Below, one piece after another: positions 1-64,000 of a stretch of DNA of 64,000 nt (the first letter of the stretch is position 1; each line of letters starts with the position of its first letter). The notes below the pieces were generated by a model. The model was given only the letters and a program-made list of their open reading frames with translations, did no database searches and was not told where the DNA came from. Position numbers and translations under genes: made by a program. Source of the DNA: Pseudemcibacter aquimaris (lineage in GTDB: Bacteria; Pseudomonadota; Alphaproteobacteria; Sphingomonadales; Emcibacteraceae); NCBI RefSeq assembly GCF_028869115.1, contig NZ_CP079800.1, positions 1,674,001 through 1,738,000 on the forward strand. Direction: 5' to 3'.

Positions 1-1629
1 ATCATAATACTGGGTAAAATCAACACGGGTGATTTTATCGGTAAAATCACGGTAGAAACCTTCTACCTCGAACGAGCCACCATCATTTGGAAAACGGTGC
101 TCATATGCCACCAAAAATTCCCAAAGCTGTTCTGGTCTAATTTTGGTGTTACCATATTGATATTGTTCAATACGTTGGTCGTAACGCGTTACAAAATTAT
201 CAAATTCAAGTTGGCTGACTTTCTTTTCTGCGGTTAACCTGATTTGGTCACTGCCTGTCACGTCATAACGCACGTTTACACGAGGTTTAAAGTACGTGAA
301 ACTTGTATCACGACGATCAAGTAATGATCCATCAGGGAAAAGGTTTTCCGCAACGATATTTGAAAATTCAGTGATCAATGAGCTTTGAATTACAAGCTTT
401 GATGTCGCATTAAACGTGTGGTTTGCAAAAATTTCGTATCTGTTTTCTTTGATTTCCACCCGGTCTTCCGCGGCAAGTTCGAATGGGTCGACCGCTTCGT
501 CACGAGTATAACTTTCAAATGATTTATCGAATGTGTTAATGGCTGCTTCGCCACCCACTTCGAGAGTCATTTTACTGCCCAACGGATTTGTGAATGACCC
601 ACGGAAAATCTTTTCTTTCCTGACCGTATATTCATCTTCGTCCGTATAAATATACGCTGTGGTGTCCGTATCGGCGTATCTTTCGGCATTTTCATCTTCT
701 GCACGGCGGTTAATCACAAACAGTGCTTTAAAATCACCAAAAATACCTACCTTAGTCGAGAAATCACCACCAACTTCCCAGTTTTCTTCTTCGTCATCAT
801 TTAACCAACGAATACTTTGCGGGCTGTCACCTGTACGGATGCGGGCTTCATCACGGACCTGATTTTCCCCTTCGTATTGACCATTAAGACGTAATACCGC
901 CCCTTCTTCAAAGTTATAATCAATATTGGCGTTAAAGCGGTATCCACGTTCACGGTTTTCATTATCAATCAAACGGTTATCCGTATGAACATCCATATCA
1001 TCATAAAAGTTTTCGTAACGTGTGAAGAAACCATTATTGCTGGTACGTGCAGCGGAAAGCGTATAATTCAGTGCGCCTTTGGTGCCGCTATGGGAAATAA
1101 GTGCTTCGAAGCCTGGTTTATTGCCTTCTTTGGTTTCGCTTTTGAAATTCCAGAATGTACTTGAATTTGATGCACCGGATTTAAGCACGATATTGACCAC
1201 AAGTCCTTGACTTTGAACGTCAAGGCCGCTTGCCGCCCCACGGATTAGTTCAACGCGCTCAACCTGTTCCGCAGAGATACGGCCAAGTGTGTCATCGATA
1301 TTATTTGATTTACCGGCAAGACGCTTCCCATCGATTAGGATTTGGTCCCCTCCTGAGCCGAAACCACGTTCGCCACGATTTTGTGCGCCACCACCACGGC
1401 CACCACGCTGCTGACGATTTCTATTCAAAATTTCCTGTACACCCGGCACGCGTTGCAACATATCAAGTAATGTTACCGGCGCATATTCAACAAAAAAGTC
1501 GCTTCCATATGTGACAATTGCTGCGTCATCCGTATTTGATGCTTCCTGCGCCGTTGCAACAGATGCACTGATAGCCGTAGTCATTAATACATATGACAAG
1601 TGCTTTAATTTTGAATTTTTATTGTACAT
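1..1629 (-). CDS. TonB-dependent receptor, cut at its C-terminus by the window edge
   Basis: Outer-membrane receptor for TonB-driven uptake of an unknown ligand. The frame is open from the ATG at 1629 to base 1, giving 543 codons with no stop, so the end of the barrel lies outside. A Sec signal peptide ends near VATA-QE. The plug follows, with an Arg/Gly-rich insert (about residues 75-95) and then GGDQILIDGKRLAGK and the VELIRGA segment typical of plug domains. Protein and domain order match the next gene upstream closely (same insert, same ITRVDFT barrel motif), so the two are tandem paralogues. It lies 86 bp downstream of that gene and may share its transcript. The ligand cannot be told from sequence. 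Confidence 0.9.
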   Translation of the reverse strand, partial: MYNKNSKLKHLSYVLMTTAISASVATAQEASNTDDAAIVTYGSDFFVEYAPVTLLDMLQRVPGVQEILNRNRQQRGGRGGGAQNRGERGFGSGGDQILIDGKRLAGKSNNIDDTLGRISAEQVERVELIRGAASGLDVQSQGLVVNIVLKSGASNSSTFWNFKSETKEGNKPGFEALISHSGTKGALNYTLSAARTSNNGFFTRYENFYDDMDVHTDNRLIDNENRERGYRFNANIDYNFEEGAVLRLNGQYEGENQVRDEARIRTGDSPQSIRWLNDDEEENWEVGGDFSTKVGIFGDFKALFVINRRAEDENAERYADTDTTAYIYTDEDEYTVRKEKIFRGSFTNPLGSKMTLEVGGEAAINTFDKSFESYTRDEAVDPFELAAEDRVEIKENRYEIFANHTFNATSKLVIQSSLITEFSNIVAENLFPDGSLLDRRDTSFTYFKPRVNVRYDVTGSDQIRLTAEKKVSQLEFDNFVTRYDQRIEQYQYGNTKIRPEQLWEFLVAYEHRFPNDGGSFEVEGFYRDFTDKITRVDFTQYYD

Positions 1630-1715
1630 GTACCCTCGTTCTTACAGAATGTTACATTATACTATTTAAAAAACTCCTTTTACACAACGACTTATTCATA
1701 ACGATTTTGTGATCA

Positions 1716-3920
1716 CTAGAATGTGCCTTGTAATGAAAAGGTGATTTCCGTCGCCTGTTTTTCAAGGCGGGTAATCGTTCCGCCAAATTCATCAAACCGT
1801 TTATGGTCAGTATAATAATTGAATTCAGCGTCCCAACGCTGGGTATTAATATTTTCTGCTTCAAGTCGCATTTTAATGCCATTGTTGAATGTATATTCGG
1901 CGAAGGCTTCTAAACTAACTGACGGGTTAGATGGCCAACTATAATTAATATCGTTGCTTACACGGTCGCTTTGAAGCTCACCTGTAAATCCGTAACTGAC
2001 ACCCAGTTCATTTAAGTCATGACGGAAGTTTACACCAAATGTATGCGGGCTGCGCCAGTCGAACATACGCTTTTCACCAGTAAACTGGTCTATGGCTTCT
2101 GTTTTGTCATATTCATAACTTAAGCCAAGAACCGCATTGTTTAACCCAACAAAGCCTAGCCTTACACTTGTATTGGCCTTAAGACCATATGCGGTCGCAT
2201 CAGGAATGTTTCCTGATTTTGAAATAAAATCTATTGAATCGCGAAGGGCCGTTGTTGGCGGTAACGCAAAAAATTCATCAATACCAATTTCATCACCGCC
2301 AAAATCAACATATTCGGTGAAATCCACACGGGTGATATGGTCATTAAAGTCATGATAATAAAGTTCAATATCAAATGAACCGCCATCATTCGGGAAACGG
2401 TGTTCATATTGCAATGAATATTCCCAAACCTGTTCAGGACGGATATTGGTATTACCAACACGAAGCACATTTGCCATTCGGTCAAAACGGGTCACGAAAT
2501 TATTAAAGTTTAACTGACTGACTTTCTTTTCTGCTGTTGCGCGCAGCTGATCACTATTGGTTAAGTCATAACGTAAATTCACACGCGGTTTAAAATAAGT
2601 AAAACTGGTATTACGTGTTGTTGGCGTACCGCCAGCAAAAACGTTATCCGCGATAATTTTTGAAAATTCCGTAATTAAGGACGTCTGCATCACAAGCTTT
2701 GATGAAATGTTATAGCTGTGGATCGCGAATAATTCGTATCTGTTTTCTTTAATATCAACAAAATCACTGTTGGTAAGGTCCAGCGCATCACCCGCGTTTT
2801 CGCGTTCTTCGTTTCTGAATTCACGGTGGCTGGTGTTAATCGCCACTTCCGCACCATATTCAAGGGACTGTTTTTCGGTAAGTGACGTTGTCAGTGATGA
2901 ACGGAAAATGCGTTCTTTTTTATTTTCCGCTGTATTTTCAATATTATATTCAAATTCTTCGGGGCCAGTACCGTTAAAACGGTTATGGGTTTCTTTTTTA
3001 TCTTCCCCGTTAATCAGGAATAAGAATTTGAAATTTCCAAGGGCATCAAAATTGCGTGTGTAATCACCGCCGATTTCCCACTTATTATTTTTACCTTGTG
3101 TATTCCATGTTAAGGGACGCAGCGTGTCTGATGTCTTGTCACGGGTTTCAAGGCCAGTCCACCTACCCGGATCAAATAAGCCATTTAGGCGAAATGTTGA
3201 TCCATCCTCAAACCCGTACGTCAGGTTCGATACGATCTCAACGGTTTTGAAATCAAAACTATTATCAATAAATTGATCCGCCGTTTTAACGCCAACATCA
3301 TCATAGAACCCTTCTAGGCGCTCATTATTAAAACCGCCACGTCTTCGTTCAACGCTTAATGTATAATCAAGCGCATCTTTTGAACCACTATGGGACACAA
3401 GAAAACCAGGCTGGTTTCTGTGATGAATGGTATAACGGTTTTGAACTTTCCAGAATGTTGTCGAAGAGCTTGCCCCTTCGGCAAGTGTGATGTTAATCAC
3501 AAGGCCCTGGCTTTGAACATCAAGTCCCGCCGTCGCACCACGAATAAGTTCTATTTTTTCAATCTGATCTGCAGAAATTCGTCCAAGCGTGTCATCAACG
3601 CTGTTTGTTTTACCGGCAAGGCGTTTACCATCAATCAAAATCTGATCGCCGCCAGCACCAAAACCACGGTCGCCCCCGCCACGGCCACCGCCACCGCCAC
3701 CACGGCGCTGGTTTTTATTTTTATCCAGAATTTCTTTTGCACCGGGAATGATATTCAACATATCAAGAAGCGTAACAGCGTTATAACTATCAAAGTAACT
3801 TTTTTCATAGGTCACAACAGACGCATCACCAACGGTTTCTACCTTTTGTGCATATGTGATTTGCGAAAAACCAAATACCGTTGAAAGCAATATTACTTTA
3901 AATTTACTGTTACGTCCCAT
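1716..3920 (-). CDS. TonB-dependent receptor, tandem paralogue
   Basis: A 734-residue outer-membrane receptor: signal peptide (about 1-24, ending ITYA-Q), plug (about 45-165) and a beta-barrel ending in a terminal Phe, the usual outer-membrane assembly signal. Between the first plug segment (IPGAKEIL) and GGDQILIDGKRLAGK there is a low-complexity run of Gly and Arg (about residues 67-85), also present in the downstream paralogue. The gene is first in a leftward pair and diverges from the serine hydrolase at 4132 across a 211-bp AT-rich gap. Family membership is secure. The substrate is unknown, although the divergent hydrolase hints at a processed oligomer or amide. Confidence 0.93.
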   Translation of the reverse strand: MGRNSKFKVILLSTVFGFSQITYAQKVETVGDASVVTYEKSYFDSYNAVTLLDMLNIIPGAKEILDKNKNQRRGGGGGGRGGGDRGFGAGGDQILIDGKRLAGKTNSVDDTLGRISADQIEKIELIRGATAGLDVQSQGLVINITLAEGASSSTTFWKVQNRYTIHHRNQPGFLVSHSGSKDALDYTLSVERRRGGFNNERLEGFYDDVGVKTADQFIDNSFDFKTVEIVSNLTYGFEDGSTFRLNGLFDPGRWTGLETRDKTSDTLRPLTWNTQGKNNKWEIGGDYTRNFDALGNFKFLFLINGEDKKETHNRFNGTGPEEFEYNIENTAENKKERIFRSSLTTSLTEKQSLEYGAEVAINTSHREFRNEERENAGDALDLTNSDFVDIKENRYELFAIHSYNISSKLVMQTSLITEFSKIIADNVFAGGTPTTRNTSFTYFKPRVNLRYDLTNSDQLRATAEKKVSQLNFNNFVTRFDRMANVLRVGNTNIRPEQVWEYSLQYEHRFPNDGGSFDIELYYHDFNDHITRVDFTEYVDFGGDEIGIDEFFALPPTTALRDSIDFISKSGNIPDATAYGLKANTSVRLGFVGLNNAVLGLSYEYDKTEAIDQFTGEKRMFDWRSPHTFGVNFRHDLNELGVSYGFTGELQSDRVSNDINYSWPSNPSVSLEAFAEYTFNNGIKMRLEAENINTQRWDAEFNYYTDHKRFDEFGGTITRLEKQATEITFSLQGTF

Positions 3921-4131
3921 TATGTATCCCGACTGACTTTTTAAGAATAATTATTAGTTGTTATGTTATTACGTGTTAGATAGCAAAAAACCTGTGAAAA
4001 AAAAGCAAAAAAAGTGAAATAATTTTCAATAGCTTGTTTTTTATTGGAACCATTCTAAAAATAATCCTTTTGAAATGGTATGTTACGGTATATTCTTAAA
4101 ACAATAATAAATGATGAATTAAGAGGGAAAT

Positions 4132-5688
4132 ATGATCAAAACATCGATTAAACGAACGCTACTTGCTGCATCTATGATGATTGGTGCGTCTTCAATTGCT
4201 TATTCGGCTGATATGACCGAAAAGCAACTTGATAAATTCGTGTCGTATGCGATGGCTGAATTTAATATACCCGGTATTGCGGTCGGCGTCATTAAAAACG
4301 GAAATATCAAACATTTAAAAGGATATGGCGTTCGCGATGTAACGACCGGTGAACCTGTGGATGGTGATACTATGTATGCCATTGCATCAAACAGTAAGGC
4401 CTTTACCGCAGCCGCCCTTGCGATACTTGTGGATGATGGGGTTCTTACCCTTGATGATAAGGTTATTGATTATCTTCCGAATTTCAGAATGATGGATCCA
4501 TGGATCACCGCAGAATTCACCATACGTGACCTGCTCACCCACCGAAGCGGCATGGGCCTTGGTGCGGGTGATTTAATGTTTTGGCCATCAACCGGGGTTA
4601 ACCGTCAGGAAATCATTGAAAATGTAAGGCACCTAAAAATGGTCAGTGGCTTTAGATCGGAATATGCCTATGACAATACGCTTTATGTTGTTGCGGGCGA
4701 AGTTATCGCAGCCGCCAGCGGCATGTCATACGAAGAATTTGTGCAAACGCGCATTATGAACCAGCTCGCCATTGGTGACAGATGCCGTGCGGATATTACC
4801 ACAGTTCACGAAGACCCCAATGTTGCAGAACCACATGTCGAGGTTGACGGAAAATTACAAATTGCCGGAAGACTTAATGAAGAAGGCAAACCAATGGTAA
4901 TTGCCGCTGCAGGGGGTATTCAATGCAGTGCCCGTGCCATGTTAAAATGGGTACAAACCCACTTAAATGATGGTGCAGGGTTAATGAGCAAAACACAACA
5001 TGATGATATGTGGACACCACAAACCATCCAGCCCGTTAGTTCAAACGACAAAAATTGGCACGGTACCAATTTCGCAGCATATGGCCTTGGTTTTAGGCTT
5101 AAAGATTATCATGGTTTAAAACATGTATCCCACACAGGTGGTCTATTGGGTATGGTTACATATACAGTCATGATCCCACAGGAACGCCTTGGGATCGTTG
5201 TATTGACCAATGCGGAAAATGGATCCGCCATGCGCGCCATTATGGAAAACATCAGCCAAACATACCTTGAAACAGGCGATGTGGACTGGACGGCTAGGTA
5301 CGCCGAAATACGCAAGAGGTCACAAGAACGTGCCGCAAGACAGGTTGCCGCCGAACGCGCAGACGCAAATGCGGAGGCCTTATTACCATTATCAGATTAT
5401 ACAGGTCTTTACCGTGACCCGTGGTTTGGTGATGTGACCGTTTCAATGGAAAATGGTACTCTTTATTTCACCGCCCACAAATCGAAGAAGCTTAATGGCC
5501 CAATGAACCCTTTCAAATTCAATACGTTTGAGGTTATCTGGAAAGACCGTAGCTTTAGTGCGGATGCTTACGCCATGTTCAGTACCGATTTCGAAGGAAA
5601 AGTGAACGGCTTAAAAATGAAGCCGATATCCCCCCTCACCGATTTTAGTTATGATTTCCATGACCTTGATTTTACCAAGATCGAATAA
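4132..5688 (+). CDS. secreted serine hydrolase, class C beta-lactamase / DD-peptidase family
   Basis: A 518-residue exported enzyme with a Sec signal peptide (cleavage near AYSA-D, residue 26). The three motifs of the penicillin-binding serine hydrolase fold are present: S86-N-S-K89 (nucleophile and general base), Y180-D-N182, and H334-T-G336 in place of KTG. The C-terminal part (about 420-515) looks like the DUF3471-type lipocalin-like domain often attached to this family. Members include esterases, D-aminopeptidases and peptidases. True beta-lactamase activity is less likely given the HTG motif and extra domain, but cannot be excluded. It ends 2 bp before the convergent kinase gene at 5691, leaving no room for a separate terminator. 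Confidence 0.9.
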   Translation: MIKTSIKRTLLAASMMIGASSIAYSADMTEKQLDKFVSYAMAEFNIPGIAVGVIKNGNIKHLKGYGVRDVTTGEPVDGDTMYAIASNSKAFTAAALAILVDDGVLTLDDKVIDYLPNFRMMDPWITAEFTIRDLLTHRSGMGLGAGDLMFWPSTGVNRQEIIENVRHLKMVSGFRSEYAYDNTLYVVAGEVIAAASGMSYEEFVQTRIMNQLAIGDRCRADITTVHEDPNVAEPHVEVDGKLQIAGRLNEEGKPMVIAAAGGIQCSARAMLKWVQTHLNDGAGLMSKTQHDDMWTPQTIQPVSSNDKNWHGTNFAAYGLGFRLKDYHGLKHVSHTGGLLGMVTYTVMIPQERLGIVVLTNAENGSAMRAIMENISQTYLETGDVDWTARYAEIRKRSQERAARQVAAERADANAEALLPLSDYTGLYRDPWFGDVTVSMENGTLYFTAHKSKKLNGPMNPFKFNTFEVIWKDRSFSADAYAMFSTDFEGKVNGLKMKPISPLTDFSYDFHDLDFTKIE

Positions 5689-5690
5689 CA

Positions 5691-7109
5691 TCAAACCTTA
5701 TTAAGCGGGATATCAATCCAGAATGTAGTCCCCTCGCCGTGAACGGTATTAAACCCTATTTTACCGCTCATGGCGTCGACCAGCCCTTTAACGATGGCAA
5801 GGCCAGCGCCAGTGCCCTCAATCGCCCTGTTATCAACGCCAGCACGGTTAAAAGGTTTAAATACGTTGCTGATCTCGTTTTTCGCAATACCGTGTCCCTC
5901 GTCCTTTACAGTGATCCTAAGAACATCGTCATTTAATTCAAAAATATTGAGCCAGATTTTTCCGCCACGGTTACCGTATTTTGCCGCGTTACCAATAAGT
6001 GCCGTTAAAATTTGTGTGATCCATTCTTCACGGGAATATATAAATGCTAACCCGGAAACATGGTCCGTATCGTCGATGATATAAAGACTGGCACCGTATT
6101 TGGCGGCGATCTCTTTTACTTTTTCTTCGTTTGGTTCAATAAGCTCGCTAAGACGGATTTTTCTTAATTTCTTCGGTAGACTTTGGCTTTCAATGCTACT
6201 TAAGTTCAATAGATCATTAATCAACGTTAATAAGCGCAAGCCGGAAAAATGAATATTTCCGATGAACCCTTTCTGTTTATCATTTAACGGTCCATACATT
6301 TCCATTTTTAGGGCATCAGAAAAACCAATAATGATATTAAGGGGTGTTCTTAATTCATGGCTCATATTCGTCAGGAAAACCGATTTTGATTTATTGGCAA
6401 CATTGGTTTCCATTAACGCATGCGACAATGCATTTTTTACGGCAACGCTTTTTTCAATTTTCTTTTCAAGTTCGTTTCTTGTGCGCCCGAGTGTTAACAG
6501 CAACAAACTTATCATAATTAAAATCAGCACAAGATATATCGGCGAAACGCTTCTTGCAAAGGATGTATTATCAACACCCGATACATCAAATTCCAAATAG
6601 AACCAATAAGCGTGAATTGTTAAATGCGTAATTAATAAAAACAGCACTAACGCTTTTTCAAGTGAATATGATTCATCATCATAATTATGAAGCACATATG
6701 TTGACCCAATCAGGAATAAAGTATTAAAGCCAATAATGACCATTCGTCTTGTTTCATCTTCGAACGGATTAAATAAGCCATATGTATTAATCAGCGCGCA
6801 AAGTATGATGGCACCGATGAATATTTTCTTATTCACTTTGACTTCACCAAATTCAATAAAGCCCATCAAAAGCGCAAAATATGAAAATGATGCAGATGTA
6901 TTAAAAACATAAATATAGGTATCCATGTTTCGAATTTCCGGCATAGTGGATAAAACAGTATCCACCGTAAGCGTACAGGAAAAAATCACCCACCACATAA
7001 TGGAACGTGGACGGCTATGTACAATCCACAATATGAACATCAATACGGCAATCACAGCGATAATCACTGCACTGCTAAACTGTATTGTATATCCGTCAAG
7101 AGTATTCAT
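5691..7109 (-). CDS. 7-TM sensor histidine kinase, type A copy 2
   Basis: Last gene of the four-kinase leftward array. The N-terminal 210 residues contain about seven membrane helices and form an unrecognised sensor. Then come a short coiled linker, a HisKA domain with phospho-acceptor H251 (SHELRTPLN), and a HATPase_c domain with N-box NAAKYG, G1 DEGHGIA and G2 GTGAGLAI. All catalytic motifs are intact. It shares STMPEIR near residue 55 and ANKSKSxFLTN before the His box with the kinase at 8593, and differs from the other two, which defines type A. It starts 8 bp after the type B copy 2 gene with a good AGGAA ribosome binding site. No receiver domain is attached. Confidence 0.93.
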   Translation of the reverse strand: MNTLDGYTIQFSSAVIIAVIAVLMFILWIVHSRPRSIMWWVIFSCTLTVDTVLSTMPEIRNMDTYIYVFNTSASFSYFALLMGFIEFGEVKVNKKIFIGAIILCALINTYGLFNPFEDETRRMVIIGFNTLFLIGSTYVLHNYDDESYSLEKALVLFLLITHLTIHAYWFYLEFDVSGVDNTSFARSVSPIYLVLILIMISLLLLTLGRTRNELEKKIEKSVAVKNALSHALMETNVANKSKSVFLTNMSHELRTPLNIIIGFSDALKMEMYGPLNDKQKGFIGNIHFSGLRLLTLINDLLNLSSIESQSLPKKLRKIRLSELIEPNEEKVKEIAAKYGASLYIIDDTDHVSGLAFIYSREEWITQILTALIGNAAKYGNRGGKIWLNIFELNDDVLRITVKDEGHGIAKNEISNVFKPFNRAGVDNRAIEGTGAGLAIVKGLVDAMSGKIGFNTVHGEGTTFWIDIPLNKV

Positions 7110-7117
7110 ATTTATTC

Positions 7118-8560
7118 CTAAACCCGTAATGCCCGCTGTTCTGTTTTTGGAACATCAATCCAGAATGTTGATCCAACGCCAACTTTACTGATGAAATCAA
7201 TTGACCCATTCATATCTTCGATTAATTGCTTTGCAATAGAAAGTCCGACACCGACCCCTTCGATTTTTGTGTCATCTTTACCGGCCCGGTCAAATGGTCT
7301 AAAGACGCGGTCCTGATTATTTTGCGAAATCCCTGGCCCTTTATCGGTTACGGAAATTCGGTAAAAACGATCATCCACTTCTGACATGGCAAGAATAATG
7401 TCTGATTTTTTATCACCATATTTTGCGGAATTAGATACCAGATTAATCAGAATTTGTGACACACGAATTTGATCAACAAAAATCGCGGCTGATGATCTTT
7501 TTTCACTCGGGATTTTATTTTCCAAAATAATCTGAACGTCCGTTTTACCAACGATTTCATTTAGAAGAGGCAATGTTTTATTCACAAGCGATATCAAATT
7601 TACATTGTCAGAATTAATTTCAACTTTGCCTTCTTCGATATTTGATAGATGCAACAGATCGGTGATTAATTTTAAAAGGAATTCACCGCCATTATGAATA
7701 TGGTCGATATATTCCATCTGTTTTTCATTAAGATCACCATAAAAATCAAGCTTAAGGCTTTCTGAATAACCAAGAATACCATTTAGTGGTGTTCTTAATT
7801 CGTGGCTCATATTTTTAAGAAACACATCCTTTTCCACATTGGCTTTTTTTGCAGCCTCTAGCGCAACAGAAAGTGATTGTTCCAAGCTTTTTTGTATTTC
7901 ACTTTCTGATTTAAGCTGTCCCCTGCGCCAGGCAATAACAAGTGTGATAAGCGCAAGTGAGATAAAAATATGACTTAAGTAAGCAAGCGCCAAGCTAAGC
8001 AATACGCCATAATTAAAAGCAGGGTTATCAAAATCAAATCCGATTAAAATCCAAAATCCCATAACCGCCAATTGAAATGACATCCAAAACATAGCGAAAT
8101 ATTTTTCCACAAGAAAACATTTTCTTGTAAGCCGCGTCATCGCATAAATCGAAATACAATATGGGATGATTGCAAATGCGACGATCGCCTGGGTTCTTGC
8201 AGCAAGTTCCGCGGATAGACCGAGCTGCACCAGACACACAAGAATGAATGCCACCATATAGCCGGCGATATGTTTCCAATTATATTTGATTTCAGCAAAT
8301 GTTAAACAACCAATCATCAGCAGCACATCCGATGCGACAATCGCAACATTGCCAACGTAAATGATAAATTCATTATCATATTGAATTGAATCCGATGAAA
8401 TCAAACTATTCACAAGACGAAATAATGGAAACCCGCACCACCACATAATGGCGTCAATATCTGAATTTTGTCGCCAGAAAAAACATAATATGAATAGCAA
8501 TATTGCGTAAAAGAAGCTGCTTATGCTTGTAATGGTCGCAATATCAAGAAAAAAATCCAA
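7118..8560 (-). CDS. 7-TM sensor histidine kinase, type B copy 2
   Basis: A 480-residue orthodox membrane kinase. About seven helices lie in residues 1-210, H253 in SHELRTPLN is the phosphorylation site, and N-box NSAKYG, G1 DKGPGIS and G2 GVGVGLSI complete the ATPase. The start is a TTG at 8560 preceded by AAGGGG at about 8 bp. The choice is supported by alignment to the type B copy 1 protein (LDIAT vs IDVAT at the N-terminus) and by the lack of any early ATG. It resembles the kinase at 10008 much more than its direct neighbours (LISSD, YVGN/YIGN, EKxVFLK, GVGxGL). It is separated by 32 bp from the upstream type A gene and by 8 bp from the downstream one. Confidence 0.92.
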   Translation of the reverse strand: MDFFLDIATITSISSFFYAILLFILCFFWRQNSDIDAIMWWCGFPLFRLVNSLISSDSIQYDNEFIIYVGNVAIVASDVLLMIGCLTFAEIKYNWKHIAGYMVAFILVCLVQLGLSAELAARTQAIVAFAIIPYCISIYAMTRLTRKCFLVEKYFAMFWMSFQLAVMGFWILIGFDFDNPAFNYGVLLSLALAYLSHIFISLALITLVIAWRRGQLKSESEIQKSLEQSLSVALEAAKKANVEKDVFLKNMSHELRTPLNGILGYSESLKLDFYGDLNEKQMEYIDHIHNGGEFLLKLITDLLHLSNIEEGKVEINSDNVNLISLVNKTLPLLNEIVGKTDVQIILENKIPSEKRSSAAIFVDQIRVSQILINLVSNSAKYGDKKSDIILAMSEVDDRFYRISVTDKGPGISQNNQDRVFRPFDRAGKDDTKIEGVGVGLSIAKQLIEDMNGSIDFISKVGVGSTFWIDVPKTEQRALRV

Positions 8561-8592
8561 TTGTCACACCCCTTAGTCAATTGCATTATTAA

Positions 8593-10011
8593 TTAATAGA
8601 GCGGAAATTCAACCCAAAATTCACTTCCGACATAACTTTCGCTTTTAAAACCGATTGTACCATCCATTAACTCCGTTAGCCCCTTAGTAATTGGAAGGCC
8701 CGTTCCGGCACCATCGACCCCCTGATATTCAAAACCTGCGCGGTTTAATGGTTTGAATACATTATGAAAGTGGCGTTTGTCTATACCTATTCCTTCGTCA
8801 ATGATAGAAAAACGATACTTGTCATGGTCTGTTTTCCCATGAATTAACCTAATGCGGCTATTTGTCTGACTATATTTAATCGCATTATCCAGTAATGATT
8901 TCATGATTTGATTAAAGGCTTTTATATCAACTTTAATCACATCTTTTTCACGTAATTCAAAATCACTGTCGAGTTTATCAATAGAGAAACGTCTTTGTTT
9001 TTCTTTCATTTCTTCTTTTATTTTGGGAAATAACCAACCCATAATTTCATCCGGTTTTTCATCAACCAGATCGATGTCAACAATGCCCGCCTCAATATTG
9101 GATAGGTTTAACAGACCCGTGATTAATTTATGCAGGCTTTTACCACTGTCATTAATGCTTTTAACGAATTCGGACTGTTTATCGCTTAATTTCCCGGCGA
9201 TATCGCTTAACAGCACCTCGGAAAAACCAAGTATACTATTAAGCGGCGTTCTTAATTCATGGCTTAAATTCGTCAGGAAAATTGATTTCGATTTATTGGC
9301 CATGTTTGCTTTGGACAAGGCATCAGAAATGCCCTCTTGCGCTTTTTTATAACGGTTATTTTCAAAAAACAGTTGGTATCTTCTACGTGCCATAATCAAA
9401 AACAGCAAATCGATAATGATCATCGCATCAATTACGTAAATGGCCGCAAAGCTTAAAATTCTATATTGAAGATTATCTTGAATAACGCCTTCGATTTCAA
9501 TGAACCAGCTTAAATATACGAGGATATGTGCAGTGATTAGGATTTGTAAAAACAGCTTTTCCAAGAAATAGCTTTTTTTATTTAAATGATTTAACGCATA
9601 CATACAGCTTAAAAGTACTAAGGAAATAAACGCGGCCGTGACATTAAGGCGGATGTTAATATTAAATGATAAAAGAGCATCCATTATTTCAAATAAAATA
9701 TAGGATAACAGTATCGCCCAGATGTATATTTCCTGGATTTTTACATGGCAAAATTGCCATATACCGTTCATCAACAAGACATAAGCAAGAACGCCAATAA
9801 AATTAAGCACATAATTTATCGGAACAGCAGTACGGATTTCAGGGAACATTGAAACGAACCCTTCAACCGAAAGCAGAAGTGACGCATATATGCACCATTT
9901 AAGCCCTTCAATATCACTGTTTTTACGGGAAAAATTGTAAATAACGACGCATAAAACAACATGCGTTAACGTGATCATCAATTGTATGGTGAAGATGTCA
10001 AATTCCATCAT
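8593..10011 (-). CDS. 7-TM sensor histidine kinase, type A copy 1
   Basis: A 472-residue membrane kinase with about seven helices in residues 5-210 and a HisKA His at H251 (NLSHELRTPLN). The ATPase motifs NAIKYS, DEGIGID and GAGTGLPI are intact, though the Pro in the G2 box is unusual. It is translationally coupled to the upstream type B gene: its ATG overlaps that gene's stop in an ATGA. The sensor region carries the type A mark SMFPEIR near residue 55. The input signal is unknown. The same length and His position as the other type A copy (472 residues, H251) argue for a recent shared origin. Confidence 0.93.
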   Translation of the reverse strand: MMEFDIFTIQLMITLTHVVLCVVIYNFSRKNSDIEGLKWCIYASLLLSVEGFVSMFPEIRTAVPINYVLNFIGVLAYVLLMNGIWQFCHVKIQEIYIWAILLSYILFEIMDALLSFNINIRLNVTAAFISLVLLSCMYALNHLNKKSYFLEKLFLQILITAHILVYLSWFIEIEGVIQDNLQYRILSFAAIYVIDAMIIIDLLFLIMARRRYQLFFENNRYKKAQEGISDALSKANMANKSKSIFLTNLSHELRTPLNSILGFSEVLLSDIAGKLSDKQSEFVKSINDSGKSLHKLITGLLNLSNIEAGIVDIDLVDEKPDEIMGWLFPKIKEEMKEKQRRFSIDKLDSDFELREKDVIKVDIKAFNQIMKSLLDNAIKYSQTNSRIRLIHGKTDHDKYRFSIIDEGIGIDKRHFHNVFKPLNRAGFEYQGVDGAGTGLPITKGLTELMDGTIGFKSESYVGSEFWVEFPLY

Positions 10012-11438
10012 TGCTCTTCCCCCTCATGCGCAATGGGGATATCAAACCAGAATGTTGCCCCCTTACCCATTTTGCTATCAAAACCAATATCGCCCTTCAT
10101 GGCTTCTATCATGGTTTTTGACACCGCAAGTCCAATACCCACACCATCAATTGTTGAATTTTCATAACCACCCCGGTGATACGGTTTAAATATGTTTTCT
10201 GCCTGATCCGCAGATACACCAAGCCCCTGATCAGTAACACTTATTCTTACGTAATCATCATTTTTTCTAAAAAGTCGAATTGTAATCTTACTTTTTTCCG
10301 GGCTATAATTTGATGCATTGGAAACAATATTAATCATAACCTGTTTAAAACGAACCGGGTCCACATAAACATCCGGGCAATCATTATTTTTAAAATCATT
10401 TTCGATTGAAAGATCATTTTGATTTTTTCTAATCAGTTCATCAAGTAAGGGTCTGGTTTTTCCAAGCAGTTTTGCCGGGTCTTGTTTTTCGATATCAACA
10501 TCAACGGCGCCAATTTCAATGTTGGAAACATCAAGCAGGTCTTTGATCAATTTCAATAGATAATCTCCACCCGTTTTAATATGGCCGATATATTCCTGCT
10601 GCTTTTCATTGAGCGTTCCGAATTTATCCATTTGAACGGTTTCAGCGTATCCCATGATCGCATTTAGTGGCGTTCTGAGTTCATGGCTCATGGATTTAAG
10701 AAAGACGGATTTTTCCTCGTTTGCTTCCTGTGATGCGCCGAGTGCTTCATTGAGTGATTTTGAAACCAGTTTATAGCGATCATTTTCCGCCTCAAGCTGT
10801 TCTGAGCGTTTCGCAAGCGCCATTATTACAAGCCCGACGGTTATAAACACGTGCGAAAGGTTTAATAATCCCAATGAATTAACGCCCATCGCGGCAATGT
10901 TGCCTTCTGGGAAATGGAACCCATAAAACAGCCAGAAACTAAATATTAAAAATTGAACGCCGAGCCAGAAAAGCAGAAACCGTTTTTCAAAAACATAATA
11001 TTCATTTTCAAGTTTTGTGATAGCCACCATGCTGAACGTAACAAGTATGATTGACGCAAGTGATAAGGTGGTGGCACGTGTTTCGAATTCGACATTCACT
11101 GCAAATTGTATAGCAAAGACGGCTATAAAAACCGCGACAAACGCATAAATCAACACATAATTGATTTTCATTTTTACGAACTTCATGCATCCAATAAGAA
11201 GGAATACACCGGAAAGTAACACGAAAAAATTCCCGATATATATTGGCAAGTTCATTACATAGTCACGGGTATCAGAAGAAATCAAAAGATTAAAAATTCG
11301 AAAAGCTGGGAAAAGCGCCCACCAGAAAGCAGCCTCAATATCGCGATTTTGAAACCAGAATATCCCCAATAGGATAAATAAAATCGTATATAGGCTCGTG
11401 CTTGTTGCGTTTAATGTTGCGACATCAATTAGTAACAT
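10008..11438 (-). CDS. 7-TM sensor histidine kinase, type B copy 1
   Basis: First gene of the leftward kinase array, 476 residues. Seven predicted membrane helices are followed by a short coil, HisKA with H252 (SHELRTPLNAIMGY), and HATPase_c with NASNYS, DQGLGVS and GVGIGLAV. The N-box Lys or Arg seen in the paralogues is replaced (NASNY). The ATG start at 11438 lies 72 bp from the end of the methyltransferase gene upstream, and a TATAAT is visible in that gap. The stop overlaps the start of the next kinase by 4 bp. No response regulator gene is adjacent. Confidence 0.93.
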   Translation of the reverse strand: MLLIDVATLNATSTSLYTILFILLGIFWFQNRDIEAAFWWALFPAFRIFNLLISSDTRDYVMNLPIYIGNFFVLLSGVFLLIGCMKFVKMKINYVLIYAFVAVFIAVFAIQFAVNVEFETRATTLSLASIILVTFSMVAITKLENEYYVFEKRFLLFWLGVQFLIFSFWLFYGFHFPEGNIAAMGVNSLGLLNLSHVFITVGLVIMALAKRSEQLEAENDRYKLVSKSLNEALGASQEANEEKSVFLKSMSHELRTPLNAIMGYAETVQMDKFGTLNEKQQEYIGHIKTGGDYLLKLIKDLLDVSNIEIGAVDVDIEKQDPAKLLGKTRPLLDELIRKNQNDLSIENDFKNNDCPDVYVDPVRFKQVMINIVSNASNYSPEKSKITIRLFRKNDDYVRISVTDQGLGVSADQAENIFKPYHRGGYENSTIDGVGIGLAVSKTMIEAMKGDIGFDSKMGKGATFWFDIPIAHEGEEQ

Positions 11439-11472
11439 TAACTCACTTGCTTGTTTTGCCCCTAAGTGGGTA

Positions 11473-11478
11473 ATTATA
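11473..11478 (-). promoter_or_regulatory. candidate -10 box for the kinase array
   Basis: On the minus strand a perfect TATAAT lies 35 bp upstream of the first kinase start codon, in the 72-bp gap after the methyltransferase gene. No good -35 is visible at 16-18 bp (best TGTATC), so this is a weak call. It would give the four kinases their own promoter. Confidence 0.3.
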
Positions 11479-11510
11479 CTGTATTATTTATTAAAGATAC
11501 ATATTATGTA

Positions 11511-12143
11511 CTACTTATATTTAACAGATTTACTGACCATGGCAAGCCATTTTTGTTCTTCTCGCGGAAGGTTTGGTGGCCGGTAATAATGTGAAATGAC
11601 CTCAAAACCCGCATTATTCAGGTATTCTTCCGATTTATCATATTGCATAAAATTACCGTATCTCGCGGGTGATGACCACCCTTCTTCATCACCACGCGGG
11701 TTTGATGTAAATAGAATACCCCCATCGCGTAGTGCCTTATTTAAATCAGTTAATACCTTATGCAGATTAACGCTTGGCACATGAAACATGGATGCATTGG
11801 CAAATACACCATCAAGACTGTTTTCTTGCAAATCCAGATCATTAAATGATTGATGCAAAACCGTGCATCCGGTCATTTCACGTGCCATTTCACAAAATTC
11901 AAGCGTACCATCAAGGCCAATTGGATTATGGCCAAGTGATTTGAAATACATGACATCACGACCCGGCCCACAACCAAAATCAAGGATATCAAGGCCTTTA
12001 CGGTCCCCGAATGGCTCAAGGAACGCCGCATAATTCTGTGTTACATCATGGTCTTTGGTTCGTTCCCAGAATGTTTCGGCCTTACCGCCATAATCCTTGA
12101 ATGTGATGTCTTCTATTTCTTTAATTATATCGTTCATTTTCAC
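11511..12143 (-). CDS. class I SAM-dependent methyltransferase
   Basis: A 210-residue soluble methyltransferase. Motif I is LDILDFGCGPGRD (about residues 50-62), followed by the acidic strand end IGLDG and the FDGVFA-like strand (LDGVFANASMFHVP). This is the Methyltransf_11/25 type of AdoMet-binding fold. The length is normal for a single-domain enzyme. The substrate is not apparent; small-molecule and protein methylation are both possible. It lies 20 bp downstream of the penicillin-acylase-family gene on the same strand and probably shares its transcript. The kinases follow after 72 bp. Confidence 0.88.
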   Translation of the reverse strand: MKMNDIIKEIEDITFKDYGGKAETFWERTKDHDVTQNYAAFLEPFGDRKGLDILDFGCGPGRDVMYFKSLGHNPIGLDGTLEFCEMAREMTGCTVLHQSFNDLDLQENSLDGVFANASMFHVPSVNLHKVLTDLNKALRDGGILFTSNPRGDEEGWSSPARYGNFMQYDKSEEYLNNAGFEVISHYYRPPNLPREEQKWLAMVSKSVKYK

Positions 12144-12163
12144 TTTAACTTTTTATCTTAACT

Positions 12164-14560
12164 TTATGGTTTTAAATGAATTTCTTCACTTACGTTCTGT
12201 TTGATAAGAGTTTTAGAATAAAGCATCGGGAAATAATCCCCTTTATTCCATCCTTCAAATAAATCAGCATAATGCGGGCTTCTTGGATCGCCTGATTGTC
12301 CCGGTGAATTGGTGCCAACGGCCTTATCCCAGTCTGCGGTATCAACAATCATGCGGAAACTGGCACCGGATCGTTGTCTTTCGTTACCGTGATTAGCGTT
12401 TAGTGTATTACCACCCCCACCACGCGGTAGTGGCGCGATATTGACCTGATCCTGCAATTCATCTGATAACAAATGGCTTAACGGATGAATGATTTCCGAA
12501 TAATGGATGCGGCCATAATTCCACGTGTCTATGTCGTCACCGAAATCCTCGGTTAATATTTCAACGGCAATTTGTAATGCAGTTACCATTAAATGATCAC
12601 GTGACGTTTCGGCGCTATCGCCCCAAACCCATGCATCTGGCGTTAAAATCCAATCTTTTAATTTTTGTCTGCTTGGCATTCCGACTTGGGATTGTTTATC
12701 ACGCGGCATAATTTGATTATAAAGCATATTTAACATTGCCTGTTCCCAGATATCAAATATCGCAGCCGCACTGCTTTCCAGATCAAGCCTCGCGTCCCAT
12801 GAACCCAACGCGTTCTGTGCTTCGCGTAATTCATCAGGAACACTTAAGGCACTGATGATAGGAATGATTTTTTCTGCGTTCATGGATTTATTATCATATT
12901 GAAGGCGTTCGCTATCCTCAATTGTGTGGTTCTCTGCTGCATTCATCACCTCAAGCAAACGTTCGTAACGCGCCGGATCGGAATAAAAATCAGAAAAGAT
13001 ATTCGGATAACCATCCGGGACATTATGATGGTTAGCGGTACCGTACCATCCCGATTTCGGGTTGGTCACATGGGGCATTTGTTTAATGGGAACATACCCT
13101 GACCATTCATATTCACCGTTACCGGGTATAGGTAAGCTACCGTCCCAGCCAAAACGAACCGGCGTCAAACCAACCGATTGCCAGCCAATGTTGCCCATTT
13201 TATCAGCCCAGACCATATTTTCACCAGGTAAGCCGGAAAAACTGCAGGCATCGCGGAATTCTTCGAATGTTTCGGCCTGATCCATCCTGAGGCTCGCAAG
13301 ATATGGTGTTGCCCCGATATCAAGCCACGCTGCCCGTAAACCGTAAGCAATATTGTTTTCTGTATCCTCGTGAATAACGGGGCCATGAATGGAATATTTA
13401 AGCGTTGCGGTGACATCGCCCTGCCCGCGCACGTTTATAACCGTTTCTTCCGTGTGCATATCCGCCCAGCGACCATTGTATTTATACTGGTTCGGGTTAT
13501 CCGGATTGGTTTCGTAAACATACAAATCTTCCTGATCAATGCGGAAAATTGTTAAACCCCATGCGCCAAATTCATTATGGCCAATGGAAACACCCGGTAA
13601 TACCGGTTCACCGCCGCCAATCACGTTCCAGCCCCGCTTGCCGTCTTTTGCCGGTGCGTTTAAATGGACCATATAGCGTAATGACGGGCTTTGAATGGTG
13701 CGGTGCGGGTCATTGGCCATGATCGGTTTACCGCTTTCGGTTTTTGACCCGTCAATCACCCAATTGTTACTGCCGATGTTGTTGATCCCTTCAATCGGGT
13801 CATTCCAGAATTGTTCGTCGAACGTATCAATGCTGCTGTTGATGGTTGCGGCCATTTCGGGGTTTGCAAGATCACTAGCATCAAACGCTGGCATGCTTCG
13901 TGATGCGCGGTATCCGGCCATAATGTCACTGGTAATTTTCGAAAGATCAATGCCATCGAATGCTTTTAAATGGGTGTCACGGTAAAACGGGTAATATTCA
14001 CGCACGACATCAGCGCCCAGAGCCGTTATTGCCTTGGAAAGCATTATTTCATTGGAAATGCCACCCGTTAACGCATTATGACGGGAAATAACGATTTCTG
14101 GTGTCCAGTGCCCCGGTTTTATACCAAGTGTTTTAAATTCAAACGGTAATAATTCAGGATTCTTTTCCGTTTCCCGGATATAGGCATTAACACCATCAAC
14201 AAAGGCGTTAATGATTTCTGTGCCGTCTTCATGGTAATGAGCAAGTTCCGCGGCAAGGTCATTTCTAAATCTTAAAAGCCTCGCGCCTTTATCATGTTCT
14301 AATGCCTTTTCCCCCATAATTTCGGCGAGTGTACCTGTTGCTTTGCGGCGCCAGATTTCAAATTGGAAAAGACGGTCACGGGCGGCGTTATATCCTTGTG
14401 CGAAAAAAAGATCCTGTTGGTTTTCCGCGTAAATATGGGAAATACCCCATTTATCCTTGATGATTTCAACCGGGGCATTAAGCCCATCAATTTGCACCGA
14501 TTGCTGTGCAGTGGCCGAAAAACCAATGAAACTTAAAACAAAGATAATAACAATGCGCAT
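12164..14560 (-). CDS. penicillin acylase family protein (N-terminal nucleophile amidase)
   Basis: A 798-residue exported proenzyme. The signal peptide ends near SATA-Q (residue 18). The alpha chain runs to about residue 263 and the beta chain should start at S264 within NIGSNNWV, the autocatalytic nucleophile context of this family. Family members hydrolyse amide bonds of beta-lactams, N-acyl-homoserine lactones, acyl-peptides or similar amides in the periplasm. The substrate here is unknown. Length and motif layout are normal, with PLPRGGGGNT near the C-terminus matching the family. The ribosome binding site lies inside a perfect hairpin (separate entry), suggesting translational control. 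The methyltransferase follows 20 bp downstream. Confidence 0.92.
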   Translation of the reverse strand: MRIVIIFVLSFIGFSATAQQSVQIDGLNAPVEIIKDKWGISHIYAENQQDLFFAQGYNAARDRLFQFEIWRRKATGTLAEIMGEKALEHDKGARLLRFRNDLAAELAHYHEDGTEIINAFVDGVNAYIRETEKNPELLPFEFKTLGIKPGHWTPEIVISRHNALTGGISNEIMLSKAITALGADVVREYYPFYRDTHLKAFDGIDLSKITSDIMAGYRASRSMPAFDASDLANPEMAATINSSIDTFDEQFWNDPIEGINNIGSNNWVIDGSKTESGKPIMANDPHRTIQSPSLRYMVHLNAPAKDGKRGWNVIGGGEPVLPGVSIGHNEFGAWGLTIFRIDQEDLYVYETNPDNPNQYKYNGRWADMHTEETVINVRGQGDVTATLKYSIHGPVIHEDTENNIAYGLRAAWLDIGATPYLASLRMDQAETFEEFRDACSFSGLPGENMVWADKMGNIGWQSVGLTPVRFGWDGSLPIPGNGEYEWSGYVPIKQMPHVTNPKSGWYGTANHHNVPDGYPNIFSDFYSDPARYERLLEVMNAAENHTIEDSERLQYDNKSMNAEKIIPIISALSVPDELREAQNALGSWDARLDLESSAAAIFDIWEQAMLNMLYNQIMPRDKQSQVGMPSRQKLKDWILTPDAWVWGDSAETSRDHLMVTALQIAVEILTEDFGDDIDTWNYGRIHYSEIIHPLSHLLSDELQDQVNIAPLPRGGGGNTLNANHGNERQRSGASFRMIVDTADWDKAVGTNSPGQSGDPRSPHYADLFEGWNKGDYFPMLYSKTLIKQNVSEEIHLKP

Positions 14561-14564
14561 GAAC

Positions 14565-14600
14565 CTCTCCCTAAAAGTTTGATTTTACTTTAAGGGAGAG
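14565..14600 (-). promoter_or_regulatory. hairpin covering the ribosome binding site of the penicillin-acylase gene
   Basis: On the mRNA sense (minus) strand CTCTCCCT (14593-14600) pairs perfectly with AGGGAGAG (14565-14572) around a 20-nt AT-rich loop. The right arm is the Shine-Dalgarno sequence itself, and the ATG begins 4 nt after the stem. There is no U-run after the stem, so it does not look like a terminator. Seen: the pairing. Inferred: that it limits ribosome access. Confidence 0.5.
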
Positions 14601-14624
14601 ATTAAAAAATAGAAAGAAACTTAT

Positions 14625-15182
14625 TTACTCAGCAACGTCTTTATCAAGACTTGATTGAACAGAAGCTATCGCTTCACGGCGTTTCTGAAGTAAAGTATTT
14701 ATCTCATTTGCTAAATTATTGATTGTGTCATCACCATACCCAATATGAATATGTTCAATAATTCCTTCATGATTTGCAATAACCATATGTGGTATTCCGC
14801 CTACGCCAAAATCTTTTTTTCCAATGCGGCCACGCTTATCATGTGTAAATGTAAGGTTTACTTCACCAAGAGCTTCTGTAAACCTGCGATATACACGGCC
14901 TTTTTCCCCGTAATTAACTGCTATAACTGATAAGTTTTCTTTTCCTGCAAGTTTTTGCAAATTATCAATAACTGGTAATTCTCTTCTGCATGGCGGACAC
15001 CATGTAGCCCAAAAACTAACGACAAGCACTTTTCCTTTATGATCACTAGCACTCACCTTTTCACCATTAAGGTTGACCCCAAGTTTTTCAGGAATTTTAT
15101 CACCAACTGATAAATTCGTTTCTGCGGCAGAAACAGTATAAATTGAAAAAACTATTATGAAAAGTGTAAGTAAATAGCGCAC
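14625..15182 (-). CDS. TlpA-like thiol:disulfide protein, exported
   Basis: A 185-residue thioredoxin-fold protein with an N-terminal signal peptide or anchor (residues 1-19) and the redox motif W61-C-P-P-C65 in FWATWCPPC, typical of TlpA/ResA-type reductases. The cis-Pro loop is at GGIPHM. It is expected to act in the periplasm or on its membrane face, reducing or carrying disulfides, for example in cytochrome c maturation. The start is a GTG at 15182 with AGGGGG 6 bp upstream; the first ATG lies well inside the fold. A C-terminal extension of about 30 charged residues is unusual. It is separated from the TonB receptor upstream by a terminator-like hairpin. Confidence 0.9.
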   Translation of the reverse strand: MRYLLTLFIIVFSIYTVSAAETNLSVGDKIPEKLGVNLNGEKVSASDHKGKVLVVSFWATWCPPCRRELPVIDNLQKLAGKENLSVIAVNYGEKGRVYRRFTEALGEVNLTFTHDKRGRIGKKDFGVGGIPHMVIANHEGIIEHIHIGYGDDTINNLANEINTLLQKRREAIASVQSSLDKDVAE

Positions 15183-15216
15183 TGGTATCCCCCTTATTGC
15201 ATCACAATACTATAAT

Positions 15217-15244
15217 AAAAAGGGCGAAAAAAAACACCCTTTTT
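15217..15244 (-). terminator. probable intrinsic terminator after the third TonB receptor
   Basis: Read on the minus strand, AAAAAGGGTG pairs with CGCCCTTTTT (one G-U pair) around an eight-T loop and runs straight into a T-rich tail. The same inverted repeat could also stop rightward transcription. It sits between the TonB receptor end (15269) and the TlpA-like start (15182). Confidence 0.7.
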
Positions 15245-15268
15245 ATTTATGATTATTTAATACCTATA

Positions 15269-18049
15269 TTAAAACTGTTTTGACAATTTCATGTAAATCA
15301 TGCGACCGCGCGGATCATGCACCTTACTATCGAAACCACCATTGGTTTGAAGCCTTGGTACATCCTTATCAAACATGTTGATCACGCCAACGGTTGCCGT
15401 TAACGGTGCATTATCAGGATCGCCGAATATATAACCATATTGGAAATCAACGGTCGTATAAGTCGGCACAACCACATCATTCTGATCATCCGTATAACTG
15501 TCGATATAACGCAGGAATAGATGCGCAAAATGGTTTTCACCAGAGAAGCTAACATTAAAGTTCGCGCGCCATTCCGGCATTGAACGGGCAAATGTTCTGA
15601 AATTCCGGCTTCCGGCACCTTCGAATGACACATTATCCTGATCTACGCCTTCGTATTTATTGACATATGTTGCCTCGGCACCAAATGTAAGCGCACCCAA
15701 ATCAAGGTCAAATGTATATGCCGCACTCATGTCAAATCCATCAGTTACAACGGATGGTGCATTGATAATTTCAGTAATGATCTGGTATGGCGTAGAAAAG
15801 TCGTTTGCTATAGCAAGCTTAACTTTACCTTGAGCCACGACATTTCCACCAAGAGCCTTATCGAGAACAGATTGTGGACTTTCTTGTGTGATCAGGTTAG
15901 TGAAATCATAACGCCAATAATCCATGCTCATTCTGAAATTATCATCAGGTCGGAATGTGAAGCCGACATTAATCACTTCAGCTTCTTCTGGATTTAAGTC
16001 AGGGTTTCCTATTGATGTCACAGGAATAAAATTCGAACTAGGTCCTAACGTAATTTCAGCAAGTGATGTTTGAACACCATCCGTATTATAAATAGATGGC
16101 GCACGGAATGCGGTACTGTATGAACCGCGAACCGATAAATAATCATTTGGACGCCAAAGTGCAGAAAACTTTGGATCAAAACTGTTTACACCGTCGCCGT
16201 AATCCTCGTATCGCGCAGCGATTTGTAGTTCCAATGTTTCATGAAGCGGCACCGCAAGTTCTGCAAAACCCGCAAATACATCACGTTCACCACCATAATC
16301 AGGCCCACCATAAAGGAACATTAAATTACCACCATTAAATGGTGCAAGCGGCCCTTGGAAAAATGGTACAGGATCACCGTTTATATCGGTTTCAACACTG
16401 TTGCTACCATCACCAAGGACACCATTATAACCATCGGTCCAATTATAATTCATTTCTGATTTACGGTATTGACCGCCGACGGCTAACTGCACCATTTCAC
16501 CACTGCTGCCGATTTCGGCAAGTTCGGTTGTGATATGTGCGTCCGCGGTAAACAGCGACGTATCACCGAAAAGTGTATTTTCGGAAATAATCGCGTCGAG
16601 GGCCGCTTGTGAATTCGGATGCGTTGTCCATGCGGTTCCAAACGGGTTAAATGTCCCCGTTGTTAATGCACCGATATATGCATTACGCGATACATCATTC
16701 ACGTTGATGTCATATGTATTACTGCTGTAACTGACCGACGTTTCCCATGTCATGGTGTCAGAAACCCTTCCGTCAAGCGTTCCAGCAAAACGGTATGTTT
16801 CATTATTATGATTGGAAATAAATGGTTCACCATTACTTCCCAGCGCGCGGCCAACGAATAACACACTTGATAAATTCAAGCTTTGCACCAGTGGTTGAAT
16901 TTCAACAGGTACATGCGGCAATACGGCACCCGCACCATCACCAACGGCCACCGGAAGCGGTGATGCAATTGGGAATGCTGGTGCGTTGCTTCTGACGGCT
17001 TTGTTGGTTGAATAGGCCGCCTCAAGATATACATGCATATCATTGCCAATATCTGCATCATAGGACGTGAATAATTGAACACGTTCGTCTTCTGGTACCA
17101 GGTCATAAAAACCGTCAAACTGGAATCCGCATGATCCTGGCGTAATTGATGTTGTCGGCCCCGTTGGAATTGGATCACCAAGCGGGTTTTGAATTGAAAG
17201 ATCAGCAGTACCACAATATGGATCCATTATAGGGAGTAGATCTATTCGGCCATCTAAATTGGCATCCTGTGAAGGGTCAGTTGCTGGAATTTGATCCCGG
17301 AAGATGATTGTGCCGGGTTGACCGGAACCGGAAATACCCGTGCCGGATGTCAGTTCCGGACGGTCAGCAGCGGATAACGCAGTTCTATGAAGGAAGCTAC
17401 CGGCAATAACGAAATTACCGTTTCCTGCCTCTGTTCCCCAGATAGCGGAAATATCATAATCGGATTGACTGTCACTGGTTGTTTGTTGCAAGCCGCCACG
17501 AATTTCAAATCCTTCGAAATTTTTGCGGGTAATATAATTTACAACACCGGATACCGCATCGGTACCGTAAATGGCGGAACCGCCATCTTTTAATGTTTCA
17601 ACGCGGTCCACCATAATAAGTGGCATCAACGCCCCAGTATCAACAAATGTGCTACCATCATCCGCATAAGCGGCCGATAATGTTTGGCGTTTACCATTTA
17701 AAAGTACAAGCGTTGACCCAAGCCCAAGGTTTCTTAAGTTGACGTTGCTTGTCCCGGTGCTAAAATTCTGCGTAAATGCATCGGTGTTGATTTCCGCACC
17801 CGCATTAAAGGTCATATTCCGCGCCAGATCACCAACATTGTTAAGCCCCTGCGCATCGAGGTCGCCCGTTGTCACCACATTAAGCGGCGATGATGAATTT
17901 TCTTGTGAAGGTCTTTTGATCAAGGATCCCGTGACATAGATAACATCTGTATTGTCATCTGCGTCTTGTGCTATCGCCGGTATTGATACCGACGACATAA
18001 GCATCAAAGATAATAGCGCACTGGAATTTTTGAATAATGTTTTTTTCAT
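15269..18049 (-). CDS. TonB-dependent receptor, large
   Basis: A 926-residue outer-membrane receptor. The chosen start is the ATG at 18049, 9 bp after AGGGAG; a TTG 9 bp further upstream is less likely. Signal peptide to about residue 28 (IPAIA-Q). The plug has the common segments VYVTGSLI, GSTLVLLNGKR and VETLKDGGSAIYGTDAVSG. The barrel ends in KLSKQF with terminal Phe. The plug is of the IYGTDAV type common in alphaproteobacterial and gammaproteobacterial receptors for sugars, peptides or aromatics, so it is not a close relative of the two receptors at 1-3920. A single-gene unit is likely, with a terminator downstream. Substrate unknown. Confidence 0.94.
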   Translation of the reverse strand: MKKTLFKNSSALLSLMLMSSVSIPAIAQDADDNTDVIYVTGSLIKRPSQENSSSPLNVVTTGDLDAQGLNNVGDLARNMTFNAGAEINTDAFTQNFSTGTSNVNLRNLGLGSTLVLLNGKRQTLSAAYADDGSTFVDTGALMPLIMVDRVETLKDGGSAIYGTDAVSGVVNYITRKNFEGFEIRGGLQQTTSDSQSDYDISAIWGTEAGNGNFVIAGSFLHRTALSAADRPELTSGTGISGSGQPGTIIFRDQIPATDPSQDANLDGRIDLLPIMDPYCGTADLSIQNPLGDPIPTGPTTSITPGSCGFQFDGFYDLVPEDERVQLFTSYDADIGNDMHVYLEAAYSTNKAVRSNAPAFPIASPLPVAVGDGAGAVLPHVPVEIQPLVQSLNLSSVLFVGRALGSNGEPFISNHNNETYRFAGTLDGRVSDTMTWETSVSYSSNTYDINVNDVSRNAYIGALTTGTFNPFGTAWTTHPNSQAALDAIISENTLFGDTSLFTADAHITTELAEIGSSGEMVQLAVGGQYRKSEMNYNWTDGYNGVLGDGSNSVETDINGDPVPFFQGPLAPFNGGNLMFLYGGPDYGGERDVFAGFAELAVPLHETLELQIAARYEDYGDGVNSFDPKFSALWRPNDYLSVRGSYSTAFRAPSIYNTDGVQTSLAEITLGPSSNFIPVTSIGNPDLNPEEAEVINVGFTFRPDDNFRMSMDYWRYDFTNLITQESPQSVLDKALGGNVVAQGKVKLAIANDFSTPYQIITEIINAPSVVTDGFDMSAAYTFDLDLGALTFGAEATYVNKYEGVDQDNVSFEGAGSRNFRTFARSMPEWRANFNVSFSGENHFAHLFLRYIDSYTDDQNDVVVPTYTTVDFQYGYIFGDPDNAPLTATVGVINMFDKDVPRLQTNGGFDSKVHDPRGRMIYMKLSKQF

Positions 18050-18145
18050 TTTTAACAACTCCCTATACTTTATCTATTTAATATAACAGGTTATGTCGTT
18101 AAATTTATTATGTCAAATATATTGCAGTTAGTGAAATATTCTAAA

Positions 18146-18535
18146 TTAACTGGAATACTTTTCTTCAAGTTCTCCAATAGTGCTCGCCGTTTGGTGAATA
18201 GTATCCTCGCCTGGGTCCGCATCATAACAATGAATTACCATTCTGGTTCTTAATCGCGGGCGCTTGGGTGTTCTTGAACCAATGCGGTCCATTTTCCTGG
18301 CTGATTTGGTTTTATCGTAACGTCTGACGTTAAGGATCGTAAAATATTCGAACCCTTTTTTCGCTGCGTATTTTGCGGCTTCATAAAGTGCGAAATCTTC
18401 TTGGTCATTGATTTCTTCTGAAACGTAACCTCTTACTTCGAATTCATACTCTTTATCTTTGGCATATGCGGATACGCCCATAAACAAAGTTAAGGCAATA
18501 ATTGAATTTAGGATAATAGTCTTAAAGTTCACCAT
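18146..18535 (-). CDS. small exported protein of unknown function
   Basis: A 129-residue protein with a clear signal peptide (about 1-24, ending SAYA-K). The mature part has a pattern of an acidic strand (YEFEVRGYVSEE), an amphipathic helix ALYEAAKYAAKKGFEYFTIL and a basic segment, then MVIHCYD. This helix-strand pattern recalls the CC0125/CC1285-type exported proteins of alphaproteobacteria, but there is no lipobox and the match is by eye only. Strong ribosome binding site GGGGGGAC before the ATG. It is transcribed alone, 96 bp upstream of the TonB receptor start. Confidence 0.7.
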   Translation of the reverse strand: MVNFKTIILNSIIALTLFMGVSAYAKDKEYEFEVRGYVSEEINDQEDFALYEAAKYAAKKGFEYFTILNVRRYDKTKSARKMDRIGSRTPKRPRLRTRMVIHCYDADPGEDTIHQTASTIGELEEKYSS

Positions 18536-18625
18536 AATGTCCCCCCATGGTTGAATTAATTAATACAACAACTTTCCTGTTATTATTGTATAGCTTTATA
18601 CTCACACAACCAAAAGTAACGCATT

Positions 18626-18641
18626 ATCACGAAATCGTGAT
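18626..18641. repeat. short perfect inverted repeat
   Basis: ATCACGA and TCGTGAT flank a 2-nt centre between the MazG-like gene (ends 18658) and the small exported gene. It may be a protein binding site or a weak hairpin after the MazG-like gene. There is no T-run next to it, so a terminator call is not made. Confidence 0.35.
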
Positions 18642-18657
18642 CAGGGACATTTTAGCG

Positions 18658-19152
18658 TTAACTTTCCAAAATTTCGCGCTCTTTACCAAGATCACGATTA
18701 TAGGCATGATCCTGTGTGAATTTTTCCGGAAAACGTGCTTTAAGTTTATTGATGTTGGTTGTTGCAACCTCGTCAAAATCCGTATCAAGTTCACGGAATA
18801 GCATCGCGAGATACCACAATAGATCACCTGCTTCTTCTTTCAAATTAACCTCATCGAATGATCCGGTTTCTGCGGCCTTAAGAAAGGCTTCTGAAATCTC
18901 ACCTGCTTCGGTACATAATCCATAAATCGCGTGAACAATATTCCCGTTTAGGTTTTCAATGGAAAAACCATCAACATTGCCGCCTGATAATGCATCCCCC
19001 TTACCATAAAAAAGGCGACGTTTTTGATTATCAAGAACCTCACCAGTTTCAGCAAATTTTTCAAAAGTATTTTTTACTTCATCTTCTGTCACTTTATCCG
19101 TGAAATAAGTATTTGATGCTGTTCTGGCGCTGTCGGCAAGGTAGTTTTTCAT
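18658..19152 (-). CDS. MazG-like nucleotide pyrophosphohydrolase
   Basis: A 164-residue cytosolic protein. The all-alpha NTP-PPase signature is visible: GLCTEAGEISEAFLKAAE (ExxE) followed about 20 residues later by LKEEAGDLLWYLA (ExxD), the Mg-binding helices of the MazG/dUTPase-2 superfamily. Members cleave NTPs or modified dNTPs to NMP and PPi, removing damaged or unwanted nucleotides. The N-terminal 60 residues are not part of the usual core. It stands alone, divergent from the OsmC-like gene across a 112-bp gap. Which nucleotide it prefers is unknown. Confidence 0.85.
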   Translation of the reverse strand: MKNYLADSARTASNTYFTDKVTEDEVKNTFEKFAETGEVLDNQKRRLFYGKGDALSGGNVDGFSIENLNGNIVHAIYGLCTEAGEISEAFLKAAETGSFDEVNLKEEAGDLLWYLAMLFRELDTDFDEVATTNINKLKARFPEKFTQDHAYNRDLGKEREILES

Positions 19153-19264
19153 GAATTTCCCTTAATGTTTTTTTTGTCCTGAATATTTATATCCAAGAAA
19201 GGCAAAAAAACAACACCGTTTATGAACGAAATATGATACTATCCCCTCAATTAGGGAGAAGATC

Positions 19265-19732
19265 ATGTCTGAATATCACGCTACAGTCTCCTGGCAGAGG
19301 GGCGAAGAAGAAAAATTTACCGACGAAAAATACAGCAGAATGCACAGTTGGACATTCGAAGGGGGCATCATGATACCCGCCAGTCCATCACATCATATTG
19401 TGCCGCTGCCCTATTCCAATCCGAATTATGTTGACCCGGAACAAGCATATGTCGCATCACTTTCAAGTTGTCATATGCTTTCATTTTTACATGTGGCAGC
19501 ACAAGCAGGCTTTTGCGTTGATGAATATGAAGACAACGCAGTCGGATACCTTGAACGCGTATCCCGCGGAAAAATGGCCATGACAAAAGTGGTGTTAAGA
19601 CCTAAATGCACATATAGCGGCGCCAAAAAACCAACGCCCGATGATTTAGAAGATCTTCATCATCAGGCGCATGAGGTTTGCTTTATTGCAAATTCAGTGA
19701 AGACGGAAATCGTTACCGAAATTATTTCTTAA
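19265..19732 (+). CDS. OsmC family protein
   Basis: A 155-residue OsmC/Ohr-fold protein. The second conserved Cys lies in SSCHMLSFLH (about residue 75), the family hallmark. The first catalytic Cys of classical OsmC/Ohr peroxidases is not obvious, so peroxidase activity is uncertain; some family members lack it. Good AGGGAG ribosome binding site. Its last 11 bases overlap the 3' end of the convergent decarboxylase gene, so the two transcripts are antisense to each other at their ends. Confidence 0.88.
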   Translation: MSEYHATVSWQRGEEEKFTDEKYSRMHSWTFEGGIMIPASPSHHIVPLPYSNPNYVDPEQAYVASLSSCHMLSFLHVAAQAGFCVDEYEDNAVGYLERVSRGKMAMTKVVLRPKCTYSGAKKPTPDDLEDLHHQAHEVCFIANSVKTEIVTEIIS

Positions 19733-21074
19733 GCGCAGTCCGAACCGCATCAAGTGAAATATCGACATCTTCTTTGGTTGTTGAATGCGATGAAATACTG
19801 ATGCGGAATCCTTTTTTGCCCTTCCAATTGGTTGGGCCAAACCATGTTTTACCACTTTTTTGAACATCTGTGATCAGTTGTTCAAGCCTTTCATCGTCAT
19901 CAATAGTTGCGACCACCTGATTGATGACGACATCATTTGCGACATTAATGCCCATTTTTTCAAGCTCACTTGCGTAATATTTCGCGAAATTGGCCGTTCT
20001 ATCGATCATATCGGCAAGCCCATCTTTACCCAGGAACTTAAGCGCCGCCCAGATTTCAATACCTCGAGCACGTCTTGATAATTCCGGTGTATAATGATCC
20101 GGATCACGGTTTTCACCAGTAACAAGATATGGCGCCACAACACCGAACATGTCTTGCATGGCTTCGCGGTCACGACAAATGGACACCGCACTATCATGCG
20201 GAACATTTAACCATTTATGGCAATCAAATGACCAGCTATCAGCGCGGTCAATACCATCCGCAAGATATTTTCGTTCTTTGGATGCCCTGACCCATCCGCC
20301 AAATGCTGCATCGACATGTACCCATGCGCCTGTGCCATCTGCCTTATCACAAATTTCATTAAACGGATCGAATGAACCGCTATTTACATTGCCCGCCTGA
20401 CATAAAACAATTGTATGATCATCCAGTTCCGGAAGCTCGCTTGCGATCAAACGGCCTTGATCATCACAGGGCACATATTCAAATTCATTTTTGCCGTATC
20501 CCATATATTGTAAGGCAATAATATTTGTCGGATGAATTTCTTCGCTCATCACGAACCTAATTTTCGGTGCGTTTCTGATGCCGTCTTCTTTTAAATTATA
20601 ACCCAGATTTTTATATAATTTGTTGCGCGCAGTACAAAGCGCCGTGAAGCCCGCCATCGTTGCTCCCGTCACAAATCCAAAACCAGCGTCACGCGGTAAA
20701 TCAAGCACATCGAGTAACCAACCGCCGGCGACGACCTCTATCTTCGCGGCAGTGGGGCTTAAGACATATGGACCCGCGTTTTGATCCCATGTGGCCGCCA
20801 TCCAGTTGGCAGCAACCGATACCGGCATCGCCCCACCGGTTACAAAGCCATAATAACGCCCACCACGGGATGACACGACACCCGGTTCACCCACATCGGT
20901 CAACATTTTAATCACGGATTTTGCATCCTCGCCCCTTTGTGAAAGTGGTTCTTCGAAATATGATAATGCCTTTACCGCTTCATCGCTTGGTGTAACGGGT
21001 CTGCTATCAAGGCTTTCTTCAAATGATTTTGCCGCCCCGAGCACTTGTTCATAAAGTTCCTGATTAAATTCCAT
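19722..21074 (-). CDS. PLP-dependent group II decarboxylase family protein, copy 1
   Basis: A 450-residue fold-type I PLP enzyme of the aromatic-L-amino-acid / glutamate decarboxylase family. The Schiff-base lysine is K287 in SFDCHKWLNVPHDS, and D255 in HVDAAFGG should contact the pyridine nitrogen. The start chosen is the ATG at 21074, which has AGGAA 8 bp upstream and aligns with the N-terminus of the paralogue at 23343; a start 27 bp upstream is less likely. The substrate is not clear. Many proteins of this subgroup are annotated as decarboxylases without proof, and some act as aldehyde synthases or lyases. It diverges from a small membrane-protein operon. Confidence 0.9.
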   Translation of the reverse strand: MEFNQELYEQVLGAAKSFEESLDSRPVTPSDEAVKALSYFEEPLSQRGEDAKSVIKMLTDVGEPGVVSSRGGRYYGFVTGGAMPVSVAANWMAATWDQNAGPYVLSPTAAKIEVVAGGWLLDVLDLPRDAGFGFVTGATMAGFTALCTARNKLYKNLGYNLKEDGIRNAPKIRFVMSEEIHPTNIIALQYMGYGKNEFEYVPCDDQGRLIASELPELDDHTIVLCQAGNVNSGSFDPFNEICDKADGTGAWVHVDAAFGGWVRASKERKYLADGIDRADSWSFDCHKWLNVPHDSAVSICRDREAMQDMFGVVAPYLVTGENRDPDHYTPELSRRARGIEIWAALKFLGKDGLADMIDRTANFAKYYASELEKMGINVANDVVINQVVATIDDDERLEQLITDVQKSGKTWFGPTNWKGKKGFRISISSHSTTKEDVDISLDAVRTALKK

Positions 21075-21190
21075 TGTTTTATTCCTGATGTTTTTTATCA
21101 ATATGACTTTACTGTAATCACTTGAAATGCCAATATCATTTTCACGAATTCATTATTTCAATTTTTTATATAATACAGGATTATTATTCT

Positions 21191-21841
21191 ATGCCGGAAC
21201 AGTACCCGTCATTTCAGGATGAACTTAAAAGTTATACATTCGGCTTTATACAGGTAATCGCCCTTTTTGTTTTATTGCTAGCACCCACATTCATTGGACA
21301 GCGTTTCATTGTCGCACAAGGATACACGGAACTTGCCCATTTCATGAACCCGTTTATGATGATGGCGGGGGTGACGCTTGTTTATTATGGGGTTATCGCA
21401 TTTTTCCATAAACGCTTGATAAACTATATTGATGAACTGATTTATATAAAAATTCTGATTGTTGCGGCGGTTGGTTTCTGGCTTATTGCTGATGGGTATA
21501 TGGCTTACACATTCCAACAAGTCTTTGAAAATAATCAAGAACGCATCATAAGACGCGATATAGTCTGGAGTGACGTTGATTTCATCGACTTGCCCGCAGA
21601 TGTGGTTTATCCGAATTTCCGCGCTGCTTTTTTGGGTGTGCTTTCGGTTATGCGTTTTTGTGTCGTGGCCTTAATTTTATATAAGCTGGTGACCGAACAA
21701 AAAGAACCGACAGAAGAAGACGCAAAACAGGCATTAAGCCTTAAAGCCAGAACAAAAGAAAAAACTGTTGATGAATTAAAGGCCAATGTCCATCCATCCG
21801 TTCTTAAAATGTATAATAAAGAAAAACAGGATGATGAATGA
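21191..21841 (+). CDS. four-helix membrane protein of unknown function, copy 1
   Basis: A 216-residue inner-membrane protein with about four hydrophobic helices and a cytoplasmic, charged C-terminal tail. The ATG at 21191 is chosen because a ribosome binding site-like AGGA lies about 10 bp upstream; an in-frame ATG at 21122 would add a poor 23-residue leader. The tail VDELKANVHPSVLKMY is echoed by VDDLKAVLSPAALKAY in the protein at 22762, so the two are distant paralogues. Not recognised as a named family. It is first in a three-gene operon and overlaps the esterase by 4 bp. Confidence 0.8.
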   Translation: MPEQYPSFQDELKSYTFGFIQVIALFVLLLAPTFIGQRFIVAQGYTELAHFMNPFMMMAGVTLVYYGVIAFFHKRLINYIDELIYIKILIVAAVGFWLIADGYMAYTFQQVFENNQERIIRRDIVWSDVDFIDLPADVVYPNFRAAFLGVLSVMRFCVVALILYKLVTEQKEPTEEDAKQALSLKARTKEKTVDELKANVHPSVLKMYNKEKQDDE

Positions 21842-22743
21842 TTAGATTTGCCGCGATATTTATTTTGTTAAGCAATGCGTTATTCGCACAAACAATCACA
21901 GAACAAATTCGCAGCGAAGGAAAATCAATTGATGTTGGAAAATCGCTTTTGCGGTGGCAGCCATTATGGGATGCTGCCGATAATTCACCCGTTAAAGTCA
22001 CACACAACATTAAATACGGCGACCATGCGAAACAAGGGTTTGATTTATATGAACCTGTGACCCTTCCGAATGCGCCCTCACCGATTATCATTTTTCTTCA
22101 TGGTGGATCATTCGTTGCCGGTGATAAAGCCATGTATGCCAATGTGGGTTATCATTTCGCGAAAAAGGGCATTACGACGGTCGTAATGACTTACCGTCTT
22201 GCGCCGGAATATAAATGGCCGACAGGCACCATAGATTTATCATTACAGTTAAAATGGATCAGGGACCATAAAGACCAGATCAACGCCGACACATCCAATA
22301 TATATCTGTTCGGTCATTCCGCCGGGGCACAGCATGTCGCCAGTTATATATTTGAAGAAGAGTACCAAATTGAAAATGACGGTGTTTCTGGTGCAATCCT
22401 TGCCAGCGGTTCCGTTTACGATACGGGTATTTTAAACGGTGATGCGGATCCACAATATTATGATTATTTCGGGAACGACCCATCAAAATATGCAGAACGA
22501 TTGGTACTGGATGACCTTGATGGAAGAAAAATGCCCGTTTTCGTTAGTTACGCAGAATATGATAAGGATAATTTTCAATATCAGGCCTCAAAAATTATCA
22601 CTGCTTTGTTTAACAGAGACGACGAAATGCCCACCGTTAAACAATTAATGGATCATAATCATTTATCCGAAGTTTTTCATTTTAATACTGGCGACGATGA
22701 TTTCAGCGACGATATCATTAAATTCATAAACAAAAACAAATGA
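21838..22743 (+). CDS. exported alpha/beta hydrolase (esterase/lipase-like)
   Basis: A 301-residue protein with a signal peptide (residues 1-17, NALFA-Q). Hydrolase features: oxyanion motif LHGGSF (HGG), nucleophile elbow GHSAGA, probable Asp in YAEYDKD, and His in DHNHLSE. This is the HGG group of hormone-sensitive-lipase/kynurenine-formamidase-like enzymes. Kynurenine formamidase would be tempting because tryptophan dioxygenase is encoded at 45.6 kb, but the signal peptide and distance argue against it. It is coupled by ATGA to the membrane protein upstream; the second membrane protein follows after 18 bp. Confidence 0.9.
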   Translation: MIRFAAIFILLSNALFAQTITEQIRSEGKSIDVGKSLLRWQPLWDAADNSPVKVTHNIKYGDHAKQGFDLYEPVTLPNAPSPIIIFLHGGSFVAGDKAMYANVGYHFAKKGITTVVMTYRLAPEYKWPTGTIDLSLQLKWIRDHKDQINADTSNIYLFGHSAGAQHVASYIFEEEYQIENDGVSGAILASGSVYDTGILNGDADPQYYDYFGNDPSKYAERLVLDDLDGRKMPVFVSYAEYDKDNFQYQASKIITALFNRDDEMPTVKQLMDHNHLSEVFHFNTGDDDFSDDIIKFINKNK

Positions 22744-22761
22744 CCTGATTAAGGGGGAACT

Positions 22762-23346
22762 ATGGAAAAAATTGAAGAATATCTAACTCGAAAAGGTTAT
22801 CTATCAAGTGTATTACAGATGACGCTAGTATACATTATTTTAGATATTCCTTATTATTTTCAAAATATCCTCTACAATATTACCGGCCACATGGTTTTTA
22901 CAGAAAATATAATTTTTTCTTTGACCATAGTGGCAATTATTGCAGCTTACTATGTATTTTTATTTTTAAAAGTGCCCAGTTATATGGGGTATATTAAAGA
23001 TAGAAATGAAGTTAAATATGCAGCAATAGCCTATTTTACAATAATGATTTTACTTGTACTTTTACCTACAATTTGGGCAGTGTACTCCGACATTTCCTAT
23101 CACTCATCACGAACGCCAATAGCAGGCTTTGATATCAAAGTCCAAAGTGTATTGAATAATTCATATGCTGTTTCAGCAATATTCTGCATTCCTGCTAAAA
23201 CGATTATTCTTGGAAGCATTAGTTTCCGATTTATATTCGGAAAATATAAATATAATAACAGTCACAGAGAAAGATCGGTAGATGATTTAAAAGCTGTTTT
23301 AAGTCCCGCCGCACTTAAGGCGTATGAGAATAAAGAAAGCGATTAA
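22762..23346 (+). CDS. four-helix membrane protein of unknown function, copy 2
   Basis: A 194-residue membrane protein with about four helices and a charged C-terminal tail related to that of the protein at 21191 (VDDLKAxLxPAALKAY). The gene is visibly more AT-rich than its neighbours. Strong AGGGGG ribosome binding site 7 bp before ATG. It is third in the operon. Its stop codon overlaps the end of the convergent decarboxylase gene by 4 bp. Its function is unknown. Repeated pairing with decarboxylase genes is the only clue. Confidence 0.8.
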   Translation: MEKIEEYLTRKGYLSSVLQMTLVYIILDIPYYFQNILYNITGHMVFTENIIFSLTIVAIIAAYYVFLFLKVPSYMGYIKDRNEVKYAAIAYFTIMILLVLLPTIWAVYSDISYHSSRTPIAGFDIKVQSVLNNSYAVSAIFCIPAKTIILGSISFRFIFGKYKYNNSHRERSVDDLKAVLSPAALKAYENKESD

Positions 23347-24704
23347 ACCTTATCCAGCGCATCTTTAATGGCATCAAGGGCGACCATCAAATCGTCCTTT
23401 GTTGTTTCATGGGAAATGATGCTCATGCGGTAAACGGTTCTGTCCTGCCATTTGGTTGAACCAAACCATGCTTTGCCGCTGTCGTTAACACGTTTGAAAA
23501 TACGGTCAAGGCGTTCATCATCATTATCATTTAAACAGAATACAATCTGATTAATCACCACATCATTCATGATGGTAAAGCCAAGTTTTTCCAGTTCTGG
23601 CGCAAACCACGCTGCGTGATCGCTGCAGCGGTCAATCATTTCACCAAAGCCATCACGGCCCAGATGTTTAAGCGCCGCCCAAACATCAACACCCCTCGCC
23701 CGGCGGCTAAGTTCCGGTGTAAAGTTATTGGGTATGCGTTCACCGTCCGTGGTCAGGTAACTCGCGGAAATGGTGAATGTTTCCATCATGGCTTCGCGGT
23801 CCTTAACAATCGCAATCGCACTATCATAAGGAACGTTTAACCATTTATGGCAATCTATGGACCAGCTGTCGGCCCGTTCCATGCCATCGCATAAATGGCG
23901 CCTTTTTGGTGATAATTTCATCCATCCACCAAAAGCACCATCAACATGCACCCATGCACCCGCCTTTTCGGCCATGTCACAAATGCCATGGAAATCATCA
24001 AACGCACCGCTATTGATATTGCCTGCCTGCACCAGCACGATCGTCCTGTCATCCAGTTTAGGCATTTCAGATAAAATAATGCGGCCCTGATCATCCACCG
24101 GCACAAATGTTAATTCATCACGGCCATAGCCCATATAATTAAGTGCACTGATGTTGGTTGCGTGGATATCCGCGCTTACCACAATTTTAATTTCCGGTGC
24201 GTTTCGTAATCCTTGCTTTTTAAGATCGTAACAAAGGTTCTTATAAATTCTATGTCTTGCGGATGATAATGCGGTAAAGCCAGCCATGGTCGCACCCGAT
24301 ACAAAACCCATCGCCGTTTCAGCTGGCAGATCAAGCATTTCAACGATCCATTTGCGGGATACCTGTTCTAGTTTCGCCGCCGTATATCCAAGCACAGTTA
24401 ACGCCGCATTTTGATCCCATGTGCTGGTAAGCCAGCTTGACGCAACAGATACCGGCAACGTGCCGCCAACGACAAATCCAAAAAATCTGCCGCTGCGGCT
24501 AAGGGTTGTTGCGGGGGTACCGATTTCATTTAATAGCTTAATGACATCAAGCGCATCTGTTTTTCCCATTGGCACTGGTTCATCAAAGGCTTCGATTGCA
24601 TCAATCGCATCCTGCATTGGGACAACCGGGTTCGTTTCAAACCCGTTTTCAAAGTCGCGTGCTGCTTTTAATGTATATTCAAATAGCTTGTCATCGAAGC
24701 TCAT
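23343..24704 (-). CDS. PLP-dependent group II decarboxylase family protein, copy 2
   Basis: A 453-residue paralogue of the enzyme at 19722, similar over its whole length (shared GATMAGFTAL, HVDxAFGGW, DSWSxDCHKWLNVPxDSA with the PLP lysine, and TPELSRRARG). The active-site neighbour is HVDGAFGG in this copy and HVDAAFGG in copy 1, a small change near the cofactor. The two may have split substrates. It converges with the membrane-protein gene and diverges from the RND operon across 153 bp that contain a sigma70-like promoter for the pump. Confidence 0.9.
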   Translation of the reverse strand: MSFDDKLFEYTLKAARDFENGFETNPVVPMQDAIDAIEAFDEPVPMGKTDALDVIKLLNEIGTPATTLSRSGRFFGFVVGGTLPVSVASSWLTSTWDQNAALTVLGYTAAKLEQVSRKWIVEMLDLPAETAMGFVSGATMAGFTALSSARHRIYKNLCYDLKKQGLRNAPEIKIVVSADIHATNISALNYMGYGRDELTFVPVDDQGRIILSEMPKLDDRTIVLVQAGNINSGAFDDFHGICDMAEKAGAWVHVDGAFGGWMKLSPKRRHLCDGMERADSWSIDCHKWLNVPYDSAIAIVKDREAMMETFTISASYLTTDGERIPNNFTPELSRRARGVDVWAALKHLGRDGFGEMIDRCSDHAAWFAPELEKLGFTIMNDVVINQIVFCLNDNDDERLDRIFKRVNDSGKAWFGSTKWQDRTVYRMSIISHETTKDDLMVALDAIKDALDKV

Positions 24705-24783
24705 TTTATTCTCCAGTTTCTACTTTCAACTGTTCTAAATATGACCAGTTTTACCAATTTTCGCAATGGGTTACAATTTAATG

Positions 24784-24813
24784 TTGACACTGTCAATTTA
24801 TATTTTATGTTAT
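24784..24813 (+). promoter_or_regulatory. candidate promoter with overlapping palindromic operator for the RND pump
   Basis: TTGACA (24784-24789), an 18-bp spacer and TGTTAT (24808-24813) make a plausible sigma70 promoter about 45 bp upstream of the adaptor start. The -35 box is half of a perfect 13-bp palindrome TTGACA-C-TGTCAA (24784-24796), a natural operator for a dimeric repressor. No repressor gene is adjacent. Confidence 0.5.
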
Positions 24814-24857
24814 CACTGTAAACATACATGATTCTATATTGATAACAGGGTGTCGTT

Positions 24858-26081
24858 ATGACAGAAAAAAATACTAATAAATCCAGCGGAATTATATCCG
24901 CTTATGGTGATAGTTTAAAAAAGAATCCAAAATTAACAATCGCGGCGAGTATCTTTCTTGTTGTGGTTGGTGGCCTTGCTGCGACGCGAACAGGTGAAAT
25001 TATCGGTCGCGCTTCTGCGGCGGTTGATAGCGTCGATGTGGCAAACGCCCTCACCGTTAGCACAGTAACAGCAGAACAAACCCAAAATTATCAAACAGTT
25101 CAATATGTAAGCGGTCAAGTCATGGCCGCCCGCGAAAGTGATCATGGTTTTGACCGTTCAGGCGTCCTCGCGGAAGTGCTGGTTGACGAAGGTGACCGCG
25201 TTAAAAAAGGTGACATCCTCGCGAAACTAGACATCAGAAAATTAAATGCACAACATAATCAATTTAAAGCTGATCTTGAAAGCGCAAAAGCATTCGCCGT
25301 TGAGGCCAAAACAAATCAACAACGTGCCAAAGCGGCATATGACAGATATAGTGCTTTAAAAGACAGTGGCCATATTTCCCAGCATCGACTGGATCAAGCA
25401 GAAACAGACCTTGCATCCGCCAATGCGGGCGTAACATCAGCAATGGCAAATATTCAAAAAATTGAAGCGGCACTTGTTGCGGTAAATGCTGATATCGACC
25501 TTGCGACTTTAAGTGCGAAATTCGATGGCACCGTTGTTAAACGCTACCGTGACGAAGGGGCATCTTTCGGTATGGGTGGTGGCCCGATGATCAGGTTGAT
25601 CGAGGACGGTAAACTTGAAATACGCGTTGGATTAACGGAAAATGCCGCCACAAGTATGGAACAAGGCGCAAAATACACATTCGCGCAAAATGGGCGTGAT
25701 ATCAACACAACATTAAGGTCCATCGTCGGACAGGTTGATCAAAACACCCGCACCATATCTGCCATTTTTGATATTGATCCTGGGCAAAATGTAATCCCGG
25801 GAACGCTCGCGGAAATTGCCGTGAACGTTAATGTTAATGAAACCGGATACTGGCTTCCGACAGAGGCACTCGCGGAAAGCCGCCGTGGCCTTTGGACAGC
25901 ATACACACTTTCCCCATTTGAAGGACGTAGTGACGTTAGCGAGCTTAAGCGTCAGGAATTACAAGTTCTATATACCGAAGCAGACCGCGTATATGTTCGC
26001 GGAACATTAAGCGATGGTGACCAGGTTGTTTCCAGCGGCACACATCGTCTTTCTTCCGGCTTTATCGTGAAAGCGAACTAA
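24858..26081 (+). CDS. RND efflux periplasmic adaptor (membrane fusion protein)
   Basis: A 407-residue adaptor linking an RND pump to an outer-membrane channel. One N-terminal membrane helix (about 28-46), no lipobox. The lipoyl half-motif VDEGDRVKKGDILAKLD is near residues 112-128, an alpha-hairpin rich in Ala and Gln spans about 130-205, and the second lipoyl half and beta-barrel follow (FDGTVVKRYRDEGASF). The gene is followed after 3 bp by the pump gene, so they are co-translated. No TolC-type channel gene is present in the operon, so an outer-membrane factor encoded elsewhere must be used. Confidence 0.93.
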   Translation: MTEKNTNKSSGIISAYGDSLKKNPKLTIAASIFLVVVGGLAATRTGEIIGRASAAVDSVDVANALTVSTVTAEQTQNYQTVQYVSGQVMAARESDHGFDRSGVLAEVLVDEGDRVKKGDILAKLDIRKLNAQHNQFKADLESAKAFAVEAKTNQQRAKAAYDRYSALKDSGHISQHRLDQAETDLASANAGVTSAMANIQKIEAALVAVNADIDLATLSAKFDGTVVKRYRDEGASFGMGGGPMIRLIEDGKLEIRVGLTENAATSMEQGAKYTFAQNGRDINTTLRSIVGQVDQNTRTISAIFDIDPGQNVIPGTLAEIAVNVNVNETGYWLPTEALAESRRGLWTAYTLSPFEGRSDVSELKRQELQVLYTEADRVYVRGTLSDGDQVVSSGTHRLSSGFIVKAN

Positions 26082-26084
26082 GCC

Positions 26085-29000
26085 ATGTGGAGCAATCTTT
26101 TTTATAAAAACAAGCGGCTTACCGCTCTTGTACTTGGGTTCATATTCGTGGCGGGCTTATCGGCCCTGTCATCCATTCCAAGACAGGAAGATCCATTGAT
26201 CGCCCACCGTTTTGACGTGGTCGTGACAACATTCCCGGGTGCCAGCGCCGAACGCGTTGATGCACTGATCACTGAAAAAATCGAAGCATCCCTCGCCCGG
26301 GTTGATGAAATCCGTGAAGTCAACAGCACATCACGCGCGGGTGTTTCAAACATTTCCGTTGAACTGGAAGAAGATATCCCGCGTGATGAGCTTGAAAACA
26401 TCTGGTCCAAGGTACGTGATAAATTGGATGATGCGGTGCCGTACTTACCAGCGGGAGCAAGCAAGCCACGCATGCTTGACCGTGAAAGCCCGGTTTATAC
26501 ATTCATGGTCGGCTTTACATGGGACAATGAAACAGAGGACCCACAGTTAGATATTCTTGGCCGTTTTGGCCGTGAATTTGAACGCGCCCTCGCCCCCATA
26601 TCCGGAACCGTAGATACCGGTGTATTCGGTGAACCATCTGAAGAAGTGCTTGTAGATATTGATCCCGATGCCCTTGCAAGCGTTGGTATGACCATATCAC
26701 AGGTTTCCGCCGCCATCGCCACATCCGACAGTAAAATTCCAGCCGGACAAGTGCGCGCAAGATATAATGACCTGCTTGTTGAGGTTAGTGGCGAATTAAA
26801 ATCAGAAGACCGCGTTAGAAGCATTATTCTGAAACAGCTTGATAGCGGTGAATTCTTACGTGTTGGTGACATCGCAACCGTAAAGAAAACGGTACGTGAA
26901 CCATCAACCGCCAATGCGCTTATTAACGGCAAGCGCGCCGTGATTGTTGGTGCAAAGGTTGACCAAAACGTGCGTGTGGACCAATGGGCCGCTAAAATGT
27001 ATGCGGCAACAGAATTATACCGTGATGTAATGCCGGAAGGCGTCACCATGGAAGTGATCTTTTCACAGGACAGCTACGTTACCGACAGGCTATCCACGCT
27101 TCTTGGTAATATCATCATCAGTTGTATCATTATTATTTCTGTGATGATTTTCATGATGGGCTGGCGTTCTGCGATTTTGGTGGCGACAAGTTTGCCGCTT
27201 ACGATCCTGATGGTAATGACGATCTTTAATTTGATGGATGTGAACCTGCATCAAATGTCCATCGGTGGTATTATTATCGCGCTTGGATTGCTTATTGATA
27301 ACGCCATTGTTGCCATTGACAAATATAAGTTTTCAAGATCACAGGGCATTGATGTTCCAACATCCATTTCCAAAATGGCGAAACATTTGATCATTCCCCT
27401 GCTCGCGTCGACGGCGACAACATCGCTTACCTTTATGCCGATTGTTCTTGCCCCTGGGCCAACGGGTGAATTTATCGGCACCATTGGTATGGCGGTTATA
27501 TTCTCGCTCGCGTCATCGTTATTCCTTGCGCTAACGATTATTCCTGCGCTTGCGGGCTATCTGGATAAGAATGATTTCTTTAAAGGATCAGCAGAGCCGG
27601 AAAATGGCGTAACCGATGTAAAAGACATCCTTGCCAATGGTTATATCAATGTGCCGCTTCGCGAAAGATACCGTAATGCGCTTTCATGGTGTCTTGATCA
27701 TCCGAAAAAAGCGGCCCTGATTTCCATTTCATTGCCATTGCTTGGTTTTATTCTTGCGTCCACGCTTATTCAGCAATTCTTCCCGCCGGGTGATCGTGAC
27801 CAATTCCAAGTACAGCTTAAAATGCCATCAACCGCCAGCCTTGAAGAAACTACAAGACAGGTTTCAAAAGTACGCGAGGTATTCGCAAGATATCCTGAAA
27901 TTACCGACGATGTATGGGTGATCGGTGAAAACCCACCGGGTGTTTATTATAACACATTCCTTGCTAACGACGGCGTCAGCAGCTTCGCGGGCGGGTTCGT
28001 GACCACAGGGTCCCCTGATGAAACACGTGCGATTTTACCGCAGCTACAGATTGATCTGATCAACGAAGTACCCGACGCCATGGTTCTGGCACTTCCGTTT
28101 GAACAAGGACCACCATTTGAAGCCCCGGTTGAAGTCTTGATTTACGGACAGGATTTAAATGTTCTTTCAAATCAGGCCGAAGAAATCCGCCGCATCCTAG
28201 CAACATCAAAAGGTGTCAGCTATACGCAAGTTAAATCGGACTTCAGCCAGAAAAAGCTGATGTTTATTCCAAACGAAGAAGCCGCACAAGTTGCGGGGCT
28301 AAAACTTAATGACGTTGCCCAGCAATTAAACAATGCCCTTGAAGGGCAAGTTGGCGGCAGCGTGCTTGAGGGCACAGAAGAACTACCCGTGCGCGTTAGA
28401 TACGGCAATGAAAACCGCACCGACCTTGATTTCATCATGAATAACAGTGTGGTTTCTGCAAATGGTGCTGTTGCCGTGGCAAATGGCGATCGTGCGGGTA
28501 TTCCGTTATCATCCCTTGGCCGTATGGAAGTGGTTCCAACCATCAGCACCATCGTTCGCCGCGATAGTCGCCGAATGAATGTGGTGCAAGCCTATGTTCA
28601 TCCATACAGTCTGCCGGGTGCAACGCTTCTTGATTTACGTGCAAGACTTGACGCGGCCGGATTTGAACTGCCCGCCGGTTATGAAATGGCATGGGGCGGC
28701 GAAGAAGAAAAACGTGCTCGTTCCGAAGGTGGGCTTTTCTCAACCGTTCTGCCATTGATGGTTATTATGGTTGGTATTCTTGTGCTTGCCTTTAACAGCT
28801 TTACATCGGCCTTAATCATTGGTGGTGTTGCCTTCTTTAGTGCGGGTCTTGCGCTGCTATCATTATGGCTCTTTGGGTTTACCATGGGTTTCATGGGTAT
28901 CATGGGTACAATGGGTCTTATTGGTCTAGCAATTAACGATAGTATCGTTGTTCTTGCCGCCCTTCGCGCAAATGAAAACGCAAGAAACGCCGATAAAGCC

Positions 29001-29264
29001 GCCATTGTACAAGTTACTATCAATTCTACGAGACATATTGTCTCAACCACATTCACGACGATTGGCGGTTTTTTACCGTTAATTCTGTTTAGTGACGCAA
29101 TGTGGCCCCCTCTCGCGACAGCCATTGCCGGCGGCATGGTTGGCGCAACGCTACTCGCGCTGATATTTGTCCCTTCACTATACTATCTGCGTGTAAGACG
29201 GCGTGTGAATAAACTCGCGGCCGAGGGCGGCACAGTTCTACCGCTTGAAAGAGCGGCAGAATAA
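26085..29264 (+). CDS. RND efflux pump inner-membrane subunit
   Basis: A 1059-residue proton-driven exporter of the AcrB-like superfamily: TM1, first periplasmic loop, TM2-6, TM7 (about residue 540), second loop and TM8-12. The N-terminal IPRQEDPLIAHR and porter-domain motifs are typical of efflux RND permeases. TM4 reads GLLIDNAIVAID, so the usual Asp-Asp proton-relay pair is Asp-Asn here; this occurs in some clades. TM10 has GLAINDSIVVL. The substrate is not predictable (drugs, bile-like compounds, metabolites). A strong hairpin lies 8 bp after the stop codon. Confidence 0.94.
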   Translation: MWSNLFYKNKRLTALVLGFIFVAGLSALSSIPRQEDPLIAHRFDVVVTTFPGASAERVDALITEKIEASLARVDEIREVNSTSRAGVSNISVELEEDIPRDELENIWSKVRDKLDDAVPYLPAGASKPRMLDRESPVYTFMVGFTWDNETEDPQLDILGRFGREFERALAPISGTVDTGVFGEPSEEVLVDIDPDALASVGMTISQVSAAIATSDSKIPAGQVRARYNDLLVEVSGELKSEDRVRSIILKQLDSGEFLRVGDIATVKKTVREPSTANALINGKRAVIVGAKVDQNVRVDQWAAKMYAATELYRDVMPEGVTMEVIFSQDSYVTDRLSTLLGNIIISCIIIISVMIFMMGWRSAILVATSLPLTILMVMTIFNLMDVNLHQMSIGGIIIALGLLIDNAIVAIDKYKFSRSQGIDVPTSISKMAKHLIIPLLASTATTSLTFMPIVLAPGPTGEFIGTIGMAVIFSLASSLFLALTIIPALAGYLDKNDFFKGSAEPENGVTDVKDILANGYINVPLRERYRNALSWCLDHPKKAALISISLPLLGFILASTLIQQFFPPGDRDQFQVQLKMPSTASLEETTRQVSKVREVFARYPEITDDVWVIGENPPGVYYNTFLANDGVSSFAGGFVTTGSPDETRAILPQLQIDLINEVPDAMVLALPFEQGPPFEAPVEVLIYGQDLNVLSNQAEEIRRILATSKGVSYTQVKSDFSQKKLMFIPNEEAAQVAGLKLNDVAQQLNNALEGQVGGSVLEGTEELPVRVRYGNENRTDLDFIMNNSVVSANGAVAVANGDRAGIPLSSLGRMEVVPTISTIVRRDSRRMNVVQAYVHPYSLPGATLLDLRARLDAAGFELPAGYEMAWGGEEEKRARSEGGLFSTVLPLMVIMVGILVLAFNSFTSALIIGGVAFFSAGLALLSLWLFGFTMGFMGIMGTMGLIGLAINDSIVVLAALRANENARNADKAAIVQVTINSTRHIVSTTFTTIGGFLPLILFSDAMWPPLATAIAGGMVGATLLALIFVPSLYYLRVRRRVNKLAAEGGTVLPLERAAE

Positions 29265-29271
29265 AGATATG

Positions 29272-29305
29272 CCGGGGTGGTTTTATTTCTCGTTTACCAC
29301 CCCGG
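29272..29305 (+). terminator. hairpin after the RND operon
   Basis: CCGGGGTGGT (29272-29281) and ACCACCCCGG (29296-29305) form a perfect 10-bp GC-rich stem with a T-rich loop, directly after the pump gene. The tail is only moderately T-rich (TGTATTTAAAAAATT), so termination is likely but may be incomplete. Confidence 0.65.
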
Positions 29306-29321
29306 TGTATTTAAAAAATTC

Positions 29322-29349
29322 TTGCATTGGGATTTTCTTTTGATATTGT
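29322..29349 (+). promoter_or_regulatory. candidate promoter for the copper leader ORF
   Basis: TTGCAT (29322-29327), a 16-bp spacer and TATTGT (29344-29349) resemble a weak sigma70 promoter. A transcript starting about 7 bp after the -10 would begin at or next to the A of the small ORF's ATG (29356), giving a leaderless message, which would fit the absence of a Shine-Dalgarno sequence there. Confidence 0.3.
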
Positions 29350-29355
29350 TTGCCC

Positions 29356-29499
29356 ATGATCAGGCAACTTAGAACATTTATATCCGCATTTTTGCTTCTT
29401 GCATTTACCGCAAGTAGTGTTCTTGCCTGTGCCTGTGAAATTCAGATTTCCCATAACACCAACACATTGGTTGCACAAAAAATACTCCTGTTAATTTGA
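29356..29499 (+). CDS. 47-residue exported leader peptide upstream of copA, possibly CutF-like
   Basis: The ATG at 29356 opens a 47-codon ORF with a good signal-peptide profile: Arg near the N-terminus, the hydrophobic stretch FISAFLLLAF, and TASSVLA before a Cys-Ala-Cys at residues 25-27. A short hydrophobic tail ends at TGA 29497-29499. No Shine-Dalgarno is visible. The hairpin that covers the copA ribosome binding site begins 4 bp after the stop. Small exported Cys-containing ORFs upstream of multicopper oxidase genes control their translation in Rhodobacter (cutF-cutO), and Bordetella CruR is similar in idea. Similarity here is in layout, not proven homology. It could also be a remnant of a longer gene. 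Confidence 0.5.
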   Translation: MIRQLRTFISAFLLLAFTASSVLACACEIQISHNTNTLVAQKILLLI

Positions 29500-29502
29500 T
29501 AC

Positions 29503-29546
29503 CCGTCTAAAAATCCTTAATCCAATATCAAAGATTTTTTAGATGG
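29503..29546 (+). promoter_or_regulatory. leader hairpin covering the copA ribosome binding site
   Basis: CCGTCTAAAAATC (29503-29515) pairs with GATTTTTTAGATGG (29533-29546), giving about 13 pairs with one bulged T and one G-T pair, around a 17-nt loop. The last two G of the right arm are part of GGAA, the likely copA ribosome binding site, which sits 6 bp before the ATG at 29554. A closed hairpin should reduce copA translation. The pairing is seen directly; the regulatory role is inferred. Confidence 0.5.
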
Positions 29547-29553
29547 AACAATC

Positions 29554-31587
29554 ATGTTTAACAGACGAGATTTTTTAAAATCCACTGGTGCCGCCAGCAC
29601 ATTTATTGCGGCAAGTGGTGTTACACCGGGCCTTTTGCCAGCCTGGGCACAATCAAATGGTAGAGCCGATTTATCAGGGATCAATGTGTTATCCGGCACA
29701 GAATACGATCTTCACGTGGGTAAAAAACGTGTGATGATTGATGGAAAACCGGGGAATGGTGTGGTCGTCAATGACCAGCTTCCAGCACCGCTTCTTCGTT
29801 GGAAAGAAGGGGATGATATTACCCTACGTGTTACCAATCATTTAAAAGTGGACACATCCATTCATTGGCACGGTATTTTGTTACCGTTTCAAATGGACGG
29901 TGTTCCGGGTGTAACATTCCCGGGGATTAAACCTGGTGAAACATTCACTTATAAATTCCCGGTAAAACAGGCGGGAACATATTGGTACCACAGCCATTCC
30001 GGATTACAGGAACAATCCGGCCATTACGGCCCGATCATCATTGAACCCAAAAACGGATACCCACAAGAATTCGACCGTGAATATGTTGTTGTGCTATCCG
30101 ATTGGACATTTGAAAACCCGCACAGATTATTTGCCAAGCTTAAAAAAATGGGCCACGGTTATAATTTCCAGCAACGTGACCTCGCGGAATTTTTAAGTGA
30201 TGTTCGTAAAAACGGTCTTGGCGCCACCATGGCTGATCGTAACATGTGGGGCGCCATGCGCATGACACCAACGGATCTTTCCGATGTGACTGGTGCATCA
30301 TACACATATTTGATTAACGGACATGGGCCAAATGACAATTGGACGGGTATTTTTAACCCCGGTGAACGTGTAAGACTACGTTTTATCAATTCATCGGCCA
30401 TGACCATATTCAATGTCCGTATACCAGGTCTTCCGATGACGGTGGTACAGGCAGATGGCCTTGATGTTAAATCTGTTGAAACAGACGAATTTCAAATGGG
30501 TGTTGCTGAAACCTATGATGTGATAGTTGAACCAAAGGATCAAGCATACACTTTAATGTGCGAAAGTATTGAACGTGCGGGTTTCGTGCGCGCCACCCTC
30601 GCCCCACGTGCGGGTATGGAAGCCGAGGTCCCACCATTACGAGAACGCCCGAAACTAACCATGAAAGACATGGGTGGTATGGATCATGGCGATATGGACC
30701 ACGGCAGCATGGATCATAGCAGCATGACAGAAATGGATCACGCGGCAATGGGCCACACGATGCCGGAACCAGAACCAACCGTTGACCATTCAACAATGGA
30801 TCATTCGCAAATGGATCACGCAGCCATGGGCCACACAATGCCGGAGCCTGAACCAACCGTTGATCATTCAACAATGGATCATTCCCAGATGGACCACGCG
30901 GCAATGGGCCACACGATGCCGGAGCCGGAACCAACCGTTGATCATTCAACAATGGATCATTCACAAATGGATCACGCGGCCAAGGGGCATGACATGTCAA
31001 ATATGGAAAGCATGGAAATGCAAGCCCATAATCACCGTAAAGATCACGGTGTCGTCAACACCGCCATGAGCCCGGTAAGCAGATTACATGAACCAGGTAT
31101 TGGTCTTGAAAATGTGCCCCATAGGGCGCTGACGTATATGGACCTTGAAGCACTTGAAATGAACCCGGACATGCGGGCGCCGGAACGGGAAATGGAACTA
31201 CATTTAACCAGTAACATGGAACGGTACATGTGGTCGTTTGACGGCATTAAATTTTCCGAAATTAAAGAAAATATATTCTTTAAAAAAGACGAACGTATCC
31301 GCCTTACCATGGTCAATGATACCATGATGCCGCACCCTATTCATTTGCACGGTATGTTTTTTGATGTGGTCACCGTTGAAGGAAGCCATTTCAAACCACG
31401 AAAACACACAATCATTGTGAAACCAGGGGAAAAATTATCTGTTGATATAACGGCCGATGCCATCGGCGATTGGGCATTTCATTGTCATTTGATGTATCAT
31501 ATGCATGCAGGCATGTTCCGTGTTGTTTCGGTAAGGGAAAATCTGCCAAACCCGCACGCACACCATAATATGGGGGATATGTCATGA
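29554..31587 (+). CDS. copA: CopA-type multicopper oxidase, copper resistance
   Basis: A 677-residue periplasmic cuprous oxidase. Tat signal RRDFLK (residues 4-9) with AWA-Q cleavage near 33. The three cupredoxin domains carry the copper ligands HWHG (104), HSHS (146), HPIHLHG (594) and HCHLMYHMHAGM (643); the last includes the type 1 Cys. A Met/His-rich linker (about 374-480) should bind Cu(I). It contains three exact-length 26-residue repeats plus part of a fourth. It overlaps copB by 4 bp (ATGA). CopA oxidises and binds periplasmic copper to lower its toxicity. It is probably regulated through the leader ORF and hairpin just upstream. Confidence 0.96.
   Translation: MFNRRDFLKSTGAASTFIAASGVTPGLLPAWAQSNGRADLSGINVLSGTEYDLHVGKKRVMIDGKPGNGVVVNDQLPAPLLRWKEGDDITLRVTNHLKVDTSIHWHGILLPFQMDGVPGVTFPGIKPGETFTYKFPVKQAGTYWYHSHSGLQEQSGHYGPIIIEPKNGYPQEFDREYVVVLSDWTFENPHRLFAKLKKMGHGYNFQQRDLAEFLSDVRKNGLGATMADRNMWGAMRMTPTDLSDVTGASYTYLINGHGPNDNWTGIFNPGERVRLRFINSSAMTIFNVRIPGLPMTVVQADGLDVKSVETDEFQMGVAETYDVIVEPKDQAYTLMCESIERAGFVRATLAPRAGMEAEVPPLRERPKLTMKDMGGMDHGDMDHGSMDHSSMTEMDHAAMGHTMPEPEPTVDHSTMDHSQMDHAAMGHTMPEPEPTVDHSTMDHSQMDHAAMGHTMPEPEPTVDHSTMDHSQMDHAAKGHDMSNMESMEMQAHNHRKDHGVVNTAMSPVSRLHEPGIGLENVPHRALTYMDLEALEMNPDMRAPEREMELHLTSNMERYMWSFDGIKFSEIKENIFFKKDERIRLTMVNDTMMPHPIHLHGMFFDVVTVEGSHFKPRKHTIIVKPGEKLSVDITADAIGDWAFHCHLMYHMHAGMFRVVSVRENLPNPHAHHNMGDMS
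30733..30966 (+). repeat. three tandem 78-bp coding repeats in copA
   Basis: Units at 30733-30810, 30811-30888 and 30889-30966 encode MDHAAMGHTMPEPEPTV plus DHSTMDHSQ, with a partial fourth unit (MDHAAKGH) after them. The copies are very similar at DNA level (only scattered synonymous changes), so the number of units probably changes by recombination or slippage, altering the number of Met/His copper ligands. Confidence 0.95.
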
Positions 31588-32342
31588 AGAAGATAATGTT
31601 TACCTTTGCCGTCATGACGTCATCCGCATTTGCGCAGGAACCGCTTGACCAATATTATAGCCCAGAAGAAATGGCCGCATCCCGCGCCATGCTTAAACAT
31701 ATCACCGGCGCCATGAACCAGACATTCGTCATGGCTGATAAGTTTGAATATAGACCCGCTAATGGCGGTGCGCTTGCATGGGAAGCAAAAGGATGGCATG
31801 GCGGTGATAAAGAAAAGCTATGGATCAATTCAGAAGCCGAATATTCATTCGAAGAAGACGGCTTTGAAGAAGGAAACGTGGAAATTCTTTATAGCCGCGC
31901 GGTTTCCCCGTTTTTTGATGTACAAGCAGGCATCAAACAGGATTTCAATATGGGTCCCGGCAGAACATATGGCCAAATCGGCTTTATGGGACTGGCGCCA
32001 TATTGGTTTGAACTTGGTGGTGCACTTAACATCAGCAATAAGGGCGAAGTATCCGCCAATTTCGAGGTTGAATATGAACTGCTATTAACCCAGCGATTGA
32101 TATTACAACCAGCAGCAGAGATCAGCATCAATTTCGAAGACATCGAAGAAATGGGTATTGGTTCCGGCCTTTCGGATTTGGAAGCCGGACTTCGCTTAAG
32201 ATACGAAATATTCCGTGAAATTGCGCCTTACATTGGCGTAAGCTGGCATAAGAAATTCGGCCAGACCGCAGAATTTGCCGAACACCATGGTCACAGCAGT
32301 AGCGAAGCAAGCTTTGTTGCCGGTGTGCGCATGTGGTATTGA
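31584..32342 (+). CDS. copB: CopB-type outer-membrane copper resistance protein
   Basis: A 252-residue exported protein with a signal peptide (ending SSAFA-Q, residue 18). The mature part is rich in amphipathic beta strands of the CopB barrel family (AGIKQDFN, TYGQIGFMGLAPYWFELGG, YELLLTQRLILQP, APYIGVSWHKKFG), ending in VAGVRMWY. The long Met/His-rich N-terminal region seen in many CopB proteins is nearly missing here, where the ligand-rich repeats sit in CopA instead. It is translationally coupled to copA. It probably sequesters copper or lets it pass at the outer membrane. The gene is followed by a pair of inverted hairpin repeats. Confidence 0.92.
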   Translation: MKKIMFTFAVMTSSAFAQEPLDQYYSPEEMAASRAMLKHITGAMNQTFVMADKFEYRPANGGALAWEAKGWHGGDKEKLWINSEAEYSFEEDGFEEGNVEILYSRAVSPFFDVQAGIKQDFNMGPGRTYGQIGFMGLAPYWFELGGALNISNKGEVSANFEVEYELLLTQRLILQPAAEISINFEDIEEMGIGSGLSDLEAGLRLRYEIFREIAPYIGVSWHKKFGQTAEFAEHHGHSSSEASFVAGVRMWY

Positions 32343-32345
32343 TTT

Positions 32346-32432
32346 GAGATACTCGGAACAAGTCCGAGTATGACAGTTTTTTGTGTACCGTTTTCCTTAA
32401 TTCGTCACCCTCGGACTTGTTCCGAGGGTCTC
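32346..32432. repeat. dispersed hairpin repeat, inverted pair 1
   Basis: Forward copy 32346-32374 (stem TACTCGGA / TCCGAGTA, loop ACAAG, flank TGAC) and reverse copy 32403-32432 (stem ACCCTCGGA / TCCGAGGGT). They lie between the convergent 3' ends of copB and the alpha/beta hydrolase gene, where they could act as a two-way terminator. Confidence 0.85.
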
Positions 32433-33225
32433 AATAACTATTCAGAAAAGACGACAATATCGTTTGATCTAAGATCATATCATGACCAAAATTATTGGTC
32501 CCTTTACTGGAACTTTCGATCAGCAACGTCACTTCATGATATATTTTACGGATTTCTAGATTTTCCACATAGTCATTCATGGCCTTTAACGGGGTCACAT
32601 TGTCTTTTGACCCGTAAAGCATATGAATTCTGGAGCCCTCAGCAATATCCCCCACTTCATCACTGGGCGAAAGTCCGGGCATATCGGATATCCAACGATC
32701 CCTACCCGATCTTTCAAATTGATGTTTTCTCCAATTATCCAAATCGCACGGACATGCGGCGAGCAGTGCTGTTTTTGATAAATCAGGATATCTATTCATC
32801 ATCAGTGCCGATAACGCCGCACCGCCTGAATGGCCAAACAAAACAACAGGTAAATTATATTCCGCCTTTAAACCAGAAATAATGATATTCATACTTTCAA
32901 GCACATCTTCCGTATAATTATCACCCATTCTATTGGTTTTACGGCCATCCGATTTACCGCCAAGGCCATCCTCATAACCCGGTCTTAATATCGCAATGGC
33001 AATGGCGGTTTTCTTTATATCCGTGATACGCCGCGCGATATCATATTGATATGTGGGCGGCCTAAAGGCGCTATCCCCATGAAGGAAAACAATAATTTCT
33101 GTTGGTGTTTCTTTTGCAGGAACAATATGGATTTTTTGGGAACCAAGGTTTGTATCAACATACCTGACCTCTTCTGCGATTGCCGAAGACAAAACCATAA
33201 TGAAAATTATGAAAAATCTAATCAT
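32431..33225 (-). CDS. exported alpha/beta hydrolase
   Basis: A 264-residue protein with a signal peptide (residues 1-17, SSAIA-E). The strand-turn FLHGDSA gives the oxyanion region, and the nucleophile elbow is GHSGGA. Asp is probably in YGSKDNVTP and His in NFGHDMI. This is the dienelactone hydrolase/serine esterase-like group. Its start overlaps the stop of the Sel1 gene upstream by 4 bp, so the two are co-translated. The substrate is unknown. The 3' end meets hairpin repeat pair 1. Confidence 0.85.
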   Translation of the reverse strand: MIRFFIIFIMVLSSAIAEEVRYVDTNLGSQKIHIVPAKETPTEIIVFLHGDSAFRPPTYQYDIARRITDIKKTAIAIAILRPGYEDGLGGKSDGRKTNRMGDNYTEDVLESMNIIISGLKAEYNLPVVLFGHSGGAALSALMMNRYPDLSKTALLAACPCDLDNWRKHQFERSGRDRWISDMPGLSPSDEVGDIAEGSRIHMLYGSKDNVTPLKAMNDYVENLEIRKIYHEVTLLIESSSKGTNNFGHDMILDQTILSSFLNSY

Positions 33226-34124
33226 CCTGCGTTTTTACTTAACCACTCGTCGGCTTGTTTTTCTGCGGTAATAATTTGATCCGCGGTCATGCTTGATTCC
33301 AACTTTTCTTTATTGCGGGTGGATTCATGATCGCCGCCTCTTGACGCGATTGTAAGCCATGTATCAATAAACACAAGATCGGAATTGCCATTCGGGTTTA
33401 ATGCGCGGTTTTGGGCGACAAATTTTTGTGCTTCAACGTTTCCTTGGTTTGCCGCCATTAGAAAAAATTTTTCTGCTTTTTCATAATCTTTCATTACCCC
33501 TTCACCAAAATGGTAACGAAGACCCGCATTAAATTGCGCATATTGATTACCCGTTTCCGCAAAATTTTCCGTTAATTTAACGCCTTCCTCGGTGATAAGG
33601 CGGAACCATTGCCCATTCCCGGGACGATAGCGTCCATTAATAAGCGATGCTGCCGCATCATTTTCTGCGGCCATAAGGTAATATTTCAGTGCCTCTTCTG
33701 CATTTTCGCCAAGGGCATAATTATCATTGAAAATTTCCCCGAGAACATAAAAAGCATGCGGCTCACCCATGCTCGCTGCACGTAATAAATGGGCCTTGGC
33801 CAGTTCCGCGTCCTTTTCCACACCACGGCCATAGGCAAAAAGCTTTGCCAAATGAATATAGCCATCCGAATTACCGTTGGATGATGCCGCGATATAATAT
33901 TCACGCGCCATGTCATAATTTTTGGGCGCGCCCCATCCATTTTCGTGCATAAAGCCCAGCTTTATTTGGGCGTAACTGTTGCCCTTGTTCGCGTCTTCGG
34001 TAAATTCCTCAATTGCGCGTTCATATTCACCCATAAAATAGGCTTCTTTACCCCGATCAATATCGGCGTATGCGATTTGCGCAAAAACAGTCCCCCAAAT
34101 AATAAAGACACGTTTAAAATGCAT
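33222..34124 (-). CDS. exported Sel1-repeat protein
   Basis: A 300-residue protein made of Sel1-like (SLR) TPR-type repeats (about six or seven, e.g. YAQIKLGFMHENGWGAPKNY and YAQFNAGLRYHFGEGVMKDY). The ATG at 34124 is chosen: it has GGAG 9 bp upstream, gives a proper signal peptide (AQIAYA-D), and leaves 55 bp to the helicase gene. A start 90 bp further up would overlap that gene and spoil the signal. Sel1 proteins act as scaffolds in periplasmic or envelope complexes. The coupled hydrolase may be its partner. Confidence 0.85.
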   Translation of the reverse strand: MHFKRVFIIWGTVFAQIAYADIDRGKEAYFMGEYERAIEEFTEDANKGNSYAQIKLGFMHENGWGAPKNYDMAREYYIAASSNGNSDGYIHLAKLFAYGRGVEKDAELAKAHLLRAASMGEPHAFYVLGEIFNDNYALGENAEEALKYYLMAAENDAAASLINGRYRPGNGQWFRLITEEGVKLTENFAETGNQYAQFNAGLRYHFGEGVMKDYEKAEKFFLMAANQGNVEAQKFVAQNRALNPNGNSDLVFIDTWLTIASRGGDHESTRNKEKLESSMTADQIITAEKQADEWLSKNAG

Positions 34125-34179
34125 AAAATGTTGCTCCAGAATGAAGCATCTTACACATAACGTAATTGCACGTAAAGCC

Positions 34180-35925
34180 TTACCTGCGTTTTGGTTTAAA
34201 AGCTTTATGTCCACCAGTTTGCTTGACTTTTTTACGGTCTGCGCGTGATGGTTTTGTTTTGTTTTTCTTTGCTACTGCCTTACCAGGTTTACGTTTTGGC
34301 TTTGCTTTTGCAGCGTCATCAAAATGATCGCGTTTTGTGGTTTTCTTTTTCTTTGAAACCTCTGCATCACCGGATTTGGTTGCCGCTTTTTTCTTGCGGG
34401 TTGATGATTTGCCCTGAAGTTTTTTAAGAACCGGATCATCATCAAAACCGAACATGCTGTCTAACGGATCAAATTTTGATGGATTATATCTTTTGCTATC
34501 TGATTTTTGATCGCGTTTTGGCTTATCAGATTTAGGTCTATCGGCACGTGCAGGCATTTCCGTTCTGATTTTGCCGGTTGTTTTGCGTGGACGTGACGGT
34601 TTATTTTCGAAATCGTCGTTGCGATCATCTTTCTTTTTCGCGCGCCCTCGGCTTTTATCAAATTTCGCACGCGGACGGTCAGCTCTGCCGCGTCCTTTAC
34701 CGCGTCCTTTTTTATTTGAACGAACATCGGATGCTTCAAAATGAAATTCGTGATTATCATCCACATCCACTTTAATCTTCAAAAGCTCTTCAATCCCTTT
34801 AAGAAGGCGTAAATCGCTTGGATCACAGAATGATATGGCAAGACCGCTTTCGCCCGCGCGGCCTGTTCTGCCAACACGGTGAACGTAATTTTCGGCTTCA
34901 ATGGGTAATTCATAATTGATCACATGAGTAATTCCATCGACATCGATACCACGCGCGGCAACATCGGTTGCCACAAGAACGCGTGTGCGTCCTTTTCTAT
35001 AATTCATCAGGATTTTTTCACGGGTACGCTGCTTTTTATCACCGTGGATGGCGTCAATGCGTAATGGCGTTTCACGAAATGCTTCTTTTAATTCATCACA
35101 AAGCCTATCCGCACCAAGTTTTGTACGCGCAAACACAAGTGCCTTATCAATGGATTCATCGGATAATAGATCAATAAGAAGCTGCGTTTTATCTTTGCGG
35201 CGCACATTCATCAATTTGTGGGTAATGGTATCAGCCACCATCGTTTTGCGTTCTTGTTCCACATATTCCGGGTCTTTAAGAAGTTCCAATGATAATTTAC
35301 GAACTTTCGCGTTCATTGTCGCGGTGAACATCACCGTTTGGTGATCTTCGTTTAAAGATTCCTGAATTGATTTAACCTCTTCAATAAAGCCCATATCAAG
35401 CATACGGTCGGCTTCATCAAGAATGAATGTCTCACACCTGTCAAGGCGAACTGTTTTCTGCTGCATATGATCAATAAGACGCCCGGGCGTTGCGATAAGG
35501 ATATCAACACCGGATTTTAACTTGCTGATTTGTGGTTTATAGCTTTGACCACCGGCAATCACGAGGCTCGTGATTGGTGTACCGCGGCTAAATTCATTAA
35601 TGAATTTACCGATTTGCATCACAAGTTCACGTGTCGGTGCAAGGATCAATGCCTTTGGGCGATGCTTTTCCGGCTTTTCATAATCTGGAATTAATTTATT
35701 GATCGTCGGCAATGAAAAGGCAGCCGTCTTACCCGAACCCGTTTGCGCAATACCCATTAAATCAGTACCACTCATGACCGGCAAAATGGCCATATTCTGA
35801 ATTGGAGTTGGTGTGATAAACCCTTGTTTCTTTAGGGATTTAAGTATGGATTTATGAAAACCAAAATTATCAAATGTTACTGCATCAACAGCAACATGAT
35901 CTTCTGACATTTGTTCGTCAGTCAT
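34180..35925 (-). CDS. DEAD-box ATP-dependent RNA helicase, RhlE-like
   Basis: A 581-residue helicase with the full motif set: Q motif (PTPIQNMA), I AQTGSGKT, Ia PTREL, Ib TPGR, II DEAD, III TAT (in place of SAT), IV LVFARTK, V ATDVAARGID and VI HRVGRTGRAG. After about residue 375 comes a 200-residue tail very rich in Lys, Arg and Ser/Asp, expected to bind RNA. Such enzymes unwind rRNA or mRNA, often for ribosome assembly or cold growth. It starts at ATG 35925 with AAGGA 8 bp upstream. A 260-bp leader region with hairpins lies upstream. Confidence 0.95.
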   Translation of the reverse strand: MTDEQMSEDHVAVDAVTFDNFGFHKSILKSLKKQGFITPTPIQNMAILPVMSGTDLMGIAQTGSGKTAAFSLPTINKLIPDYEKPEKHRPKALILAPTRELVMQIGKFINEFSRGTPITSLVIAGGQSYKPQISKLKSGVDILIATPGRLIDHMQQKTVRLDRCETFILDEADRMLDMGFIEEVKSIQESLNEDHQTVMFTATMNAKVRKLSLELLKDPEYVEQERKTMVADTITHKLMNVRRKDKTQLLIDLLSDESIDKALVFARTKLGADRLCDELKEAFRETPLRIDAIHGDKKQRTREKILMNYRKGRTRVLVATDVAARGIDVDGITHVINYELPIEAENYVHRVGRTGRAGESGLAISFCDPSDLRLLKGIEELLKIKVDVDDNHEFHFEASDVRSNKKGRGKGRGRADRPRAKFDKSRGRAKKKDDRNDDFENKPSRPRKTTGKIRTEMPARADRPKSDKPKRDQKSDSKRYNPSKFDPLDSMFGFDDDPVLKKLQGKSSTRKKKAATKSGDAEVSKKKKTTKRDHFDDAAKAKPKRKPGKAVAKKNKTKPSRADRKKVKQTGGHKAFKPKRR

Positions 35926-36185
35926 GTCTCGTCCTTCGCGAATATGTTTGCGCCTCTCTTTGGCGCTTTATTTTCCGCGAATGCACTTGGCCCATAAACA
36001 CTTGGGATACACGTGATCGTTACTTGTCACGGCTGCTAGGCGGAATTTGATCGTTTCTTTAATTAACGACCATGTAACGTGCGCTAAATGCGCTTAATTT
36101 AGTGCAAAGTCAAGTAAATAACGTGATTGACAATATTGTTATGCGTGTTAATGATCAAAAATAACTTAATAATAAAGAGAAAATA
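35926..36185. promoter_or_regulatory. 260-bp divergent intergenic region and helicase leader
   Basis: Between the helicase and aminotransferase genes. On the helicase strand there is a perfect GCGCC-AAAGAGA-GGCGC hairpin (35950-35966) near the start codon, and TTCGCGAA next to it. Toward the aminotransferase a TTGACA (36127-36132) lies 54 bp before its ATG, with only a weak -10 after it. Long leaders are common for DEAD-box helicase genes; no known riboswitch is recognised. Confidence 0.3.
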
Positions 36186-37310
36186 ATGCGCAATTTCGAA
36201 TTAGAAGTTTTCTTTTCCAAATGGGAATTTAAAGCGAAATACCACCTTACTGCATCGGACATGGAAAGCATGTCTATGGCGGACCTTATGGCCATGGCAA
36301 CAGAGGAAGAACGCGAAGGATTTAATAATCTGTGGCTTGGATATACAGAAACATATGGCCATCCGGATTTAAGAACGGAAATTGCGAAGACCTATGACAC
36401 AATGAACCCAGAAAACATCCTTTGTTTTGCTGGCGCGGAAGAAGGCATATATACCGCGATGCGCACGATGTTAAGCAAGGATGATCACGCAATCGTCGTT
36501 GTACCGAATTACCAGGCTGCAGAAACTTTACCGCTTGATATTTGTGATGTCACTGGCATCCCGCTTGATGCGGATAATGATTGGAATCTTGATATTGATA
36601 AGCTTATCGGATCAATTAAATCAAATACTAAACTGATTTCCATTAATTTCCCAAATAATCCAACTGGTAAAATCATCCCGAAATCCGATTTAGATAAAAT
36701 GATTGAAGTGGCCCGTGAATTTGGCATTTATATCTTCAGTGATGAGGTTTACCGCGGTATAGAACTCGACGAAAGCAAGCGCCTACCGCAGCTTGCTGAT
36801 GTTTATGAACGTGGTATATCCCTTAATGTGATGTCGAAAGCATACGGCTTACCGGGTTTACGGATCGGCTGGATCGCCTGCCAGGATAAAGAGCTTCTTG
36901 GGACATTTGAATGTTATAAACATTTCCTGACCATTTGTAACAGTGGGCCTGCGGAAATTCTTTCCATTATTGCGTTAAGAAATCGTGATAAAATATTGGA
37001 AAGAAATAAAAATTTATTATCTGAAAATTTAACAAAACTTGATAAATTTTTTGCAGAATTCCCTGATACGTTCCAGTGGAAAAGGCCAGATGGCGGCGCA
37101 GTAGGATATCCAAAATACCTTGGTGATCAGTCAGCGGATGAGTTCTGCGAAGAATTGATTAATGAAACCGGCGTGATGCTATTACCGCCACGCATTTATA
37201 AATCGGAATTATTACCGACGCCACATGATCATTTCCGTATCGGTTTTGGCCGCAGCGGCATGGATGAAATGCTTGATGTTTTCTATCATTATCTGAAGAA
37301 GAACAGGTAA
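36186..37310 (+). CDS. class I/II PLP aminotransferase
   Basis: A 374-residue fold-type I aminotransferase. Visible features: NFPNNPTGK (PLP-binding Asn), SDEVYRGIE (Asp and Tyr contacts), Schiff-base K218 in VMSKAYGLPGLRIGW, and the substrate-carboxylate Arg in FRIGFGR near the C-terminus. It resembles the aspartate-aminotransferase superfamily group that includes capreomycidine synthase-like and MalY/PatB-like enzymes. The exact amino donor is unclear. It is a single gene, divergent from the helicase and followed by hairpin repeat pair 2. Confidence 0.9.
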   Translation: MRNFELEVFFSKWEFKAKYHLTASDMESMSMADLMAMATEEEREGFNNLWLGYTETYGHPDLRTEIAKTYDTMNPENILCFAGAEEGIYTAMRTMLSKDDHAIVVVPNYQAAETLPLDICDVTGIPLDADNDWNLDIDKLIGSIKSNTKLISINFPNNPTGKIIPKSDLDKMIEVAREFGIYIFSDEVYRGIELDESKRLPQLADVYERGISLNVMSKAYGLPGLRIGWIACQDKELLGTFECYKHFLTICNSGPAEILSIIALRNRDKILERNKNLLSENLTKLDKFFAEFPDTFQWKRPDGGAVGYPKYLGDQSADEFCEELINETGVMLLPPRIYKSELLPTPHDHFRIGFGRSGMDEMLDVFYHYLKKNR

Positions 37311-37325
37311 GTTTGAAAATTAGTT

Positions 37326-37407
37326 GTTATTGCCCGACTTGAACGGGCAATCCATTACATGAGAATTTTATATTGGTATGGATACCCCGATCAAGTCGGG
37401 GTATGAC
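37326..37407. repeat. dispersed hairpin repeat, inverted pair 2
   Basis: Reverse copy around 37326-37354 (stem ATTGCCCG / CGGGCAAT) and forward copy 37379-37407 (stem ATACCCCGA / TCGGGGTAT, loop TCAAG, TGAC flank). They sit between the convergent ends of the aminotransferase and YceI genes. Confidence 0.85.
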
Positions 37408-37423
37408 CAATTTTAAATGTATT

Positions 37424-37987
37424 CTACTGGCGAATGCCTTCTACATAAAGATCAACAATTACATCGCCATAATTGAATTCATAGTTGAACTCCGCTGGTT
37501 TTAGAACGGTTGTTGCTTCAAAACCATGACGGAAACCGCCCCATGGGTCATCACCGCCACCAATGTGCTTTGCATCAAGTGTAATTTCTTTTGTCACGCC
37601 ATTAAGGGTCAGATTTCCGTGGATAAGACCTGTTTTATCTCCTGTTACCTCGATACGAGTGCTTTCAAAGCGGCCCGATGGATGATTTTCAACGTTTAGA
37701 AATCTTTCTTCGCTGATATGTTTATCGCGAATGGCGTGGTTTGTGTTCACGCTTCTTACATCAATATCAACCGTTACGCTTGATGCTGCTGGGTTTTCTT
37801 CGTCATAGGAAAATTTACCGTCAAATTTATCGAAGCGACCCGTCAGCCAGCTATAGCCCAAATGCTTTACGCGGAATTCAATCGCCGCATGCATTCCTTC
37901 GATATCAAAGATATAATCGGCCGCAGTAGCCTTTGTCGCGCCCATTGTGGCGCCCATCATCATTGCTGCAAGTAGTAGTTTTTTCAT
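37424..37987 (-). CDS. YceI family periplasmic protein
   Basis: A 187-residue exported protein with a signal peptide (ending KATA-A, about residue 22) and the YceI lipocalin-like fold (FDIEGMHAAIEFRVKHLGYSWLTGRFDKFDG, about 28-58, split here by the usual strand breaks). The fold binds isoprenoid-type amphiphiles. Genes of this family are very often next to cytochrome b561, as here (34 bp apart, same strand), which suggests a redox or quinone-related envelope role. The length is normal. Confidence 0.94.
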   Translation of the reverse strand: MKKLLLAAMMMGATMGATKATAADYIFDIEGMHAAIEFRVKHLGYSWLTGRFDKFDGKFSYDEENPAASSVTVDIDVRSVNTNHAIRDKHISEERFLNVENHPSGRFESTRIEVTGDKTGLIHGNLTLNGVTKEITLDAKHIGGGDDPWGGFRHGFEATTVLKPAEFNYEFNYGDVIVDLYVEGIRQ

Positions 37988-38021
37988 TTCATTTCCTTAA
38001 AGATTAAGATACCCAAAATTG

Positions 38022-38573
38022 TTATTTTACTTTTATGAAAGGCAACATTCTTTTCAGCGTGTCGTCCTTATCGATAAAGTGATGTTTTAAAGCCGCCAAC
38101 GCATGAAGCGCGACGAAGCCCATGATGGCATATGCGAAATACTGATGCAGATTGCCGATAAATACTTTACTATCGTTTACTGTGAAAATCGCCGGAACCT
38201 CAAACAAATCAAAGAAATTGATCGGTGTGTCCCCAGCCGATGAAATCAGATATCCGGTCACCAAAATAATCGCCATCAACAAATAGAGCGCCTTTTTCAT
38301 AAGGCCTGCTGATAATTTTTCAAATGATGAAAGATGGCTATCGTCCGGGTTTGTGTTCTTTAGGCGCCAAATTAACATAATCGGCACAAGAACAAGCATA
38401 ATCAGGCCGACACCTTCGTGAATATAAGGGGCTTTTTGGTACCATGCGCTATAATAATCAAGCGTACGCATCCAATATCCAAGCCCAAACAAACCTATTA
38501 CCCCAATACCAACAACCCAATGTAATAACTTGGAAAGTGGTCCATATTTTTTATTTGTATCTTTCAAATCCAT
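38022..38573 (-). CDS. cytochrome b561 family membrane protein
   Basis: A 183-residue four-helix di-heme cytochrome b. Candidate heme ligands are His in KLLHWVVG (helix 1), YIHEGVG (helix 2), NLHQYFAY (helix 3) and ALHALAALKHHF (helix 4). It probably moves electrons between the quinone pool and a periplasmic partner. Upstream of and co-directional with YceI. The ATG at 38573 has AGGG very close upstream. It is separated from the kinase gene at 38700 by a 126-bp AT-rich gap. Confidence 0.93.
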   Translation of the reverse strand: MDLKDTNKKYGPLSKLLHWVVGIGVIGLFGLGYWMRTLDYYSAWYQKAPYIHEGVGLIMLVLVPIMLIWRLKNTNPDDSHLSSFEKLSAGLMKKALYLLMAIILVTGYLISSAGDTPINFFDLFEVPAIFTVNDSKVFIGNLHQYFAYAIMGFVALHALAALKHHFIDKDDTLKRMLPFIKVK

Positions 38574-38699
38574 ACCCTGACTTCTTTATCGTCATTGTTA
38601 TATTATGACATAATATAACATATTATCAAATCAACTGATTGTGAATATATATTGTACGAAATTTTTTATGAAAGTGGGCGCAAAAAATAAAAGTTATTT

Positions 38700-40964
38700 T
38701 TATGCATCAATTGTACGCATCGGGAATTGTAATGTCACCTTGGTACCGACACCAACTTCACTGCTGATAAACAGGCTTCCATCATGAAGCTGCATCAACG
38801 AATGAACAATTGATAAACCAAGTCCTGTACCCTCTTGCGCGAGGTGCGGATTAGAAATCGACCTGCCAAATGGTTCAAGGATCACTTTAATATTTTCTGC
38901 CGGAATCCCTTCCCCGGTATCCTCGATAGAAATCATATTTGCCCCATCTTTTTCAAAGATATCAATTTTTATAGATCCATTATCACCAGTATATTTTATC
39001 GCATTGGATAAAATATTGATAATGACTTGTCTGAATGCCTTCTCATCAACCTGGAACGCTTTTTCTTTTTTGACGGCGGTTATTTCCATCTTTAAATTCT
39101 TGCCTTCACTTAACGGATGAAGGGTTCGCAAACATTCATTAATGACGTCTTCTGCGATTATTTCATCAATAGCGAGTTTACGTTTTCCCGCTTCAAGCGT
39201 TGAATAATCCAATAAATCATTAATCAACGATAAAAGATAAGAACTGGAATGATGAATATCATCGATATAAGCAGCATATCTTTCATTTTTCACAGGGCCA
39301 AATAATTCATTACGCATCAATTCAGAAAAACCGATAATCGCATTAAGCGGTGTTCTTAAATCGTGGCTCATATTAGCCATAAATGATGATTTTGCCTCAT
39401 TGGCATGTTTAAGATCATTTGTACGTTCACGAACAAGTTTTTCAAGATATGACCCCTGCCCGGTCATAAAGACCACCCAAACGATAAACAGCCCAAGCAA
39501 AATTGCACTGACAAGACCAACATACATCGGTTGGTTTGACATATTATTCATATTGAAATCATTGTCACGGGTAACTGAAATATCCCAGGTTCTGTTAAAA
39601 ACAGGAATTGATACATGATGTTCAGTTATGCCGAACTCTTCATCAGTTGCATTTTGGAAAAGCAGTGAAAAATCAGTATCATCGCCGTAATCCAGCACTT
39701 TGAAATTAATGCCGTCCGCATATTGTTGTTCGCTTAAAATTCTCATAAATTTTGAAAGCTCGATCACCATCGCGGAAAAGCCGGCAACTTCACCATCCGA
39801 GACAATCGGATAATACATGGCGATTAAGGCACGCTCTGGATTAATCGGTGAAATAAGCGGCATTGTAAGTGCGCTTGTATTATATTTTACGGCATAATCC
39901 ATCGCATTATTGGTTGCGAAACTGGAGCTCATATCACGGCCAACAAGGTTTGAAAATGGTTCGAATGGCTCGACATATTTGATAATGGAATATTGATCCT
40001 GATTTTTTAATGGCGAACCATCCCGGTCAATCAGATTAATGTCTTCGTTATATTCCATTTCCAGTAAAGATTTAAATTCATTAAGCTCATCTTTACTCAC
40101 AACCTCGCTGATATTCACAGCTTGTACCGTCGGGTTCATGGGCAGGAACTGTTCCGTGAATATATGAAATTCTTCTTTTGTGATTGAATTTTGTGTTCTA
40201 ACAAACCCCTGCATGGCGACCATCAATGTATTATATTCATCAAATTGGTCGGCAATATCACCTTTGAATTCATTAATTTTCATTTCTAGAAGATGATCTA
40301 GCCTGTCATTATCCCAAGCAAGCGTCAGATTATAAATCGTTATAACAATACCAAGTCCGACCAGAAGAAACGAGAAAACAAACGCACCGCGTCTTATACG
40401 GAAACGTGTCGCCGCCACGAGCATCGTTGCAAAGACACATACCGAAATCGCATCACCAACCCACCACACAAGGTAAGCAAATATAAATTCGACACTAAAC
40501 CCGAAACCAAAGGCAAGGTTACCGATAAATGAACTGATAAATCCACCGACAACGGCCGAATAAAAGTAAAATCTGATGATTTTTGACGGTTCATAGAATT
40601 TCTGTGGATATAACCGGTATGATTTTACAAGCCATGCACCAACACCCGCTTGTAAACTGGCACCCAGCCCAAGGTAAAATGGTGTTGTATTCTCAAATAA
40701 TTTGGAAATAATTTCGTTTAGCGATAAAGAAAGACCGAATAAATAATCAAACCCACCAAGTAACGCACCAATAAAAATTCCCGGAATAACCCGAAAACCA
40801 AATATCAATACCATGACGAAAGAAAAACCGGCAGCAGGCCAGATAAGTGTCCCCTGTTCATATGGCAATTTATAATAAATGCCAACCTGCGTCAGCAGGT
40901 AATATACAGCCGCCGTCACGGCAATTAAGAGCGCCGTTTTGACGTAATTATTATTCTTATTCAT
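38700..40964 (-). CDS. MASE1-CHASE sensor histidine kinase, copy 1
   Basis: A 754-residue kinase. A MASE1-like multi-helix sensor (about residues 8-215, with WPAAGFSFVMVLIFGFRVIPG) is followed by a periplasmic CHASE domain (about 225-455), a membrane helix (about 480-500), HisKA with H534 (MSHDLRTPLN) and HATPase_c (NAIKYT, DTGEGIP, GTGLGLSI). CHASE domains bind small ligands; the ligand here is unknown. The ATG at 40964 is chosen for its AGGG 7 bp upstream. It is a paralogue of and lies 77 bp downstream of the kinase at 41042. There is no receiver domain. Confidence 0.93.
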   Translation of the reverse strand: MNKNNNYVKTALLIAVTAAVYYLLTQVGIYYKLPYEQGTLIWPAAGFSFVMVLIFGFRVIPGIFIGALLGGFDYLFGLSLSLNEIISKLFENTTPFYLGLGASLQAGVGAWLVKSYRLYPQKFYEPSKIIRFYFYSAVVGGFISSFIGNLAFGFGFSVEFIFAYLVWWVGDAISVCVFATMLVAATRFRIRRGAFVFSFLLVGLGIVITIYNLTLAWDNDRLDHLLEMKINEFKGDIADQFDEYNTLMVAMQGFVRTQNSITKEEFHIFTEQFLPMNPTVQAVNISEVVSKDELNEFKSLLEMEYNEDINLIDRDGSPLKNQDQYSIIKYVEPFEPFSNLVGRDMSSSFATNNAMDYAVKYNTSALTMPLISPINPERALIAMYYPIVSDGEVAGFSAMVIELSKFMRILSEQQYADGINFKVLDYGDDTDFSLLFQNATDEEFGITEHHVSIPVFNRTWDISVTRDNDFNMNNMSNQPMYVGLVSAILLGLFIVWVVFMTGQGSYLEKLVRERTNDLKHANEAKSSFMANMSHDLRTPLNAIIGFSELMRNELFGPVKNERYAAYIDDIHHSSSYLLSLINDLLDYSTLEAGKRKLAIDEIIAEDVINECLRTLHPLSEGKNLKMEITAVKKEKAFQVDEKAFRQVIINILSNAIKYTGDNGSIKIDIFEKDGANMISIEDTGEGIPAENIKVILEPFGRSISNPHLAQEGTGLGLSIVHSLMQLHDGSLFISSEVGVGTKVTLQFPMRTIDA

Positions 40965-41041
40965 TTTATACCCTGTATAGTATGCGGGCATTATAGTGGC
41001 CAATGCTTACTATTTCTTTAACAGGGGTGTTAAATAGTGGG

Positions 41042-43324
41042 TTAATGTTTAAAGGGAAAAAATATCCGCACGATCGTGCCTTTTCCAAGTTCACTATCAA
41101 TTTCGAACTTACCACCATGAAGCTCGACAAGAGAAACCACGATTGAAAGACCAAGGCCGGTCCCTTCTTGTGGTTTATGAGGATCATTTTCCACACGACC
41201 GAATGGTTCAAGGATCGTTTTAAAGTTTTCTTTTGAAATACCGATACCGCTGTCGATAATCTCAATAATCTGCCCTTTCCTGGATTCAGTAATAATCACA
41301 TTGATCGAACCATTTTCGGGCGTAAATTTCACGGCATTTGATAGCACATTTAAGAATATCTGCTTAATGGATCTGATGTCTGCCTGAATTGGGGCCATTC
41401 CCTTACTATAATCTATAGTTGGGAATATATTTTTCTGTTCCGCAAGTGGCGTAATCGTTCTTAGGCAATCTTCCACAACTTCGTCGATATAAACTTCGGT
41501 AAGTTCAATATTTCTTTTGTTTGCTTCGATCGCAGAAAAATCAAGAACATCATTAATCAGTGACAAAAGATATTCACTGGAATCATTGATATCCTTTGTA
41601 TATTCAAGATATTTATCGTTGCCCAGTTCACCATATAGCTGTTTTTGCATGATATCAGAAAAACCGATAATCGCATTAAGTGGTGTTCTTAAATCATGGC
41701 TCATATTGGCCATAAATTCTGATCTTGTCGCATTGGCTTTATGTAGGTCGGCCGTTCTTTTGCGGACCTGTTTTTCAAGAAACAAACGTTGACCAGATAA
41801 GATGGTAATACCAAGGGTAATAAGCGCTGAAAAGATCATACCCGCCATACTGATGAAAAGCGGCTGTGTGGTTTTATTATCATCAATAAAATTCTGGGTT
41901 CTTCTAAACACAAGTTCCCATGTACGGTCAAACACGTCAACTTCAATACTGATCGGGTTGCGGTCGATATAGCCATCCAGAACACGAATTGATGTAAAAA
42001 TCGGCGCACCAGGTGCATTTTTATCACGCATTGAAACTTCCATGTGGCCGGGGCTTGAAATGGCGATCATTTCATTAATCAAGGATTCAATATGGATTAG
42101 AACGGCAAAAACACCATCAAGTTCACCATTTTCCATGAATGCTGGTTGGTAAATGGTAACCGCTTTTGGCCCGTCTGGTTCTGACGTTAAAATAATCGGG
42201 GGTGTCAGTGCCGATGCGTTGGTTTCGATTGCTTTTTGCATGGTTTGCATTCTGGCATCATCATTATTAAGCGTTAACCCGACAACATTTCCATATTCTT
42301 GATAAGGTTCAACAAATTTAACAACGGCATAACCATCCGGATATTCAGGGGACGATTGAATTTCTAAATTTTCATCAAGTTCCCAAAATGTAACCTCTTT
42401 TTCAAAAAGACTGCTTAAATAATCCGCATAGTCATCACGTTCGGATGACTGAATAAATTCAACCCATGAAATCGACCTGATGCTTGGATTAAAAACAAGG
42501 TTGTTATTTGAAAAGCTTGCAAATTCATCACGGACCAATTCAGGGCGATAACTTTTAAATCCGGCCAGATTATTAATTAACACATTTTGTGTGCCGGTCA
42601 TTTGTTTAAAAATATCCGTGGATGCAATCACTTCTTGGGTAAACAATAACGTCATGCGTTCCTGTTCCCATTGACGGCCAACATAAAAAACACCAAGCGT
42701 TATAAGAAAGGCAAAACCGATGATCATCGTCATAATATTGCGGCGTTTTTTATCAAATGACAGCAATGACATGACAAGCGTAAAGAAAATAATCGATGAC
42801 GTGCTATCCGCAAACCACCATAGTATCCATTCCTGCAATAGCCCGATAAAGCTGTTTATGCCCATGACGAAAAAACATAAAAACGCAAGTGTTGCATTGG
42901 TTAAACACGCAACAGGACCAATAAGCAGGTAAAACAGTCCAATTTTTTTGGGTTCACTGAAATCATGTTCTGCGCAGTCATATTTCCGAACCAGCCAGTT
43001 TGCAAAAATAGCCTGCAGTACCGATCCCGCTGAAATCACGAAATAATGTGGTTTAGTAAGTATCAATGAAGGATCGCTGAAAATTTCCGGTGACGTTAAT
43101 GTCGTCGCGATAAGCGCCCCAAGGAAAAGGCCCGGCCAAACACGGTTTCCATAAAAATAAACGAATGCCAATGCGGCCCCCGCCGCCGGCCAGACAAGTG
43201 CTGCAAATCCACTTTGTTGGGAAAGGGCAAAACCGATATGGGCTAATACCACATAGGAAATTACGCACGTCAAAAGCAATAAGGCATAATTCTTATGTAA
43301 TAATACAGCGAACTTCCGGAACAT
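41042..43324 (-). CDS. MASE1-CHASE sensor histidine kinase, copy 2
   Basis: A 760-residue kinase with the same plan as its downstream paralogue: MASE1-like helices (about 10-215, ALVWPAAGAALAFVYFYGNRVWPG), a CHASE domain (about 225-475), a membrane helix (490-510), a short coil, H543 in MSHDLRTPLN, N-box NAVKFT, G1 DSGIGIS and G2 GTGLGLSI. All kinase motifs are intact. ATG start at 43324 with GAGGG upstream. It diverges from the chemoreceptor gene across about 280 bp. The two kinases may answer related ligands or form heterodimers. Confidence 0.93.
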   Translation of the reverse strand: MFRKFAVLLHKNYALLLLTCVISYVVLAHIGFALSQQSGFAALVWPAAGAALAFVYFYGNRVWPGLFLGALIATTLTSPEIFSDPSLILTKPHYFVISAGSVLQAIFANWLVRKYDCAEHDFSEPKKIGLFYLLIGPVACLTNATLAFLCFFVMGINSFIGLLQEWILWWFADSTSSIIFFTLVMSLLSFDKKRRNIMTMIIGFAFLITLGVFYVGRQWEQERMTLLFTQEVIASTDIFKQMTGTQNVLINNLAGFKSYRPELVRDEFASFSNNNLVFNPSIRSISWVEFIQSSERDDYADYLSSLFEKEVTFWELDENLEIQSSPEYPDGYAVVKFVEPYQEYGNVVGLTLNNDDARMQTMQKAIETNASALTPPIILTSEPDGPKAVTIYQPAFMENGELDGVFAVLIHIESLINEMIAISSPGHMEVSMRDKNAPGAPIFTSIRVLDGYIDRNPISIEVDVFDRTWELVFRRTQNFIDDNKTTQPLFISMAGMIFSALITLGITILSGQRLFLEKQVRKRTADLHKANATRSEFMANMSHDLRTPLNAIIGFSDIMQKQLYGELGNDKYLEYTKDINDSSEYLLSLINDVLDFSAIEANKRNIELTEVYIDEVVEDCLRTITPLAEQKNIFPTIDYSKGMAPIQADIRSIKQIFLNVLSNAVKFTPENGSINVIITESRKGQIIEIIDSGIGISKENFKTILEPFGRVENDPHKPQEGTGLGLSIVVSLVELHGGKFEIDSELGKGTIVRIFFPFKH

Positions 43325-43393
43325 CGCACCCTCAAAAGATTAATATTAATGGTAATACCCGCAACCACGCATGATAGCAATATTATTTTGGTT

Positions 43394-43440
43394 AAATAAC
43401 TATGACGAGTATCCCTATTACTTAATAGATTTAGTTATTT
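43394..43440. repeat. inverted repeat in the kinase/chemoreceptor intergenic region
   Basis: AAATAACTA (43394-43402) and TAGTTATTT (43432-43440) are exact inverted copies 29 bp apart, in the 280-bp AT-rich gap between divergent genes. Possible binding site pair for a regulator. The rest of the gap holds no ORF that I can support. Confidence 0.3.
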
Positions 43441-43604
43441 TAATTAACAATAGCTTAACATATGAAAGATTCTTCATAAAATTGAAAATAATTTCATTTC
43501 CGCAACGAAATATTCACTAAAAGTTAACTAGTTTATTTTAAATCTATCAGAGTACTCAAAAATTAGTAAAAAAATTGATCACACATTATATAAGGAGTTA
43601 TGTT

Positions 43605-45434
43605 GTGAGTGGAGCGTATAAGTCAGCGGGAATCTTGGATAGTATCTTAAGTAGTCACATCTTCAAAAATGTAAGTATTTCAGTCAAAATTATGGCCCTT
43701 TCAGCCATTTCATTACTTGGCACGGTACTTGTAGCAGGAACGGGCTACATTTCCATGGTTCAATTAGAAGAAGGCGAAGCCGTCTTCACAAATACAACAG
43801 ATCTTACTGCCGTAGCCAACGACATTAAGGTATATTCATTAGAAATCGAACGCTATGGTAAAGATTATCTTCTGACACAATCAGAAGAGTCTATTAATAG
43901 TTTTGATGAAAATGTTGAATTAATTACAGCCAGCGCAGAAGAAATTGTCGATTACACAGACAGACAAAATATCATCGATGCAGCAGCAGCCATTTCCACA
44001 TTGGTTGGCAATTACCAAGAAGTTTACGATGAAGTATTCGATTTATACTCAATCATCGAAATGGACGGCGCATCAGATGAAACAAATGCGCAAATGAATG
44101 ATATTATGCGCCGCCTGACCGAAGTTTATAATCAGATGGCACCACAATTTGAAACCATTACTAATTCAACTAACCAAGCCATGGTTGATGCGACACGTGT
44201 TCTTGATGAAACACGTGCAAGTGCAGAAATGCTACTACTTGCAATCTGTGCCTTTATGGTTGTTGTGGTTGGTGGTATTGCTTTCCTACTTCTACAAAGT
44301 ATCTCTATTCCTCTTGGAAACCTGCGTAATGCAGTTGCGATTATCGCAAGTGGTGATTACACCAACGAAGTACGCGGTAAAACACGTCAGGACGAACTGG
44401 GTCAGTTTTCAAATGCGATCGAAGACCTTCGTAAAGCGGCACTTGAAAGTGAACGCCTCGCAGCTGAAAACAAGATGGCTGAAGAACAGCGCCTTGCCCA
44501 CGAAGCAGAAGAACGCGAAGCAGAAGCAAGACGCGAACGCGAAGCAGCCGAGCGTGCAGAACAACAACGCCTTGCAGCAGAAGAGCGTGCCAAGAAAATT
44601 GATGATCTTGTATCACACTTTGATAATCAGGTTTCAGAAGTTCTTAACGCCCTTGCCTCTTCCTCAACAGAGCTAGAAGCAACAGCGAACCAAATGGTTG
44701 TTATTTCAGATAGCACGAAGAACCGTTCTTCCGAAGTGGCATCAGCATCTGAACAAACATCACACAATGTTCAAACCGTTGCAGCATCTGCAGAAGAGCT
44801 TAGCGCATCCGTTGGTGAAATTAACCGTCAGGTTGAAACAGCCAATGCCATCGCAGAACGTTCTATGAAAGAAGCACAACACAGCAGCGAAGCGATTAAC
44901 AAGCTTGCAACATCAGCAAGCCGCATTAACGAAGTGATTGACCTGATTAACGACATCGCTTCACAAACCAACCTACTGGCCCTTAACGCAACGATTGAAT
45001 CTGCGCGTGCCGGTGAAGCAGGTAAAGGATTTGCGGTTGTTGCGAACGAGGTTAAAGCCCTCGCCGGTCAAACTGGTAATGCAACAGAAGAAATCTCAAA
45101 TCACATTTCTGAAATGCAGTCACTTACTGATGATACAGTGAATAGCATCGATGCGATCCAAAGCGTTATTAATGAATCAAACGATTCAACAATGCAGATT
45201 GCCAACGCCGTGCAGGAACAATCACGTGCGACTATGGAAATCTCAAATAACATTCAGCAGGTTGCGATCGGTACAGCCGATATTTCACAGAATATTTCAC
45301 GTGTGGCAAGTGAGGCCGACGAAACCGGAAATGCCGGTCAGGATGTTCTAAACGCATCATCAGAAATGGGACGCATTTCTGAAACGCTGAAAAAAGACAT
45401 CGAAGATTTCTTCCGTCAGATCAGAGCGATCTAG
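43605..45434 (+). CDS. methyl-accepting chemotaxis protein
   Basis: A 609-residue chemoreceptor. The GTG at 43605 is chosen: AAGGAG lies 7 bp upstream, whereas the ATG at 43575 has no ribosome binding site. Layout: TM1 (about 27-48), periplasmic helical sensor (50-205), TM2 (208-230), HAMP (231-285), a Glu/Arg/Ala-rich coiled segment (280-335), and the MA signalling domain with the hairpin tip [30 protein letters not shown] (shown as conserved core around residues 451-480). It should couple to CheA/CheW, but no che gene is in the window. It is followed by a strong terminator. Confidence 0.94.
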
Positions 45435-45457
45435 GATTAAGAAACACAGAATTAAAG

Positions 45458-45487
45458 AAAGGCGGCTTTATTGGCCGCCTTTTTTTG
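45458..45487 (+). terminator. intrinsic terminator of the chemoreceptor gene
   Basis: AGGCGGC and GCCGCCT form a perfect 7-bp stem around a 7-nt loop, followed by a run of seven T, 24 bp after the stop codon. This is a textbook rho-independent terminator. Confidence 0.92.
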
Positions 45488-45511
45488 TTTTTAATTTATT
45501 TTATTTATAAA

Positions 45512-45582
45512 CGTCATTCTCGGATTTATTCCGAGTATCTCTTAATAAGCATGAGACCCACGGGACAAGCCCGAGGGTGACA
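45512..45582. repeat. dispersed hairpin repeat, inverted pair 3
   Basis: Reverse copy 45512-45541 (stem CTCGGA / TCCGAG, loop degraded to TTTAT) and forward copy 45553-45582 (ACCCACGGG / CCCGAGGGT with one A-A mismatch, loop ACAAG). They lie between the chemoreceptor terminator and the convergent kynA gene. Both copies are more decayed than most. Confidence 0.75.
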
Positions 45583-45596
45583 CTTAATGATAGGTT

Positions 45597-46439
45597 CTAA
45601 ATTGCCGTACGAACATTCCATAATTCAGGGAAGAAACGCAGGTCTAGCGCTTTCTTAAGATAATGAACCCCTGCGGTGCCGCCCGTCCCTCTTCTATATC
45701 CGATGATGCGTTCGACGGTCTTCATGTGACTGAAGCGCCATGTCTGGAAACGGTGTTCAAGATCGACGAGCTTCTCTGCCCATTCGTATAGATCCCAATA
45801 TTTATCACCGTTTTTATAAATGTCGCTCCAGATCGCCTCGACCTGGTCGCTCACTTCGTATGGATTGCTCCAGTCACGGTCAATATGACTTTGTGGAACA
45901 TCAAACCCACGCTTTGCAAGCAACTGTAATGTAAGATCATAAAGGCTTGGTGCATTAAGCGCATCATTTACCGCAGCATACCTGTCTGGATGATCGGCGT
46001 GTGCCTTTACCATCGCGGCATTTTTATTTCCAAGCGAAAATTCGATTATGCGATATTGAAAGGACTGGAAACCGGAACTTTGCCCCAGTGAATCTCTAAA
46101 GCTCATGTAATCTTTTGGTGTCATTGTGGATAAGATATTCCATGAATGAATAAGCTGTTCCTGTATTCGGGCGATACGGGCAACCATTTTCATTGCCGGG
46201 CCGATTTTATCGTCTTTTAAACAATCCATTGCACTGGTCATTTCATGAATGCATAATTTCATCCATAATTCCGATGCCTGATGAATAATGATAAACATCA
46301 TTTCGTCATGGGCGCCGGATCTTAAGGTCTGTGCATTTAAGACCTGATCAAGCCCCAGATAATCACCATAGCTTATATCCTGTTTCCAGTGGATTTTCTC
46401 GCCTGTAATATCAACGGATGTTTTAATTTTATCGCTCAT
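45597..46439 (-). CDS. kynA: tryptophan 2,3-dioxygenase
   Basis: A 280-residue heme dioxygenase that opens the indole ring of tryptophan to N-formylkynurenine, the first step of the kynurenine pathway. The family signature is clear: DEMMFIIIHQASELWMK with the substrate-site His, SSGFQSFQYR, and RRGTGGTAGVHYLKKAL near the C-terminus, which also holds the heme-ligand His region (HMKTVERIIG). Full length. Kynurenine formamidase (kynB) and kynureninase (kynU) are not adjacent. The MFS transporter gene starts 55 bp upstream of it on the same strand. Confidence 0.97.
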   Translation of the reverse strand: MSDKIKTSVDITGEKIHWKQDISYGDYLGLDQVLNAQTLRSGAHDEMMFIIIHQASELWMKLCIHEMTSAMDCLKDDKIGPAMKMVARIARIQEQLIHSWNILSTMTPKDYMSFRDSLGQSSGFQSFQYRIIEFSLGNKNAAMVKAHADHPDRYAAVNDALNAPSLYDLTLQLLAKRGFDVPQSHIDRDWSNPYEVSDQVEAIWSDIYKNGDKYWDLYEWAEKLVDLEHRFQTWRFSHMKTVERIIGYRRGTGGTAGVHYLKKALDLRFFPELWNVRTAI

Positions 46440-46494
46440 TTATTTTCTAACTCCAGAATCACATAAGATAATTTATCTTACATGCAAAATAAAT

Positions 46495-47700
46495 TTAAGC
46501 CAACGATTTCCTATCGAGCATATTTCGGAGCATAAATATTAACACAGGAAGCGATGCAATGCATAAAATTGTAAGATACGCGAGTATATGAATGTTATTT
46601 AGGCTACCGTCCGGATTGGTGCTTAGGATCGCTGTCGCGACAATTCCACCAGCGCCCGCGGCCAAATGACGGCAGGTTGACTGCACTGACATATAGGCGG
46701 CCCTTTCCTGCTCATCGGGCGCTTCTGACGCGATACTGGAGGTGACAACACCAATCATCGCCGCACATAACATAAACGAGCAAAATATAAACGGCACAGA
46801 CATAAACGGTTGATGCAAATAACCATCTGCAAGCACGCATACATAAAAAACTGTAATGATAAACGAAAGCAACCGACTGCCGTATTTATCAACAATCCGT
46901 CCGGTTAACATCATGGCAATGAAACTAAGCGATCCACCAACGAAATAAATTTCATCTAAACCTTCGCGGTCAAACCCAAGATTAAAGATAAAATAATTAA
47001 TCGATCCGGCAAAAAGCATAAATTGGGCAAAGCTTTGTAAGGATGCCATAATGTATGATGTTCTGATGATCGGTTTTTTAACCATCGGCAAAATGGGAAC
47101 CTTTTTAGTCTTATCCGTGTTTTCATCAATATGACCAGTCATTGACGGCAATAAGAAATAAATAGCAATACATACAATACCGCTGAAAATGCCTATAACA
47201 ATAAATGGCATGGTCCAATCCATTAATCCGGCCAGTTTAAGCGCAAATGGAATACCAAACACACTGGAAACGGTAAATGCACTGGACACAATCGCAATGG
47301 AACGCGCGCGCCTTGAAATGGGAACCACATCAACCACCATCGAAAGGCTTAATGCGGTTACCGGCCCACCAAAAATGCCCGCAAGCGTTCGTGCGGCCAA
47401 CATACTATAGGTATCATATGCAAACGAACATAGGTATGTGGACACCGCAAGCCCCGCGAGGAAGAAAAGCACAGCGCGTTTACGGTCAAAGCGGTCCAGA
47501 TAAGGCGCCATGACGATCGCCGATATGGCGGCGGCAAAAGTATAAATCCCGCCAAGCAAGCCCATACGCGAGGACGGAATACCAATTGACGTGGTAAGAT
47601 CCGGCCCGAGGGGCAATATAATCATAAAATCAAGGACGTTCGCCAGCTGGATCAGTGCCGCAAGCCAAACCACCTTGCGTTCTAACTGAATGTCTGACAT
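46495..47700 (-). CDS. MFS transporter
   Basis: A 401-residue permease with 12 predicted helices, of the DHA1-like drug/arabinose exporter group. The loop 2-3 motif appears as YLDRFDRKRAVLF, and the N-terminal half contains VWLAALIQLANVLDFMIILPLGPDL. A charged loop in the middle (about residue 195-205, HIDENTDKTKK) separates the halves. It is upstream of kynA on the same strand with a 55-bp gap, so it may be co-transcribed and move tryptophan-related compounds, but that is only suggested by position. Confidence 0.92.
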   Translation of the reverse strand: MSDIQLERKVVWLAALIQLANVLDFMIILPLGPDLTTSIGIPSSRMGLLGGIYTFAAAISAIVMAPYLDRFDRKRAVLFFLAGLAVSTYLCSFAYDTYSMLAARTLAGIFGGPVTALSLSMVVDVVPISRRARSIAIVSSAFTVSSVFGIPFALKLAGLMDWTMPFIVIGIFSGIVCIAIYFLLPSMTGHIDENTDKTKKVPILPMVKKPIIRTSYIMASLQSFAQFMLFAGSINYFIFNLGFDREGLDEIYFVGGSLSFIAMMLTGRIVDKYGSRLLSFIITVFYVCVLADGYLHQPFMSVPFIFCSFMLCAAMIGVVTSSIASEAPDEQERAAYMSVQSTCRHLAAGAGGIVATAILSTNPDGSLNNIHILAYLTILCIASLPVLIFMLRNMLDRKSLA

Positions 47701-47831
47701 TTAAAACCTGTTTTCAATATTCGCTTCTTTGGTCTATGGGGACTATAAACTTACATTCTTTTTTAATCAATTCGATAGTTGTCATAAAAAATGATAAATG
47801 CTAGCTTACTGAAATACTGTTAGGGGGACAC

Positions 47832-49823
47832 ATGCATTTGATTTTTACTCACACCTTTCGATTACTTATTGCCTTATTGTTTTTGACAAAATTTTCATTT
47901 GCAGACATCGATAAAGCAACCACAGCATATAATGACGAAGATTATGAGCTAGCTTTTCATTTATTAACAGAAGAAGTTAAAAACAATGAAAATGTAGAAG
48001 CACTTTATATGCTTGGTGATTTGTATTTCTACGGACATGGCACCGATCAAGATTACAAAAAAGCCTTAAAATATTTTGATCTTGCCGGAGAGTTTGGAGA
48101 TAGAGAAGCTTTGTATAGTGTTGGTTTTATATATAGCCGTTCTTTAGGCGTTAAAACAGATTATGCAAAAGCGATGAATTATTTTTTAAAAGCCGCAGAA
48201 TTTGGGCATGTTCAATCACAATACGAAATTGGTGATTTATATTATTTTGGACGAGGAACAAGTATAAATTTAGAAGAAGCAGTATCTTGGTACACAAAAG
48301 CAGCAAATCAAGATAACCCGCCTTCACTTTATAGCCTTGGATATATGCATCATCATGGTGAATATTTTGAAGCAGATATTAATCATGCATTAGATTTATA
48401 CAAAAGAGCCGCATACTTAAATGACTCTGACGGACAATATGCTTTGGCCGAACTATATCACTACGGAACTGGAGTAGAGCAAGATTTCTCTTTGGCATTT
48501 AATCTATACAGCAAAGCAGCTGATCAAAACCATTCTGAAGCTCAAAATGCGTTGGGTATAATGTATGAAAATGCAGAGAGTGTAGATCAGGATTTTAATA
48601 AAGCTCTTGAATGGTATTCTATTGCTTCTGAAAATGGATCATATAATGCCATGAATAATCTTGGGGATTTGTATTTTTATGACAATGGTGTTGAACAAGA
48701 TTACGAAAAAGCATTCGAATGGTTTAACAAAGCGGCACAAGCAGGTAACGCAATTGCAAATTATAATATTGGGTACATGTATGAATATGCTTTAAGTGTA
48801 CCAGAAAACCTTCAAGAAGCCATTAAGTGGTATGAGAAAGGCATTGAATTAAATAATGAAGATTCCCACTATGCATTAGCAGAGTTATATTATTATGGAA
48901 AAGGATTAAAACAAGATTTTTCCAAAGCTCTTGAACTATACAAGTTTGCTGCGCAGAATGACATCGTTGATGCACTATATTCACTTGGATACATGTATCA
49001 AAACGGCCAAGGCACTAAAAAAAATATTGAAGAAGCAATCAAGTATTATTCATTAGCATACGAAAATGACAAGCCAGAAGGTGCATTTAATATTGCTCAA
49101 ATACATTACAATAATGAATTTGAAGGAAGCAATTTGGATGATGCGGTTAAATGGTTCACGAAATCAGGGTCAAAAGGATATGCCCAAGGCTATTACATGG
49201 CAGCCTATATTCAGCATTTAAGTTCAGAACCAATAAACAACATAAATGAAATTATTCATTTATATGAAAAAGCTGTAGAATTGAATTATAGCGATGCCGC
49301 CCTCAATATTGGGGCTATTTACCAAAATGCAACTGGTGTAGAAAAAGATGAATTAAAAGCAATTGAATTTTATAAGAAAGCAATCAATATCGATGAAAAT
49401 TTAGTGGCTTATAATAATTTAGCAAGTATCCATACAAGCGGCGCGCAAGAACATCGCGACTATGAAAAAGCATTTCAATATCTTCAAAAAGCAGTTAATG
49501 GCGGTTCAAAAGAAGCAGAATTCAATATGGGGCAATTTTATTTCAATGGTTATTTTGTTGAGCAAAATTATGACACCGCAATTGAATACTATAAAAAAGC
49601 AGCTTCCCAAAAATATGTTAAAGCTTATCAAATGCTCGCAATCGCTTATGCAGCTAAAGGAGATAAAGAAAGTTTGATCAATGCATATATGTGGACCATT
49701 ATTGGAAGCGAAAATAATTTTATGAATTCAGCGATTAATCTAGCTAAGTTAAATCTACGTATGTCCACTGACGATGTTGAAAAGGCACAGGAAATGCTAG
49801 TAGAATGGAAGGCTTCAAACTAA
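47832..49823 (+). CDS. large exported Sel1-repeat protein
   Basis: A 663-residue protein with a signal peptide (ending FSFA-D, residue 25) and about sixteen 36-residue Sel1 repeats covering nearly the whole mature chain (e.g. ALYMLGDLYFYGHGTDQDYKKA). Repeats form an alpha-solenoid for protein-protein contacts. The gene is noticeably more AT-rich than its neighbours and has a strong AGGGGG ribosome binding site. It ends against the convergent DHFR-like gene with no spacer. The longer paralogue-like relative of the Sel1 protein at 33222, but not close in sequence. Function unknown. Confidence 0.9.
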   Translation: MHLIFTHTFRLLIALLFLTKFSFADIDKATTAYNDEDYELAFHLLTEEVKNNENVEALYMLGDLYFYGHGTDQDYKKALKYFDLAGEFGDREALYSVGFIYSRSLGVKTDYAKAMNYFLKAAEFGHVQSQYEIGDLYYFGRGTSINLEEAVSWYTKAANQDNPPSLYSLGYMHHHGEYFEADINHALDLYKRAAYLNDSDGQYALAELYHYGTGVEQDFSLAFNLYSKAADQNHSEAQNALGIMYENAESVDQDFNKALEWYSIASENGSYNAMNNLGDLYFYDNGVEQDYEKAFEWFNKAAQAGNAIANYNIGYMYEYALSVPENLQEAIKWYEKGIELNNEDSHYALAELYYYGKGLKQDFSKALELYKFAAQNDIVDALYSLGYMYQNGQGTKKNIEEAIKYYSLAYENDKPEGAFNIAQIHYNNEFEGSNLDDAVKWFTKSGSKGYAQGYYMAAYIQHLSSEPINNINEIIHLYEKAVELNYSDAALNIGAIYQNATGVEKDELKAIEFYKKAINIDENLVAYNNLASIHTSGAQEHRDYEKAFQYLQKAVNGGSKEAEFNMGQFYFNGYFVEQNYDTAIEYYKKAASQKYVKAYQMLAIAYAAKGDKESLINAYMWTIIGSENNFMNSAINLAKLNLRMSTDDVEKAQEMLVEWKASN

Positions 49824-50360
49824 TCATTTCTTAAGATTATAATGCACTGTAAGCAAGCCATTATCGTATTTTGTGACATTCTTAAGATCCAGCCGCTTTT
49901 CCACATTGATGTTGGCAAATAATGGAATACCTTCGCCGATGATGATGGGTACCATGGTGATGATCAATTCATCAACCTGCCCGTCATTAATAAAATCCTG
50001 AACAACTTTGCCGCCATCGATATATAAATTCTGGCATCCCATTTCATTCATACACTGAACGGCTTCTTCAGGTTTTCCCTCAAACGGGATGATCTCACCT
50101 TCAACGAAATCGGGAATTTCAATATCACGGGTGGTTAGCACCATGACTTTTCGGTCGCCGTAGATCCACTGCCCGTAACCAAGAACCATATCATATGAAT
50201 TCCGCCCCATGATCAGCCCGTCAATACCGCCAATATAATCTTCCCAGCCGTAATCTTCGTCATCTGGGGCCGGATCAACTGCATCAAGGAAATCAACCGC
50301 GCCATCTTTACGCGCGATAAAACCATCCAGTGAACACCCAAGATAAACGAAATTTGTCAT
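49824..50360 (-). CDS. dihydrofolate reductase / RibD C-terminal family protein
   Basis: A 178-residue NADPH-binding reductase-fold protein: SLDGFIARKDG at the N-terminus, LIMGRNSYDMV, VMVLTTR and NLYIDGGKVVQDFI are the usual RibD_C/DHFR-like signatures. Such stand-alone proteins are usually annotated as dihydrofolate reductase family. True DHFR activity is doubtful. TAGGGAG ribosome binding site before the ATG. Single gene, convergent with the Sel1 gene and divergent from the aminopeptidase. Confidence 0.92.
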   Translation of the reverse strand: MTNFVYLGCSLDGFIARKDGAVDFLDAVDPAPDDEDYGWEDYIGGIDGLIMGRNSYDMVLGYGQWIYGDRKVMVLTTRDIEIPDFVEGEIIPFEGKPEEAVQCMNEMGCQNLYIDGGKVVQDFINDGQVDELIITMVPIIIGEGIPLFANINVEKRLDLKNVTKYDNGLLTVHYNLKK

Positions 50361-50456
50361 GATAGCTCCCTAGTTATTGATCCATTACGTTCTTAATGAT
50401 AGCTTATTTTTCGTTAAAAATCATCCATAACGAATTTTGTAAGGATTGATCCGATT

Positions 50457-53003
50457 ATGAATAAACTACGTGCTGTTTTTGTGTGTCTTTTATTAAGTTT
50501 TAATACTATCGCCTTTGCCCAGGATATCCCGGTTGTGGATGGCGTTTCATGGGAACTTGCATCATACCGAAAGGCCGCGATTAGCGAGCTTAACTATGAT
50601 CTGGTTTTAAATATTCCGGAACGTCCGGATGTGCCGATTAAGGCCACATCGGAAATTACATTTAAATTAAGTGATAATTCAAAAGACCTGCAGCTTGATT
50701 TCAAAGAGAAAAAATCCAACCTACGCCGCATTTGGGTCAATGGCGTAAAACGCAAGATCAATCATCAAAATGAACATATTATTATTGACCAAGAACATCT
50801 TGGTGTCGGTAGCAACCGTATCAAGATAGAATATTTCGCGGGCGACGGTGCATTAAACCGTTCCCCGAATTTTATGTATACTTTGTTTGTGCCGGACCGT
50901 ATGCGCACAAGTTTCCCAAGCTTTGATCAGCCGAACTTAAAAGCAACATATGATTTATTCTTGAATATTTCCGATAAATGGGAAGCGATTTCAAGCGCAC
51001 CCATCGTAAGCGAGCGAACCAGACGCGGTAAAAAAGAAATCAAGTTTGAAACATCCGACGTGATGAGCACATATTTATTTTCATTTGTCGCAGGGCGTTT
51101 TAACAAGGTTAAGAAAACAATAGACGGCGTGGAAATGACCATGCTGCACCGTGAACCAGACGAGGAAAAAGCAAAACGCAATGAAGAGGAAATATTCAAA
51201 CTTCATAAAGCGTCACTTGATTATATGGAAGAATATACGGGCATAAAACATCCGTTTAAAAAGTTTGGCTTTGCATTAATCCCAAGCTTTCAATTTGGCG
51301 GCATGGAACATGTGGGTGCCATTCAATATAAATCATCCACATTGATGCTTGATGAAAACCCGTCACCCAATGAATTATTATCCCGCGCGGCCCTTATCGC
51401 CCATGAAACGGCCCATATGTGGTTTGGTGATATGGTTACGATGGATTGGTTCAATGATGTCTGGACAAAGGAAGTCTTCGCAAACTTTTTTGCGGCGAAA
51501 GCCGTGAACCCGAGCTTTCCTAAAATCAATCATAAATTAAGAACCCATCTTGGATTACATCCTGGTGCTTATAGCGTTGACCGTTCCGAAGGACCAAACC
51601 CGATTAGACAGGAATTACCGAACTTAAATGAAGCCGGTACCATGTATGGCGACATTATTTACAATAAAGCCCCTATCATGATGCAACAGTTAGAAGCCAT
51701 GATTGGCGAGGAAAAATTCCGCGAAGGTATTCAGGAGTATTTAAAAACATTTGCCTATGCCAATGCAACCTGGCCCGACCTGATCGATATTCTTGATCGC
51801 CGCACAACAAAAGACCTTAAAACCTGGAGCGAGGTTTGGGTCAACACACCAGGCAGACCACATTTCAAGGTCGCAGAAAATAATGGTCAGATTATACTTT
51901 CACAAGATGACCCACTATTAATGGAACGTGATTGGCCGCAAAGCTTTGTTGTGAATAACAAGGCGGCAGCATATCCGATATCTTATGAAAATAGTGCAAT
52001 TAACCTAAGCAATCTGGGCAATAATATTAATGATGATATTTTATTAAATGCGGATGGCATGGGTTATGGATTGTTTCCAGTTGATAAAAATTATTTACGT
52101 GAAAACTGGGATAGTTCTGATGAATTGGAACGTGCTGCATTCTTTGTCAGTCTTTATGAACAATTGCTCGAAGGAAACGGCACCATAAGTCCCGAAGAAT
52201 ATATCGATTTGATTATTTGGACTTTGGACAAAGAAGATAACACGTTAATCATCAATCATATTATGCGCCAAACGATCTCAATATATTGGTCACTGTTTAG
52301 CGCAGAAGGCAGAATGGCCATTGCCCCTCGTCTTGAAACAAAACTTTGGCAAATGGTTATTGATAAAAACAAAGAAACCAGCCTGCGCAGATCGTTATTC
52401 AGAAGCTATGCCAACATCGCATTAACGGAACAGGCAATCCAGAATGTAAAAGAAATATGGCAAGAGCAATCAATTGCAAGCGAACTTAACCTTGCGACCC
52501 GTGATTACACCAATCTGGCGGCGAACCTCGCGATTAAATTACCGGATCAGGCAGAAGACATCATCAAGGATCAAATACCACGCATAAACGGCCTTGATAA
52601 TCAGCGCCGTTTCGAATTTATTCGTTTTGCACTATCACCCGATCAGGACGTACGCGATAAATTTTATGATGCCCTGATGAATGTGAATAACCGACATACG
52701 GAAAGATGGGTGTTAACGGCGCTTGAATATCTTCATCACCCGTTAAGAGCAAAAAATTCAGAGAAATATTTGCAACGGTCATTGGAAATTTTACAAGAAA
52801 TTCAGATAACCGGTGACATCTTTTTTCCGGGTCGTTGGCTTGCTGCAAATTTCAAATATTATCAATCCGACAGTGCCGTAAATACAGTTAGGGGGTTTCT
52901 GAATCAGCGCCCAGCCTACAATAAACAACTGCGTTTAAAAATATTACAGGAAACGGATCCTTTATTCAGAGCCAACAAAATTATTAAACAAGCGTACAAT
53001 TAA
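50457..53003 (+). CDS. M1 family metallopeptidase, exported
   Basis: An 848-residue zinc aminopeptidase with a signal peptide (ending AFA-Q, residue 21). The zinc site is H316-E-T-A-H320 with the third ligand E339 exactly 18 residues later. The exopeptidase motif is GGMEH (281-285) where most family members have GAMEN, and the usual WLNEGFA reads WTKEVFA; the changed motif Asn may alter N-terminus recognition. A C-terminal helical ERAP1-like domain follows (about 550-840). It probably trims peptides in the periplasm. Confidence 0.93.
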   Translation: MNKLRAVFVCLLLSFNTIAFAQDIPVVDGVSWELASYRKAAISELNYDLVLNIPERPDVPIKATSEITFKLSDNSKDLQLDFKEKKSNLRRIWVNGVKRKINHQNEHIIIDQEHLGVGSNRIKIEYFAGDGALNRSPNFMYTLFVPDRMRTSFPSFDQPNLKATYDLFLNISDKWEAISSAPIVSERTRRGKKEIKFETSDVMSTYLFSFVAGRFNKVKKTIDGVEMTMLHREPDEEKAKRNEEEIFKLHKASLDYMEEYTGIKHPFKKFGFALIPSFQFGGMEHVGAIQYKSSTLMLDENPSPNELLSRAALIAHETAHMWFGDMVTMDWFNDVWTKEVFANFFAAKAVNPSFPKINHKLRTHLGLHPGAYSVDRSEGPNPIRQELPNLNEAGTMYGDIIYNKAPIMMQQLEAMIGEEKFREGIQEYLKTFAYANATWPDLIDILDRRTTKDLKTWSEVWVNTPGRPHFKVAENNGQIILSQDDPLLMERDWPQSFVVNNKAAAYPISYENSAINLSNLGNNINDDILLNADGMGYGLFPVDKNYLRENWDSSDELERAAFFVSLYEQLLEGNGTISPEEYIDLIIWTLDKEDNTLIINHIMRQTISIYWSLFSAEGRMAIAPRLETKLWQMVIDKNKETSLRRSLFRSYANIALTEQAIQNVKEIWQEQSIASELNLATRDYTNLAANLAIKLPDQAEDIIKDQIPRINGLDNQRRFEFIRFALSPDQDVRDKFYDALMNVNNRHTERWVLTALEYLHHPLRAKNSEKYLQRSLEILQEIQITGDIFFPGRWLAANFKYYQSDSAVNTVRGFLNQRPAYNKQLRLKILQETDPLFRANKIIKQAYN

Positions 53004-53098
53004 ACTTAAAGTTTAGTTTTCACTAATGTTACTATTTGTTGACAATTCAAATTTATTGATTATTTTTTATGAAAATAAAAATTGATCGTAGGGGAAAA

Positions 53099-53650
53099 AT
53101 GGGTCGGGAGCCATTAAAAACAATCACTTTTGACGAGGAAAGACGTGAATATAATTGTCACATTTTTCCAATCGGTATCGACGTGTGCCATGAATATGAA
53201 GAGTTGAAAAGCTTTTACGATCTTTGGAACGACATTCGTGGCAACAGAAGACTTCCCAATGTTCAGGATATTACATTTGAAACCTTGAAAGGTTGGCATT
53301 CGTCCGTCCGCCTTGTTGAATATGGCGAGGATATCAAAGGCCCCAAAACCATCAAGATTATGGGGGAAAAATTCGCCCGTCTTTGGGGCAAGGAAAGCAT
53401 GTATTCCAAAATCAATTCCGAAAACCCACCCCCACCGGACATTGTTGAAAAATATTATGAATATTTACAAGTGATCTATGATTACAATTATTGCATCGGT
53501 GTGGGAAATGTCATTGACGAAGAAGGGCAAGAACAACGCATCCTTTGGATTGACTTACCACTTTCGTCTGGTGACGATAATGTCACCCATGCGATCGGTG
53601 CAATGGTCATGCTTGAACAGGATTCCCCCAAATTAAAAGCCATCGCATAG
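53099..53650 (+). CDS. PAS_5-type domain protein
   Basis: A 183-residue soluble protein. The segment FYDLWNDIRGNRRLPNVQDIT and the following LKGWHSSVRLVEY match the pattern of the alphaproteobacterial PAS_5 (DUF1488-like older name uncertain) family, a PAS fold without an attached output domain. The ATG at 53099 is chosen because AGGGG lies 5-8 bp upstream; the ATG at 53069 has none. It may be a small sensory or regulatory protein. It follows the aminopeptidase by 95 bp and has no recognisable partner nearby. Confidence 0.75.
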   Translation: MGREPLKTITFDEERREYNCHIFPIGIDVCHEYEELKSFYDLWNDIRGNRRLPNVQDITFETLKGWHSSVRLVEYGEDIKGPKTIKIMGEKFARLWGKESMYSKINSENPPPPDIVEKYYEYLQVIYDYNYCIGVGNVIDEEGQEQRILWIDLPLSSGDDNVTHAIGAMVMLEQDSPKLKAIA

Positions 53651-53710
53651 CGTTTTTCATTTACAGCACCTAAGAATTATCGTAAACGGCATTAAGTTAA
53701 GGAGTGCCGT

Positions 53711-54031
53711 ATGATTAAATTATTGATTAAAGACCCTGTTTATCGCCTAAGAATGCTTGCTGTACTCGAAGGATTTTCACTTATATTCCTATTATTCGTA
53801 TCAATGCCGATGAAATATTATCTTGGTTTTGCAACATTCAGTTTTTATGTGGGTGCAATTCATGGCGGCCTATTCGTAATTTATGTCATCTTATCACTTG
53901 AAGTATTAATCCGTCGCCGTTATTCATTTTTTGGCTTTCTGCGCACATTCATTGCTTCAAGTGTTCCTTTTGGTACGTTCTTAAACGATAAATGGCTTAA
54001 AAAACATCAATTTGATTTTGCCGCTGCTTGA
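53711..54031 (+). CDS. DUF3817 family membrane protein
   Basis: A 106-residue protein with about three helices. The pattern RLRMLAVLEGFSLIFLLF, then GAIHGGLFVIYV and a final SSVPFGTFLNDKWLKK, matches DUF3817, a small integral-membrane family of unknown function widespread in bacteria. AAGGAG ribosome binding site 6 bp before the ATG. It lies 60 bp after the PAS_5 gene on the same strand and 124 bp before the TetR-like gene. Confidence 0.88.
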   Translation: MIKLLIKDPVYRLRMLAVLEGFSLIFLLFVSMPMKYYLGFATFSFYVGAIHGGLFVIYVILSLEVLIRRRYSFFGFLRTFIASSVPFGTFLNDKWLKKHQFDFAAA

Positions 54032-54155
54032 TCTTTTTTGTAGGTAGTTTCCGCACACCTCAAAAAAACATGCTTTTATCGCTACACACTTGTCATTTTA
54101 TGATATCATCCTATATCAATTAGATAATAATTAATTGCATCAGGTATTAATAAAA

Positions 54156-54740
54156 ATGACCCAGAATGTCACACCGCTTCGTAGTTCAGATTTTGAAGAA
54201 TCCGATAACATTAAAAATTTTCCAAACCGTGATTGGATCGAGGCTGGCATAAAGCTGCTTCGTGAACATGGGCCACACGTACTATCCATTGATGAAATCT
54301 GCACCCTTACAAAAAAAAATGAGCAGGAATTCAATCAAACGTTCGAAGACATTGATAGCTTTTATTCAGCAATTTTTGATTATTGGTACGAGAAAGAAAC
54401 CCTGAAATATATTGATATGATGGATGAAATTGGCGGTGACGCGGAAACCGCGCTTTATACAATGGCAAAAATCACCCATGACATTGACAAGCAAGACGAA
54501 ATCGCCATCCGCAATTTGGCGCTTCGTTGTCCGGAAGCCTGTAATGCGCTCGACCGTGTTGACCGTACCAGACTTGATGTTGCGGCCGGATTATTCAAAG
54601 AAATGGGCTTTTCTGATAAAGACAGCATGATCCGTGCAAAAATTCTCTATACCGCGTCAATCGGCACAGAATACACGAGCATTTCTGCATCACTCGATCA
54701 AAAGTTAGAAATGTTGAAATTATTGCTCGAGAAAAATTAA
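54156..54740 (+). CDS. TetR-like transcriptional regulator
   Basis: A 194-residue protein. Residues 28-75 fit a TetR N-terminal domain (DWIEAGIKLLREHGPHVLSIDEI, then a helix-turn-helix), but the recognition helix (KKNEQEFNQTFEDIDSFYSAI) departs from the usual Tyr-Phe pattern. The C-terminal 115 residues form a helical ligand/dimer domain. The ATG at 54156 is preferred over a TTG 21 bp upstream. It may repress or activate an unlinked target; the palindrome before the RND pump is 30 kb away and no link is shown. Confidence 0.78.
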   Translation: MTQNVTPLRSSDFEESDNIKNFPNRDWIEAGIKLLREHGPHVLSIDEICTLTKKNEQEFNQTFEDIDSFYSAIFDYWYEKETLKYIDMMDEIGGDAETALYTMAKITHDIDKQDEIAIRNLALRCPEACNALDRVDRTRLDVAAGLFKEMGFSDKDSMIRAKILYTASIGTEYTSISASLDQKLEMLKLLLEKN

Positions 54741-54750
54741 AAGAAACTTA

Positions 54751-55209
54751 TCAGGCAGCAAGTGCTTGATTAAGCGCGGATAATAATCCCTTATCACCGC
54801 AGGTATTCACTTGTCTAAAGAATAAAAGTGCATCCATATCATTATTATCATTCAGCAGATTAATCAGCGCAAATAAAGGGCCACTTAAGGTCAGATCAGC
54901 AAACACATCTTCTTCCGAAACATATTCTGTTGTTGAGCCATCCTTCGTAAATGTAATTACAAATGATTTTGAAACATCATCAGGCATCATCAATATACGT
55001 TTACCAGCAAGTTTTTCAAACTTTTCTTTTGCCTGCTCATCAAGCGCGCCAAGGTTTTCATTGATCTTTTGCGATGCAAGATCAATTGGCGGTGACGGAA
55101 ATCTCTTTGTCGTGATCCCGGCTAGATAAAGCGGTGTAAATGTCCCGTGCCCACTTCTGTATGGAGTATAAGATTTTTCGGCTTTCAAACTGCTTTCTGC
55201 GATGTTCAT
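54751..55209 (-). CDS. SCP2-domain protein, UbiT-like
   Basis: A 152-residue protein. The second half reads like an SCP2 sterol-carrier domain of the UbiT (YhbT) type: LAGKRILMMPDDVSKSF, a run ending ADLTLSGPLFALINLL, and the signature LLFFRQVNTCGDKGLLSAL, comparable to the FFRRxLxxxGDTxLG motif. UbiT helps oxygen-independent ubiquinone synthesis with UbiU and UbiV, neither of which is seen here. The ATG at 55209 (AGGG about 10 bp upstream) gives the likely start. Convergent with the TetR-like gene, 10 bp apart. Confidence 0.6.
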   Translation of the reverse strand: MNIAESSLKAEKSYTPYRSGHGTFTPLYLAGITTKRFPSPPIDLASQKINENLGALDEQAKEKFEKLAGKRILMMPDDVSKSFVITFTKDGSTTEYVSEEDVFADLTLSGPLFALINLLNDNNDMDALLFFRQVNTCGDKGLLSALNQALAA

Positions 55210-55334
55210 GTGACAAGTTCCCTCAAGTAATAACAATGAGGGAACTTTGTATCAAATCGCATATATTCAGTATTTGACCTGCGTCAAAAAATACAACTTA
55301 TTTAATAGGTTTAGTATTTTTTCGTTTCTTCTAC

Positions 55335-55949
55335 CTATTGGTTTTCTTCCGGCATAAATGCCGCCATAAACTGGGTCAGTGACATTTCTTCGATTATATT
55401 GATGTTACTTGATGACACACGTTGCTTTTCAATACCCTCTGGTAATTCCGCGTTTGATAGACGGTCAGCAATTTGCATCCAGTCGGTTAATGTTCTTTCT
55501 TCCTTACGCAATGGGAAGATACGTTGAACATGACTGTTGCTGATATATTCAAATGGCGCAATGTTTTTCATCACTGAATTTGTGCCTTCGCAAAGAACGA
55601 AATCTTCGTTGCTTTCGCCCGGCGCGTATTTTTCATTTTTAAATGCAAAAATGAAATATTCCTGATCAGCGCTATTGCTGATGACATCTTTATTCGTGCT
55701 ATAAAGCAGGAAATTATCCGTTCCACCACGGATTGATTTTGTCACTTCAATTTCCATAAATATGCCGCATGATAATTCCTTTGCGCCACGGTATGCCATT
55801 ATTGGCTGTGATGCGACCACTTTGCCGTGAACGACTTTATCGGCATGCTTTGCGTAAGCTTCGTAATTCTGTGGAACTTTTTGCGCATGTGCAAAGGTGA
55901 ACGCGAATGCGCTGGCGATTAAAATTAAAACTATTCGGTATACAATCAT
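55335..55949 (-). CDS. exported protein of unknown function, paralogue 1
   Basis: A 204-residue protein with a signal peptide (ending TFAHA-Q, residue 22). The first mature half shows A.KVVHGKVV, CGIFMEIEVTKSIRGGTDNF and YFIFAF, which is reminiscent of OB-fold NTR/TIMP-like modules by pattern only. Two or three Cys are conserved with the neighbour at 56083. Both end in IIEEM.L..F. The two genes are tandem paralogues on one strand, 133 bp apart. No function can be assigned. Confidence 0.8.
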   Translation of the reverse strand: MIVYRIVLILIASAFAFTFAHAQKVPQNYEAYAKHADKVVHGKVVASQPIMAYRGAKELSCGIFMEIEVTKSIRGGTDNFLLYSTNKDVISNSADQEYFIFAFKNEKYAPGESNEDFVLCEGTNSVMKNIAPFEYISNSHVQRIFPLRKEERTLTDWMQIADRLSNAELPEGIEKQRVSSSNINIIEEMSLTQFMAAFMPEENQ

Positions 55950-56082
55950 TGGCCTTCCTTTACTTAGAGTTAAACTAATTAAGATGCCACGAGGTGAGGA
56001 ATCTTCCCCCCTAGGATTGCTCAGATGTGAACCTTATCGTACCACAAATACGTGTAAAATTACAGGAAAACAGGATTATTCG

Positions 56083-56730
56083 TTATTCTAGCTCAAAATC
56101 ACGAATGAAGTCGTTAAGGCGCATTTCTTCGATAATATCGTCATTACCGTTATTAAGACGCCTACGCGCGATTGTGTATGGAAGCGCATTATTGGCGATA
56201 CGGTTAACAAGCATCATCCATTCGCCCTTTTTCACAACCCGTGTATCTGGGTCAACGATGTTGTCTTCACGTTTATAGGAAACAAGCGGGAAAATCTGTT
56301 GTGTGATATTGGTCGCGAGATACGGCAGTTTTGAAACATCCGTACGTGTTGAACGCCCTTCAAGACAGTTTAAAAAATCAATTGCCCGGGTTTCGCCGAA
56401 TTTTTGATTACGGCGCGCGATGATGAAATATTCTAAATCCTCGCCCAACAAAATATCTTCATTGGACACAAAAACTTTAAAATTATCCGTGCCGCCTTTA
56501 TAACTTTTGATCACTTCCACATCCATGATGTAACCACAGACGATATTTTGATTGTCTTCGTCGTAATTATAGCGCACTTCTTCTGATCCGGTGAATTTCG
56601 CACGCACCACCTTTGCCGCACCATTGATCATGCGGTTATATGTTTTATTTTGTGCAAAGACGCTTTGTGTATATGAAAAACACACGGCAGACATAAGGGA
56701 CAATATTGCAATAAAACGACTTATTTTCAT
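56083..56730 (-). CDS. exported protein of unknown function, paralogue 2
   Basis: A 215-residue exported protein (signal peptide ending QSVFA-Q, about residue 27). It shares with the gene downstream the order AAKVVRAKF, CGYIMDVEVIKSYKGGTDNFKVF, a YFIIA strand, a Cys near residue 125 (FLNCLEG) and the ending DDIIEEMRLNDFI. It therefore represents the same unnamed family. Upstream, 22 bp away, is the oxidoreductase gene on the same strand, so the two may be co-transcribed. Confidence 0.8.
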   Translation of the reverse strand: MKISRFIAILSLMSAVCFSYTQSVFAQNKTYNRMINGAAKVVRAKFTGSEEVRYNYDEDNQNIVCGYIMDVEVIKSYKGGTDNFKVFVSNEDILLGEDLEYFIIARRNQKFGETRAIDFLNCLEGRSTRTDVSKLPYLATNITQQIFPLVSYKREDNIVDPDTRVVKKGEWMMLVNRIANNALPYTIARRRLNNGNDDIIEEMRLNDFIRDFELE

Positions 56731-56752
56731 AATCTTATCAAATCTTCTTAAC

Positions 56753-57706
56753 CTAATAAATTTCCATTTCTTCTTCGGCGACGAAACAGATGGCGTGGCT
56801 CATAGCCACGGAAATCCAGTGCTGCTCAAGATTAATATCCTTTTCAATCGCATTAAAGAAAAATCTTTGCTGCGCATCAAGGCTTTTATCATATGCGTCC
56901 TTATCAAAATGGATTTCTTCACCGTTAAAAATAATCTGATTATGTGGCGTAATCGTGACCTCGCCATCTTTGGTGATGACTTGTCTGATTGGGATTTCAC
57001 CGGGGTAAATCTTGGGCCCAAACCCGCTTTCGAAATAAAGCTCGCTACCGTCTTCGTAACTGACGGTCATGCGTGCATCATTAACAACGGGAAATTCGGG
57101 GTCATCTTTATGGCCTTTGGCCTTAATATCAATCACATCACCACGGGCAATCTGGTTCATGATATCCACATAATGAATTCCGCAATCAGTTAGCGGGGAA
57201 AGCCCCGCTTTTAATATGTTTTTATGCAGTTCCCATTCCGCGCCGGTGCTATATTGATTGCTGGTGATTTTTACCTGATATGGACCGGTTAATTTCTTGG
57301 CACATTCAACGAATTTCTTCCAGATGGCGTGATGACGTAAAATATACCCAACCACTAGCTTTTTGCCCGTTTTCCGCGCCATGGCGATGGAATAGCCCGC
57401 CTCGCGTCTGGTTAATCCAAGCGGCTTTTCAACGAAAACATGGGCCCCTGCCTCCATCGCGAGGGTCGCATATAACGCATGGGTGTCTGTATAGGTACTG
57501 ATGATCACCGCATCGGGTTTTGATTTTTTTAAGGCCGTCTTAAAATCATGATAAAGCTGGGCGCCAGGGAATGTGGCGACCTCTTTTTCATATTTTTTAA
57601 AATTACGCGCCACAAGGCCGCAGATTTCCACGCCCTGTATTTTACTGGCCGCAACCGCATGGGCAAACCCCATGCGCCCCACACCGACTATAAGTACTCT
57701 TGTCAT
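56753..57706 (-). CDS. Gfo/Idh/MocA family oxidoreductase
   Basis: A 317-residue NAD(P)-dependent sugar/inositol-type dehydrogenase. The Rossmann start RVLIVGVGRMGFAHA holds the dinucleotide loop, and EKPLG (about residue 94) contains the catalytic Lys of the family. The C-terminal alpha/beta domain contains LTDCGIHYVDIMNQ with the usual Asp/His pair. The substrate is unknown, probably a sugar or cyclitol derivative. It begins 17 bp after the lectin-like gene and precedes the paralogous exported proteins. Confidence 0.92.
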   Translation of the reverse strand: MTRVLIVGVGRMGFAHAVAASKIQGVEICGLVARNFKKYEKEVATFPGAQLYHDFKTALKKSKPDAVIISTYTDTHALYATLAMEAGAHVFVEKPLGLTRREAGYSIAMARKTGKKLVVGYILRHHAIWKKFVECAKKLTGPYQVKITSNQYSTGAEWELHKNILKAGLSPLTDCGIHYVDIMNQIARGDVIDIKAKGHKDDPEFPVVNDARMTVSYEDGSELYFESGFGPKIYPGEIPIRQVITKDGEVTITPHNQIIFNGEEIHFDKDAYDKSLDAQQRFFFNAIEKDINLEQHWISVAMSHAICFVAEEEMEIY

Positions 57707-57723
57707 AAAAGGACATTAGCCCT

Positions 57724-58365
57724 TTACTTCGCCGCAAAGCAATAAAAATATCCATTTCCGCCAGTTGCGACGAGGTTTGTTTGACTGCAACCCCTTGATG
57801 GATGGGCGAAATTCCATGATGTCGGATTTGCGCCTCCACCTGTGCGGTCATGATGACCGACATTGCCACTGCCATCTTCGGCGGATGATGTCCAATTGCT
57901 GCAGGTATTCTCGGTTGACATACCCATAAGGTCGCTTCCGGTTAAAATGTCATGTTGGTTTGGGCTGTCGCCGCGCCCCTTGATCATATTACCCGCTTCA
58001 TCCAGTGAATTTTCCTTGGAAAGCTTATTATTATCTGAATGAAGGTCATCAACATTCATGGCCACCATAACGCCGTTTGCATTATACCATGGCCCCGCGC
58101 CAATTCTGTCACGGGCATTTACGGTGCGGTCACCATTGGTTGAAAGATAGGCTTTCCAGTCCTTATCCCCCTGCCCGACATTGGACGCAAGGTTTTTACA
58201 AATCGCATCCGCGCCCGCAAGGCCATCAAGATTACCGCCGTCACCAGAACCCATCGACGTGATAAAGAAACTAAGCGATGTATCCTCTGACATTTCTTGG
58301 GCCATCGCCCCCGTGCAAAGCACCACGGCCCCCGCAACACCAATCACCACCTTTGATATTTTCAT
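57724..58365 (-). CDS. exported lectin-like protein
   Basis: A 213-residue exported protein with a signal peptide (ending TGAMA-Q, about residue 22). The ATG at 58365 has GGGAGA 6 bp upstream; an upstream in-frame ATG is rejected. The mature part, with FFITSMGSGDGGNLDGLAGADAIC, DRIGAGPWYNANGV, GRGDSPNQHDILTGS, TCSNWTSS, VGHHDRTGG and HPSRGCS, matches a family of secreted bacterial proteins usually labelled lectin, resembling a C-type-lectin/endostatin-like fold. Sugar binding is unproven. Upstream of the oxidoreductase gene. Confidence 0.85.
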   Translation of the reverse strand: MKISKVVIGVAGAVVLCTGAMAQEMSEDTSLSFFITSMGSGDGGNLDGLAGADAICKNLASNVGQGDKDWKAYLSTNGDRTVNARDRIGAGPWYNANGVMVAMNVDDLHSDNNKLSKENSLDEAGNMIKGRGDSPNQHDILTGSDLMGMSTENTCSNWTSSAEDGSGNVGHHDRTGGGANPTSWNFAHPSRGCSQTNLVATGGNGYFYCFAAK

Positions 58366-58438
58366 GATATTCTCCCAATGTTTGTTTTTATATTTGGAGT
58401 GTACCATTAAATTGGGGATATGTCATTTCGTACATAAC

Positions 58439-58540
58439 CGTCATTCCAAACTTGATTTGGAATCCATGAAAACGTCAAATATTGATAAATCCATCTTAGT
58501 GATAGGATTCCGTGGATTCCGGATCAAGTCCGGAATGACA
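58439..58540. repeat. dispersed hairpin repeat, inverted pair 4
   Basis: Reverse copy 58439-58468 (stem ATTCCAAA / TTTGGAAT, loop CTTGA) and forward copy 58513-58540 (stem ATTCCGGA / TCCGGAAT, loop TCAAG, TGAC flank), in the 329-bp gap upstream of the lectin-like gene. This gap holds no other feature I can support. Confidence 0.85.
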
Positions 58541-58600
58541 ACGGTGTGGGTAATAAAAAAGCCACGCTGGATAAACCTACGAGGCTTTATATAATATTTT

Positions 58601-58684
58601 GTCATTACCCGACTTTATCGGGTAATCCATACAAGGACAGGTCTTTTTCTTTAATGGATAGCCCGATCAAGTCGAGCTATGACA
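58601..58684. repeat. dispersed hairpin repeat, inverted pair 5
   Basis: Reverse copy 58601-58630 (stem ATTACCCG / CGGGTAAT) and forward copy 58656-58684 (stem ATAGCCCGA / TCGAGCTAT with one mismatch, loop TCAAG, flank TGAC), just before the 3' end of the large Asp-box gene, on the lectin-gene side. Confidence 0.82.
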
Positions 58685-58694
58685 TTATTTTTTA

Positions 58695-61600
58695 TCACTT
58701 ATCCCGATACGCTGCCTCAACCGCGTTAAATTCGGCGGAAAGTTCTGCGAAACGGTCGACACTGTCTTTGCCTGGCACCTGATCGGCGTCTGAGTTGATG
58801 TTGTAAAGATAACTGATCATCCCAACAAGACCCGCTTTCGGGTAAATCACGTTTGGTGTACCCAGTGTACGGATAGTCGCGTGGACACGGTCAAATTGCG
58901 CATTGGCCACATCACCGCGTTCTTCGTTACTTTGGCCGCGGTACTGGCGGTGAAGCGCGCGATGCTCTTCGTTTGAAATCACATCAAGTTTACGCGCGTT
59001 TGAGAAAAGTTCAGCAATACGAAGCTGCATTTGTGTCTGACGTTCAAGATCAACAACATTTAATCCCTGTTCCGTTACTCGCGGATCAACAAGCAGGTTA
59101 AACGTGCTTTCCGCCGTTTGGCCACCAACCGTGATGCGCACAGCATATTGCCCCGGTGTTGCAATCGCACCATCAGAATAACGGCGTGATGCATTTGAAT
59201 GCCATGGGCCAAGATGCTGCATATTCCAGCGGAAACGGTTAAGCCCCTCGTCCATTTCAAGGGCGTCCGTATTAATGTGCGCCGGTGCATTTACATCATC
59301 GTCATCCTGTTCTGTACCGTCATTGACATATGTGGTGACAACGTCACCCGCGGCATCAAGGATTTCAAGCTTAATGTCATTATGTTCACCCGCCGGCACA
59401 TAATAATCAATGGCAACCGTTGGGCGCGGCAATTCCGGCACACCGTCACTGGTGCCGTCACGCGGCACACCGCGCGGATGGCGGTAACGGAAACGGTCAC
59501 CCGGTGCCATAACCTTAAGTGTGTCACCAGACGCAATCGACGCGGATGCAACCGATTGAACGTTATCCATCACCCAGAAACCACGCCCCATTGTTGAAAT
59601 GGCAAGATCGCCACGGATGAATTTAATGTCGGTGATCGGTGTTACGGGTAAATTTTGTTGGAATTCTTCCCAATTTTCACCGTCATCGGATGACATAAAC
59701 ATACCAAATTCCGTGCCCGCAATCAGAAGCCCCGGATGATCCGGGCTTTCGCGAACAACGCGCACCGGGAAATTATCCGGAATACCATCGGTAATAAGCT
59801 GCCAGCTTTCACCGTAATTTTCGGTTTTATAAATATATGGTTTCCAGTCATCAAACATATAACGCAGCACCGTGACATAAGCCTTCCCCGCCACATGGCG
59901 GCTTGGTGCGACGCTATCCACACGGCCGCCGCTTGGCATGCGTGGGGTTACTGTTTGCCATGTTGCACCGTCATCACGGGTGACCGAAACCGGGCCATCA
60001 TTGGCACCGACCCAGATCACACCCTTTTCAACGGTGCTTTCCTGAATGGAATAAATGGTTGAATAATATTCTTCACCGGTAATGTCACGGGTGATCGGCG
60101 TGCCGGAAATCACTTGTTTATCCGGTTCATTGGCCGTTAGGTCAGGTGAAATTTGTTCCCATGTCACACCGTCATCACGTGTGCGGTGAAGATATTGTGA
60201 ACCATGATAAACCGTGTCCGCATCATGTGGAGACACGTGAATTGGCGCAACACGTTGGAAACGGTATTTAAGATCGGCCGGATTATGGCCATAAATATTG
60301 GTCGCCCCCACGTAATAGGCGCGTTCTGTTCCCGTGCGTTTATCATATGTGCCAAAACGCCCCTTACAATCGGAATAAACGATATTGTGATTACCCGGTT
60401 TTGGAACCGCTGGGCCCGTTTCACAGCCGCCCGCATATTGAATGAATGCATTTGTGTGCTGTGCGCCCCATGGTGCGTTGCTTGGCACCATAATCGTGCT
60501 GCCGTTGTCCTGCATTCCCGCATATAACCAGTATGGATGCTGGTCGTCGACCTCAACCTGATACACTTCTGTGGTTGGTTGGTTAAACTGTGTTGACCAC
60601 GATTTACCGCCATTATGGGTGACATTTGCACCACCATCGTTCGCTTGAATGAATAAATCCGGGTTATTCGGGTTAATCCACATGTCATGGTTATCACCAT
60701 GAGGCACGGACATTGTTGTCCATGTTTTACCGCCATCGACCGATTTTCTTAACGGGTTTGCGTTTGAATAAATGATGTTCTCATTGGTCGGGTCGATATC
60801 AAGGTTGGTGTAATAAAACGGGCGGTTTTGAATGCCTTTATCATTGGATACATGTTTCCATGTTTCGCCTTGATCCTCTGACCAGTATAATCCGCCATCG
60901 GGGGCTGGTGCCTCAACGAGCGCGCCAAGAACACTTGAATTGGCAGGCGTAGTCGCAAGGTCGATTTTACCAACAAGCCCGGTTGGCAGACCGTTATTGA
61001 TTTTTTTCCATGTTTTACCGGCGTCGATGGATTTATAAATACCGCCGTCGCCATCGGCCATTTCACCACCAGAATCAATCGTCCATGGTTTACGTTCCGC
61101 TTTCCATGCGGATGCATAAACGATGTTCGGGTTTGATGGATGGAATTCAACATCAACAATGCCAACGTCATCGGAAATATAAAGAACCTTGTCCCATGTT
61201 TCACCGCCGTCGGTTGTTTTATATAATCCGCGGTCCTCATTTGGGCCAAAGGCCGAACCAATCGCCGCCACATAAACGGTGTCGTTTGATCTTGGGTCAA
61301 TTTCAACTGCGCCGATTTGCCCTGTGTTTTCAAGGCCCATATGTTTCCATGACGTGCCGCCATCAATGGATCGGTAAACCCCTTTACCGACAATCACATT
61401 GGAACGCAGGCCATCTGACCCTGTGCCCACATAAACAATATTGGCGTCATTCTGCGCGACCGCGATATCACCGATTGATGGTGTCGCGAAATAACCATCG
61501 GAAACATTCATCCATGTTGTGCCATAATCATCGGTTTTCCAAACGCCACCACCGGACGCGCCCAGGTAAAACGTCGCGATTTCATCAACCGTACCCGCAA

Positions 61601-61760
61601 CCGCGGTCACACGACCACCACGTGTTGGCCCCACGTTTCTGAATTCATAACTTTCGTATTTCCCGCCAACATTAACACCTGCAGATACAGCCACTTGAGG
61701 TGCTGCAACCGGAAGCACCATCATCGCCGCCGACAGCAGCAACTTGTTCATATTCTTCAT
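58695..61760 (-). CDS. exported Asp-box (BNR / sortilin-like) beta-propeller protein
   Basis: A 1021-residue exported protein with a signal peptide (ending AAPQVAVSA, about residue 27). At least ten Asp-box motifs (S/T-x-D-x-G-x-T-W; e.g. SIDGGTSW, TTDGGETW, SIDAGKTW, SEDQGETW, SVDGGKTW, TRDDGVTW, SSDDGENW) spread over residues 70-690, giving a VPS10/sortilin-like or sialidase-like propeller. The C-terminal 300 residues carry a beta-sandwich-like region (PRPTVAIDYYVPAGEHND) and a helical tail. Related proteins are labelled glycosyl hydrolase but have no demonstrated sialidase residues. Function unknown. ATG at 61760 has AGGG 7 bp upstream. Confidence 0.92.
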   Translation of the reverse strand: MKNMNKLLLSAAMMVLPVAAPQVAVSAGVNVGGKYESYEFRNVGPTRGGRVTAVAGTVDEIATFYLGASGGGVWKTDDYGTTWMNVSDGYFATPSIGDIAVAQNDANIVYVGTGSDGLRSNVIVGKGVYRSIDGGTSWKHMGLENTGQIGAVEIDPRSNDTVYVAAIGSAFGPNEDRGLYKTTDGGETWDKVLYISDDVGIVDVEFHPSNPNIVYASAWKAERKPWTIDSGGEMADGDGGIYKSIDAGKTWKKINNGLPTGLVGKIDLATTPANSSVLGALVEAPAPDGGLYWSEDQGETWKHVSNDKGIQNRPFYYTNLDIDPTNENIIYSNANPLRKSVDGGKTWTTMSVPHGDNHDMWINPNNPDLFIQANDGGANVTHNGGKSWSTQFNQPTTEVYQVEVDDQHPYWLYAGMQDNGSTIMVPSNAPWGAQHTNAFIQYAGGCETGPAVPKPGNHNIVYSDCKGRFGTYDKRTGTERAYYVGATNIYGHNPADLKYRFQRVAPIHVSPHDADTVYHGSQYLHRTRDDGVTWEQISPDLTANEPDKQVISGTPITRDITGEEYYSTIYSIQESTVEKGVIWVGANDGPVSVTRDDGATWQTVTPRMPSGGRVDSVAPSRHVAGKAYVTVLRYMFDDWKPYIYKTENYGESWQLITDGIPDNFPVRVVRESPDHPGLLIAGTEFGMFMSSDDGENWEEFQQNLPVTPITDIKFIRGDLAISTMGRGFWVMDNVQSVASASIASGDTLKVMAPGDRFRYRHPRGVPRDGTSDGVPELPRPTVAIDYYVPAGEHNDIKLEILDAAGDVVTTYVNDGTEQDDDDVNAPAHINTDALEMDEGLNRFRWNMQHLGPWHSNASRRYSDGAIATPGQYAVRITVGGQTAESTFNLLVDPRVTEQGLNVVDLERQTQMQLRIAELFSNARKLDVISNEEHRALHRQYRGQSNEERGDVANAQFDRVHATIRTLGTPNVIYPKAGLVGMISYLYNINSDADQVPGKDSVDRFAELSAEFNAVEAAYRDK

Positions 61761-61839
61761 GGATTATCCCTTTTTTTAGTCCCTAACCTTGATAAAAATC
61801 AGGCTATCACAGGAAAAATCCCGGGGCAAGAGTAAGATG

Positions 61840-62400
61840 TTATGTTATTTCGTTTAGTGCTTTCTCTAATTTGTTGATCTTATTAAGATTCGCATCTAAA
61901 TTTTCACTAATTTTCAAATACCTTTCCTTACTTAATGCAAATTCTTCTTCGAATTTTATTTTTTCTTTATTTAACTTTTCAAATTTTTCTCGATTATTAT
62001 TTTCAACTGCCTTAATTATTTCCTGTTTCTTTGTATTAATTACATCCAATATGTCAGATAATTGTTTTTCATGTTTAGTTTGTGAAGCAAGTAAATATGA
62101 GTTGTTAGAATGCAAAGAATTAATCTGGCTTTCAGTTTTTTGTATTGATGTCTGTTTTACAAGCTCATCAATAGCTTTTCTGTTTGTTTGAAATGATTTC
62201 CAAACGTACCAAAGCACCGCTAAGGCGATGATCGGGTTTGTGATACCGCCCACAAAATCTCCGAACGTTCCCCAATCATCATTTGCAGGTGATATATTTG
62301 TTCCTGTAGCGAAATTTATTAAATAAGCCAATATGACAATTGCAAAAAGCACCAGACAAACAACAAACGGTAATTTATCAAATTTATTTTCTTCTTTCAC
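61840..62400 (-). CDS. two-helix membrane protein with long coiled coil
   Basis: A 186-residue protein with two membrane helices (about 14-35 and 50-68). Between them is WGTFGDFVGGITNP (43-56), a motif also met at the start of the putative phage abortive-infection (putAbiC) family and related membrane proteins. The rest (80-186) is a Lys/Glu/Asn-rich coiled coil. The start is a GTG at 62400, directly after the stop of the upstream gene, with GAGGAGGGG as ribosome binding site. It is co-translated with that gene. No defence function is shown. Confidence 0.7.
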   Translation of the reverse strand: MKEENKFDKLPFVVCLVLFAIVILAYLINFATGTNISPANDDWGTFGDFVGGITNPIIALAVLWYVWKSFQTNRKAIDELVKQTSIQKTESQINSLHSNNSYLLASQTKHEKQLSDILDVINTKKQEIIKAVENNNREKFEKLNKEKIKFEEEFALSKERYLKISENLDANLNKINKLEKALNEIT

Positions 62401-62712
62401 TTACCCCTCCTCTATGAATCCTATAAATTTATATGTGTTATATCCCAGGATATTTGTTTTGAAATGATCAAGGCGGATTTTGCGACCTTCTTTGATTTGA
62501 TCTATTGGGAAGTTTTGGATTTTTACCTGTACACCATTTGGGAATTTTGCGAATACGGCCAGTTCCTGTGTCGGGCCATTTGCGACCGCGGTTGATATTT
62601 CCGCGTCAACCGTGCCCACATTCACCGGCGCATCAACCATCATCACAGCACCAATAGTGAATAGTACCGCAGCAAATATGATCAGTTTCCAATTTTGAGT
62701 AAAATTCGCCAC
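62401..62712 (-). CDS. small membrane-anchored protein of unknown function
   Basis: A 103-residue protein (GTG start at 62712, with GGGGG 4 bp upstream) with an N-terminal membrane anchor (LIIFAAVLFTIGAVMM, about 11-26) and an extracytoplasmic domain of about 70 residues (VQVKIQNFPIDQIKEGRKIRL). An in-frame TTG at 62745 lacks a ribosome binding site. Its stop abuts the GTG of the next gene. Not recognised. Confidence 0.6.
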   Translation of the reverse strand: MANFTQNWKLIIFAAVLFTIGAVMMVDAPVNVGTVDAEISTAVANGPTQELAVFAKFPNGVQVKIQNFPIDQIKEGRKIRLDHFKTNILGYNTYKFIGFIEEG

Positions 62713-62845
62713 AAAGCCCCCAAGGTTATTGATGTTATATATCAATAGATAAGCGTGGTTGCTTGAAATTCAAGTATCAAAAACAATCCACATTTATCCA
62801 CTTCGAGGATTTCATGGATTGTCATCGCTTCGCTCCTTCACCTAA

Positions 62846-62872
62846 GGTTCCCGGATCAAGTTCGGAATGAAG
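62846..62872 (+). repeat. dispersed hairpin repeat, degenerate single copy
   Basis: GGTTCCCGGATCAAGTTCGGAATGA keeps the ATCAAG loop and a near-complete stem with mismatches. Likely a decaying copy. Confidence 0.65.
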
Positions 62873-62903
62873 CTAGAGAGGCTGCGACATCACCACAAAA
62901 CAA

Positions 62904-62933
62904 CCGTCATCCCAAACTTGATTTGGGATCCAC
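62904..62933 (-). repeat. dispersed hairpin repeat, single reverse copy
   Basis: Stem ATCCCAAA / TTTGGGAT (62909-62929) with loop CTTGA, preceded by GTC on the plus strand, which is the TGAC flank in reverse. Confidence 0.85.
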
Positions 62934-62986
62934 AGAATCTTATCAATGGAAAAGCGTGAGTTTTAATTTTCAAGATTACCCTCACT

Positions 62987-63078
62987 CCGTCACTCTCGGA
63001 CTTGTTCCGAGAGTCTCATTACATTGAACAATCACTCATAATCAAAAATAGATACTCGGAACAAGTCCGAGTATGACG
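62987..63078. repeat. dispersed hairpin repeat, inverted pair 6
   Basis: Reverse copy 62987-63019 (stem ACTCTCGGA / TCCGAGAGT, loop CTTGT) and forward copy 63051-63078 (stem TACTCGGA / TCCGAGTA, loop ACAAG). The forward copy is nearly identical to the one at 32346. Confidence 0.88.
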
Positions 63079-63129
63079 GTTTTGGGATATCCGAGTATAG
63101 GTTTGATAAGATTTCAAGTACTCAAGATT

Positions 63130-63213
63130 GTCATTGCCCGACTTGATCGGGCAATCTATTGAAGTATAGATTTATTTCTGAAATGGATACCCCGATCAAG
63201 TCGGGGTATGACG
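63130..63213. repeat. dispersed hairpin repeat, inverted pair 7
   Basis: Reverse copy 63130-63159 (stem ATTGCCCGA / TCGGGCAAT, loop CTTGA) and forward copy 63185-63213 (stem ATACCCCGA / TCGGGGTAT, loop TCAAG). The pair has the same stem classes, order and spacing as pair 2 at 37.3 kb. Confidence 0.88.
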
Positions 63214-63244
63214 GTTTAGGATGCTGAGGTATGACTAATTCAAA

Positions 63245-63787
63245 CTAATACGTTACAAAGGATACAGCACGAAGATTGTCAAATTCACGTTTACACGTGT
63301 CATAATCTTGTTCACATTTTACTCTTATATGATTTGCATCAAAATCAAAATGGCCTTCTTCATTCGGCAGGTAAAATCCAAAGCTAAAATTCTTAGAATT
63401 AATCTGTGGATAATTTAGTTTAACTTTCGGATATAACGATTTTAATTCTTCGAGCGTCATACCCACTCTACCGCCTAGGGATGTTGAAAATTTGTTATTA
63501 TCTGTTTCTACCTGAAAAATTTTCAACCTTTCGCCACTAGCATATACCTTTACAATGCCGCAGTTTGATATTGGCACATGAAAAACCAAAACGGCTTCAT
63601 CTTCGCCACTATATTTTTCAACAGTAACTCGTTCACCATCATGCAATAATTCATTAATTTCACGACCAACCTTAACGTCGCATACCTGCCCTTTCGACAA
63701 TTGAACTGTATTTGATGTTTGTGCTGAAACATTAATTTGGAAAAATACCAAAAAAATTAAACTGCAAAGCATTGTAATGGATTTCAT
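63245..63787 (-). CDS. exported protein of unknown function
   Basis: A 180-residue protein with a signal peptide (ending INVSA-Q, about residue 22). The mature part contains a GGRVGMTLEELKSLYP segment, which looks like a small repeated recognition unit, and two pairs of Cys (CDVK, NCGIV; KCEQDYDTCKREF). No family is recognised. Its ATG at 63787 follows the stop of the partial gene upstream by 3 bp with AGGA about 11 bp upstream, so the two form an operon. Confidence 0.75.
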   Translation of the reverse strand: MKSITMLCSLIFLVFFQINVSAQTSNTVQLSKGQVCDVKVGREINELLHDGERVTVEKYSGEDEAVLVFHVPISNCGIVKVYASGERLKIFQVETDNNKFSTSLGGRVGMTLEELKSLYPKVKLNYPQINSKNFSFGFYLPNEEGHFDFDANHIRVKCEQDYDTCKREFDNLRAVSFVTY

Positions 63788-63790
63788 TTT

Positions 63791-64000
63791 TTATTTATTC
63801 CTTTTTGGTGGTGTCGGCTTTGTACGTGGTGTTACATCACCAACTCTTTGCCAGTCACGATAATACCCCATTGAACCATTAGGCCTTGGCTTATTATCTA
63901 CGTGTACGCCACCATTGCTATAAATGTTAACTCTATTGAAAAGGCCAGAATTATAAGCATCAGTCGCAGTCTGGCTCGAACTATTATTTCCAATACTAAT
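63791..64000 (-). CDS. partial gene, C-terminal 69 residues
   Basis: Open on the minus strand from base 64000 to the TAA at 63791-63793. The visible tail is rich in Asn, Ser, Gly and Arg and ends in a Pro/Lys-rich segment (TPRTKPTPPKRNK). It contains RVNIYSNGGVHVDNK and GYYRDWQRVGD. The start and most of the protein lie beyond the window, so nothing can be said of function. It is operonic with the exported protein downstream (3-bp gap). Confidence 0.7.
   Translation of the reverse strand: MSIGNNSSSQTATDAYNSGLFNRVNIYSNGGVHVDNKPRPNGSMGYYRDWQRVGDVTPRTKPTPPKRNK

Follow-up and report, generated by a model that had tools for sequence, protein, structure and literature searches.

The small reading frame before copA in Pseudemcibacter aquimaris resembles an internally deleted CutF/CopL-type leader

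Leader peptides that sense copper are a known kind of regulator. In the case of CutF, copper binds a CxxxC motif outside the membrane, about 45 residues before the C-terminal motif at the end of the protein, and slows the nascent chain, of which about 30 residues lie in the ribosome tunnel and 17 cross the membrane (PMC9973294). In CruR, 45 residues separate CXXC from RAPP (PMC9426467). RAPP and RGPP are the two robust arrest motifs described in PMC12992588.

The locus described here lies in a 64,000-nucleotide stretch (the window, 1674001-1738000) of the complete 3.37 Mb chromosome of the alphaproteobacterium Pseudemcibacter aquimaris. At the copA locus, its closest named relatives are two MAGs, one from the Emcibacteraceae (L034) and one alphaproteobacterial (L033). 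An RND adaptor, an RND permease, a strong hairpin, a small ORF, copA and copB follow one another (Table 1). The hairpin behind the RND genes, for which a G-rich/C-rich pair of like kind exists in both of the congeners compared below, shows no clear U tract and is possibly the end of the RND transcript. Within CopA, residues of about 385-480 (window 30700-31000) form tandem His/Met-rich repeats (HSQMDHAAMGHTMPEPEPTVDHSTMD), and CopA homologues vary in length across this part. Elsewhere in the window, on the minus strand at 5691-11438, four adjacent membrane proteins of like size (472-480 aa) look like a tandem paralogous array.

Table 1. Features of the copA locus, in window coordinates
Feature	Position	Strand	Basis
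RND periplasmic adaptor, upstream unit	24858..26081	+	TIGR01730, E 8.8e-45
RND permease (ACR_tran), upstream unit	26085..29264	+	PF00873, E 9e-137; synteny
17-pair hairpin between RND operon and leader	29265..29312	+	MFE -27.1, z -6.26
Putative promoter, TTGCAT (29322-29327)-16-TATTGT (29344-29349)	29322..29349	+	Sequence; weak match
Leader ORF, 47 aa, MIRQLRTFISAFLLLAFTASSVLACACEIQISHNTNTLVAQKILLLI	ATG 29356 to TGA 29497-29499	+	ORF translation
Cys-Ala-Cys, codons 25-27 of leader	29428..29436	+	Position shared with the congeneric leaders and those of L037, L039, L109
Approximate junction of internal deletion	29449..29463	+	Protein and DNA alignment
Hairpin from leader stop to copA start	29497..29554	+	Predicted folding
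copA, CopA-type multicopper oxidase with Tat signal	29554..31587	+	TIGR01480, E 2.7e-246
copB, outer-membrane copper resistance protein	31584..32342	+	PF05275, E 3e-82

The original prediction had placed a 47-codon ORF with a signal peptide and Cys-Ala-Cys before copA, and this ORF is indeed present at 29356-29499. It consists of a signal peptide (residues 1-24, called only from hydropathy and from visual inspection of a hydrophobic N-terminus), CACE and the C-terminus TLVAQKILLLI, and its stop lies 54 nt before the copA ATG. The CAC is its sole Cys pair, 20 residues from the C-terminus; neither a CxxxC nor a CxxC metal motif was found in the mature part, and there is no PP motif, so none in the last 15 residues. 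It had also been anticipated that DUF2946 would not be obvious in the leader, and the PF11162 profile gave no match at E<=1 to the window ORF or to the congeneric leaders. Likewise, Pfam DUF2946 did not match six copA leaders, and no NCBIfam or Pfam model matched the copA leaders. An Rfam scan of the window at gathering score returned 0 matches, hence no known riboswitch or RNA family.

The search in relatives suggested with the original prediction finds both the leader ORF and a predicted hairpin before copA in two congeners (G004 and G008), with the ORF at full length (137 and 132 aa). Their copA genes are orthologous (86-88% identical), the order RND-leader-copA-copB is common to the window and both congeners, and the RND permease occupies the same position and is 80-82% identical. 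Each congeneric leader runs from LACACE through a His/Met-rich part to CAGSC or CESNC, then to RGPP or RAPP 42 residues on (26 residues before the C-terminus), and ends in TTLFAQGxLLRI. The three leaders share an MI(K/R) start, SVLACACE and a C-terminal TL.AQ..LL.I, with 18 invariant columns. From the window ORF about 85 middle residues of the congeneric leaders are missing, with frame, start and stop intact. A profile search of 32 family genomes gave significant matches in the own genome, G004 and G008 only; no other member of the genus has an orthologous copA. As these three genomes supply the rows of the profile, the search shows absence elsewhere and not independent discovery, and the E-value of the window ORF (9.4e-13) is that of one of the three rows. 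The independent basis for homology, as read from the sequences, is position, gene order and alignable ends. No close homologues were found on plasmids.

The window ORF is thus, to judge from these alignments, an internally deleted leader of the CutF/CopL type. A leader of this kind before a copper oxidase was what the original prediction had envisaged, and rightly so. The further idea that it represents a separate type had to be rejected, because full-length homologues with CxxxC and RAPP or RGPP occupy this position in two congeners. The missing Pro-type stall signature is true of the window ORF, where it is absent because the leader middle is deleted, but not of the congeneric leaders. Lacking CxxxC and a C-terminal PP, it is best described as derived by deletion from a CutF-like leader, and not as a CutF-like copper sensor. 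We regard the feature as real, its origin as ordinary and its state as unusual, namely a CutF/CopL-type leader that appears to have lost its sensor.

Other alphaproteobacteria, and some gammaproteobacteria, have about 20 leaders of like design ahead of copA, roughly 110-160 aa long. In those of L037, L039 and L109 the presumed signal-peptide cleavage site carries Cys-Ala-Cys, and the C-terminus reads P..L.LK.RLLN. Measured in six long leaders, the distance from the last CxnC Cys to the C-terminus is 63-72 residues, against 20 for the Cys pair of the window ORF. In the surveyed loci, a thin sample without L142-L191, where the available part of the copA N-terminus was too short to match, no other convincing signal-peptide leader of 60 aa or less was found before copA. 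The own genome also encodes, at G000:C1:3116498-3116848 (L106), an intact CruR/CutF-type leader of the DUF2946 kind, with CPLC and a C-terminal RAPPAFL, upstream of PCu(A)C-like and Sco-like genes.

At the start of the window ORF, a TATTGT hexamer resembling a -10 element sits 6 nt before the ATG, and no purine run resembling a Shine-Dalgarno (SD) sequence is visible ahead of it. The same arrangement is seen in the congeners, where TTGAAA or TTGAAC is followed after 17 nt by TATCTC or TATGCC. In all three species, therefore, the -10 lies exactly 6 nt before ATGATCA with a spacer of 16-17 nt and without SD, and a strong hairpin is kept just 5' of the leader promoter. It is a fair inference that the leader ORF begins a putative leaderless mRNA. 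The promoter-like element and leaderless start of the original prediction are therefore upheld as regards the TATTGT near the ATG, the lack of SD and the probably leaderless start, but the hexamers themselves are weak; the window pair agrees with the sigma-70 consensus at 8/12 positions and was absent from the output of a consensus promoter scan.

The hairpin claimed to follow the leader stop, with the GG of the copA ribosome binding site (RBS) in its right arm, is borne out by folding. The predicted main stem comprises 11 pairs (29503-29513 with 29536-29546) and 3 further inner pairs, while the stop-zone TGAT (29497-29500) pairs with ATCA (29551-29554), including the A of the copA start; the window pairing is therefore TGAT/ATCA plus CCGTCTAAAAA/TTTTTTAGATGG. 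The right arm includes the GG at 29545-29546; the copA ATG (29554) follows 7 nt later. The minimum free energy is -13.4 kcal/mol (z -3.16), with 2 of 200 shuffles as good, and about 1% of shuffles reach the pairing. In the congeners the pairing is TGATACC/GGTATC(A/G) with differing inner stems, and the folding z of all three species lies between -3.2 and -3.8. Base pairing in each predicted stem begins at the leader stop codon, and the opposite arm covers the copA RBS; the apical stem sequences are quite different and not alignable.

Pairing between the stop zone and the RBS amounts to about 9 to 12 expected pairs in the three species, against about 2 in shuffles, and the fraction of dinucleotide shuffles reaching it is 0.013 for the window and 0.000 and 0.027 for the congeners. 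As a same-genome control, 40 gene pairs, each on one strand and 40-90 nt apart, were taken from 464 kb of the own genome; 2, 0 and 2 of them equal or exceed the pairing of the window and the two congeners, respectively. The pairing is unusual, not unique, so what counts is that it recurs in three species whose inner sequences differ. The layout of L011 is alike: its stem covers the RBS and is tied to the stop zone. The final leader codons of L109, L107 and L052 pair with or beside the copA SD, with weaker statistics than in the window and congeners; in the folding models this suggests that the end of a long reading frame may itself serve as anti-SD arm. Coverage of the RBS was not seen in the leader-copA loci L006, L037 and L080.

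What the deletion left behind can be read as a plain translational coupling device without a copper sensor, a reading to which we give slightly better than an even chance. The in-frame internal deletion took away the His/Met-rich region together with CxxxC and the arrest motif of RAPP type; a putative leaderless start, the CAC-bearing signal peptide, the C-terminal end and a stop codon at the base of the predicted hairpin remain. According to this model, a ribosome finishing the leader would then cover the left arm of the hairpin and free the copA start region, so that copA would be made whenever the leader is translated, and copper control, if any, would reside at the promoter. Consistent with this, placing a ribosome at the stop codon in a crude model raises predicted RBS openness, though modestly, from 0.30 to 0.42 in the window and from 0.21 to 0.47 and 0.34 to 0.48 in the congeners, and placing it at the RAPP position gives no rise. 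The coupling reading is limited by the 2 of 40 ordinary gene pairs that are as strong and by the occurrence of the locus in only two congeners.

The original prediction went further and proposed that copper bound to the nascent peptide opens the hairpin, which is unlikely for the window copy. Such a mechanism requires a copper site that emerges from the ribosome ahead of the stop codon, whereas here the sole Cys pair is 20 residues short of the C-terminus. As the tunnel holds about 30 residues (PMC9973294), the CAC would still be inside the ribosome at termination, and in a whole chain of 47 residues the hydrophobic core of the signal peptide would be barely out of the tunnel at the stop codon; exported nascent-chain sensing is for these reasons not credible here. 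In the two congeners a mechanism of that kind is plausible.

The loss of sensor and arrest motif would also be expected if the locus were a decaying remnant, in which the deletion destroyed the regulator, the ORF and hairpin are being lost and copA is expressed basally regardless. We consider this possible though unlikely. The leader ends are strongly constrained between the congeners (dN/dS about 0.09), whereas the window compared with the congeners gives a dN/dS of 0.51 with one and a pN/pS of 0.43 with the other, where synonymous sites are saturated; these estimates rest on about 45 codons. Scaled to CopA, the C-terminal part of the leader has changed about twice as fast in the window lineage as between the congeners, and this amino-acid change above the CopA-rate expectation fits decay. 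The N-terminal part, however, has changed on the window branch at about the rate seen between congeners, and nonsynonymous divergence stays well under the saturated synonymous level. Also against decay are the preservation of reading frame, start, stop and promoter spacing, and a hairpin that beats nearly all shuffles despite its changed sequence.

It is decidedly improbable that the window ORF is instead a minimal sensor, with Cu(I) on Cys25-Ala-Cys27, in the tunnel or exported, affecting termination at KILLLI-stop and so copA. Exactly the CAC and the C-terminal TLxAQxxLLxI were retained, and CAC at the mature N-terminus recurs in other alphaproteobacterial leaders, but the known spacing (about 45 residues in CutF, PMC9973294; 45 in CruR, PMC9426467) and the Pro motif are gone, the chain is too short for its signal peptide to meet the translocon before the stop, and no precedent was found for tunnel sensing of copper. 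More doubtful still is the specific version in which a naturally minimised, 47-residue leaderless copper leader senses in the ribosome tunnel and copper changes termination at the stop in the hairpin base. Least probable of all, in our estimate, is that the hairpin is mainly an element of mRNA stability or processing, or a chance structure, and the ORF merely the 5' end of the copA message. The 2 of 40 intergenic regions of equal stop-RBS pairing and the three leader-copA loci with uncovered RBS could be accommodated in this way, but not readily the stop-tied, RBS-covering stem in all three genus species with the locus and in L011.

For the CutF/CopL class the locus amounts to a natural deletion experiment, with congeners that have the full sensor and one species without it, in a contrast set sharing gene order and the predicted hairpin anchored on the stop codon. 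Such a set would separate coupling, for which translation to the stop suffices, from copper sensing, for which CxxxC and arrest motif are needed. The same separation matters for CutF, whose arrest was only 'stalling-like'. Moreover, the six long leaders keep a constant 63-72 residues between CxnC and the C-terminus, which provides a testable ruler for where copper acts on the nascent chain.

Overall, one of the closest known systems is CutF-stem-loop-cutO of Rhodobacter capsulatus (PMC8456105, PMC9973294), in which a small ORF with a signal peptide likewise precedes a Tat-exported multicopper oxidase, with a short intergenic region and a stem-loop over the oxidase SD. An N-terminal Sec signal peptide, a length below 150 aa, a close same-strand downstream gene and a predicted SD-covering stem-loop are all found in the window, and the full-length congeneric leaders have CxxxC as well. 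The window ORF, in contrast, lacks the CxxxC and the C-terminal Pro motif that are both required in CutF, has 47 aa against 118, and its hairpin begins right at the stop codon. Like CruR and the DUF2946 leaders (PMC9426467), the congeners have CxxxC-42-RAPP/RGPP, near the 45 residues of CruR; unlike CruR, which acts through Rho and has a long intergenic region, the motif is absent in the window and stands 26 residues before the C-terminus in the congeners. CopL of Xanthomonas and Stenotrophomonas, as described in PMC9973294, is likewise a small leader directly before copA-copB and acts in cis; compared with CopL, there is no NCBIfam sequence match and the window copy lacks the metal-binding middle.
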